Source: Gemmatimonadota bacterium
Lineage (GTDB): Bacteria > Gemmatimonadota > Gemmatimonadetes > Longimicrobiales > Gaopeijiaceae
Direction: 5' to 3'
NCBI GenBank assembly: GCA_003559555.1
Contig: PWLA01000050.1
Coordinates: 1 to 38,967, forward strand
DNA: 38,967 nucleotides
Shown here: positions 1 to 38,967 of the stretch, piece after piece
Layout: each line of letters starts with the position of its first letter
Position numbering within the stretch: the first letter of the stretch is position 1
The notes under the pieces: model-generated
The model's database searches: none
What the model was told of the DNA's origin: nothing
Seen by the model: only the letters and a program-made list of their open reading frames with translations
Made by a program: the position numbers and the translations under genes

Positions 1-27
1 CCCAGCACCTTCGCCACGACCCGCCAC

Positions 28-46
28 GGGACAATGTGTCTCATCC
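28..46. promoter_or_regulatory. Candidate operator, copy A (GACA-N3-TGTC motif)
   Basis: The sequence GGGACAATGTGTCTCATCC lies about 100 bp upstream of the first kinase gene. It matches 16 of 19 positions of a second copy at 4643-4661, upstream of the universal stress gene. Both keep the dyad GACA-N3-TGTC followed by N-CATCC. Two non-coding copies of this length suggest a shared transcription-factor site. The regulator is unknown. Resemblance to the GGGAC...GTC half-sites of dormancy (DosR-type) boxes is loose and is inference only. Confidence 0.35.
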
Positions 47-144
47 AGGGACGGGACGGCTCCCGGTGGCCGTTCTCCGCTTCCCATATGGATTCCACTC
101 CTTTACCTTCCGGGGCACCGTCTTCCCCTGCAGCGTAGATTTCA

Positions 145-2208
145 ATGGAACCCGTTTCCCTGCACCTGAACCGCGAACTGCTCCCTTCGATCCTTCGGAT
201 CGTGGCGACTCCGGTCGTGGTGCTGGACGGAGAAGCCCGGATCCAGCTCTTCAATCGAGCGGCCGAGCGGGTCGCCGGGTACTCGGAGGATGAGCTCCGC
301 CGTGAGCCGGTCTGGTGCCTCCTGCCAGAGGACGAGGAGTCCAGGGCGCGCGCCATTTTCCGGGAGCTCTTCCAGGGAGAGCGCGACCACCTGGATGGCG
401 TGGAAGTGGCGTGGATGACGCGGAAGGGGGAGCGGCGGCCCATGGCCTGGACGTCGGCGCTGATCCGCGACGACGAGGGCGAGCCGGTTCGCCTGGTCCT
501 CACCGGGGTGGACCTGACCGAGCTTCGGAAGCTGAAGGATCGGACACGAGAACTGGCGGCGGAAGAGGTCGTGCGAGAAGCTCGCCAGGAGGCGCTCCGG
601 AGTTCCGAGGCCCGCTTCTCCGGGATTGTCGAGATGGCCTCCGACGCCATCGTGTCCATTGATTCGAACCACCAGGTCACCCTCTTCAACCGGGGTGCCG
701 AGGCCATCTTCGGCTGGGAGGCTTCGGAAGTGCTGGGGCGCTCCCTCGACACACTCCTGCCGGAGCACGCCCGGGAGAGACACCGAGGTCACGTGGAGGA
801 GTTCGGGCGCTCGGAGGTCCAGGCTCGCCGGATGGGAGAGCGACAGGCGATCTCCGGACGGCGGAAGGATGGAACGACCTTTCCGGCAGAGGCTTCCATC
901 ATCAAGGTCGACGTGGCCGGCGACCGATTCTACACGGTGGTCCTTCGGGACGTCTCCGAGCGAGACCGAAGCCGGAGGGAGCAGCAGTTTCTGGTAAAGA
1001 TAGGCCAGCTCCTGGCGTCGTCGCTGGACCTGGATACGACCCTTTCCACGCTGGCCGACGCCGCTGTGGGATTCCTGGCCGACTATTGCGTCATCGATCT
1101 CCTCGAGCCCGACGGCAAGGTGCGCCGAATCCGGGTCTCCGCCCGGGATGGAGCGGACCCGTGGCCGGCCAGGGTTCTCCGGGACGTCACCCTGGACCGG
1201 AGCCAGCCCCACCTGATGCACCATGTGCTTGAGGCAGGGAAGGCTCAACTCGTGTCGCCGGTGACGGCCGAGCATCTGGAGCATATCGCACAAGGAGACA
1301 CGCACCTGGAAGCGCTTCGTCGCATGGATCCGGGCTCCTACATCGCGGTTCCGCTGAAGGCCCGGGGCCGGATGCTCGGCACCCTCCTCCTGGTGGCCTC
1401 CACCGGCCGCCGGCCGTACGACCGACAGGACGTGGAGCTGGCCAGGGAGGTGGGACTCCGGGCTGGAATGGCGGTGGACAACGCCCAGCTCTACCGCGAT
1501 GCCCAGCGCGCCGTCCAGGCCCGGGATGACCTTCTGGGTGTGGTCTCCCACGACCTGGGCAATCCCCTCCAGGCCGTCTTCATCGGGCTCGAGGCCCTGG
1601 AGCGGACCCGGCACCGGGACGGTGACAAGGAGACGAGTCAGGACTACTACCTCTCGGCCATCCGCCGCTCCGCCGAGCTCATGCAGCGTCTGATCCACGA
1701 GCTTCTGGAAGTACGACGAATGGAGGCGGGTCACCTGAGCCTCCAGCGGGTGGAGCAACCCATCGGCCCCCTGGTGGACGAGGCGCTTCAACTCATCGAT
1801 CCCCTGGCCCGGGTCAAGTCCATCACGCTCCGAAGCGCCCTGGACTCGGACGCACTCCCCCCGGTGCCCGTGGATGCCGATCGGGTGCTCCAGATCCTTT
1901 CGAACCTGGTGGGAAATGCGGTGAAGCATACCCCGAACGGTGGCACTGTCACGATTCGGGCCGCAGGCCTTGCGAACGACATCCAGATCTCCATCGAGGA
2001 CACCGGTGAAGGGATCCCCGAAAAACACCTGGGCTCGGTCTTTGACCGGTTCTGGAGGGCCGAGCGCACCGGAGGAAAGGGGATCGGGCTGGGCCTGGCC
2101 ATCGCGAAGGGAATCGTTCGCGCACACGAGGGCCGGATCTGGGTGGAGAGCGAAGTGGGTCGGGGGAGCACGTTCCACTTCACTCTTCCCCACGGCCCGT
2201 CGGACTGA
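145..2208 (+). CDS. Soluble PAS-PAS-GAF sensor histidine kinase
   Basis: This 687-residue protein is a two-component sensor kinase with no membrane segment, so it probably senses a cytoplasmic signal. Two PAS domains come first (about residues 12-130 and 152-275). A GAF domain follows (about 282-445), then the HisKA dimerisation domain with phospho-acceptor His469 in SHDLGNPL, where the usual Arg or Lys after DL is Gly. The HATPase domain ends the protein, with N box NLVGNAVKHT (about 588), G1 box DTGEGIP (about 619) and G2 box GKGIGLGLAI (about 645). The start gives an N-terminus running directly into PAS1. No response regulator lies beside it, so it is an orphan kinase. The next gene begins 9 bp downstream and may be co-transcribed. 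The ligand of the PAS/GAF domains cannot be told; no haem or flavin signature was recognised. Confidence 0.93.
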   Translation: MEPVSLHLNRELLPSILRIVATPVVVLDGEARIQLFNRAAERVAGYSEDELRREPVWCLLPEDEESRARAIFRELFQGERDHLDGVEVAWMTRKGERRPMAWTSALIRDDEGEPVRLVLTGVDLTELRKLKDRTRELAAEEVVREARQEALRSSEARFSGIVEMASDAIVSIDSNHQVTLFNRGAEAIFGWEASEVLGRSLDTLLPEHARERHRGHVEEFGRSEVQARRMGERQAISGRRKDGTTFPAEASIIKVDVAGDRFYTVVLRDVSERDRSRREQQFLVKIGQLLASSLDLDTTLSTLADAAVGFLADYCVIDLLEPDGKVRRIRVSARDGADPWPARVLRDVTLDRSQPHLMHHVLEAGKAQLVSPVTAEHLEHIAQGDTHLEALRRMDPGSYIAVPLKARGRMLGTLLLVASTGRRPYDRQDVELAREVGLRAGMAVDNAQLYRDAQRAVQARDDLLGVVSHDLGNPLQAVFIGLEALERTRHRDGDKETSQDYYLSAIRRSAELMQRLIHELLEVRRMEAGHLSLQRVEQPIGPLVDEALQLIDPLARVKSITLRSALDSDALPPVPVDADRVLQILSNLVGNAVKHTPNGGTVTIRAAGLANDIQISIEDTGEGIPEKHLGSVFDRFWRAERTGGKGIGLGLAIAKGIVRAHEGRIWVESEVGRGSTFHFTLPHGPSD

Positions 2209-2217
2209 GGGGTACCG

Positions 2218-3465
2218 GTGGAGGGTGAGCTCGCGAGCATCCTGGGGCGCCTGGGCATCGCCACCGGACTCGGCCTCCTGGTGGGACTCCAGCGGGAGCA
2301 GGCCGACAGTCGGATCGCTGGGCTTCGGACCTTCGCCCTGACGGCCCTCCTGGGGGCCATCACCGCACTCCTCTCTCTGGAGTTCGGAGGGTGGGTGGTT
2401 GCTGCCGGATTCCTGGCGGTGGGCGCCTTCGTGGTCACCGGCAACATCATGAAGCTGCGGGCCGGCCTTCCCGACCCGGGTCTCACCACCGAGGTCGCCA
2501 TCCTCCTCACCTTCGGGATCGGAGCCTACCTCATGGTGGGCTACGTGGAGGTGGGGATCGTGGTGGGAGGCGCGCTGGCGGTCCTCCTCCAGCTCAAGGC
2601 CCAGGCCCGGCGGATCGTGAGCAAGCTGGGCGACCGCGACGTGGCGGCCGTGATGCGCTTCGCCCTGCTCACCCTGGTGATCCTTCCGGTTCTTCCGAAC
2701 CAGACCTACGGCCCGTTCCAGGTGCTGAATCCCCGACAGATCTGGCTCATGGTGGTCCTCATCGTGGGGATCGGATTCGGAGGTTACCTGCTCTACCGGT
2801 TTGTGGGCACCCGGGCGGGGACCGCCCTTTCCGGCCTCCTGGGCGGAACCATCTCGAGCACGGCCACCACGGTGAGCTACGCCCGACGGGTCCGCCGCGC
2901 CGAGGGGGAGGCGACGACCTCAGGGGTGGTGATCATGATCGCCTCCACCGTGGTCTTCGTGAGAGTCCTGGTGGAGATGGGGGTGGTGGCTCCCGGGGCG
3001 TTCTCCACCGTAGCACCGCCCGTGGTCGCCGTCCTGCTCGTCTTCTCGGCACTCTCCCTGTGGGCCTGGCGCCGGGACGCCCGTGACGCCGGTCCCATGC
3101 CCGAGCAGGACAACCCCACCGAGCTCCGCCCCGCGTTGGCGTTCGGGCTTCTCTATGGGCTCATCCTCCTGGCGGTGGCCGCAGGAGAATCGTGGTTCGG
3201 CAGCGAAGGGCTCTACGTCATCGCGCTGATCTCGGGGATGACCGACATGGATGCCATCACCCTCTCCACTGCCCAGCTCACCCGCCAGGGTCGAGTCGAG
3301 GCCGACATGCTGTGGCGGGTGGTGCTGGTGGCCTCGCTCTCCAACCTGGTCTTCAAGCTGGGCATCTGCTGGCTCATGGGCGGTCGCGCCCTCGTTCGGC
3401 GGCTCCTTCCCCTCTATGGCGCTGGTGCCGGGGCCATCCTGGCCATCATCTTCCTCTGGCCCTGA
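2218..3465 (+). CDS. MgtC/DUF4010 family integral membrane protein
   Basis: This 415-residue protein has about a dozen hydrophobic segments. The N-terminal part resembles the MgtC/SapB domain, with GLGLLVGLQRE near residue 18 and the GLRTF motif near residue 36. The rest matches DUF4010, with the signatures GLLGGTISSTATT (about 208-220) and SGMTDMDAITLS (about 340-351). The family is poorly characterised; a role in ion or envelope homeostasis is commonly suspected but unproven. The GTG start sits 9 bp after the kinase stop, with GAGGGG, which overlaps the kinase stop codon, just upstream as ribosome site. The length agrees with full-length family members. A functional link to the kinase rests only on adjacency. 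Confidence 0.88.
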   Translation: MEGELASILGRLGIATGLGLLVGLQREQADSRIAGLRTFALTALLGAITALLSLEFGGWVVAAGFLAVGAFVVTGNIMKLRAGLPDPGLTTEVAILLTFGIGAYLMVGYVEVGIVVGGALAVLLQLKAQARRIVSKLGDRDVAAVMRFALLTLVILPVLPNQTYGPFQVLNPRQIWLMVVLIVGIGFGGYLLYRFVGTRAGTALSGLLGGTISSTATTVSYARRVRRAEGEATTSGVVIMIASTVVFVRVLVEMGVVAPGAFSTVAPPVVAVLLVFSALSLWAWRRDARDAGPMPEQDNPTELRPALAFGLLYGLILLAVAAGESWFGSEGLYVIALISGMTDMDAITLSTAQLTRQGRVEADMLWRVVLVASLSNLVFKLGICWLMGGRALVRRLLPLYGAGAGAILAIIFLWP

Positions 3466-3483
3466 CGGCCCCCGACACCAGCG

Positions 3484-3528
3484 CCCCGACAGGCGATGTC
3501 CCCGCCGTCGACGGCCCGCCCGTCGGGG
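3484..3528. terminator. Possible bidirectional terminator between convergent genes
   Basis: The 73-bp gap between the convergent DUF4010 and stress-protein genes holds a 7-bp inverted repeat, CCCCGAC with GTCGGGG. It encloses a perfect 12-bp palindrome, GCCGTCGACGGC, at 3504-3515. No T-run follows on either strand, so this is not a classical intrinsic terminator. Position and symmetry are the only support. Confidence 0.25.
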
Positions 3529-3538
3529 TGGACCAGCC

Positions 3539-4465
3539 TCAGTCGTTCTCCGGAGGCCGGCGCACGGCCAGCACAGGCAGGTCGGCCCCCCGAACCAGCT
3601 TGTCCGCCACGCTTCCCAGGACGAACCGGCTCACCCCTCCCCTGCCCCGAGTGCTGAGGGCCAGGAGCTCCGGCTCCTCCTCCTCGATCAACTCCAGGAG
3701 CGCCTTGGCGACATCGTCGGCACCGATCACCCGGGTGTCGATGTCGACGCCCAGGGGATCCCAGGACTCGGCCACTCCCTTCAGATACTCCTCGCTTCGC
3801 CGCTCCCTCTCTTCCATCATGTTGGTCTCTTCGACCGCGTGCGGCAGGTACGTCGTAGCCAGGGGGAAGGGCCGCAGGAGCACAGAGACCAGGGTGACCC
3901 GCCCCCCCTTCGAGGGCAGAAGCGATGTCAGGGGCGAAAGGATCTGCTCACTTGCCCGGGAGCCGTCCAGGGGGACGATCACCCGGGAAGGCGAGGTGTC
4001 ATCTGCGAAGAGATCCCGGCTCCGATCTCCACCCCGAAGGAGGAGAACCGGGCGCTCGGCTCTTCGCACCAGGCCATCGGCCACGCTTCCGAGCCAGGCT
4101 CGCTGCCACGCGCCCCGGCCATGGGTGGTGAGGGCCACCAGGTCGGCCCCGGCTTCGCCGGCTTCCCCCAGGAGAGTGCTTACCACCGGCCCCATCTCCA
4201 CTCTGGTTTCCACCTCCAACTCGGGGTGGTCTCCCCGGATCTGTTCCCTGATCCGGTCCAGGTAGGTGTTGGCCCGCTCCTTCTCCTCGTCGAACCAGCT
4301 CGCCACCAGATCACCGTCGCCGGCCGCCAGGGGAACCGGCGGGAGGTCCGAGACCACCGAGGCCAACACCACACCGGCGTCGTGTCGGGCAGCCAGTCGG
4401 ATGGTGGGGTCGAGCGCCGCCTCAGCCAGTTCGGAGCCATCGAGGGGAATCAGGATCTTGTTCAT
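3539..4465 (-). CDS. Tandem-domain universal stress protein (UspA family)
   Basis: This 308-residue cytoplasmic protein has two Usp domains. Each starts with the typical beta strand (KILIPLDGS at residue 2; RVIVPLDGS near the middle). Each carries the nucleotide-binding loop G-x9-G-S in a T/S-x-x-G context: THGRGAWQRAWLGS in the first, TRGRGGVSRFVLGS in the second. These loops suggest the ATP-binding subclass. Such proteins act in stress survival and dormancy, often under redox or starvation control. I chose the ATG at 4465 because GGAGG precedes it by 9 nt and the domain begins at once; an upstream in-frame ATG would add 23 residues without homology. A dyad motif at 4643-4661 upstream may be its operator. 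Confidence 0.92.
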   Translation of the reverse strand: MNKILIPLDGSELAEAALDPTIRLAARHDAGVVLASVVSDLPPVPLAAGDGDLVASWFDEEKERANTYLDRIREQIRGDHPELEVETRVEMGPVVSTLLGEAGEAGADLVALTTHGRGAWQRAWLGSVADGLVRRAERPVLLLRGGDRSRDLFADDTSPSRVIVPLDGSRASEQILSPLTSLLPSKGGRVTLVSVLLRPFPLATTYLPHAVEETNMMEERERRSEEYLKGVAESWDPLGVDIDTRVIGADDVAKALLELIEEEEPELLALSTRGRGGVSRFVLGSVADKLVRGADLPVLAVRRPPEND

Positions 4466-4790
4466 CGAAGCAGTCCTCCCAGGGACGAAGTATGGATTCA
4501 TGGGACAGGCGCGACCGGGGCATAATCTCCCCAACGGTCGCCACTCATCGGATGCACCTGTCGTGCCAGTAGGTGAACCGCCGCATAACGGGTTCGGTCA
4601 GGAACCACCCGGGGGCTGAAGCGGGCCAGGGCACCCCGGACTGGGACATTATGTCACATCCGGGAGCATGGCGCTCGTGTCGCCCCACGACTCGGACACC
4701 CTCCTGGTCCAGCCCGGAATTGGACGATTCAGGAACCTCACCCGCACTCGTGCGTTACATGGGTAGGAGTTCCGTCCGCACTCATCCGAG
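4466..4790. other. Divergent intergenic region, 325 bp
   Basis: This spacer separates the stress-protein gene (minus) from the secreted protein gene (plus). It holds the dyad motif at 4643-4661 and the -10-like CATAAT near 4521 on the plus strand. No convincing gene or RNA was seen. It must contain promoters for both flanking genes, but a well-spaced -35/-10 pair could not be assigned with confidence. Confidence 0.5.
4643..4661. promoter_or_regulatory. Candidate operator, copy B (GACATTATGTC palindrome)
   Basis: GGGACATTATGTCACATCC contains the perfect 11-bp palindrome GACATTATGTC (4645-4655). It is 16/19 identical to the copy at 28-46. It lies 178 bp upstream of the stress-protein start and about 130 bp upstream of the divergent secreted-protein gene, so it could control either. 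Its AT-rich core stands out from the surrounding GC-rich sequence. Confidence 0.4.
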
Positions 4791-5981
4791 ATGATCACCG
4801 TGCCCTCTACCCTCCGAATTCACCTTGCCGGGCTGGTGCTGGTGGGGGTTGCCCTTCTGGGTGCGAACGATCGAGTCTCCGCCGGCCCCGAAGCCGGTGT
4901 TCGAAGTGCTGTCGCACTTGAGACGGGGGTCCCGATCCGGGACGAGATCCGGGGGACCGTCGTGGACACCGCCGGCGCGGGGCTGGGGGCCGCCACCGTC
5001 CAGCTTCGCCACGGAGATCGCGTCCTGGCTTCTGCGACCACCGACGACGATGGCACGTTCAGAATCTTCATCTCCCAACGGATCCGGGAGGCATTCGACG
5101 CCGGAGGGGTTCGGATCCGGGTGGAGCGTCTCGGATATCGAGAACAGGAAGTCCCTCTCGACACCGCCCAGGCCACCGTGGAGCTGGTGCTGGTCCCTGC
5201 GCCCCTTCCCCTTCCCGGCTTCGAGATCGAGGCGGTCAGGAGCCAGTGCGAGGACGACGAAGCCGGACTCGGACGGCGGCTCTGGCAGCGGGCAGCGGCA
5301 CGCCACCCCGGAGGACTCGACACCCTGGGCGTGGCCACCTACACGCTCTCGCGGACCGATACCCTTCCGGACGGAGCCCTCGGCACCACCCAGGTCAATG
5401 GTCAGGAACCGGAGATGGGCCAGCGGGGGTCAGCTCCCATTCTCCGCCTGGGTTGGGCTCGACGCATCGACCGGGACGGCTACGCCTTCCCCGTGCGTCG
5501 GACGGACCGGATGGGCTCGTTCGCCTCCTGGTCCTATCCCCCGCTGGAGTCGGACTTCGCCCCCCACTTCGGTTCGCGGCAGTTCGGCTCGCTCCATTAT
5601 TTCCAGCATCTCTCCCAGGGGAGCGACGGCTGGTACGTGCGGTTCTGCGCTCGCGATGATCGCCGCCCGCACCTGGAGGGCCAGATGCTCATCACCCCGG
5701 ACACCCTCATCCGCCGCATCGAGTGGGCCATCCAGACTCCCGAGCCTGACGAGGACGCGGGGGGCGTGGCCGTCTTCCCGTCGGCCGCCGCCGACGGCAC
5801 GCCCCCTCCCCTGCTCCCAGCAGAGAGCATGGCGTGGAAGACGCCGCGCGGCGAACACACGGTTCGACGAGCGCACTGGTTCGAGGAGTGGACGACCGCG
5901 CCCGGCGATTCGGTCCCCTTCCTGCCCCGCCGAAGCGGCGAGTCCACACCCGGATCCAATCCCGACCCGGGCTCGCGCTGA
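4791..5981 (+). CDS. Secreted carboxypeptidase-regulatory-like domain protein
   Basis: This 396-residue protein begins with a signal peptide (hydrophobic LAGLVLVGVALLGA, likely cleavage after VSA near residue 31). Residues about 50-127 form a carboxypeptidase-regulatory-like beta-sandwich, recognisable from RGTVVDTAGAGLGAATVQL, the TDDDGTFRI turn and RVERLGYREQEV. The remaining 260 residues have no family I recognise. They include two isolated Cys and many aromatic residues, and end in a Pro/Ser-rich tail. In TonB receptors this sandwich precedes a plug and barrel, but no plug or barrel is present here, so this is not a SusC-like receptor. It is probably periplasmic or surface-exposed. No strong ribosome site is visible at the usual distance; GGTAGGAGT lies about 20 nt upstream. 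Confidence 0.75.
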   Translation: MITVPSTLRIHLAGLVLVGVALLGANDRVSAGPEAGVRSAVALETGVPIRDEIRGTVVDTAGAGLGAATVQLRHGDRVLASATTDDDGTFRIFISQRIREAFDAGGVRIRVERLGYREQEVPLDTAQATVELVLVPAPLPLPGFEIEAVRSQCEDDEAGLGRRLWQRAAARHPGGLDTLGVATYTLSRTDTLPDGALGTTQVNGQEPEMGQRGSAPILRLGWARRIDRDGYAFPVRRTDRMGSFASWSYPPLESDFAPHFGSRQFGSLHYFQHLSQGSDGWYVRFCARDDRRPHLEGQMLITPDTLIRRIEWAIQTPEPDEDAGGVAVFPSAAADGTPPPLLPAESMAWKTPRGEHTVRRAHWFEEWTTAPGDSVPFLPRRSGESTPGSNPDPGSR

Positions 5982-6172
5982 CGGGGCCCCATCCCCCCGG
6001 GCCATCCGGTGGCCGCGACACCCAACCGCCTGGAAGCGCATCCGTCGGAGAGGTGGATGCCCGTGCGCCAGAACCCTATCTTCTGAACCGAGATCGCAGG
6101 CGAGGCCGGGATCGTCCCGCACCCTCAGGTCCTTTGGCGAGCACCTCCCACTTCCCCGGGGAGAACGAGACC

Positions 6173-7186
6173 ATGCCCGACACCCGCGAACGCACATCCG
6201 GCTGGGGCCGTGTCGACATCCGAGCCCCCACCGACCCGCCAGGCCGTAACCCCGGCATGCCCCTGGACCTGGACCGGGTCGGGGCGATTCATCTGAATCG
6301 AAGTGCCGTGGAGCGAAGGGCCACCACCCTGGGCACCAGGCGAAGTGTGAAGAAGGAGTGGCAGGCTGCATGGCTCCTTCGGGCCCTCACCCTCATGGAC
6401 CTGACCACCCTCTCCGGTGACGACACTCCGGGAACGGTCCGACGACTCTGCGCAAAGGCCCGCAATCCCCTCAGCCCCGATCTGCTGGACGGATTGAAGG
6501 TTCGGGAACTCGCTCCGCAAGTGGCCGCGGTCTGCGTGTACCATCCCTTCGTGCGCTCGGCTCTGGAAGCGCTGGAGGGATCGGACATTCCGGTTGCCGC
6601 CGTCTCCACGGCTTTCCCCCACGGGCTGGCGCCTCTCAGCACTCGCCTGGCGGAGATCCAGGCGTCGGTGGAGGCCGGTGCCCGGGAGATCGACGTGGTC
6701 ATTACCCGCATGCACGTGCTCACTGGGGACTGGCAAGCCCTCTACGACGAGGTTCGGGCCTTCCGCGAAGCCTGCGGAGAGGCCCACCTGAAGACGATCC
6801 TGGCCACCGGAGAGCTGGCCACCCTCACCAACGTGGCCCGGGCCTCGGCCGTCTGCATGATGGCCGGAGCCGACTTCATCAAGACCTCTACCGGAAAGGA
6901 ATCGGAGAACGCCACATTGCCGGTGGGGCTGGCCATGGTCCGGCAGATCCGGGCCTACGCAGAGCGCACCGGCTACCGGGTGGGCTTCAAGCCCGCCGGC
7001 GGGATCCGGGCGGCTCGGGACGCGCTCACCTGGCTGATCCTGATGAAGGAGGAACTGGGGGACGGCTGGCTCGCTCCGGAGCTCTTCCGCTTCGGCGCCT
7101 CGTCACTCCTGGCCGATCTGGAACGACAGCTCGAGCACCACGTGACCGGGCGGTATTCCGCCTTCCACCGACACCCCATGGCGTAA
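6173..7186 (+). CDS. deoC: Deoxyribose-phosphate aldolase
   Basis: DeoC cleaves 2-deoxy-D-ribose 5-phosphate to glyceraldehyde 3-phosphate and acetaldehyde, the last step of deoxynucleoside salvage. The catalytic residues are visible: Asp174 in EIDVVITR, Schiff-base Lys237 in DFIKTSTGK, and Lys273 in GFKPAGGIR. Their spacing is close to that of E. coli DeoC (102/167/201). At 337 residues it is longer than the E. coli enzyme and resembles the long, eukaryote-like DERA type with an N-terminal extension. The ATG at 6173 is preceded by GGGGAG at good spacing; the frame stays open further upstream but without homology. The stop is TAA, the only terminal TAA I found in the window. The aldehyde dehydrogenase starts 4 bp later, so the two are surely one operon and the acetaldehyde is a plausible substrate. 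Confidence 0.95.
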   Translation: MPDTRERTSGWGRVDIRAPTDPPGRNPGMPLDLDRVGAIHLNRSAVERRATTLGTRRSVKKEWQAAWLLRALTLMDLTTLSGDDTPGTVRRLCAKARNPLSPDLLDGLKVRELAPQVAAVCVYHPFVRSALEALEGSDIPVAAVSTAFPHGLAPLSTRLAEIQASVEAGAREIDVVITRMHVLTGDWQALYDEVRAFREACGEAHLKTILATGELATLTNVARASAVCMMAGADFIKTSTGKESENATLPVGLAMVRQIRAYAERTGYRVGFKPAGGIRAARDALTWLILMKEELGDGWLAPELFRFGASSLLADLERQLEHHVTGRYSAFHRHPMA

Positions 7187-7190
7187 TCCC

Positions 7191-9650
7191 ATGCCCACCA
7201 TCGCTGAACTCTTTCGGACCATGGAATACGGACCGGCCCCGGAGAGCCCCGGGCCGGCGGAGGCCTGGCTCGAGGCCCACGGACGGCGGTTCGGTCACTT
7301 CGTCGGAGGTGCCTGGACCGACCCCGCGGACGACCGGCTCTTCGAAAGCCGGTGCCCCGCCGACGACACCCTTCTCGCCCATGTCTCGCAGGGAACCCCC
7401 GACGAGGTCTCCCATGCCGTGGCGACGGCCCGGAGCGCCTTCCCGGAGTGGTCGCAACTGGATGGACACGAACGGGCCCGGCACCTCTACGCGCTGGCCC
7501 GGGGCGTGCAGAAGCACGCCCGCCTCTTTGCGGTCCTGGAGTCCATGGACAACGGGAAGCCGATTCGGGAGTCCCGGGATCTGGACATCCCCCTGGTGGC
7601 GCGACACTTCTACCACCATGCCGGATGGGCCCAGGTCCTGGACCGGGAATTTCCGGGACGGCCTCCCCTGGGTGTGGCGGCGCAGGTGATCCCCTGGAAC
7701 TTCCCACTTCTCATGATGGCCTGGAAGGTGGCACCGGCCCTGGCGGCGGGAAACACCGTGGTGCTGAAACCAGCCGAACACACCCCGCTCACTGCCCTCC
7801 TTTTCGCGGAACTGGCCCTGGAGTCGGGCCTCCCCGCCGGCGTGTTGAACGTGGTCACCGGCGACGGCCGCACCGGCGAGGCGCTGGTGTCCCATCCGGA
7901 GGTGGACAAGGTGGCCTTCACAGGTTCCACCGAGGTGGGTCGACGGATTCGAGAAGCCACGGCAGGTTCGGGAAAGGCCCTCTCCCTCGAGCTGGGCGGA
8001 AAGTCACCCTTCCTGGTCTACGAGGACGCCGATCTGGACTCGGTGGTGGAAGGGGTCGTGGACGCCATATGGTTCAACCAGGGGCAAGTCTGCTGCGCTG
8101 GATCCCGAATCCTGGTCCAGGAGGGAGTGGCCGAGGCGCTGGAGCGGAAGCTCAGAGCCCGCATGGAGACGCTCCGGATGGGCCATCCCCTGGACAAGGC
8201 CGTGGACATGGGAGCCATCGTGGCTCCGGTCCAGCTGGAACGGATCGAGGCGCTGGTTGAGGAAGGCAGGCGCGAGGGCGCACGGATCTGGCAGCCCGCC
8301 TGGGCCACCCCCGAAGAGGGCCTCTTCTATCCCCCCACCCTCTGTACTGATGTGGCCCCGGCCGGCACCCTGGCTCGGGTGGAGATCTTCGGCCCGGTGG
8401 TGGCCATGATGACGTTCCGAACGCCCGACGAATCGGTGGCCCTGGCCAACAACACCCGGTACGGACTGGCCGCCAGCGTCTGGACCGAAGACGTGAACCT
8501 GGCGCTTGACATCGCCCCTCGGATCAAGGCCGGGACGGTGTGGGTGAACTGCACGAATCTCTTCGACGCGGCCTCTGGCTTCGGAGGCTACCGGGAGAGC
8601 GGATTCGGTCGCGAGGGGGGGCGGGAAGGGATGGAGGAGTACCTGGGAGTCCAGCGGGACCCCGAAGCCGAGGCAGTCCCCCGAACGGGCTCCCGGATCG
8701 GGGACGCCCTGGTGGGGAGCGCGGGCTCGGGGCCGGAAAGGGATGGGGGTCGCCCCTTTCCCGGCGACCGATCACCCGACGCGAACGGCAGCGAGCAGGG
8801 TGTGGACCGAACCGTGAAGCTGCTCATCGGCGGCCGTCAGCGTCGGCCCGACGGCGACCAGGGCCTGGTGGTGACGAACCCCGACGGCGTTCCGGTGGGG
8901 GTCGTCTCCCGGGGGAACCGCAAGGATGTCCGAAACGCCGTGGAGGCCGCCCGAAAGGCGGCGGTCGGATGGCAGGAGGCTCCGGCCCACCTCCGGGCTC
9001 AGATTCTCTACTACCTGGCCGAGAATATCGCGCTGCGTCGGAACGAACTCGGGGACAGACTCTCCCAGCACACCGGGGTCGCCGCGGACTGGGCCCACCG
9101 GGAGGTGGATCTGTCCATCCGGCGTCTCTTCGACTACGCCGCCTGGGCCGACAAGTGGGAAGGACGGGTCCACGAAACACCCTTCCGCAACGTGACGCTG
9201 GCCATGCACGAACCGGTGGGAGTCCTGGGGATGGTGGCGCCTCCCGATGCCCCCCTTCTGGGGCTCGTCTCCATCGTGGCCCCGGCCCTGGCCGTGGGCA
9301 ACACGGTGGTGGCCATCCCTTCGGAGCGCTATCCACTGGTGACCGGAGATCTGATCCAGCTCGTGGAGACGTCCGACCTCCCCCCGGGAGCTGTGAACCT
9401 GGTGACGGGTCGGCCCGACGAGGTGGTGCCGACACTGGCCGACCACGACGATGTGGACGGAATCTGGTACTTCGGGGGTGACGAGGCGCTGGCCCGGGAT
9501 GTGGAACTGCGGTCTACCGGGAACCTGAAGCGTTGTTGGGTCGATCGGGATGCAGAGCGACGGTGGATCTCGTCGGTGGAGGGCTCGGGCCACCGCTTCC
9601 TCCGGGCCGCCACTCAGGTCAAGAACATCTGGGTGCCCTACGGCGCGTAG
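7191..9650 (+). CDS. Two-domain aldehyde dehydrogenase, ALDH16-like
   Basis: This 819-residue protein holds one complete ALDH domain and one degenerate copy. The first (about 25-490) has the NAD site (IPWNFP, FTGSTEVG), general base Glu267 in LELGGKSP, nucleophile Cys301 in GQVCCAGSR and EIFGPV. After a Gly/Asp/Arg-rich linker, a second ALDH fold begins near residue 543 with TVKLLIGG. It keeps cofactor-fold segments (VLGMVAPPDAPLL, VGNTVVAIPSE) but lacks the GQxC and ELGGK motifs and ends in KNIWVPYGA. A catalytically dead C-terminal domain is the hallmark of the ALDH16 family. The protein probably oxidises aldehydes such as the acetaldehyde made by DeoC, whose gene ends 4 bp upstream; the substrate is inference. 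Length fits bacterial ALDH16, and the frame is intact. Confidence 0.9.
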   Translation: MPTIAELFRTMEYGPAPESPGPAEAWLEAHGRRFGHFVGGAWTDPADDRLFESRCPADDTLLAHVSQGTPDEVSHAVATARSAFPEWSQLDGHERARHLYALARGVQKHARLFAVLESMDNGKPIRESRDLDIPLVARHFYHHAGWAQVLDREFPGRPPLGVAAQVIPWNFPLLMMAWKVAPALAAGNTVVLKPAEHTPLTALLFAELALESGLPAGVLNVVTGDGRTGEALVSHPEVDKVAFTGSTEVGRRIREATAGSGKALSLELGGKSPFLVYEDADLDSVVEGVVDAIWFNQGQVCCAGSRILVQEGVAEALERKLRARMETLRMGHPLDKAVDMGAIVAPVQLERIEALVEEGRREGARIWQPAWATPEEGLFYPPTLCTDVAPAGTLARVEIFGPVVAMMTFRTPDESVALANNTRYGLAASVWTEDVNLALDIAPRIKAGTVWVNCTNLFDAASGFGGYRESGFGREGGREGMEEYLGVQRDPEAEAVPRTGSRIGDALVGSAGSGPERDGGRPFPGDRSPDANGSEQGVDRTVKLLIGGRQRRPDGDQGLVVTNPDGVPVGVVSRGNRKDVRNAVEAARKAAVGWQEAPAHLRAQILYYLAENIALRRNELGDRLSQHTGVAADWAHREVDLSIRRLFDYAAWADKWEGRVHETPFRNVTLAMHEPVGVLGMVAPPDAPLLGLVSIVAPALAVGNTVVAIPSERYPLVTGDLIQLVETSDLPPGAVNLVTGRPDEVVPTLADHDDVDGIWYFGGDEALARDVELRSTGNLKRCWVDRDAERRWISSVEGSGHRFLRAATQVKNIWVPYGA

Positions 9651-9656
9651 ACGTCC

Positions 9657-10037
9657 TCACCGTCTGACGAAGGATCGGGTCACCGGCTCCTGGACGATCA
9701 CTTCCACAAACTCCCCGGGCCCGGCCGTGAAGGGCGTGGTGGTGAACGAGCGAGATCCCAGCGGTTCCAGCCGAAAGCGGACCTCCTGGGTGCTGGTCCA
9801 GTCCACACCGAAGGTCCGCCGGGTCCTGGGGTTCAACGTACCCAGCCGCTCACGCCGCCCCGGTGCCAGCACGGTCACGGTGACGTCGAAGCTGCCCAGG
9901 TTATCCACCGCCACCCGAAGTTGTCGCTCGTCGCTTCCACGAAAGGGGTCCCAGTCCCCCCGACCCGCTCCAACCACGCCACAACCGGCCAGGAGGAGGA
10001 CCGTAGCCAGGATCAGCGGAAAGGGAAGTCGATTCAT
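9657..10037 (-). CDS. Small lipoprotein of unknown function
   Basis: A 126-residue lipoprotein precursor. MNRLPFPLILATVLLLAGC gives a short positive N-terminus, a hydrophobic stretch and a lipobox LAGC with Cys19. The mature part looks all-beta, with alternating V/T/R strands such as RVAVDNLGSFDVTVTVL, consistent with a small beta-sandwich. No family was recognised. I chose this start because an upstream in-frame start would bury the signal peptide behind 30 polar residues. It is the last gene of a minus-strand group after ridA (52 bp apart) and ends 6 bp from the convergent dehydrogenase gene. No clear terminator is visible between them. Confidence 0.72.
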   Translation of the reverse strand: MNRLPFPLILATVLLLAGCGVVGAGRGDWDPFRGSDERQLRVAVDNLGSFDVTVTVLAPGRRERLGTLNPRTRRTFGVDWTSTQEVRFRLEPLGSRSFTTTPFTAGPGEFVEVIVQEPVTRSFVRR

Positions 10038-10089
10038 CCTGATCGGCTCAACTCGGCCTGGAGGGGGGACGACATGGGAGACGGCGGCG

Positions 10090-10479
10090 TCATCCGGCCA
10101 CCCGGGCAATGGCGTCGATCTCCACATCGACAGCCTTGGGAAGACCAGCGGCTTCCACCGTGGAACGGGCCGGACGGTGCTCTCCGAAGTACTCCGCGTA
10201 GACCGAATTCATCTCCTGAAAGTTCTGCATGTCCGAGAGGAAGACCGTGGTTCTCACCACCGTCTCCAGCCCACCGCCAGCTTCTTCCAGAACCGCCTGC
10301 AGGTTTCGGAACACCCGGTGGGTCTGCTCGGCGATGGAGCCCCTCTCCTGCTCTCCGGTTTCCGGGTCCAGGGGGATCTGGCCGGACACGTAGATCCAGT
10401 CGTCCACCACGACGGCCTGGGAGTAGGGGCCGATGGCGGCGGGGGCACGGTCGGTCTTCACGGTTTGGATTCGGCTCAT
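10090..10479 (-). CDS. ridA: RidA family enamine/imine deaminase
   Basis: RidA hydrolyses reactive 2-aminoacrylate and related imines released by PLP enzymes, making 2-oxoacids and ammonia. The 129-residue length is typical. Family marks are IGPYSQA (16-22), SGQIPLDPETG (32-42) and the catalytic Arg105 in RPARSTVE, at the canonical number. The ATG at 10479 is preceded by AGGAG at about 11 nt; a longer frame adds 21 residues outside the fold. It lies downstream of a fold-type III PLP enzyme gene on the same strand (166 bp apart) and upstream of a lipoprotein gene. A PLP enzyme that dehydrates serine or threonine would generate exactly the imines that RidA clears, which makes the pairing sensible. 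Confidence 0.95.
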   Translation of the reverse strand: MSRIQTVKTDRAPAAIGPYSQAVVVDDWIYVSGQIPLDPETGEQERGSIAEQTHRVFRNLQAVLEEAGGGLETVVRTTVFLSDMQNFQEMNSVYAEYFGEHRPARSTVEAAGLPKAVDVEIDAIARVAG

Positions 10480-10645
10480 CTGGATGCGGGCTCCTGTGAA
10501 TCGTCGGGTTGGTCGTAGGATTGTTGGCTGCGACGTGATCATGCTCGCCGGCCCAGCGGACCCTCGTCTGCCCAGGGGATCGACGAGCCTGGCCTGCTGA
10601 CCACCTACCCCGGACCGGGGCTGAAGATGTCACCGGCCAGGAATG

Positions 10646-11785
10646 TCACTGGTCGGGAAGCGGAGTCCGACCCCGCCCCTCCAGGGGGATGACCCGCAGG
10701 GGTTGGCCCCCCTGGTCCCCGGGCTCCTCCGCCAGCAACTGGTCCTGCAGGTTCACCGACACGCAGACGTGGTTCGGGATCACCGAGACCCGGTCTCCGA
10801 CCCGAGGCCGCCATTCGGTGCCCGAGAGGTCCAGGACCCCGTGCTCCTCCGAGAGACGCGAGAGGGGGACCTCGGGGTGCTCCAGTACGATTCCGTACCC
10901 CCGGCCATCAGCCCGAAACTCTTCCCGGGCCAACGCCTTGGAACCTGCGTCCACCACCGCCTGTCCCGGCACGGCAGTGCTCACCACCGTGGTCTCGACC
11001 CGGTAGGCCACCTCCGACGGATCGCAGACCCCCAGGGCCAGGGTGTCGCGGTCATGGAAGATGCAGGTACCGGCGCGGATCTCTGTGACGCCCGGAATAT
11101 CGTGACTCCGCCAGAGGGTCGGCGTCGAGCCTCCGCTCACCACCTCCGGCGGGAGTCCGGCGGACCGCAAGTCGGCCAGAACCCGGGAAAGCCGGTCTCT
11201 GAGAGCCTCGAGCTCGACGTCCTGCTCGGCCCCGGACTTGCGGATATGGCCAGGGTAGAAAAGAATACCCCTGAACGATGTCAGCTTCGAGGATGCAGCA
11301 GCCTCCGCCAGCTTCAGGACTTCGGCGGTCTCGGTCAATCCCACTCGACCCATGCCCACGTCGATCTCCACCAGGACCGGGACGGCCCGCTGAGCGGCGT
11401 TGGCGGCGGCGCGCACGGTGTCCAGCGCCTCGGGGGAGTCCAGTGCAACGCTAAGAGGCGTTCGGGCCAGAACCTGGGTGAGGCGTACCCGGCGCGCTTC
11501 GCCCACCGGAGGATGGGCCAGGAGGAGGTCGGCCCCCAGGGGGGCCATGGCTTCCGCCTCCCGGAGGGTGGCAACGGTGAGCCCGCGGGCACCCGCCTCC
11601 AACTGGATTCGGGCCAGCATCCGGCTCTTGTGCGTCTTTACGTGGGGACGCCAGGCGAGCCCGTGGTCGGAGAGGTAGCGGACCACCTTCTCCGCGTTGG
11701 CACGGGCACGGCTCAGGTCCACGACGGCCGCGGGAGTCTCCACCAGGTGACGGGGAATCAGCTTTTCTGAACGGGATGAAATCAT
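10646..11785 (-). CDS. D-threonine aldolase / D-serine dehydratase-like PLP enzyme
   Basis: This 379-residue protein belongs to the alanine-racemase-fold (type III) PLP enzymes acting on D-hydroxy amino acids. Lys50 in RPHVKTHK is the expected PLP lysine. His339 and Cys341 in IPNHVC match the metal-binding His-x-Cys pair of D-serine dehydratases and D-threonine aldolases. SGGSTPT (217-223) is the phosphate-binding region and EIRAGTCIF (235-243) is also family-typical. The reaction is therefore either cleavage of D-threonine to glycine and acetaldehyde or dehydration of D-serine; sequence alone does not decide. The neighbouring ridA favours a dehydratase-like chemistry. The start at 11785 lies 241 bp from the divergent peptidase gene. 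Confidence 0.88.
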   Translation of the reverse strand: MISSRSEKLIPRHLVETPAAVVDLSRARANAEKVVRYLSDHGLAWRPHVKTHKSRMLARIQLEAGARGLTVATLREAEAMAPLGADLLLAHPPVGEARRVRLTQVLARTPLSVALDSPEALDTVRAAANAAQRAVPVLVEIDVGMGRVGLTETAEVLKLAEAAASSKLTSFRGILFYPGHIRKSGAEQDVELEALRDRLSRVLADLRSAGLPPEVVSGGSTPTLWRSHDIPGVTEIRAGTCIFHDRDTLALGVCDPSEVAYRVETTVVSTAVPGQAVVDAGSKALAREEFRADGRGYGIVLEHPEVPLSRLSEEHGVLDLSGTEWRPRVGDRVSVIPNHVCVSVNLQDQLLAEEPGDQGGQPLRVIPLEGRGRTPLPDQ

Positions 11786-12026
11786 GAAGGCAGGAATGGA
11801 GCTGGAGCGGGAAGGGATTGGGCGCAGGACATCCTATTCTGGTGCCCCGGCTCTCATCGGGCAACGGGACGACCCACCTCCCGGTCGGGACCCCTCCGGG
11901 CACCTCGACGGATCCACCCGGGAACCCGTGGGTAGGATCGATAGCGGCTCCCCGCCCCGCCGCCGGAAGGACAAGAGGAGCGTTCCGGTGGTAGTACATG
12001 CTTCAACGACCACCAGAGGACGCCTC

Positions 12027-15000
12027 ATGCCCAGCAACCCCGGCGGCGCATCACTTTACCCCTCCCATTTTCTGGGCTGGGTCGCAGCCCTCCTGGTCCT
12101 GGCCTTCTGCCTGCCCGTCCCGGTGGAAGCCCAGTACTTCGGACGCAACAAGGTCCAGTACGACGAGTTCGAGTTCCGCGTCCTGGAGACGCCTCACTTC
12201 GACATCCACTACTACCCCGAAAAGGAAGAGGCCATCCAGGACGTCACCCGGATGGCCGAGCGGTGGTACGAGCGACTGGCCCGGCTCTTCCAACATGAAT
12301 TCACCGAGCGCAAGCCGCTCATCTTCTATGCGGATCACCCGGACTTCCAGCAGACCAACGTCATCGGCGGGATGATCGGAGAAGGCACGGGGGGTGTGGC
12401 CGAGTCGTTGAAGAACCGGATCATCATGCCCCTGGCCGGCTCCTACGGCTCCACCGACCACGTCCTCGGTCACGAGCTCGTACACGCCTTCCAGTACGAC
12501 CTGGCCCAGTCCCGACGGGGCGGTGGCATCCAGGCCCTGGGCCGGATCCCCCTCTGGATGATCGAGGGGATGGCCGAATACCTCTCAGTGGGCCAGGAGG
12601 ACCCCCATACGGGGATGTGGCTCCGGGACGCGCTCCTGAGGGACGACTTCCCCACCCTCCGGGCCCTGACCCGGGAACGCCGCTACTTCCCCTATCGCTT
12701 CGGGCAGGCCTTCTGGACCTATGTCGGCGGTACGTACGGCGATGAAGCGGTGGTCCGGGTGTTCCGCACTGCCCTCCGGACCGGCTGGGAGCCCGCGCTG
12801 GAGCAGGTGCTGGGGATTTCGTCCGACTCCCTCTCCGTGCAGTGGCGCCGTTCGGCCGAGGAGCATTACGGTCCCCTCATGGAAGGGCGGACCCCACCGG
12901 CAGAGGTGGGGACGCTCCTGCTCTCATCGGAGACCGGGGCGGGACGCCAGAATGTGGCGCCCTCCATCAGCCCTGACGGCCGGCACGTGGTCTTCATGTC
13001 GGAGAAGGACCTCTTTTCCTTCGATCTCTACCTGGCCGATGCCCGCACCGGTGACGTGATCCGACGGCTCACCAGCGCCAGCGCCGACCCACACTGGGAC
13101 GCGCTCCGCTTCATCGATTCCTCCGGCGCCTGGTCGCCGGACGGTGAACTCATCGCCTTCGTGGTCTTCGCCGGGGGCCGAAACGAAATCGTGATGGTGG
13201 ATTCCGAACGTGGGCGGGTTCAGGGCCGAATTCCCCTGGAAGAAGAGATCGGCGAGGTGAGCGGACCCAACTGGTCGCCGGATGGCCAGTACTTGACCTT
13301 CTCCGGTCAGGTAGGAGGCCTCACCGACCTGTTCCTGGTCGAGGTGGAGGGCAACGAGGTGACCCGGCTCACCCAGGATCGGCACGCAGTCTACCAGCCG
13401 GTCTTCTCGCCTGACGGACAGACCATCGCCTTTGTGTCGGACCGGGGACCCGAGACGAACTTCGACAACCTCACCTACTCCGAAATGCAGATCGCCCTGT
13501 ACGATCTGCAGAGTCGACAGATCGAGGTTCTGGATCTCTTCGGGAACGCCAAGCACATCAACCCTCAATTCACCCCCGACGGCAACGGACTCTACTTCAT
13601 CTCCGATGCCGACGGCTTCAGCGACATCTTCCGGCTGGAGCTGGACTCCAGGGAGATCCAGCAGGTGACCCGCATCGCCACCGGCGTGAGCGGGATCACC
13701 GGGGACGCCCCCGCCATGAGCGTGGCCAGGGAGACGGGCACCGTGGTCTTCTCCGTCTTTGACGAGTTTGAATACCACGTCTACAGCATGGACTCGCAGG
13801 AAGTAGACCAGACCCGTCGGGTCGCCGAAGCCCTGGATCCGGCAGGTCGCCTGGTTCCGCCCGGCGAGTTTGCCGTGCCCTCGAGAGTGGCCACGTACCT
13901 GGCCGATCACCAGACGGCACTGGCCGAGCCCGGGAGCTACGGAGCCGATGAAGCCCGGGAGTACGAGTCCGGCCTGAGTCTCGACTGGGTGGGTCAGCCC
14001 TCGGTCGGGGTCGGGAGTGGGCCCTTCGGCACCTTTGTGGGCGGGTCGGCCGCGGCCTACTTCTCGGACATGCTGGGCAACCGGCACCTGGGGGTGGCTG
14101 TACAGGCCCAGGGGACCGTCAAGGACATCGGCGGACAGGTCGTGTACCAGAATCTGGAGCGAAGGTGGAACTGGGGTGCATCGGCTGCCCGCATTCCCTT
14201 CCTCATCCCCCGGACCTTTCCCGCTCGACTGCCGGATGGAAGCATCCAGTACACGCAGCGGCTCTTCCGGATCTTCGACTCGTCAGCGCTGGGGTTGGCC
14301 AGTTATCCCCTCTCCAGCACTCGCCGGATCGATCTGACCGGTGGGGTGAACCGGATCAGCTTCGACCTGGAGGAGCAGACGATCATCTGTGATCCCTTCG
14401 GGCGTTGTCAGCAGACCCAGGTCCGGAGCGTCGAGGAGGGGGTGCCGGATCCGGTCAACCTCTTCCAGACATCCATGGCGCTGGTGGGCGACAACTCCTT
14501 CTTCGGATTCACCTCGCCCATCCGGGGCTCCCGCTATCGGGCTCAGATCCAGAATACCGTCGGAAGCATCAACTACCAGACGTTGATCCTGGACTACCGC
14601 CGGTACCTGAACCCCCACCGGAATCTCACCCTGGCGTTCCGGGGAATGCATCGAGGCCGATATGGGTCCGATGTTCAACAGAGCATCCTGCAACCCTATT
14701 TCCTGGGCTGGGAAACGAACATCCGGGGTTACTCTCAGTTCTCGTTCGAACCGAGCCTCGAGTGCACGCCATCACAGGATCTGGGGCCCTGCCCGCAGCT
14801 TCAGCGGCTGGAAGGCCACAGAATCGGCGTGGCCAACGCCGAGATCCGCATCCCCTTCCTGGGCAACGATCAGCTGGGGGTTCTGGACGTGAGTTTCCTG
14901 CCGACGGAGCTGGTGGCCTTTGCCGATGCCGGCATCGCCTGGGATGAGGACAACGAGCCCAATCTGACGTGGAGCACCACCTCGTTGGACCGGATTCCGG

Positions 15001-15131
15001 TCTTCAGCACCGGGGTGGGTGCCCGCTTCAACCTGATGGGGATGATGATCTTCGAGTTCTATTACGCCCGGCCCTGGCAGCGACCCCAGCGGGGGAGCCA
15101 CTGGGGGTTCCAACTCGCCCCGGGGTGGTAG
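12027..15131 (+). CDS. Outer-membrane metallopeptidase-propeller-barrel fusion
   Basis: This 1034-residue exported protein has a signal peptide (hydrophobic FLGWVAALLVLAFCLPVPV, cleavage near VEA). A peptidase MA-like gluzincin domain follows: HELVH at 149-153 supplies two zinc ligands and the base, and Glu180 in WMIEGMAEY is the likely third ligand. Five TolB/PD40-type propeller repeats occupy about residues 310-560 (SISPDGRHV, AWSPDGELI, NWSPDGQYL, VFSPDGQTI, QFTPDGNGL). The last 340 residues resemble a BamA/D15-like beta barrel and end in an aromatic residue, as outer-membrane proteins do. It probably sits in the outer membrane with peptidase and propeller on one face. The ATG at 12027 has GAGGA 6 nt upstream; the frame is open further upstream but lacks a signal peptide. 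The substrate is unknown. Confidence 0.85.
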   Translation: MPSNPGGASLYPSHFLGWVAALLVLAFCLPVPVEAQYFGRNKVQYDEFEFRVLETPHFDIHYYPEKEEAIQDVTRMAERWYERLARLFQHEFTERKPLIFYADHPDFQQTNVIGGMIGEGTGGVAESLKNRIIMPLAGSYGSTDHVLGHELVHAFQYDLAQSRRGGGIQALGRIPLWMIEGMAEYLSVGQEDPHTGMWLRDALLRDDFPTLRALTRERRYFPYRFGQAFWTYVGGTYGDEAVVRVFRTALRTGWEPALEQVLGISSDSLSVQWRRSAEEHYGPLMEGRTPPAEVGTLLLSSETGAGRQNVAPSISPDGRHVVFMSEKDLFSFDLYLADARTGDVIRRLTSASADPHWDALRFIDSSGAWSPDGELIAFVVFAGGRNEIVMVDSERGRVQGRIPLEEEIGEVSGPNWSPDGQYLTFSGQVGGLTDLFLVEVEGNEVTRLTQDRHAVYQPVFSPDGQTIAFVSDRGPETNFDNLTYSEMQIALYDLQSRQIEVLDLFGNAKHINPQFTPDGNGLYFISDADGFSDIFRLELDSREIQQVTRIATGVSGITGDAPAMSVARETGTVVFSVFDEFEYHVYSMDSQEVDQTRRVAEALDPAGRLVPPGEFAVPSRVATYLADHQTALAEPGSYGADEAREYESGLSLDWVGQPSVGVGSGPFGTFVGGSAAAYFSDMLGNRHLGVAVQAQGTVKDIGGQVVYQNLERRWNWGASAARIPFLIPRTFPARLPDGSIQYTQRLFRIFDSSALGLASYPLSSTRRIDLTGGVNRISFDLEEQTIICDPFGRCQQTQVRSVEEGVPDPVNLFQTSMALVGDNSFFGFTSPIRGSRYRAQIQNTVGSINYQTLILDYRRYLNPHRNLTLAFRGMHRGRYGSDVQQSILQPYFLGWETNIRGYSQFSFEPSLECTPSQDLGPCPQLQRLEGHRIGVANAEIRIPFLGNDQLGVLDVSFLPTELVAFADAGIAWDEDNEPNLTWSTTSLDRIPVFSTGVGARFNLMGMMIFEFYYARPWQRPQRGSHWGFQLAPGW

Positions 15132-15133
15132 GC

Positions 15134-15152
15134 GTCACCGAACCTCGGCGAC
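15134..15152. terminator. Small hairpin between convergent genes
   Basis: In the 28-bp gap between the barrel fusion and mlaD, GTCACCGA pairs with TCGGCGAC around a 3-nt loop with one A-C mismatch. A short A-run follows on the plus strand, not the T-run expected of an intrinsic terminator in that direction. It may mark the end of both transcripts, but support is weak. Confidence 0.25.
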
Positions 15153-15159
15153 ACCACAC

Positions 15160-16146
15160 TCAAAAAATCCGGAGCCGGATGTAACGGGACGGGTTTTCCC
15201 GAACGTCCTCAGCCAGGAGCAGGATCGCTTCGGCCGCCCGGTTCAGGTTGTCGTAGAGCTCGTCGTCGGTGGAAAGCTGTCCCAGGGTTCCTTCTCCCAC
15301 CTCCATCCGGTGCAGGATCTCCTCCAGAGACCGGGTGGCGCGGCTGAGGTTTCCGCCGGCATCTTCGAACTGGGCACCGGCCTCCTGAAAGACGGCCAGC
15401 GTCGAATCGGTCCGGGCCAGAGCCCGTTCCAGGTCGCCTCGGGCCAGTGCGTCATCCACCTGCCCCGCCGCCGAGGAAAGCGAACTCGACAGTTCCAGGA
15501 GTTCCCGTCGTTGCTCCTCAGCGACTGCGTTGGCCAGCGCCAGGAAGGCATCCAGCTCCGAGGCCGACGACTGAAGATGCTGTACCGTGGTGTCGGACAG
15601 GAGGGCTCGCATACTCTGGGCAATGGAAACGGCATCGTCTCCCAGGGTGTCAACCAGCTCCATGAGTCCGTCGGCGGCCGATCCCGGAAGGACGCCCCCC
15701 GGCGGCAGTGACTCCTCCGCTTCGCCAGGGATGATCTCCACCGTTCGGCCCCCCAGGAGTCCGACCCCGGCCAGCCGGACCCTGGAATCGGCCGGGATGT
15801 CCCACTGTCCGTCGACCTCCAGCACCACCGCCACCCCGGGCGGGCGCATCTCGAAGCTCCGGACCCTCCCGATGTTCACCCCGCGCATCTGCACCGGATC
15901 GCCGCTCCGCACGCCTCCGGCATCGGCCATCTCGGTGACCACCATGTAGCGGCCACGGAAGGTTGCCGGATCGGTGAGCAGAAAGAGGAGGATCAGGGTG
16001 GCCAGGGCGCCCACCAGGACGAAGATCCCGATGCGAACCTCCCGACCACCGACTGCCGAGGGTGTGGCCTGCTCCAGCTCCTCCCGGGTCGGACCGTTGG
16101 AGGTGCGGCCTCGGCTGTCTCCATCCTGTGCGCGGTCTGAACTCAT
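15160..16146 (-). CDS. mlaD: MlaD-type MCE-domain lipid transport protein
   Basis: This is the substrate-binding part of an Mla-type ABC system that moves phospholipids between inner and outer membrane. The 328 residues comprise a cytoplasmic tail, one membrane anchor (about 40-60, IGIFVLVGALATLILLFLL) and an MCE domain (about 66-145, with GGVRSGDPVQMRGVNIGRV and LAGVGLLGGRTVEI). A long helical region (about 160-310) follows, ending in NPSRYIRLRIF, a common ending in this family. The protein is held in the inner membrane and exposed to the periplasm, probably as a hexamer. Its ATG overlaps the mlaF stop by 4 bp (ATGA), so translation depends on ribosomes finishing mlaF. The in-frame stop in mlaF could therefore reduce its expression. 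Confidence 0.93.
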   Translation of the reverse strand: MSSDRAQDGDSRGRTSNGPTREELEQATPSAVGGREVRIGIFVLVGALATLILLFLLTDPATFRGRYMVVTEMADAGGVRSGDPVQMRGVNIGRVRSFEMRPPGVAVVLEVDGQWDIPADSRVRLAGVGLLGGRTVEIIPGEAEESLPPGGVLPGSAADGLMELVDTLGDDAVSIAQSMRALLSDTTVQHLQSSASELDAFLALANAVAEEQRRELLELSSSLSSAAGQVDDALARGDLERALARTDSTLAVFQEAGAQFEDAGGNLSRATRSLEEILHRMEVGEGTLGQLSTDDELYDNLNRAAEAILLLAEDVRENPSRYIRLRIF

Positions 16147-16913
16147 GACACCTCGATCTCATCGAGGGCCGCCATGGCGGCGGCCCGGTTGACGAAGGCT
16201 CGAACCACCGGATTGTCGCTGGCTCGAAATGCGTCCGGATCCCCCACGAACTGCAGCTTGCCCCCGTGGAGCATGGTCACCCGGTCACACATCTCCAGCC
16301 CTCCCTGGATGTCGTGGGTCACGATCACCGACGTGACCCGGAGCTCGTCGGAGAGCCGCATGATGAGCCGCTCCACGGCGGCCGTGTTCACCGGATCCAG
16401 CCCGGTGGTGGGCTCGTCCCACAGGAGAATCCGCGGGCGCCCCACGATGGCCCGGGCGATCCCCACTCGCTTGCGCATTCCACCCGACAGCTCCGCCGGA
16501 GTCTTGGTCAGCACTTCCCGCGGCTCCAGGTTCACCTTCTCCAGTGCTTCCCAGATCCGCCCGGAGGCCTGGTGACGGGTCATCTCCTTCAACTCGCCTT
16601 AGGCCATTCCCATCTCCACATTCTCGTAGACATTCAGGGAGTCGAACAGGGCCGAATTCTGGAAGACGTATCCCACCTTGTAGCGGATCCGCTGCAGAGC
16701 CCGCGGACCACCTCCATAGACCGATTCACCGTCCACCTCCACGTCGCCCCGATCCAGGTCGATAAGCCCGATGGTCGTCTTCAGGAGGACGCTCTTACCC
16801 GTACCGGACGGCCCGAATACACCGAACATCTCACCTTCGTTCACGCCGAAATCGACCCCGGCGAGGATGGGGTGGTCAAAGGCCTTCCAGAGGTCCCGGT
16901 AGCGAATGATCAC
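16143..16913 (-). pseudogene. mlaF: MlaF-type ABC ATPase interrupted by an in-frame TAA
   Basis: The reading frame encodes an Mla ATPase of about 256 residues split by one stop codon. The upstream part (16599-16913, 104 residues, GTG start) carries Walker A GPSGTGKS and the Q-loop VGYVFQNSALF, and ends VYENVEMGMA. After TAA the same frame continues GELKEMTRHQ and holds the signature LSGGM, Walker B ILLWDEPTTGLDP and the H-loop VTHD. No shift is needed to join them. Re-initiation could use TTG at 16592 or ATG at 16583, the latter with AAGGCGAG about 9 nt upstream. Neither half alone has a complete ATP site. The first half overlaps mlaE by 4 bp and the second overlaps mlaD by 4 bp, as in an intact operon. 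Sequence error, real inactivation, readthrough or a split protein are all possible. Confidence 0.85.
16599..16601 (-). other. In-frame stop codon (TAA) inside mlaF
   Basis: The codon reads TTA on the plus strand, TAA in mlaF, with context GCC-TAA-GGC. It falls in the variable segment between the Q-loop and the ABC signature. Family similarity resumes immediately after it in the same frame. Confidence 0.9.
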
Positions 16914-17758
16914 TGGAGAAGCAGGGGCGGAAAGAGGGCGTCCAGAATGAGAACGGTGAGGGTCATGAACATGACCGAGGCCGTGGTGGTCCGTCCAACC
17001 CCGGCTGCGCCCCCCCGGGTTCGCAGCCCCATGTGAATCGAGATCACCGGAATCGCCAGGCCGAAGGTCACCGCCTTCGTCAACGAATAGAACAGATCCC
17101 AGTTGTGCCAGAAGAGGCGCGCTCCATACAGAAACGATTCGTACCCGAGATCCAGCGTCATACGCGCAGCCACCATCCCGGCCAACACACCGACCAGGTT
17201 GGCGATGCCCACCAGGACCGGCACCACGATCACCCCGGCGATGATCCGGGGAGCGGCCAGAATGGCGATCGGATCGCGGCCCAGGGCATGAAAGGCGTCA
17301 AGCTGCTCAGAGACCTTCATGGTGCCCAGCTCGGCGGTGATCCGGGCGCCGACCCTTCCCACCAGAACGATGGCCGTGAGTACCGGACCCAGCTCCAGCA
17401 CCACCGACGCCACCACGATGCTGCCCAGAATGTAGAGGGGCACGGCGCCCTGGAACTGGTAGCCTCCCTGCTGACTGGTGACGATGCCGGCCAGCACCGC
17501 CGTGACCACCACGATGGGGATGCTCTGGACCCCCATGATGTAGATCTGCTGCAGGACCGACCGGAGTGAGACCTGAAGCCGCACCACGCTCCGGACCGTG
17601 GCGCTCAGCAGGAGCGCGATCTCGCCAGCATGCTCCGCCGTGCTCTGGGCCGTTCGGCCCACCGCAGAGAGCGGTCGGCGAAGGATGCCGGAACTGACGG
17701 AAGCGCTCTTGGAGTAGGCCACGTACGCGGAGAGTTGTCCAGGGACCGACGGACCCAC
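16910..17758 (-). CDS. mlaE: MlaE-type ABC permease
   Basis: This 282-residue inner-membrane permease belongs to the MlaE family. The family core is clear: a membrane-entering helix with QIYIMGVQSIPIV, then GIVTSQQGGYQFQ, LELGPVLTAIVLVGRVGARITAELGT-type segment (about 143-165), the coupling motif EQLDAFHALGRDP and APRIIAG. Five hydrophobic segments fit the fold. It works with the ATPase MlaF and the MCE protein MlaD encoded downstream. The start is GTG at 17758, with GAGGGG about 11 nt upstream. About 50 N-terminal residues precede the homology, somewhat long for the family, so a later start is possible. The TGA overlaps the GTG of mlaF by 4 bp. The preceding kinase gene ends 128 bp upstream. 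Confidence 0.93.
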   Translation of the reverse strand: MGPSVPGQLSAYVAYSKSASVSSGILRRPLSAVGRTAQSTAEHAGEIALLLSATVRSVVRLQVSLRSVLQQIYIMGVQSIPIVVVTAVLAGIVTSQQGGYQFQGAVPLYILGSIVVASVVLELGPVLTAIVLVGRVGARITAELGTMKVSEQLDAFHALGRDPIAILAAPRIIAGVIVVPVLVGIANLVGVLAGMVAARMTLDLGYESFLYGARLFWHNWDLFYSLTKAVTFGLAIPVISIHMGLRTRGGAAGVGRTTTASVMFMTLTVLILDALFPPLLLQ

Positions 17759-17886
17759 CGCCCCTCAGATCGCGCCTGGCGGGAACAGGGGGAAGGCAAC
17801 CGAGAAAGTCTCTACAAACCCGGAGCCGAACGCAAGCCGGAGGCAAGAGAGATGACCCGACGCCCCCGGTGGCCTCCAGCCGCCTT

Positions 17887-19305
17887 CTACGGGCCGCCGG
17901 CGGCGGATTCGGCGTCTCGGACCGGGTCCCGCCGGATCCGGCCCCGGACGCTGGCGGGTTCCTCCCCGTGCCTGGCCTCCGACCGCGGAGGCACCGCCTG
18001 CATGTCGATGAAGAAGAGGGAGCCCTCCCCCACCCGACTCTCGACCCGGAGATCGAAACCCATGAGCTCGCACAACGAACGGGAGATGGCGAGGCCGAGC
18101 CCCGTCCCGCCAAAGGACCGGGTCTGGGAGCTGTCGGCCTGTTCGAACGGTTGGAAGACATGGTCGAGGCGGTCCTCCGGGATTCCGATCCCGGTGTCCT
18201 CCACCTCGATCCGGACCGGCGTGCCATCCGGCTCTGCCACCACCCGGATGTCGACTCGGCCCTCACCTGTGAACTTGACCGCATTCCCGGCCAGATTCAG
18301 CACGACCTGCTTGAGCCGTCGCCGGTCGGCGCGGACGGGCTCCAGGTCATTGGGGAGCTCCGAGTGGAGGCTGAGCCCCTTCTTCCGGGCCTGGAACTCC
18401 AGCGTCTGTGCCACCTCCGCCACCACCCGATCCAGCTCCACGGCCTCCAACTGGAGCTCGACCCGGCGGGCATCGATCTTGGAGAGGTCCAGGATGTCTT
18501 CGATGAGGGCCAGGAGGTGCTCCCCATTGGCCATGATCCGCTGGAGGTAGTCCAGCTCCCGGGCCGGGACCCGGTCCTCCTGTTTTTTCCGTAGGATGTT
18601 GGCAAAGCCGATCACCGAGTTCAGGGGGGTTCGCAGCTCGTGGCTCATATTGGCCAGGAAGGTGCTCTTGGCCCGGGAGCTGGCCTCCGCCTCCTCCAGC
18701 GCCCGCCGGAGAATCCCCTCTACTCGCTTCTGGTTCGTGACGTCACGGATGATCAACACCCGAGCCTCTCGCCCCTCGATGAAGGAGTCTACCACCGAGA
18801 CCTCCATGGGGAAGCGGGTGCCGTCGGAACGCCGGCCTTCCAGCTCGAACGGTTCGGCACTTCCGCCTCGTCCGGTCCGGGCCAGGAAGCGCTCGGCCTC
18901 CTCCCGCTGGGGACGGGCCACCAGGTTCAGGACCGGGTCACCGATGAGCTGAGGCACGGCCACGCTGAAGAGCTCGGCGGCCCGGGCATTGGCGTCCACG
19001 ATCCGCCCCTCCCGGAAGATCACCACCCCCTCGAAGGAGGCGTCGGCCAGCCGGCGAAACCGCTCCTCGCTCTCTTTCACCTGGACCAGGGCTTCCTCCA
19101 GGGCCTTCCGGGCCGCCTCCTCCCCCTGTCGGGCCTGTTCGGTCTGCTCCAACGCCGTCTCCAGCTCCAGCTGGCGAACCCGTTCCTGGCGGCGGAAGCT
19201 CTCCAGCCTGGCCATCCCCCGGATCCGCACCGAGAGCACCACCACCGCCAACCCCGTGGCCACCACCAGGGCCATCCCGAAGTAGGCCCACTCGGGCTCG
19301 CCCAC
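17887..19305 (-). CDS. PAS-domain histidine kinase (C-terminal part of a damaged gene)
   Basis: As read from GTG at 19305, this is a 472-residue kinase. One membrane helix (about 7-24, YFGMALVVATGLAVVVL) is followed by a coiled coil (about 38-75) and a PAS domain (about 78-195). HisKA carries the phospho-acceptor His in NMSHELRTPLN. The HATPase domain has NLAGNAVKFT, DTGIGIP, FQPFEQ and GGTGLGLAI. The catalytic region is complete. The frame stays open upstream of the GTG to a TAA at 19423-19425, and before that TAA further membrane helices continue in the same frame. The real gene therefore probably started at 19940 and had a multi-helix membrane sensor. The remaining part might still work with one helix. 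The upstream lipoprotein propeller overlaps the presumed original start. Confidence 0.82.
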   Translation of the reverse strand: MGEPEWAYFGMALVVATGLAVVVLSVRIRGMARLESFRRQERVRQLELETALEQTEQARQGEEAARKALEEALVQVKESEERFRRLADASFEGVVIFREGRIVDANARAAELFSVAVPQLIGDPVLNLVARPQREEAERFLARTGRGGSAEPFELEGRRSDGTRFPMEVSVVDSFIEGREARVLIIRDVTNQKRVEGILRRALEEAEASSRAKSTFLANMSHELRTPLNSVIGFANILRKKQEDRVPARELDYLQRIMANGEHLLALIEDILDLSKIDARRVELQLEAVELDRVVAEVAQTLEFQARKKGLSLHSELPNDLEPVRADRRRLKQVVLNLAGNAVKFTGEGRVDIRVVAEPDGTPVRIEVEDTGIGIPEDRLDHVFQPFEQADSSQTRSFGGTGLGLAISRSLCELMGFDLRVESRVGEGSLFFIDMQAVPPRSEARHGEEPASVRGRIRRDPVRDAESAAGGP

Positions 19306-19422
19306 GGCACCTCCGGCCGCCAGGAGCCATCCCCCCAGGGTGAGGGCGGCCAGAACCGCGAACCAGGCGGCATCCAGGTAGCAGAGCCCCGCACCCAGGA
19401 TCAGGAGGAGGAGAAAGGTGGT

Positions 19423-19940
19423 TTACCTGGGCTCGCCCGTGACCTGCAGCTGGTAGATGAGCACGAAGAGCGCCATGGCGCCCAGCATGGTCATGGCCAG
19501 GTGTCCCCGGCCCGCCGGAATGGGCCACCGCTCCAGCGCCAGGCGCAGGAGGAGGAAGGCCGCGCTGGCTCCGACCTTGACCAGCAGGAGGGCCGATTCG
19601 TCCGGCTGGCCCGGGAGGACGGCCCGGGCCAGAGCCAGAATGGCCGTGACCAGGGCAAGTCCCAGGAGGATCGATGGCAGAATGCGACGCGCCCGTCGGT
19701 CCAGGACGACGCCCAGGTCGTCTCTGGATTGCCCGGAAAACGACGAGGCCGGGTCCGACTCCTCCAGGCCCTGGCCTGCCCCCCGTCGGTAGAGGGTCAG
19801 GGGATCTCCCCCCGGAGAAGCGCCCGGAATGGCGCATGCCGTGGCGCCCGGGCCGGGCGCTCGGAGAGCGTCGGAATCGGCAGGCGGTCCGGGGCGGACG
19901 CTGGCGACCGGGTCCGGACGAGGGAGAAGCGGGGAGTCAT
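19423..19940 (-). pseudogene. Broken N-terminal membrane region of the PAS kinase
   Basis: The ATG at 19940 overlaps the propeller stop (ATGA). From it a 47-residue frame runs to TGA at 19797 with high GC at third positions (40 of 47 codons). Just before that stop lies a run of six G (plus-strand C run at 19808-19813). One extra G there would join the frame to one encoding several hydrophobic helices (SILLGLALVTAILALARAV, ASAAFLLLRLAL, LGAMALFVLIYQLQV). That frame meets TAA at 19423-19425 and then continues into the kinase with more helices (FLLLLILGAGLCY). In the 47-codon stretch the helix frame has lower third-position GC (33 of 47) and no start codon, which supports the slip. The N-terminus thus carries two lesions. 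Confidence 0.65.
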
Positions 19941-21223
19941 CGGGCCTCCATCCGATAGAAGTCGATCCCCGACGCCTGCTGGCCCACCTCCGCCGACGCC
20001 ACCCGTTGGAAAGTGCTCAGATCGAAGACATCCACCTTTCCCGGCTCGGCACCGATCCCCTCCACGCTCACGAAGGCGTAGCGGTCGTCGGGCGACACCG
20101 TGACACCGTGGACCACCCGGGTGGAGGTGGGCGTGCGGGCCAGACTCTCCCCGGTTTCCAGGTCGAAAAACTCCACCGCATCCCCCTGCTTCAAGGTGGC
20201 GATGAGCAGCCGGCCATCGGAGGTGATCTCCAGGTTGTACGGTCCACGACCGGTCTCGAACCGGCGGATGAGCTCCCACGAGTCGTGGTCCACTTCCAGG
20301 ATCTCGTCGCCGGCGTTGCAGGCCACGAAGACCCGCGAGCCGTCCGGCGAGGGGAGCCCCCAGGTCGGAGAACAGGTGACCTGGTGGGCGTGCGCCTCCA
20401 CGATGGCGTCCCGGTCCCTCTGCTCGTCGGGATCCGGAACCTCGTGGTCATGGCCGGCGTGATGGTGATCCTCCATGGTCACCGGATCCGTCAGCGGACC
20501 GGGTCCGTCCAGGTCCACCGAAAAGCGTCGCGAGACCTGGAAGCTGCGGGTGTCCACCTCCACGAGCTGGTCGTCCATCATGCACACCGTGTAGACGAAG
20601 GATCCGCTCCGGTGCGTCCGGACTCCGTGGGGCATGGTGCACAGCTCGATCTGGTCCACCTCAACCACGTCGGGGGTGTAGACCACCGACATGGTGGACG
20701 GCACCATGGCGCCGTAGAGGTTGAAGTTCACCACGAAGGCGTAGAGCCCGTCAGGCGTCACATCCAGGGTAGCCGGGAATCGGTCCAGGAGGATGGGCTC
20801 GGCCACCAGGGAATCGGGTCCGATCTCGAACTTCCAGAAGTGACCGTCGGGCACACCGTGCCCGGTGGTCATGTAGAGATACCGACGGTCCGGGGAGATC
20901 GCGAGCCCATGGGGGCCCTCCACCTCGGTGGGAAGGCGCCCGATGTTGGTGGTCTGCTCCACCTCCACGCCGTCGGGACCAAACCGGACCCGATGGATCT
21001 TGTCCGCCGACTCGGCGCCCACGTAGACCCAGTAGTCGGCTTCGGGCGCCGAGCTCATCGCCCGCTGGCCATCGTCCTCGGTGGCATGTGACCCTGCCGG
21101 GAGATCCGTGGCAACCGAGTGCTCCTGTGCCGAGGCGCACGCCGCCAGCCCGACGAGGAGAAACGCCACGGTCAAGCGGCCCAGGAGGGTTCTGGAGTTC
21201 GGTGACAAACCGAGTCTGTGCAT
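19937..21223 (-). CDS. Lipoprotein beta-propeller (YVTN/YncE-like) with His-rich insert
   Basis: This 428-residue exported protein has a lipobox LAAC with Cys29 after a hydrophobic stretch. The mature part consists of repeated four-strand blades of the YVTN/YncE-like type (GPHGLAISPDRRYLYMTT, LDVTPDGLYAFVV, TWGLPSPDGSRVFVAC, LEITSDGRLLIAT, HGVTVSPDDRYAFVS), about seven in all. Residues 253-260 form a His-rich loop, HHHAGHDH, with more His at 278 and 280 and Cys at 195, 214, 284 and 302. This could bind a metal but matches no site I know. The start at 21223 is supported by AGGGTGA upstream; an earlier start adds 10 residues before the signal. Its stop overlaps the ATG of the damaged kinase gene, suggesting coupled expression and perhaps a shared sensory role. 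Confidence 0.8.
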   Translation of the reverse strand: MHRLGLSPNSRTLLGRLTVAFLLVGLAACASAQEHSVATDLPAGSHATEDDGQRAMSSAPEADYWVYVGAESADKIHRVRFGPDGVEVEQTTNIGRLPTEVEGPHGLAISPDRRYLYMTTGHGVPDGHFWKFEIGPDSLVAEPILLDRFPATLDVTPDGLYAFVVNFNLYGAMVPSTMSVVYTPDVVEVDQIELCTMPHGVRTHRSGSFVYTVCMMDDQLVEVDTRSFQVSRRFSVDLDGPGPLTDPVTMEDHHHAGHDHEVPDPDEQRDRDAIVEAHAHQVTCSPTWGLPSPDGSRVFVACNAGDEILEVDHDSWELIRRFETGRGPYNLEITSDGRLLIATLKQGDAVEFFDLETGESLARTPTSTRVVHGVTVSPDDRYAFVSVEGIGAEPGKVDVFDLSTFQRVASAEVGQQASGIDFYRMEAR

Positions 21224-21337
21224 GAAATCACCCTGACGTGGTTGAACCTTCACTTCGACCCTCGAAACCTACCCACACGCAGGCCCCGTTCGCCACCCCG
21301 CGATCTGCCAAGCTGCCACCCTGCCGGCGGCAGGGAG

Positions 21338-22528
21338 CTACTCCACCAGCTCCAGCCTCGGGTTGGGCCGATGCCAGCGTCCCGCCTTGGCGCACGGTTC
21401 CCCTTCCAGCAGCACGACGTCTGCGGTGAAGTCGTAGGACCCGCGCACCAGTGTCGATCCGACCCCGTAGGAATCCACCGGGATCCCCATGGACTCGAAC
21501 CGGGTGATCTTCTCGGCGTCGAACCCCCCCGAGCAGATGATCCGGACATCGCCGAATCCTTCCCGGTCCAGCGTCCCGCGGACCTTCTCCACGAGCCGCG
21601 GATTCACACCCCGGGGATCGAAGTCCCCCATCTCGTCGAAGAGGGCCCGATCCACCATCTTCTCCGAGGTATCCAGTCGGACCCCGTAGAGCCGATCTCC
21701 AAGAGCTCGGGCCACGGCCAGCGAGGTCCCTACGTTGTCGTTCTCGAAGTCCACCAACGAGATGACCTTCACGTCGTCGGGCATGTGCCGGGCAAACGCC
21801 TCGGTGGCAGCCACCGTATCGCCCCCGTAGGCGGCGATCAGTGCGTGGGGTACGGTGCCCATCCCCTCTGAGCCCCACCACGAGGCCTGGGCGTCGGTGG
21901 AGACCCCGATGGCGCCGGCCACGTGGGCCGCCCATCCGTCGCCGGTCTGCACCATCCAGTGATCGTGGCGGGCCGGGAAGAACATGATGGGCTTCGGCCA
22001 GGCGGCCTCCACCACCTCGCGGGTCCGGGTGGCGATCCGGGTTCGCCGTCCCAGAACGCCTACGTACAAGGTTTCCAGGTGAGAGAAGGCGGCGTATGGC
22101 CCGGTGATCTCCATCACCGTCTCCCAGGGGGAAGCCCAGTCTCCGTCCCGCAGGCTTCGGACCTCCAGGTCGCCCCAGCTGAAGCCCTCGGTGAGGCAGA
22201 GCTTCAGAATGGCGATGGCCTCGTCAGTGCCCGCCACGCAGGCGTCCTTCTTCTGGAAGACCTGCATGGTGACGGTGGGGTTCTGTCCATCGGCCAGAAG
22301 CACCTCCCGGGCCCGTACGAAATACTTGTCGGAGTAGTACCCGCTCCGCATCTTGTCCACTGGGAGCTGGAAGGTTTCGGGCGGGAGCCGCTCATCCTTC
22401 TGGAGCGGCTCCGGAGGTCCGGAAGTCTGGGGTTCTTCGGTCACCGGGTCTGCGTCTCCTGTTGGAGTACCGTTGAAGGGGAAGCGGCTTCCGCTCCCAC
22501 TGGAAGGCCTTCTGGCCATGCTTTCCAT
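21338..22528 (-). CDS. pncB: Nicotinate phosphoribosyltransferase
   Basis: The enzyme joins nicotinate to PRPP to make nicotinate mononucleotide in NAD salvage. The 396-residue protein shows the type II phosphoribosyltransferase barrel pattern, closest to the archaeal-type nicotinate enzymes. Marks are MRSGYYSDKYF near the N-terminus, the RHDHWMVQTGD segment, GTVPHALIAAYGGDT, SLVDFENDNVGTS, RLDTSEK and the phosphate loop ICSGGFDAEKI. The first 50 residues are Pro/Ser/Glu-rich and outside the fold, so a start at the second Met (22519) or later is possible. Much longer open frame upstream is antisense to osmC and the CNNM gene and is not coding. It is divergent from osmC across 126 bp. The gene symbol is by function; E. 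coli PncB is a distant relative. Confidence 0.9.
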   Translation of the reverse strand: MESMARRPSSGSGSRFPFNGTPTGDADPVTEEPQTSGPPEPLQKDERLPPETFQLPVDKMRSGYYSDKYFVRAREVLLADGQNPTVTMQVFQKKDACVAGTDEAIAILKLCLTEGFSWGDLEVRSLRDGDWASPWETVMEITGPYAAFSHLETLYVGVLGRRTRIATRTREVVEAAWPKPIMFFPARHDHWMVQTGDGWAAHVAGAIGVSTDAQASWWGSEGMGTVPHALIAAYGGDTVAATEAFARHMPDDVKVISLVDFENDNVGTSLAVARALGDRLYGVRLDTSEKMVDRALFDEMGDFDPRGVNPRLVEKVRGTLDREGFGDVRIICSGGFDAEKITRFESMGIPVDSYGVGSTLVRGSYDFTADVVLLEGEPCAKAGRWHRPNPRLELVE

Positions 22529-22654
22529 GATGCCGGCTTCACCCCCGCTGATCCCGGGAAGCGCTCCTTCAGCGGATCGCCCGCCAGGTCGCCGGGTAGT
22601 CGTGGGCGGTCCATCTACGATGGCAACGAACTCACCTTTGGGAAAGGAGCAATC

Positions 22655-23086
22655 ATGCCGGTCAGAAGCGCGAACGCCGAGTGGAAGGGAGACTTGAAAG
22701 GGGGCTCGGGTCGACTCTCCAGCGAGAGCGGAGCCCTGGACGAGGCTCCCTATTCGTTCAAATCCCGTTTCCAGGAGGGGGGTGCTACGAACCCCGAGGA
22801 GCTCATCGGGGCGGCCCACGCCGGTTGCTTCTCCATGGCCCTGGCCAACGGACTGGCCGGAGACGGTCACACCCCCGACTACGTGCGGACCCGGGCTCGA
22901 GTCCACCTTGACGAGGTGGAGGGCGGGTTCGCCATCTCCCGGATTCGCCTGGAGTGCGAGGCCCGGGTACCGGGAATCGATGAAGCCTCCTTCCAGGAAC
23001 ACGCACAGGGTGCCAAGGACGGATGTCCGGTCTCCCAGGCCCTGGGGGCCATCGAGATCGAAGTGGAGGCACAGCTCGTCTCCTGA
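22655..23086 (+). CDS. osmC: OsmC family peroxiredoxin
   Basis: OsmC reduces organic hydroperoxides with a pair of cysteines. At 143 residues this protein equals the usual OsmC length. Cys58 in HAGCFSMAL and Cys124 in DGCPVSQAL sit at almost the same numbers as in E. coli OsmC. FQEGGATNPEELIGAAHAG is a typical family segment. The ATG at 22655 follows AAAGGAG at good spacing. The frame is open far upstream but antisense to the divergent nicotinate gene. The role is protection against peroxides, probably induced by osmotic or stationary-phase stress. Confidence 0.96.
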   Translation: MPVRSANAEWKGDLKGGSGRLSSESGALDEAPYSFKSRFQEGGATNPEELIGAAHAGCFSMALANGLAGDGHTPDYVRTRARVHLDEVEGGFAISRIRLECEARVPGIDEASFQEHAQGAKDGCPVSQALGAIEIEVEAQLVS

Positions 23087-23151
23087 CCCGAGGTGGCCTG
23101 GACGGCCTGCGGTGGAACCTCTGGTGGGGCACGCCTCCCTGGGTGAGTCCC

Positions 23152-23180
23152 TTGTGTCCGGTATGCCCCCTTCCGATAAT
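23152..23180 (+). promoter_or_regulatory. Candidate promoter for a near-leaderless mRNA
   Basis: TTGTGT at 23152-23157 and GATAAT at 23175-23180 are separated by 17 bp, close to sigma-70 consensus. The -10 ends 8 bp before the ATG at 23189. Transcription would begin about 1-2 nt before the start codon. No ribosome-binding site is seen in the interval, which agrees with leaderless translation. Confidence 0.45.
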
Positions 23181-23188
23181 CCGGGACG

Positions 23189-24520
23189 ATGACGACGCTT
23201 GCGTGGGTCCTGGGCATATCGCTGGGCGTCTCGTTCCTCTGCTCGATCCTGGAAGCGGTTCTCCTCTCCATCAGCCACTCCTACGTGGCCGTGCTTCGGG
23301 AGCAGGGCCGGCGTTCCGGAGTGTTCCTTCAACGGATGCAGCGGCGGATCGACGAGCCCATCTCGGCGATCCTGACCCTGAACACCATCGCCCACACGGT
23401 GGGAGCCGCCATGGGCGGTGGGCTGGCACTTCAGGTCTTCGGCCAGGAGTGGATGGCCCTCTTCTCGGCCGGCCTGACCCTGGCCATCCTCCTCTTTTCG
23501 GAGATCCTCCCCAAGACCCTGGGCGCCACCTTCTGGAAGGAGTTGACGCCCACCACGGCGTATGTTCTCCAGATCCTCATCTGGGTCATGAAGCCCGTGC
23601 TCATTCCCCTGGGGATGTTCTCGAGCCTCATTGCCCGGGACCGGGCCGGTCAGTCCACGGTGAGCCGGGCCGAACTGGAGGTCCTGGCAGAGATGGGCCG
23701 CCGAGAGGGGACCCTCGCCGAGGAGGAGTGGCGGGTGGTCACCAACGTCATGAATCTGGACAACGTCACCGTGAGCGAGGTCATGACGCCACGGACCGAC
23801 ATCGTGGCCGTTCCGGTGGATGCCACCGTGGAGGAGGCCAAGGCCCTCATGCTGGACGAAGGGCACCTCAGGCTGCCGGTCTACGATGGGAGCATGGACC
23901 GGATCACCGGGATCCTCCTGGCCCGGGACCTCTGGCAGGCGGACCGGGAGGGGGTCGCGGAGATCCGGGGGATCCTCCGACCGGTCTACTATGCGCCGGC
24001 CGGAAAGGCCGTGCAGGACCTCCTCATCGAGATGCGCCTGCAGCGAAGCAAGATGGTGATCGTGGTGGACGAGTTCGGCGGTACGGCGGGGCTGGCCACG
24101 CTGGAGGATCTCCTTGAGGAGATCGTGGGGGAGATCCAGGACGAGCACGAGGCCGACGAACCGGTGGATTTCCACGATGTGGGGGGTGGGATCATCCGCG
24201 TGTGGGGTGGAGTCCCGGTCCGGGAGATCAACGACCGCCTGGGTCTCGACCTCCCCGACGACCAGCACGACACCCTTGGCGGCTTCGTCTTCGGGGCCCT
24301 CAACCGAGTGCCCCTGGTGGGGGACGAAGTGGAGGTGGAAGGGGGTCGCTTCCGGGTGGTGAAGATGCGGGGCCGGCGGGTGGAGTACCTGCGCTTCTTC
24401 TCACCCGAGGCCATCCGCCAGGCGAGCGTGAACCCCGACATACCCGCCGCCACGTCCACAACCCCAGAAGGGGAAGTCGAACCCACACGCGAAACAGGAG
24501 GAAGGCGTGAGCGGACCTGA
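23189..24520 (+). CDS. CNNM/CorC-type membrane protein with CBS domains
   Basis: This 443-residue inner-membrane protein has the CNNM (DUF21) transmembrane domain (about 1-150; hallmark SEILPKTLG at 104-112). A CBS pair follows (about 195-315, with SEVMTPRTDIV and VIVVDEFGGTAGLATLEDLLEEIVGEI). A C-terminal CorC_HlyC domain (about 328-405, FGALNRVPLVGDEVEV) ends the fold. Family members have been linked to magnesium or cobalt efflux; the older name haemolysin is misleading. CBS domains probably bind adenine nucleotides with magnesium. The last 40 residues are polar and unrelated. Its end overlaps the following oxidoreductase gene by 14 bp, so the two are co-translated. A promoter-like sequence ends 8 bp before the ATG. 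Confidence 0.92.
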   Translation: MTTLAWVLGISLGVSFLCSILEAVLLSISHSYVAVLREQGRRSGVFLQRMQRRIDEPISAILTLNTIAHTVGAAMGGGLALQVFGQEWMALFSAGLTLAILLFSEILPKTLGATFWKELTPTTAYVLQILIWVMKPVLIPLGMFSSLIARDRAGQSTVSRAELEVLAEMGRREGTLAEEEWRVVTNVMNLDNVTVSEVMTPRTDIVAVPVDATVEEAKALMLDEGHLRLPVYDGSMDRITGILLARDLWQADREGVAEIRGILRPVYYAPAGKAVQDLLIEMRLQRSKMVIVVDEFGGTAGLATLEDLLEEIVGEIQDEHEADEPVDFHDVGGGIIRVWGGVPVREINDRLGLDLPDDQHDTLGGFVFGALNRVPLVGDEVEVEGGRFRVVKMRGRRVEYLRFFSPEAIRQASVNPDIPAATSTTPEGEVEPTRETGGRRERT

Positions 24521-25799
24521 GACAGTCTCCTACCTCATCGTGGGAGGCGGGATGACCGCCGACGCCGCAGTTCGGGGAATCCGGAGCGTGGACGAGGAGG
24601 GGACGATCCTCGTGTTGACCGACGAGCCGCACCCGCCGTACGACCGCCCGCCCCTCTCCAAGGGACTCTGGACCGGAGACGACGAAGAACGGATCTGGCG
24701 GGAGACCGGCGACGTGGGCGCCCGCATCCGGACCGGATGCCGGGTGGAGTCGATGGACCGGGAGGCCCGGGAAGTTCAGATCCGCGGCGGCGAGCGGGTG
24801 GGCTACGAACGCCTCCTCCTGGCCACCGGCGCCCGCCCCCGGACCCTGAACGGACCCGCCGCCGACCAGGTGATCCACTTTCGGACCCTGGAGGACTTTC
24901 GGGCCCTGCGTCACCGGGTTCGCCAGGGGGGACGCCTGGCCCTGGTGGGAGGAGGCTTCATCGGCTGCGAGCTGGCTGGCTCCCTGATCCGAACCTCCGG
25001 GGCCGAATCGGAGGAGTATCCCCCTCCCGAGGAGATGGAAATTCACCTCATCTATCCTGAATCCCTTCCTCTGGAGAGATCGCTCCCTGGTCCCTTCGGT
25101 GAGCTCCTGGCCCGGCACCTGGAGTCCGTTGGGGTGGCCCTGCATCCGGGATGGGCGGTAAGCGAGGTCGGTGGCGGACCGGAGCAGCTGGAGCTCCAGG
25201 TGGAGCCAGCGAAGGGGACGCCGGACGCGGAGACGGCGTCGTTGGCCGGCGACCGGTCGCGGCCACGGCCCGACATGCCGGCTGGGTTCGACACGGTGGT
25301 CGCCGGACTCGGGGTGGATCCCCGGGTGGAGTTGGCCCGGGAAGCCGGCCTGGAGGTGGACGAAGGGATCGTGGTGGATGCCTCCCTCCGCACCGCCGAC
25401 CCCCGGGTCTTCGCCGCCGGGGACGTGGCCCGCTTCCCGGTGCCCTTCCTGGGGGGCCTCCACAGGGTGGAGCACGAGGAACACGCCAATGAATCCGGGC
25501 TGACAGCCGGACAGGCCATGGCCGGCCAGCAGGTGAGTTACGAGCCCCTTCCCTACGTCTACTCCGGCGTCGGTCCCCTCACCCTCGAGATCCTGGGGCT
25601 CCCGTCACCCGACGACCAGGTGGAGGCGGCGCCCCCCGGTTCGCCCGAGGGCGTGGGCCTGGCCCGGATCCTTCGGGAGGGTCGGATCACCGGGGTGCTC
25701 ATCTGGAACCGGCCGGGACGGGCCCACCGGATCCGCCGGCGCCTGCTCGACGATGACCCGGATCCCACCCTGGACGAGCTGAAACAGATCCTGGACTGA
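24507..25799 (+). CDS. FAD-dependent NAD(P)H oxidoreductase, ferredoxin-reductase type
   Basis: This 430-residue flavoenzyme has the two-dinucleotide fold of pyridine-nucleotide-disulfide oxidoreductases. The FAD site starts at LIVGGGMTADAAV (residue 10), with Gly-x-x-Ala in place of Gly-x-x-Gly. PYDRPPLSK is the motif of ferredoxin/rubredoxin reductases. LLLATGARPR, the NAD(P) site LVGGGFIGCELAG and the second FAD contact VFAAGDVARFP follow. No redox-active CxxC pair is present, so it is not a disulfide reductase. The C-terminal part resembles that of AIF/BenA-type reductases. An Asp/Pro-rich stretch near residues 230-255 is probably a surface insertion. The GTG start follows AGGAGGA and lies inside the CNNM gene. 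The electron acceptor is unknown; no ferredoxin gene is nearby. Confidence 0.87.
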   Translation: MSGPETVSYLIVGGGMTADAAVRGIRSVDEEGTILVLTDEPHPPYDRPPLSKGLWTGDDEERIWRETGDVGARIRTGCRVESMDREAREVQIRGGERVGYERLLLATGARPRTLNGPAADQVIHFRTLEDFRALRHRVRQGGRLALVGGGFIGCELAGSLIRTSGAESEEYPPPEEMEIHLIYPESLPLERSLPGPFGELLARHLESVGVALHPGWAVSEVGGGPEQLELQVEPAKGTPDAETASLAGDRSRPRPDMPAGFDTVVAGLGVDPRVELAREAGLEVDEGIVVDASLRTADPRVFAAGDVARFPVPFLGGLHRVEHEEHANESGLTAGQAMAGQQVSYEPLPYVYSGVGPLTLEILGLPSPDDQVEAAPPGSPEGVGLARILREGRITGVLIWNRPGRAHRIRRRLLDDDPDPTLDELKQILD

Positions 25800-25859
25800 C
25801 CCCCTGAAGGCCGGCTGGTGGGGCCCCTCACATCCCGACCGCCTCGCCTTCGTCCCCCT

Positions 25860-27050
25860 CTATCCCCCCGTTGCCACCCGGTCACCACTCGCGCTTCCCT
25901 CCTCCGGCACCGGGGCGGTGCGGATCTCGGCGTCGGCACTGTCCACGTGCAAGTGGAGGGTCCGGGTGGGGAAGGCGAAGCTGACGCCCAGCTCCTGGAG
26001 CCGGCGGTACAACTCCAGGTTGATCTGTTCTTGCGTGTCCCGGTACGAGGGAAAATCCGGCACGGTCATGAAGTAGACCGCCTCGAACTCCAGCGAGGAG
26101 TCGCCGAACTCGGCGAAGTGCGCCCGGTCGAAGCGGGAGTTGTCGGCCGCCTCGATGACCTCTTCCACGATTCCGGGAATCTGTCTCAACTTCTCGTGGC
26201 CGGTGTCGTACTGAACCCCGAAGGTGAAGAGGATCCGACGCTCCTCCATTCGCTTGAAGTTCCGGACCCTGGACGACAAGAGGTCCGAGTTGCCGAAGAT
26301 GAGCTGCTCACCCGAGAGCGACCGTATCCGGGTGGTCTTCAGCCCCACGTGCTCCACGGTACCCATGTGGTCGCCGACGATGATGAAGTCGCCGATGACG
26401 AAGGGGCGGTCGAAGATGATGGAGAGCGAGGCGAAGAGGTCGCCCAGGATGTTCTGGACCGCCAGCGCCACGGCGATCCCTCCAACCCCCAGTCCCGCCA
26501 GCGCCGGTCCGATCTCGAAGTCCATGACCGAGAGGGCCGTCAGGACGATGATGGACCAAACCACCAGGCGAGCCAGGAAGCCCATGGCCCCGATGGCAGT
26601 GGCGGCGCCGGGGTCGTCCTCGATCTGACGATCCCGGTAGCGCTGCAGGAACCACGAAACCACGTCGGCCCCCCACAACCCCCCCTGCGCCAGCACCGCC
26701 AGCTTGGCCAGGATCGCCATCCGTCCCGCCCACACCGGTCCCAGCGTCAGCGAAGCGACCCAGAGTGCCAGAGCCAGAACCACGAACCCCTTGGTCTTGC
26801 GCAGAAGCAGCGCGGCGATCTCGTCCACCCGACCCGGCGTCCGCCGGCTGAGGGCCTCCAGCCGTCCGGCCACGATTCTGATGGCCACGTTGAAGAGCGG
26901 GTGTGCCACCATGAGCACCACCACCGCCACCCCCCAGTTCAGGAGTGAGGCACCCAGGAACTGCCACTCCAGGAAGGCCAGACTCTCCGGCAGTTGGATC
27001 AGGTCGCCGAGAGATGGGGCTCCGGACGGGTCGTCGGTTTCCTGGATCAT
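25860..27050 (-). CDS. MscS family mechanosensitive channel
   Basis: This 396-residue inner-membrane channel has about four to five hydrophobic segments (about 36-56, 88-108, 112-128, 158-178). The pore-lining MscS segment follows (about 183-215), with ALAGLGVGGIAVALAVQNILGD-type Gly/Ala packing. The beta domain holds DRPFVIGDFIIVGDHMGTVEHVGLKTTRIR (about 214-243), and a C-terminal alpha/beta domain follows. Such channels open on hypo-osmotic shock to release solutes. The tail is Glu/Ser-rich. No strong ribosome site is seen before the ATG. The gene converges with the oxidoreductase gene, 60 bp apart, and lies 87 bp downstream of lspA on the same strand. Confidence 0.93.
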   Translation of the reverse strand: MIQETDDPSGAPSLGDLIQLPESLAFLEWQFLGASLLNWGVAVVVLMVAHPLFNVAIRIVAGRLEALSRRTPGRVDEIAALLLRKTKGFVVLALALWVASLTLGPVWAGRMAILAKLAVLAQGGLWGADVVSWFLQRYRDRQIEDDPGAATAIGAMGFLARLVVWSIIVLTALSVMDFEIGPALAGLGVGGIAVALAVQNILGDLFASLSIIFDRPFVIGDFIIVGDHMGTVEHVGLKTTRIRSLSGEQLIFGNSDLLSSRVRNFKRMEERRILFTFGVQYDTGHEKLRQIPGIVEEVIEAADNSRFDRAHFAEFGDSSLEFEAVYFMTVPDFPSYRDTQEQINLELYRRLQELGVSFAFPTRTLHLHVDSADAEIRTAPVPEEGSASGDRVATGG

Positions 27051-27137
27051 CTGAAATGGGAGGTTGGAGGGGACGGGCCGACGGGCAGAGCCGAACCGCT
27101 GGAGCAGTCGAAGTTCAGAGGGTGGGTCGAGGTACGC

Positions 27138-27692
27138 TCAGGAATCGGGGGTCGGTCGAGGGGAGCGGCTCCGCTCTTCCGGGCCCGAAGCCTCCTTCTC
27201 ACGCCTGGCATCCTCACTGTCTTCGCGCCAGAACGCGATGGCCAGCAGGATCGCACCCACGGTGATGCCCATGTCGGCCACATTGAAGATGGGCCAGAGC
27301 ATGAATCCCAGGTCGACGGGCCCGATGAAATCCACCACACCCCGGTCCCACCGGACCCGGTCGTAGAGGTTCCCGAGCGCCCCGGCCAGGACCAGGGCCG
27401 ACGCCAGGCTCCTGAGCTCGTCACCCGGACGGGCCTGGACCAGGAGGGCCACCAGAAAGACCACCGCCACCAGCGTGACGGGGATGAAGATCCAGCGGGG
27501 ATCGTCACCGATGGTCAGTCCGAAGGCCGCGCCGGTATTGAAGGCCAGGGTGAGGGGAACCAAGCCCCCCAGGAGCTCGATCTGGCGGCCGTCTCCCAGG
27601 GCCCTGAGGGCCCAGGACTTGGTGGCCAGGTCGGCCGCCAGGACCACCAGAAGCACGACACCGGCACTGATCTGCTGTGTTCTTGCTCTCAT
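27138..27692 (-). CDS. lspA: Lipoprotein signal peptidase
   Basis: LspA cleaves the signal peptide from diacylated prolipoproteins, such as the lipoproteins encoded at 9657-10037 and 19937-21223. The 184-residue protein has four membrane helices. Catalytic aspartates are Asp121 in GVVDFI and Asp140 in FNVADMGI, 19 residues apart as in characterised enzymes. The conserved segments LAFNTGAAFG (49-58) and GALGNLYDR (104-112) are present. The last 35 residues are charged (KEASGPEERSRSPRP) and lie outside the catalytic fold. It is preceded by a 114-bp gap containing a hairpin and followed by the mscS-like gene. Confidence 0.96.
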   Translation of the reverse strand: MRARTQQISAGVVLLVVLAADLATKSWALRALGDGRQIELLGGLVPLTLAFNTGAAFGLTIGDDPRWIFIPVTLVAVVFLVALLVQARPGDELRSLASALVLAGALGNLYDRVRWDRGVVDFIGPVDLGFMLWPIFNVADMGITVGAILLAIAFWREDSEDARREKEASGPEERSRSPRPTPDS

Positions 27693-27707
27693 GCGTACCC
27701 GCTCAGG

Positions 27708-27725
27708 GGCCGATTCACATCGGCC
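27708..27725. terminator. Perfect 7-bp hairpin upstream of lspA
   Basis: GGCCGAT pairs with ATCGGCC around the loop TCAC. The hairpin lies in the gap between the DUF4403 gene and lspA, both on the minus strand. It could end the LemA-M48-DUF4403 transcript or sit in the lspA leader. No T-run follows on the minus strand. Confidence 0.3.
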
Positions 27726-27806
27726 GTGGCTCAGTCATCGAATGGATCAGCGGGCCGAAATGTCTACCACTGAAGGGAAGAGCGCCAGCCCTTTCGCCGT
27801 CAGACG

Positions 27807-29327
27807 TCACCCGTCGCCCACCTCCACGCGGGCCGAACCTTCCAGGCCCACCCGCACCACCAGCGCGTCGCCGGTGGCCACCAGGTCGATCAGCTCCATG
27901 GCCGTCACCTCTCCCGAAAGCCAGGTCTCGGGTCCCAGCTGGCGGTTCAGGGCATCGCCCACGGTGAGGGTGCCCTGGGTCAACACATCGTCGAGGGGCC
28001 ATCGGGCCCGTTCGCGGAGATCCCCAACCAGACCGGTGCGAAGGGCCCAGGCCGCCACCTGGGCCAGCAGGTTGCGGGTGGCCACGTGAACCTTCAGATC
28101 CGACAACCGGATCTGATTGGTATCCGGGTCATGCCGGGGGGTGCCCACCAGGAAGAGCCGCCCCCTCAGGTCGCCCTCCACGTCCAGCTCCAGGAGAAGT
28201 CTGCCGTCTCCGAGCCCCCGGAGCATCACCCGCTCCAGTCGGATCGTTCGCCCGCGCTCGGTGAACTCTCGACCCTCCAGCTCCGCCGCCAGGAACTCCG
28301 ACAGCATCGGATAGGGAAGCCGTCCCTCTCCAACCACCCGGAACCCGCCGTCGTCCACCGTCCCGCCGTCCAGGAGCGGAAGGGGCGCGTGTTCCGTAGA
28401 CCCCGGGGGCTCGGTGGTCAGCTGGGGGCGTACCTGCAGGGAAATGGGAAGGCGAAGCGCCGCCCCTTCCCCCTCTTCGAGGCGAAGCCGGCCCCTCCGG
28501 ACCCCCTCGGGGGCCAGGGTGAGCCAGAGACCGTCCGCCACCGGGAACGGTCCATGCAGCTCGGTCCACCGCTCCTCGATTGCGGGACGGAGATCCAGGT
28601 CCGCCACCTGCCGATCCACCTCCCCGGTCCACTCCTCCAGTCCCATGCGAGCCACCGTCAGGAGCCAGTCGGTGAGATCCAGCTGGAACTGGGTCACCCG
28701 GCAGCGATCCCGCTCTCCCGTCGAGAGGGGTTCGAGGGCAGCCACGCTGATCCGGGTGCTCAGGCTCCAATCGGCCTCCAGGCTGAGAGGTGTGGTGAAG
28801 GTGACCCGGGCCCGGGGTCGGAGGCTCGTCGGCGGGACCGCCGGCCCGGGGGCAGGACCCGTTACGGCCCGGAAAGGGCAGGACCCGGTCACCTCGGGGA
28901 GGAACGCCGGATCGTACCAGCCGCGGCCCTGATAGTGGAGGACGGTGGACAGCTGGATGGTGTCGCCGGACACCGTCAGCTCGAAGGAATCCCTCTCGGC
29001 CTCGAACGCATACCGCAGCCCGGGGATCGAGGGGTGCTCGTGGCGCGTTTCCACATCGCCCAGCCGAACCGGCACGCTGGCCTCCAGTCCCTCCAGGAGG
29101 TCGTCGCCTCGATACACTACGGTGAGGTTCAGGTCCGATGAAGGCAGCTCCGGCAGCGACGGGACCTGGGCCCCGGGGATCGGGGTGGGGGGCTCGACCC
29201 GCAGACCTCGCTCCGAAGCCACCTTGAGCAGACCCGCAGCGATGAGTCCCCCCACGAGCAAAGCCGAGGCGATGCGCAGGACCCGGGTCCTCCGGGTCCC
29301 ACCATCGGGAACGTCAGGCGAATCCAT
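27807..29327 (-). CDS. DUF4403-like membrane-anchored protein
   Basis: This 506-residue protein has an N-terminal membrane anchor (about 17-35, LRIASALLVGGLIAAGLL) and a large exported part. It resembles DUF4403 proteins, for example in SDLNLTVVYRGDDLLEGLE near residue 64 and in the alternation of long beta strands and an amphipathic helix. The family is thought to share the lipid-binding BPI/TULIP fold, so a role in envelope lipid handling is possible but unproven. Two cysteines (near residues 149 and 213) could form a disulfide. The ATG lies 9 bp after the M48 protease stop, so it is the third gene of the lemA operon. My family assignment is moderately sure. Confidence 0.65.
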   Translation of the reverse strand: MDSPDVPDGGTRRTRVLRIASALLVGGLIAAGLLKVASERGLRVEPPTPIPGAQVPSLPELPSSDLNLTVVYRGDDLLEGLEASVPVRLGDVETRHEHPSIPGLRYAFEAERDSFELTVSGDTIQLSTVLHYQGRGWYDPAFLPEVTGSCPFRAVTGPAPGPAVPPTSLRPRARVTFTTPLSLEADWSLSTRISVAALEPLSTGERDRCRVTQFQLDLTDWLLTVARMGLEEWTGEVDRQVADLDLRPAIEERWTELHGPFPVADGLWLTLAPEGVRRGRLRLEEGEGAALRLPISLQVRPQLTTEPPGSTEHAPLPLLDGGTVDDGGFRVVGEGRLPYPMLSEFLAAELEGREFTERGRTIRLERVMLRGLGDGRLLLELDVEGDLRGRLFLVGTPRHDPDTNQIRLSDLKVHVATRNLLAQVAAWALRTGLVGDLRERARWPLDDVLTQGTLTVGDALNRQLGPETWLSGEVTAMELIDLVATGDALVVRVGLEGSARVEVGDG

Positions 29328-29336
29328 GGAACCGGG

Positions 29337-31379
29337 TCAGGCGGCAGGGAGCAGCGGCGGAAGGGGGAGCTCCAGACTTTCGGCCACCGCCCGGAGGAGC
29401 TCCACCTCCTCCACCTGCACCGCCTCGTCCACCAGGACCACCCGGGCGCACGCCCCCAGCGCCTTCCGGCGCACGTCCAGGCTCCCCCGTTCGAGTCGCT
29501 CCAGCGCCTCGTCCAGCTCCTGGAGTCCCACCGCCTTCCGTGAACGAAGGGACAGGTCGGACAACTCCCCGGCAACCGCGTCTGCGCCGGCAGCAAACGC
29601 GGCAGCGGCCTCCTCCTCGCCGCGCCCTTCGGCCCAGGCCAGCGCCGATAGCACCACCTCCAGCTCCCGGCTCACCTGACCCAGGGAACGCCCCGATGTC
29701 CGCTGCCGTCCCCCTCGCTCCCGGCCGGTGGGAAGATGCCGCCAGAGGATGTGCGCCAGGGCGAAATCGAAGGGTCGCACCTCCCCATCGGCGCGAATGA
29801 CCCGGTCGACGGCCGACCGGAGGGCCTGGGCCTGCTCCGGAGACATCCGGTGGAGAGCCGACAGACAGAGATCTACCAGTGGGAGGCGAGCCGCCGGCGG
29901 AACCTGATTCACCAGCGCGGACACCTCCTCCAGTTCGGTTTCAACGCGGGGATCCCCTGCGCCGGTGCGTCGATCCCCGTCACCGGAATCCTCGGCCTCC
30001 TCGGTGGCTGCGCCGGAGTCCAGCGTCCGGGCGACCTCCACGCGGGCCGCTCGACTGGCCTCGTCGTCTCCGCCCAGGAGGGCCAGGATCACCGCCTGGG
30101 CCCCGGTCCGGTCATGGGCCGCGTCCCGGATTCGGTCCGGGATCTCCGCCAGAAGCCGGCTGGCGTAGGCCACGTGATCCGACGACGGATTTCCCACCGA
30201 GCTCATGATCGCCTTCGTCCCCTGCTCCCCTCCGCCGCCTCCCCCGCCGCCAACGCCCTGGGAGGCCGCCGTGGCCATCCCTGCCGCCGCTCCGGCAAGC
30301 CCCGAGGCCCCGGGCCCCAGCCCCCCGGTCCCGCCAGACGCTTGCCCGGCAGCCACATCACCACCGGCGGGGCGGACGCCCTTCCCTCCCCTTGCGGTCC
30401 CACCCGGCGATCCCTCGGCCAGCGACGGATCGATCCGGCGGATCCGTTCGTCCAGCGGCGGATGAGTGGCCATGCTCCGGGCCAGGGCGCCCCCCACTCC
30501 GTCGGCAAAGAAGAGGTGGCTCAACTCCTCGGCATGGTGGTCCTGTATGCGGGACCCATGGGCGTTCTCGGCGATTTTTCGAAGGGCGCCGCCGATCCCC
30601 CGGGGGTTTCGTGTGAACTGGACCGCAGCTGCATCGGCCAGGAACTCCCGCTGCCGGGAAACCGCCGCCTTGATGAGCTTTCCGAAGAAGACGCCCAGGT
30701 ATCCCAGGGCGATCAGGGCCAGTCCCAGGAAGACGCCCTTGGAGCCGTTGCGACGCCGACGCACCATCTGCCCCCGCAGCATCCCCCGACCCACCACAGC
30801 CAACAGGAGGATCCCGAAGAGGAGCCCGACCAGCCGAATATTGAGCCGCATGTCTCCGTTCAGAATATGGCTGAACTCATGAGCGACAACCCCTTGCAGC
30901 TCTTCACGATTCAGCTTCTCCAACGTACCCCTGGTGACCGCCACGGCAGCATCGTGGATCGTGTAGCCCGCGGCAAAGGCGTTGATGGACGGCTCATCGT
31001 CCATGACGTAGATGCCGGGAACCGGTACGCCCGAAGCCACCGACATCTCCTCCACCACATTCACCAGGCGACGCTCGTCCGGGTCCCGGGTCCCGGGATC
31101 CACCTCACGGGCGCCCATGAGCTCGGCCACTGCAGATCCCCCCTTCCGAAGCTGGGCCGTTCGGGTGGCACTTCCTCCGGCGATGAGCGCCGTGGTGCCC
31201 ACCGCCACCACCCCGAAGAGGACGGGATCGAACCCCACTCCCATGCCCATGGACATGGCCCCTCCCACCACCAGGACCAGGTAGACGCCGATGATGATGG
31301 CGATCACGGCGGCGGCGAAAAGCCCCACCAGAACCACGGAGCGCTTCTTGGCCTCCTCCTGCGCCTGGAAAAAGTCCAT
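29337..31379 (-). CDS. M48 (HtpX-like) membrane metalloprotease with extended C-terminus
   Basis: A zinc protease of the inner membrane, probably degrading damaged membrane proteins. Two helices lie near the N-terminus (about 14-38 and 52-70). Zinc ligands are His167 and His171 in HEFSH and Glu245 in REFLADAAAV, with two more helices between them. The conserved NAFAAGY segment is at 133-139. Unlike HtpX (about 290 residues), this protein has 680. After THPPLDERIRRIDP near residue 310 comes a Gly-rich linker with eight consecutive Gly, then a helical domain. That domain contains DRVIRADGEVRPFDF, similar to TerB-like helical domains. The ATG at 31379 follows the lemA stop by one base (TGAGATG), so the genes are coupled. 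Upstream in-frame codons are antisense or overlap lemA. Confidence 0.9.
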   Translation of the reverse strand: MDFFQAQEEAKKRSVVLVGLFAAAVIAIIIGVYLVLVVGGAMSMGMGVGFDPVLFGVVAVGTTALIAGGSATRTAQLRKGGSAVAELMGAREVDPGTRDPDERRLVNVVEEMSVASGVPVPGIYVMDDEPSINAFAAGYTIHDAAVAVTRGTLEKLNREELQGVVAHEFSHILNGDMRLNIRLVGLLFGILLLAVVGRGMLRGQMVRRRRNGSKGVFLGLALIALGYLGVFFGKLIKAAVSRQREFLADAAAVQFTRNPRGIGGALRKIAENAHGSRIQDHHAEELSHLFFADGVGGALARSMATHPPLDERIRRIDPSLAEGSPGGTARGGKGVRPAGGDVAAGQASGGTGGLGPGASGLAGAAAGMATAASQGVGGGGGGGGEQGTKAIMSSVGNPSSDHVAYASRLLAEIPDRIRDAAHDRTGAQAVILALLGGDDEASRAARVEVARTLDSGAATEEAEDSGDGDRRTGAGDPRVETELEEVSALVNQVPPAARLPLVDLCLSALHRMSPEQAQALRSAVDRVIRADGEVRPFDFALAHILWRHLPTGRERGGRQRTSGRSLGQVSRELEVVLSALAWAEGRGEEEAAAAFAAGADAVAGELSDLSLRSRKAVGLQELDEALERLERGSLDVRRKALGACARVVLVDEAVQVEEVELLRAVAESLELPLPPLLPAA

Positions 31380-31380
31380 C

Positions 31381-31962
31381 TCAGAAAGACACCTCGGGCG
31401 CCTCCCGCTCCTCCTGCAGCTCGATCTCGAAGAGCTCGGCGGGACCGAAGTTGAAGGCGTTGGCCACGATGTTCGTGGGTACGCTGGCCCGGAGGGTATT
31501 GTAGCGCATGACGGCGTCGTTGTAGCCCTGCCGTGCAAACGCGATCCGGTTCTCCGTGGTGGAGAGCTCCTCCTGGAGCGCCAGCATGTTCTGGTTCGCC
31601 TTGAGATCCGGGTAGTCCTCGGAGAGGGCGAAGAACTTACCCATGGCTCCGGTGAGCGCCTGCTCGGCGGCCAGCAGCTCCTTCATGGCCCCCGGTTCAC
31701 CCGGGGCAGCGGCAGCCTTCTTCTCCGCCTGGCTGGCCTGGTTCCGGGCCCGGGTCACCGCCTCCAGGGTTTCCCGCTCGTGCTTCATGTACCCCTTTGC
31801 GGTTTCCACCAGGTTGGGAATCAGGTCGTAGCGACGCTTGAGCTGCACGTCGATCTGGGCGAAGGCGTTGCGAAATCGCTCCCGCAGCTTGACCAGTCGA
31901 TTGTAGCCCATCACGAAGAACAAACCGATCACGACGATGAGTATCAGAACGATCCAGAGCAT
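31381..31962 (-). CDS. lemA: LemA family protein
   Basis: This 193-residue protein has one N-terminal membrane helix (1-19) and a long helical bundle. Diagnostic segments are YNRLVKLRERFRNAFAQIDVQLKRR, DLIPNLVETAKGYMKHE, YPDLKANQNM, ENRIAFARQGYNDAVMRYN and FNFGPAELFEI. LemA often accompanies M48 proteases, as here with one base between the genes; it may guide substrates or scaffold the protease. The ATG at 31962 follows AAGGAGA with 7-nt spacing. It is the first gene of the lemA-M48-DUF4403 operon. Confidence 0.95.
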   Translation of the reverse strand: MLWIVLILIVVIGLFFVMGYNRLVKLRERFRNAFAQIDVQLKRRYDLIPNLVETAKGYMKHERETLEAVTRARNQASQAEKKAAAAPGEPGAMKELLAAEQALTGAMGKFFALSEDYPDLKANQNMLALQEELSTTENRIAFARQGYNDAVMRYNTLRASVPTNIVANAFNFGPAELFEIELQEEREAPEVSF

Positions 31963-32528
31963 GCATCTTCTCCTTCGGAAAGAACGGCGAATGAAGGGCG
32001 CTGGCGTGCCGAGCCGGGATGCCCGTTTTTCGGACCACTTCGGGACCCCGGTCGGCGATGGGCGACGTCAGGTGGGACGAAGCCGGTGGTTCCGACGGGG
32101 TCACCTTGTACTACGAACCCTGGTGCGAATCTCTTTGACTGGCGGGCTGAACGCCAGGGGGGCAGCTGCCGCCGCATGGGCTTCCACGGCTGCGCGAACC
32201 GCCGCTCTCCCGAGCCGATCCCGGCGCAGGCTGAGTGAACGCATCGCCTCGCTGCGGGGCACATCCGTCCACCGGGCTCCCTGGCCCGACCCACGGACGG
32301 GGAACGGAACCAACACCCCCCAGTGGAGCATCCCATGCAGGCGGGGCGCAGGAGAACCCGGAGGGAGAAGGGGCGTTGCAGCCCTGGATCGTCGTTGGAG
32401 CCCCTCACCGATGCCGACGCGGCTTCGCCGGGGGCCCGATCGCTGTCGGCCCTCCGCCTCGCCCAGGGTTGCAAGACCCCTTCTCGGTGGTCCCTGCACT
32501 AGTTCAACAACCTTTTTGAGGAGTCCAG
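31963..32528. other. 566-bp divergent region between lemA and ppdK
   Basis: The stretch separates the divergent lemA (minus) and ppdK (plus) genes and should hold both promoters. No family-level gene, tRNA or riboswitch was recognised. Several frames are open because of the high GC content; the best of them is the 55-codon frame at 32335-32502. The last 60 bp before ppdK are less GC-rich and include GAGGAG as the ppdK ribosome site. Confidence 0.5.
32335..32502 (+). CDS. Possible small basic protein or leader peptide
   Basis: A 55-codon frame starts with ATG at 32335, preceded by GGAG with 6-nt spacing, and ends with TAG 26 bp before ppdK. The peptide begins MQAGRRRTRREKGRC and is strongly basic at the N-terminus. 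Third codon positions are rich in G and C, as in real genes here. No homologue was recognised. It may be a small gene, a leader peptide for ppdK, or a chance frame. Confidence 0.25.
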   Translation: MQAGRRRTRREKGRCSPGSSLEPLTDADAASPGARSLSALRLAQGCKTPSRWSLH

Positions 32529-35267
32529 ATGGCAAAGAAGTGGGTCTATCTCTTCCGGGAGATCGAAGATGCCGAGGCATACGCCGGTGGCTGGGAGGGC
32601 GTTCGCGAACTCCTGGGCGGGAAGGGCGCCAACCTGGCCGAGATGGCCCGGATCGGCGTTCCCGTTCCACCAGGCTTCACGGTGACCACCGAGGCCTGCA
32701 TCACCTACCTGGAGAGCGAGGAGGACTTCCCGGCAGAGATCTGGGAGGAGGAGAAGGCAGCCATGGCTCGCCTGGAGGAGATCTCCGGGAAGGGCTTCGG
32801 GGATCCGTCCACGCCCCTCCTGGTTTCGTGCCGATCCGGGGCGAAGGTCTCAATGCCGGGGATGATGGACACCATCCTGAACCTGGGAATGAACGACGAG
32901 GTGGCCCGGGGAATGGTGGAGCTCACCGGCGATCCGCGCTTCGTCTACGACTCGTATCGGCGACTCATCCAGATGTTCGGCGCCGTGGTCCGGGGGATGC
33001 GCGACGAGGTTTTCGAGGAGGTCATCGAGGTCCAGCGGGAGCGGGCCGGGACCGACAGCGACGCCGGGCTGGACGGCGACGACTGGCTGGAGGTGACCCG
33101 ACGCTTCAAGGAGATGGTCCTGAACTACACCGGATCCGGGTTTCCCCAGGACCCGTACGAGCAGCTCCAGGCCGCCACCGAGGCCGTCTTCAAGTCGTGG
33201 AAGGGGAAACGGGCGGTGGATTACCGGAACGCCGCCGACATCCCCCATGACCTGGGCACCGCGGTGAACATCCAGACCATGGTCTTCGGAAACCTGGGCT
33301 CGGACTGCGCCACCGGGGTGGTCATGAGCCGGAATCCCTCCACCGGTGAGCCCGGCCTGGAGGGGGACTTCCTCATCAATGCCCAGGGCGAGGACGTGGT
33401 GGCGGGCACCCGGGCCACTCGCCCCATCGGCGAACTGGCCGACGAGATGCCGGAGACCTACCGGGAGCTGGCGGAGATCGGCGACACCCTGGAGCGCCAC
33501 TACCGGGACATGCAGGACATGGAGTTCACGGTGGAGCACGGGACCCTCTGGCTCCTTCAGACCCGCGACGGCAAGCGGACCGCCCAGGCCGAGGTCCGGA
33601 TCGCCGTGGAGATGGTGGACGAGGAGCTTCTGACCCCCCAGGAGGCCCTCCTCCGGGTGCGCCCGGCACAGGTGGACTTCTTCCTGCACCCGCAACTGGA
33701 GGAGAGCGCCCGACAGAAGGCGCAGAAGATCGCCCAGGGACTGAACGTATCCCCTGGAGCCGCCGTGGGAGTGGTCGCCCTGGACGCCGATACCGCCGAG
33801 CGGTGGGCTCGGGAGGAGGATCGGGACGTGATCATGGTCCGTCCCGAAACCAAGCCCGACGACGTGCACGGGATGCTGGCGGCCCAGGGGATCGTCACCA
33901 GCCGCGGGGGGAGGACGAGCCATGCCGCTCTGGTGGCCCGGCAGTTCGGGAAGCCCGCCGTGGTGGGCGTCGAAGGCCTGCGAATCGACCTGGAGGCCCG
34001 GGAGATCCACGTGGGCGACGTGACCGTTCGGGAGGGCGAAGCCATCTCCCTGGACGGACTCCGGGGCGACGTGTACCTGGGGGAGCTCCCCACTGTCATC
34101 CCCGATATCCAGGACGCCTGGCTCAGCCGGCTCCTGGAATGGGCCGACGAGTATCGGCGCCTCGAGGTTCGGGCAAACGCCGACTACGGTCGCGATGCCC
34201 GGCGAGCCCGGGAGTACGGGGCCCAGGGCGTCGGGCTGTGCCGTACCGAGCACATGTTCTTCGAGGAGGATCGCCTCCCCATCGTCCGGGAGATGATCAT
34301 GGCCCGGAATCGGACCGAGCGGGAGGAGGCCCTGGCCCGACTCCTTCCTCTCCAGCGGGACGATTTCCAGGAGCTCTTCCGCGCCATGGACGGACTCCCG
34401 GTGGTGATCCGGCTCCTGGATCCTCCTCTTCACGAGTTTCTGCCGGACCACGACGAGCTGCTGGAGGAGCTGGCGGACCTGAAGCTGGGCCTCCGGGAGC
34501 GGACCACCTTCGGCGAGATCGACGATCTCCTGGCCCGGATCCGGGTGCGTCAGGACGTGCTGACGCGGGTGGAAGGGCTCCGGGAGTCCAATCCCATGCT
34601 GGGGACGCGAGGGGTGCGTCTGGGCATCCTTCTCCCGGAGATCACCCGGATGCAGGTCCGGGCCATCTTCGAGGCGGCGGCCACCTGCCTGGCCGACGAG
34701 GTGGATGTCCACGTGGAGGTCATGATCCCCCTGGTCTGCCACGTGGCGGAGCTGGAGGCACAGCAGTCCGAGCTGGAAGCCGAGGCCCAGGCCGTCATGG
34801 AGGAGCGCAACCAGGAGATCGACTATCGGTTCGGCACGATGATCGAGGTGCCCCGGGCGGCCCTCACCGCCGACGAGATCGCCCGTTCGGCCCGGTTCTT
34901 CTCCTTCGGCACCAACGATCTGACCCAGACGGCCTTCGGAATCTCCCGGGACGACGCCGAGTCCGGGTTCCTCCTGAAATACGTTGAGCGGAAGATCCTT
35001 CCGGAAAACCCCTTCCTGACCCTGGACGAGGAGGGGGTGGGACGCCTCATGGAGATGGCCGTGGAGCTGGGCCGCAGGACCCGACCGGACCTGGAGATCG
35101 GGATCTGCGGCGAGCACGGCGGAGACCCTGATTCCATCGCGTTCTGCCACCGGGCGGGGCTGGACTACGTGAGCTGCTCTCCCTACCGGGTTCCCGTGGC
35201 CCGGCTGGCGGCGGCACAGGCGGTCCTCCGGGAGGAGGGCGTGGAGGTCGCGGGGCGAGCCGAGTGA
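32529..35267 (+). CDS. ppdK: Pyruvate, phosphate dikinase
   Basis: PPDK interconverts ATP, phosphate and pyruvate with AMP, pyrophosphate and phosphoenolpyruvate, joining glycolysis and gluconeogenesis. The 912-residue protein has the three expected parts. The nucleotide-grasp domain shows GGKGANLAEM (31-40), SCRSGAKVSMPGMMDT and ETYRELAEI. The swivelling domain has His465 in GGRTSHAALVARQ; the Thr two residues before is the regulated residue in plant PPDK. The C-terminal PEP/pyruvate barrel has GLCRTEHMF, FGTNDLTQTAFGISRDD and catalytic Cys883 in GLDYVSCSP. Length is typical for the family. The GAGGAG ribosome site precedes the ATG by 6 nt. No PDRP regulatory protein gene is nearby, so regulation by Thr phosphorylation is uncertain. 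Confidence 0.97.
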   Translation: MAKKWVYLFREIEDAEAYAGGWEGVRELLGGKGANLAEMARIGVPVPPGFTVTTEACITYLESEEDFPAEIWEEEKAAMARLEEISGKGFGDPSTPLLVSCRSGAKVSMPGMMDTILNLGMNDEVARGMVELTGDPRFVYDSYRRLIQMFGAVVRGMRDEVFEEVIEVQRERAGTDSDAGLDGDDWLEVTRRFKEMVLNYTGSGFPQDPYEQLQAATEAVFKSWKGKRAVDYRNAADIPHDLGTAVNIQTMVFGNLGSDCATGVVMSRNPSTGEPGLEGDFLINAQGEDVVAGTRATRPIGELADEMPETYRELAEIGDTLERHYRDMQDMEFTVEHGTLWLLQTRDGKRTAQAEVRIAVEMVDEELLTPQEALLRVRPAQVDFFLHPQLEESARQKAQKIAQGLNVSPGAAVGVVALDADTAERWAREEDRDVIMVRPETKPDDVHGMLAAQGIVTSRGGRTSHAALVARQFGKPAVVGVEGLRIDLEAREIHVGDVTVREGEAISLDGLRGDVYLGELPTVIPDIQDAWLSRLLEWADEYRRLEVRANADYGRDARRAREYGAQGVGLCRTEHMFFEEDRLPIVREMIMARNRTEREEALARLLPLQRDDFQELFRAMDGLPVVIRLLDPPLHEFLPDHDELLEELADLKLGLRERTTFGEIDDLLARIRVRQDVLTRVEGLRESNPMLGTRGVRLGILLPEITRMQVRAIFEAAATCLADEVDVHVEVMIPLVCHVAELEAQQSELEAEAQAVMEERNQEIDYRFGTMIEVPRAALTADEIARSARFFSFGTNDLTQTAFGISRDDAESGFLLKYVERKILPENPFLTLDEEGVGRLMEMAVELGRRTRPDLEIGICGEHGGDPDSIAFCHRAGLDYVSCSPYRVPVARLAAAQAVLREEGVEVAGRAE

Positions 35268-35291
35268 CTCGGCGGACCGCACCCACCCGGC

Positions 35292-36164
35292 TCACATCTC
35301 CAGGTCGTCCGACTCCAGCTCCACCGGTGGGTGCGGGGTCTCGGGATCGCGCCAGGGCGGCGGCGCATCGTAGTCGTACTGGCCCACGATCCAGACCGGC
35401 GTGCCCTCCTCAAGCACCTCCCAGCCCCGCTCGTCCAGGGTCCAGCCTTCGCCCCACTCGTAGATCCACCGGGCATCCCGTTCCAGGAGGCGAACGCAGG
35501 CGTGGCTCGCCGGCTCTCCGGGTAACGCATACTGGTGGAAGGAGAGCCCTCTCTCGTTGTGGAAGTTGAAGTACCACTCCAGGTACCACTCGGGGTTCAC
35601 CGTGCTGTGCCGGCCTTCTGATCGCCAGGTGAGAAAGTAGCGGCCCGAGGGTGTGGGGTGTTCGCGCCGACCCGTGCTCACCGGACCCCAGCGGACCAGC
35701 CGCCCGTCCTGGTACGCGCCGAACACCTGAGTGGGTTGGTGCACCACCAACGCCCGGGGCAGGGTGTCCACTGGAGCCAGCTCCCGGGGCAGCGGGCTGT
35801 ACTCCAGGGGATCCTCGTCCCAGCGGTCGGGAATCACGATGGAGTCCGCTCGGGCCAGGTACTCCTGGTCCATCCGGTTCACCTTCTCCAGGAGCCCCAG
35901 CTGCTCGGCATCGAACTCGGCAGTCAGATCTTCCGGTGCCGGAGCCAAGTGGAAGGCGATGGGCTCTCCCGGGGCCGGGGTCTGCGGCACAGCCTCCCCC
36001 GCCGAGCGAGCCAGGACTCCCCTGTCGACTCCAACAGGCTCCGGTGCGGCGACCACCGAAGCCGGGCCCACCTTCGCCAGGAGGGGGGCAGCCAGGGCTA
36101 CCGCCAGGATCACGGCCAGAGTCTCGGTCACAGTGGCGGCCGGGCTCGCAGAAAGGATCTTCAT
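35292..36164 (-). CDS. L,D-transpeptidase (YkuD family)
   Basis: The enzyme makes 3-3 cross-links in peptidoglycan or attaches proteins to it. The 290-residue precursor has an N-terminal hydrophobic segment (about 12-32) that acts as signal or anchor. A Pro/Ala-rich stalk to about residue 75 and a helical segment rich in Glu (about 78-105) follow. The YkuD domain (about 136-275) holds TGRREHPTPSGRYFLTW, His210 and the nucleophile motif SHACVR with Cys223 and Arg225. The usual motif is SHGCVR; here Gly is replaced by Ala. The tail is acidic and Pro-rich. The AT-rich inverted repeat at 36221-36270 lies 57-106 bp upstream of the ATG and may control it. It converges with ppdK 24 bp away. Confidence 0.92.
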   Translation of the reverse strand: MKILSASPAATVTETLAVILAVALAAPLLAKVGPASVVAAPEPVGVDRGVLARSAGEAVPQTPAPGEPIAFHLAPAPEDLTAEFDAEQLGLLEKVNRMDQEYLARADSIVIPDRWDEDPLEYSPLPRELAPVDTLPRALVVHQPTQVFGAYQDGRLVRWGPVSTGRREHPTPSGRYFLTWRSEGRHSTVNPEWYLEWYFNFHNERGLSFHQYALPGEPASHACVRLLERDARWIYEWGEGWTLDERGWEVLEEGTPVWIVGQYDYDAPPPWRDPETPHPPVELESDDLEM

Positions 36165-36220
36165 CTTCAGTCTTCGTCCCGTGACGATGTCGTCTCACTC
36201 GAAGGGCAAAGGCTCTCTTT

Positions 36221-36270
36221 ATGCACTATTTTGGTGCATACCTATTGGCCAATGCACCAAAATAGTGCAT
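36221..36270. repeat. Perfect 19-bp inverted repeat; two NtrC-like palindromes
   Basis: The arms are ATGCACTATTTTGGTGCAT (36221-36239) and its exact reverse complement (36252-36270), with a 12-nt spacer. Each arm is itself a dyad, ATGCAC-N7-GTGCAT. Each contains GCAC-N5-TGGTGC, the classical NtrC (NRI) binding pattern, the second arm on the minus strand. Centres are 31 bp apart, about three helical turns, like the paired strong sites of the E. coli glnA enhancer. The palindrome ATTGGCCAAT (36244-36253) straddles the spacer. At 7 G/C in 19 bp the arms contrast with the GC-rich surroundings. The element lies between the CPBP gene end and the transpeptidase start. A terminator role is less likely because no T-run follows. 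Confidence 0.7.
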
Positions 36271-36308
36271 CGCGCTGTTCAAGCATCGCGCCACCTCGGG
36301 TCCGATCC

Positions 36309-38967
36309 TCAGGCGCCGGGCTCCGGCCCGCCGTCCGGTCCGGTGCCACCGCCACCACGCAGAACGAGTCCCCAACCGGTGGCCACAGCCAGCACCATCA
36401 CCGAGGTGATGAGGCCGGCCGTCAGCGCTCCCGGATAGGCACTCCCCAGCCCGTCCCGGAGTGACGGAAGGACGGCAGGAACCGCCACCATCACCGGGAT
36501 CACCGCCACGTGAAGGGCCCGGGTGATGGGTACGAGGAGGGCGAAACCGCCGGCTCCAGCCGCCGCACCCAGGAGCCAGGGCACCACCCCGAGCCCGGAC
36601 AACCCCCCGGCCAGCGCGAGCCCGCCCGCGACTGCTACCCCGACACCCCGCAGGCGCTCCGATCGCCATCCCCGGGTCAACCGGCCCAGAATCAGGATCA
36701 CCAGGAGGACTAGGAGGGCCTGAAAGACCAGTCCGGACACGGCTTCCGGCGACGTCCCCATCCACGGCCACCGGAACGACGCCGGCGACGCCCCGAACCA
36801 GAGGGGATCCTGCCGGGGAAACAGCACGGAGCCCAGCGCCGAAGCGCCCGCCAGCGCCAGCCCCAGGAGCCCGCCCCACCCCAGCACGCTCGGCCATCCC
36901 ATGGAGGTACCGGAGCGAGCCTGCCTCCACCCTCCATGTATCACGCCGGCCACCAGACCCGCGGCCAGCGCCATCACCGGGAGTCCCATGGCCATGACCC
37001 CCAGCTCCACGAAGACCTGATCTCGATACGGTTGGGCCGTCCCGAAGCCGCCTACCGTGACGGGCCAGCGAAGCCACTCGGAGAAGGCCGAGGCCCCCAG
37101 AACCAGGGCCCCGAGACCCCAGAACGCCCCGGTGGCGAAACCGCCCCGCCCCCGGGCCCACCGGATCAGCCCCACCACCGCCGCCCCTCCCAGGAGCGTC
37201 ACCAGCATGAGCACCGAAACCATTCCAAGGAGGTTGGACCGGGTCATCCTTTCCCGCTCGTCACGCTGCCACTCCTCCGGGACGTGGACGAAGCGGACCC
37301 CGTCGGAGGGCCGGTCACCAACCAGACCCACCTCCACCCGAGCCTCGCCCTCCTCCATGGGATGGATACCCGGGCGGGAGAAGGTGAAGGTCCAGTCCAC
37401 CCGGGCCGGCTTCCGAGAGGCTTCGGCCGAGACGTCCTCCAGGGCCGCCGGATCCAGGCCCAGCACGGTCTCCACCTCCTCCATGACGCGGGTGCGGGCC
37501 GCCTCCTCCTCCAGCTCGGCGCCCGGCCGATCCTCCGGCACGATGTGCTGGCGCCGGAAGACCTGGCCGCCGGGCCCGATCCACACCCGGAACTCCTCGG
37601 CCCGCTCCTCCACCGTTCCGGTGAAGCGGACGAAGCGCACGTTCCACGAGGGTCCCCTGAGGTGCCCCTCCTCCAGGAGCACCTGGTGGGCTTCCGGTCC
37701 GCCCTCCCGCCACACGAAGCGGTGGGCACCGCCGGGTCCGCCCTGGATCCGCGGCAGGGGCCGCCAGGTGTCCTCCAGGACGACCCCCTCGTCGGCCAGG
37801 CGCTCCCGAGCGGTCTCCACCGCCTCCTCCCGGTCCACCGCCAGGGTGGGCACGTCCGGCTGGAAGGGCGTGAGGGCAAGCCAGAGCACCGCCCCCAATC
37901 CGCCGGCCACGCCCACCCCCATGCGAATCCGGCGACGAGCCGCCGGGGAGAGTGGCTCCTGGAGCGCGAACTCGGCGTCCCGGTCTGATCCGTCCGGCGG
38001 GGCGCCTTCCCTGCCCCGGGGCCCCTCGTCCCCGGTTTCTGCCAGCCCCCCGGTCCCCTCCGACGGCTGCCCGACGTCCTCCTCCGGATCCCCACCCACG
38101 CCGGCGGCGGTCGTATCCGTGTCCCGGTGGGGGGGGACCTCATCCGTCATGTCGGCCCGGCGGGGCTTCCCCAACCCGGCCCCCTGGTTCAGACCTGCAG
38201 GCGACACCTCGTCGGCCAACCCGTGTTGCCGGATCCGGTAGAGGATCACCGCCAGAGGGAGGAGTGCCGCCGCCACCAGGAGTCCCCGATCCAGCCAGAG
38301 CCCGGCGGGCGCAGCGAAGATGGGCAGGGAGAACCAGGTCAGGTTGTACAGGGCGTGGGCCAGGATCACCGGCAACAACCCGAAACGAAGGTAGACCAAC
38401 CCCCACAGGGTGGCGGGCACCACCAGCTCCAGGACCCGGGCGTAGGCGGGCTGCTGCGGGTAGTCGGCGTGGGCTGCGGCAAAGACCAGGGCCTGCAGGA
38501 CCAGGGCGAAGGCCACCAGGATTCCCTTCCAGCCGAAACGGCGCCCGATGAGGATGGCCACCGCCAGGGGGACCGCACGGAAGAGGGCCTCCTCCCAGAA
38601 CCCCGCCATGAGCGAGCCGGATATGGCGGTGAGCGAGGGCAGGTAGGTGGCCACCAGGTCGGGCTGCACCAGCGCCTCCGACGGCACCCACCACCCCTCC
38701 CGCCGCATGGCGAAGAGGTAGAAGGCCACCACGAACCCCACCTCCAGGGCAGCCAGCAGGTATCCGCCCAGGGTTCGGCCCAGCACCGCGCGGGTATTGG
38801 CCACCCCGGGCGACCACAGGTTCCAGAGCCGCGGTTCGGCCGGCATGGCCCGGCGCGTGAGCCCCTCGGCAGCCGCAAAGATGATGGCCAGCATCAGCCC
38901 CCCGCCCAGGAAGACCCCCAGGGCGGTCACCCACTGCTGGGTCAGAAAGAGCCCTCCGGAAACGGCG
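36309..38967 (-). CDS. CPBP-family intramembrane protease fused to a second membrane block (partial)
   Basis: The frame is open through the right end of the window, so the N-terminus is missing; an in-frame GTG at 38930 is internal or a possible start. The first block of membrane helices holds the CPBP (Rce1-like) motifs: FWEEALFRAVPL (Glu-Glu-x3-Arg), AAAHADYPQ and AHALYNLTW. These glutamate and histidine residues form the likely metal or catalytic site. A charged Gly/Asp-rich linker follows. A helix then leads to a periplasmic-type domain of about 200 residues that starts VPTLAVDREEAVETARERL, perhaps PepSY-like. A second block of about eight helices ends in a Gly-rich tail. Total length exceeds 870 residues, about three times a single CPBP domain. 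The partner function is unknown. Confidence 0.78.
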   Translation of the reverse strand, partial: AVSGGLFLTQQWVTALGVFLGGGLMLAIIFAAAEGLTRRAMPAEPRLWNLWSPGVANTRAVLGRTLGGYLLAALEVGFVVAFYLFAMRREGWWVPSEALVQPDLVATYLPSLTAISGSLMAGFWEEALFRAVPLAVAILIGRRFGWKGILVAFALVLQALVFAAAHADYPQQPAYARVLELVVPATLWGLVYLRFGLLPVILAHALYNLTWFSLPIFAAPAGLWLDRGLLVAAALLPLAVILYRIRQHGLADEVSPAGLNQGAGLGKPRRADMTDEVPPHRDTDTTAAGVGGDPEEDVGQPSEGTGGLAETGDEGPRGREGAPPDGSDRDAEFALQEPLSPAARRRIRMGVGVAGGLGAVLWLALTPFQPDVPTLAVDREEAVETARERLADEGVVLEDTWRPLPRIQGGPGGAHRFVWREGGPEAHQVLLEEGHLRGPSWNVRFVRFTGTVEERAEEFRVWIGPGGQVFRRQHIVPEDRPGAELEEEAARTRVMEEVETVLGLDPAALEDVSAEASRKPARVDWTFTFSRPGIHPMEEGEARVEVGLVGDRPSDGVRFVHVPEEWQRDERERMTRSNLLGMVSVLMLVTLLGGAAVVGLIRWARGRGGFATGAFWGLGALVLGASAFSEWLRWPVTVGGFGTAQPYRDQVFVELGVMAMGLPVMALAAGLVAGVIHGGWRQARSGTSMGWPSVLGWGGLLGLALAGASALGSVLFPRQDPLWFGASPASFRWPWMGTSPEAVSGLVFQALLVLLVILILGRLTRGWRSERLRGVGVAVAGGLALAGGLSGLGVVPWLLGAAAGAGGFALLVPITRALHVAVIPVMVAVPAVLPSLRDGLGSAYPGALTAGLITSVMVLAVATGWGLVLRGGGGTGPDGGPEPGA

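Follow-up and report, generated by a model that had tools for sequence, protein, structure and literature searches.

A paired NtrC-box site before an L,D-transpeptidase gene of a Gemmatimonadota bacterium as the predicted operator of an NtrC-like sigma-54 activator

The window, a stretch of 38,967 nucleotides from a Gemmatimonadota bacterium, contains an inverted repeat of 50 bases (36221-36270) between two genes that are both read from the minus strand. The features around it are as follows.

35292-36164, minus strand: YkuD L,D-transpeptidase (LDT) gene (PF03734, E 8.6e-20), N terminus signal-peptide-like
36165-36220, minus strand: gap of 56 nt between the operator and the LDT start, with no sigma-54, consensus sigma-70 or terminator-like site
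36221-36239, no strand: dyad 1, ATGCACTATTTTGGTGCAT, with the 17-bp box TGCACTATTTTGGTGCA at 36222-36238
36240-36251, no strand: spacer of 12 nt that separates the arms; its sequence is unrelated to the spacers in the genome's other three pairs
36252-36270, no strand: dyad 2, ATGCACCAAAATAGTGCAT, the exact reverse complement of dyad 1, with the 17-bp box at 36253-36269
36278-36293, minus strand: weak sigma-54-like site TGGCGCGATGCTTGAA, upstream of the operator (8.5 bits, ad hoc matrix)
36309-38930, minus strand: gene of a CPBP (Rce1-like) membrane protein (PF02517), whose stop codon precedes the operator by 38 bp

LDT is the only gene with a start just downstream of the repeat. The 19-nt arms are 100% complementary, and each is a 6-7-6 dyad that holds a 17-bp NtrC box of the form TGCAC-N7-GTGCA and, on one strand, GCAC-N5-TGGTGC. 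The dyads lie 31 bp apart from start to start, which puts them in helical phase (expected about 31-32 bp). Thus both the dyad and the phasing are those of an NtrC-type paired enhancer. The GC content of the operator region is 44-46%, against roughly 70% in the neighbourhood. Base composition by itself predicts 6e-5 perfect 19-bp inverted repeats with a loop of 3-50 nt for the window; the element is a real feature and not a product of chance. The initial annotation had described a repeat with two dyads 31 bp apart in a GC-rich region, with the site pattern and spacing of an NtrC enhancer. Arms, box and spacing were all found as it gave them, and the box form and the pairing agree with published NtrC sites. 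The 17-bp box of E. coli NtrC is (T)GCA(CC)AnnnT(GG)TGC(A) (PMC8743547), and that of Salmonella NtrC is TGCACC(A/T)4TGGTGCA (PMC4987338).

Is there a sigma-54 promoter next to the pair? Sigma-54 sites were scored with a matrix built by hand from the published consensus, against the background of the window. A scan of 36165-36220 gave no sigma-54 promoter (-24 GG, -12 GC) between the pair and LDT, just as had been annotated before, and neither a consensus sigma-70 promoter nor an intrinsic terminator was found in these 56 nt. Because there is no sigma-54 promoter at LDT, the element is classed here as a paired operator of a bacterial enhancer-binding protein (bEBP) and not as a demonstrated enhancer. 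The site at 36278-36293 does not have the GC of the -12 element and was judged insignificant. Elsewhere in the window, the best sigma-54-like site is TGGCACGACAGGTGCA at 4553-4568 on the minus strand (15.9 bits on the hand-built matrix). It is located about 90 bp upstream of gene 3539-4465, whose start, MNKILIPLDGSELAEAAL, resembles a universal stress protein, and no NtrC-box dyad was found near it.

How rare is such a pair? The pattern GCAC-N7-GTGC-N16-GCAC-N7-GTGC was searched. It has four exact matches in the 3.5 Mb assembly of the genome itself, which is about 90% complete, and allowing one mismatch adds no further match there. In one sample of 298 Gemmatimonadota genomes that includes this one, none of the 297 others has a match, and a reversed control pattern gave two matches in all across the same sample. 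Among 146 relatives sampled earlier, the sole other carrier was a genome of the same genus (G003), where the pair stands at the orthologue of the regulator described below. When two mismatches are allowed, one genome (G031) stands out with 24 matches. A DNA search with the intergenic region of the window across 57 relatives returned only the region itself. The four exact pairs lie before LDT in the window, upstream of the gene of a sigma-54 activator, upstream of a DUF4382 lipoprotein gene, and between two divergent genes on contig C28. The activator and lipoprotein genes belong to one cluster on contig C11, which also has a triple site before a TPR gene. All four pairs have a gene start downstream. 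Their spacers and flanks share no sequence, and because the spacers are unrelated the four pairs are not copies of one repeat. The three pairs outside the window are less self-complementary than the one in it; the dyad is kept, the long stem is not. The C28 pair (L059 13260-13644) lies between a Ser/Thr kinase-TPR gene and one for a small secreted protein that has an LTGEQ motif; on neither side did the scan give a convincing sigma-54 promoter.

The genome encodes rpoN and ten full-length sigma-54 activators, among them the following one.

L058 4969-6324 (C11), minus strand: sigma-54 activator of 451 aa (PF00158, lid domain, Fis-type HTH PF02954)

The C11 regulator has an AAA+ domain with GAFTGA, which is invariant in the alignment, and a Fis HTH, and is a bEBP by these features. 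Its recognition helix, HRNTLTRR, is NtrC-like; that of NtrC itself is RNTLTRK. The N-terminal part aligns with the receiver of NtrC1, with Ser52 at the position of the phospho-acceptor Asp and Glu at that of the conserved Lys, and the aligned orthologues have Ser or Arg at the phospho-acceptor position. The best match in the PDB is NtrC1 (4l4u, residues 25-447). The NtrC structure 1ntc matches the regulator only weakly (E 0.09), and a short query for aligning the helix to 1ntc gave no match. The pair upstream of the regulator gene lies 38 bp before its start, and, as at LDT, no sigma-54 promoter was found there. The cluster consists of the activator, the TPR protein and two lipoproteins; no histidine kinase was seen in it. 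Two of the predicted targets in it do have sigma-54 promoters, TGGCACGGCTCATGCA between the pair and the DUF4382 gene, and TGGCATGCCCTGTGCA before the TPR gene.

Is this arrangement conserved? In G003 the regulator orthologue has 80% identity, and a pair at 31 bp upstream of it and a triple downstream are found in the same places with changed bases. The order regulator-TPR-lipoprotein(-DUF4382) recurs, in related genera too: it was found in G003, G027, G001, G019, G031 (twice) and the Longimicrobiales MAG L095, and each of these cassettes has one or two dyads in front of the regulator gene. The cassettes are at L058 1779-6324 and at L217, L219, L220, L221, L211, L215 and L095. Their lipoprotein has the motif GCGNLTAGG, and the DUF4382 lipoprotein is present in several of them. 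Strong sigma-54 promoters precede the TPR gene in the genome of the window, G003, G027 and both copies of G031, and the DUF4382 gene in the first three. Among 41 activators scanned, all eight with the helix HRNT[LM][TA] have an upstream dyad within 300 bp, while one of the 21 with non-HRNT helices does; the Fisher p of 2e-6 is only indicative, because the sequences are related and the mismatch threshold was set after the data had been viewed, and the groups were made by hand. In G001 (L220 6977-7081) there is a diverged pair of dyads, TACACATAATTTGTGCA and TGCAAGTTTTATGTGCA, 31 bp apart, and a strong sigma-54 promoter, TGGCACCGCGCTTGCA, faces the divergent gene; the diverged pair suggests operator drift among paralogues. 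At LDT the picture is different. G003 retains the order PPDK-LDT-CPBP, with an intergenic region of about 72 bp, compared with 144 bp in the window, and no dyads were found at this syntenic LDT although G003 has the regulator. None were found at the LDT relatives in G002, G004, G005, G019 and G020 either. Therefore the LDT pair is lineage-specific.

Taken on this comparative evidence, 36221-36270 is quite probably a bipartite operator of the C11 bEBP. The initial annotation had named, as an alternative to nitrogen control, another regulator that has evolved the same operator, and this alternative fits best, with the C11 bEBP linked to the site by the recurring pairs. Dimers of the regulator would occupy each dyad, and the phasing of 31 bp, about three turns, would place them on one face of the DNA, where they may join into a higher oligomer. 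Within the C11 cluster the regulator would most likely activate the sigma-54 promoters by looping, like NtrC. What then might it do at its own gene and at LDT, where 38-56 bp separate the pair from the start codon downstream? At these two genes it would most likely repress or modulate a promoter that is not of the sigma-54 type. NtrC itself can act in both ways, as an activator of sigma-54 promoters and as a repressor of sigma-70 promoters: glnAp2 is activated by it, and glnAp1 and probably glnLp are repressed (PMC3870243). The C11 regulator may have the same dual use. Because LDT has no sigma-54 promoter, the likeliest sign there is that the regulator represses or modulates another promoter, and we give this about an even chance. 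The rest of the probability falls to a sigma-54 promoter that was not recognised or to no effect. The same box could also be recognised by other activators that the genome encodes.

One should ask whether the site is nevertheless a classical NtrC enhancer, through which a true NtrC controls LDT or a distant gene by nitrogen, as was first proposed. NtrC enhancers do indeed have this box and this 31-bp pairing (PMC8743547, PMC4987338). Of the two genes whose presence was to be checked in the genome, rpoN was found, while no ntrC above the cut-off appeared among the activators profiled. In this profiling with NCBIfam TIGR01818, which covered nine of the ten activators (L033 was left out), the C11 regulator reached 344.4 bits and the best of the eight others 465.7, all below the NtrC equivalog cut-off of 558.6 bits. 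The regulator linked to the box is also without the phospho-acceptor Asp, no dyads were found at the sole glutamine synthetase locus that was found, and the other paired and triple sites stand at lipoprotein, TPR and Ser/Thr kinase genes, which are not nitrogen genes. In a genome about 90% complete a missing ntrC is possible. Nitrogen-type control is nonetheless hardly credible here. Compared with enterobacterial NtrC (NRI) enhancers, such as sites 1 and 2 of glnAp2 with the 17-bp box TGCACCAnnnTGGTGCA (PMC8743547), the system shares two boxes spaced by about three helical turns, a pair at the regulator's own gene, as in autoregulation, and sigma-54 promoters at some targets. It differs in a regulator that scores below the curated cut-off and has no phospho-acceptor, in targets that are envelope and signalling genes, and in an LDT copy which, unlike the glnAp2 enhancer, has no sigma-54 promoter. 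A further likeness is to bEBPs of the NtrC family in which the receiver is degenerate (FleQ-like logic, NtrC1/NtrC4 architecture), and which share the receiver-like domain, the AAA+ GAFTGA and the Fis HTH; the C11 regulator is set apart from them by Ser52 in place of Asp, by the linked TPR protein and lipoproteins, and by the lack of any histidine kinase seen nearby.

Other explanations do without a regulator, or without its effect on LDT. A mobile or dispersed palindromic repeat (REP/BIME or MITE-like) might happen to carry two dyads; like REP/BIME, the element is an intergenic inverted repeat near a gene end, it follows the stop codon of the CPBP gene, and it is missing from the syntenic site in G003. 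It had been pointed out earlier that many copies at unrelated gene ends would speak for a repeat. The genome of the window has only its four pairs, whereas something of the kind was found in G031, with about 20 pairs of CGWTGCACAAWWWTTGTGCAWCG dyads at 31-bp spacing, mostly just after stop codons and without sigma-54 promoters. However, the four pairs differ from REP/BIME in their unrelated spacers and flanks and in their downstream gene starts, the pair at the regulator is kept at the orthologous position in G003, and sigma-54 promoters adjoin two clusters. A test for such repeats in the genome revealed no near-identical copies with flanks or spacer, and no target-site duplications were seen. 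A repeat element is therefore very unlikely. Could the element act as RNA instead, as a terminator, attenuator or processing hairpin between the CPBP and LDT genes? Its transcript would fold into a 19-bp stem (MFE -58.1 kcal/mol, z -6.4), but this strength follows from the perfect inverted repeat, and the other pairs keep the dyad without the long stem. No U-tract or terminator-like site was found at the element, which led to the rejection of a terminator, and no Rfam family reaches its gathering score; the models that appeared, microRNA models and one cis-regulatory model, were far below that score and were triggered by the hairpin shape. An RNA function is highly improbable. It is also conceivable, though unlikely, that the regulator binds the LDT site without effect on LDT, by chance or as a relic, or that it acts on a distant promoter. 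The pair is lineage-specific and has no sigma-54 promoter nearby, the best such site of the window being 31.7 kb off. On the other hand, both LDT dyads are perfect, which is expected under selection or recent origin, and the same arrangement, again with no sigma-54 promoter, stands at the gene of the regulator, where it is conserved.

If the operator is that of the C11 regulator, what does it mean? By its sequence the site would be annotated as under NtrC control, yet it apparently belongs to a different regulator, so that outside proteobacteria an NtrC box alone is no evidence of nitrogen control. Genome evidence ties it to an uncharacterised NtrC relative, which would control its own small set of cell-envelope genes. 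In passages of Francke et al. 2011 (PMC3162934), a survey of associations, sigma-54 and its activators were predicted to be linked with lipoprotein and peptidoglycan genes; those passages do not describe the C11 cluster or its site. The C11 cluster may represent an undescribed sigma-54 cassette of Gemmatimonadota, with a phosphorylation-independent NtrC-like activator, a TPR partner that is perhaps a sensor or inhibitor, and two lipoproteins. It would use the NtrC box in an envelope-linked response other than that to nitrogen, and would recently have captured a gene for peptidoglycan cross-linking by means of a new paired operator. We regard this scenario as evenly balanced between right and wrong. 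The cassette offers a concrete, testable candidate regulon from a phylum that has had little study, and with it one can ask what switches on an activator that has no phosphorylation site. The paired site at LDT is missing from the closest of the relatives examined and may be a case of recent regulon expansion.

Two further observations concern the relatives. In several genomes an S9 peptidase gene and a TrkA-like gene adjoin the cassette. The pairs of G031 (L198-L216) have the variant dyad TGCACAAWWWTTGTGCA, with a right end that is usually TTGTGAA, and four of them lie between convergent genes. They look like REP-like repeats, or may be a large set of sites for the C79 paralogue of that genome, which has one such variant pair upstream.
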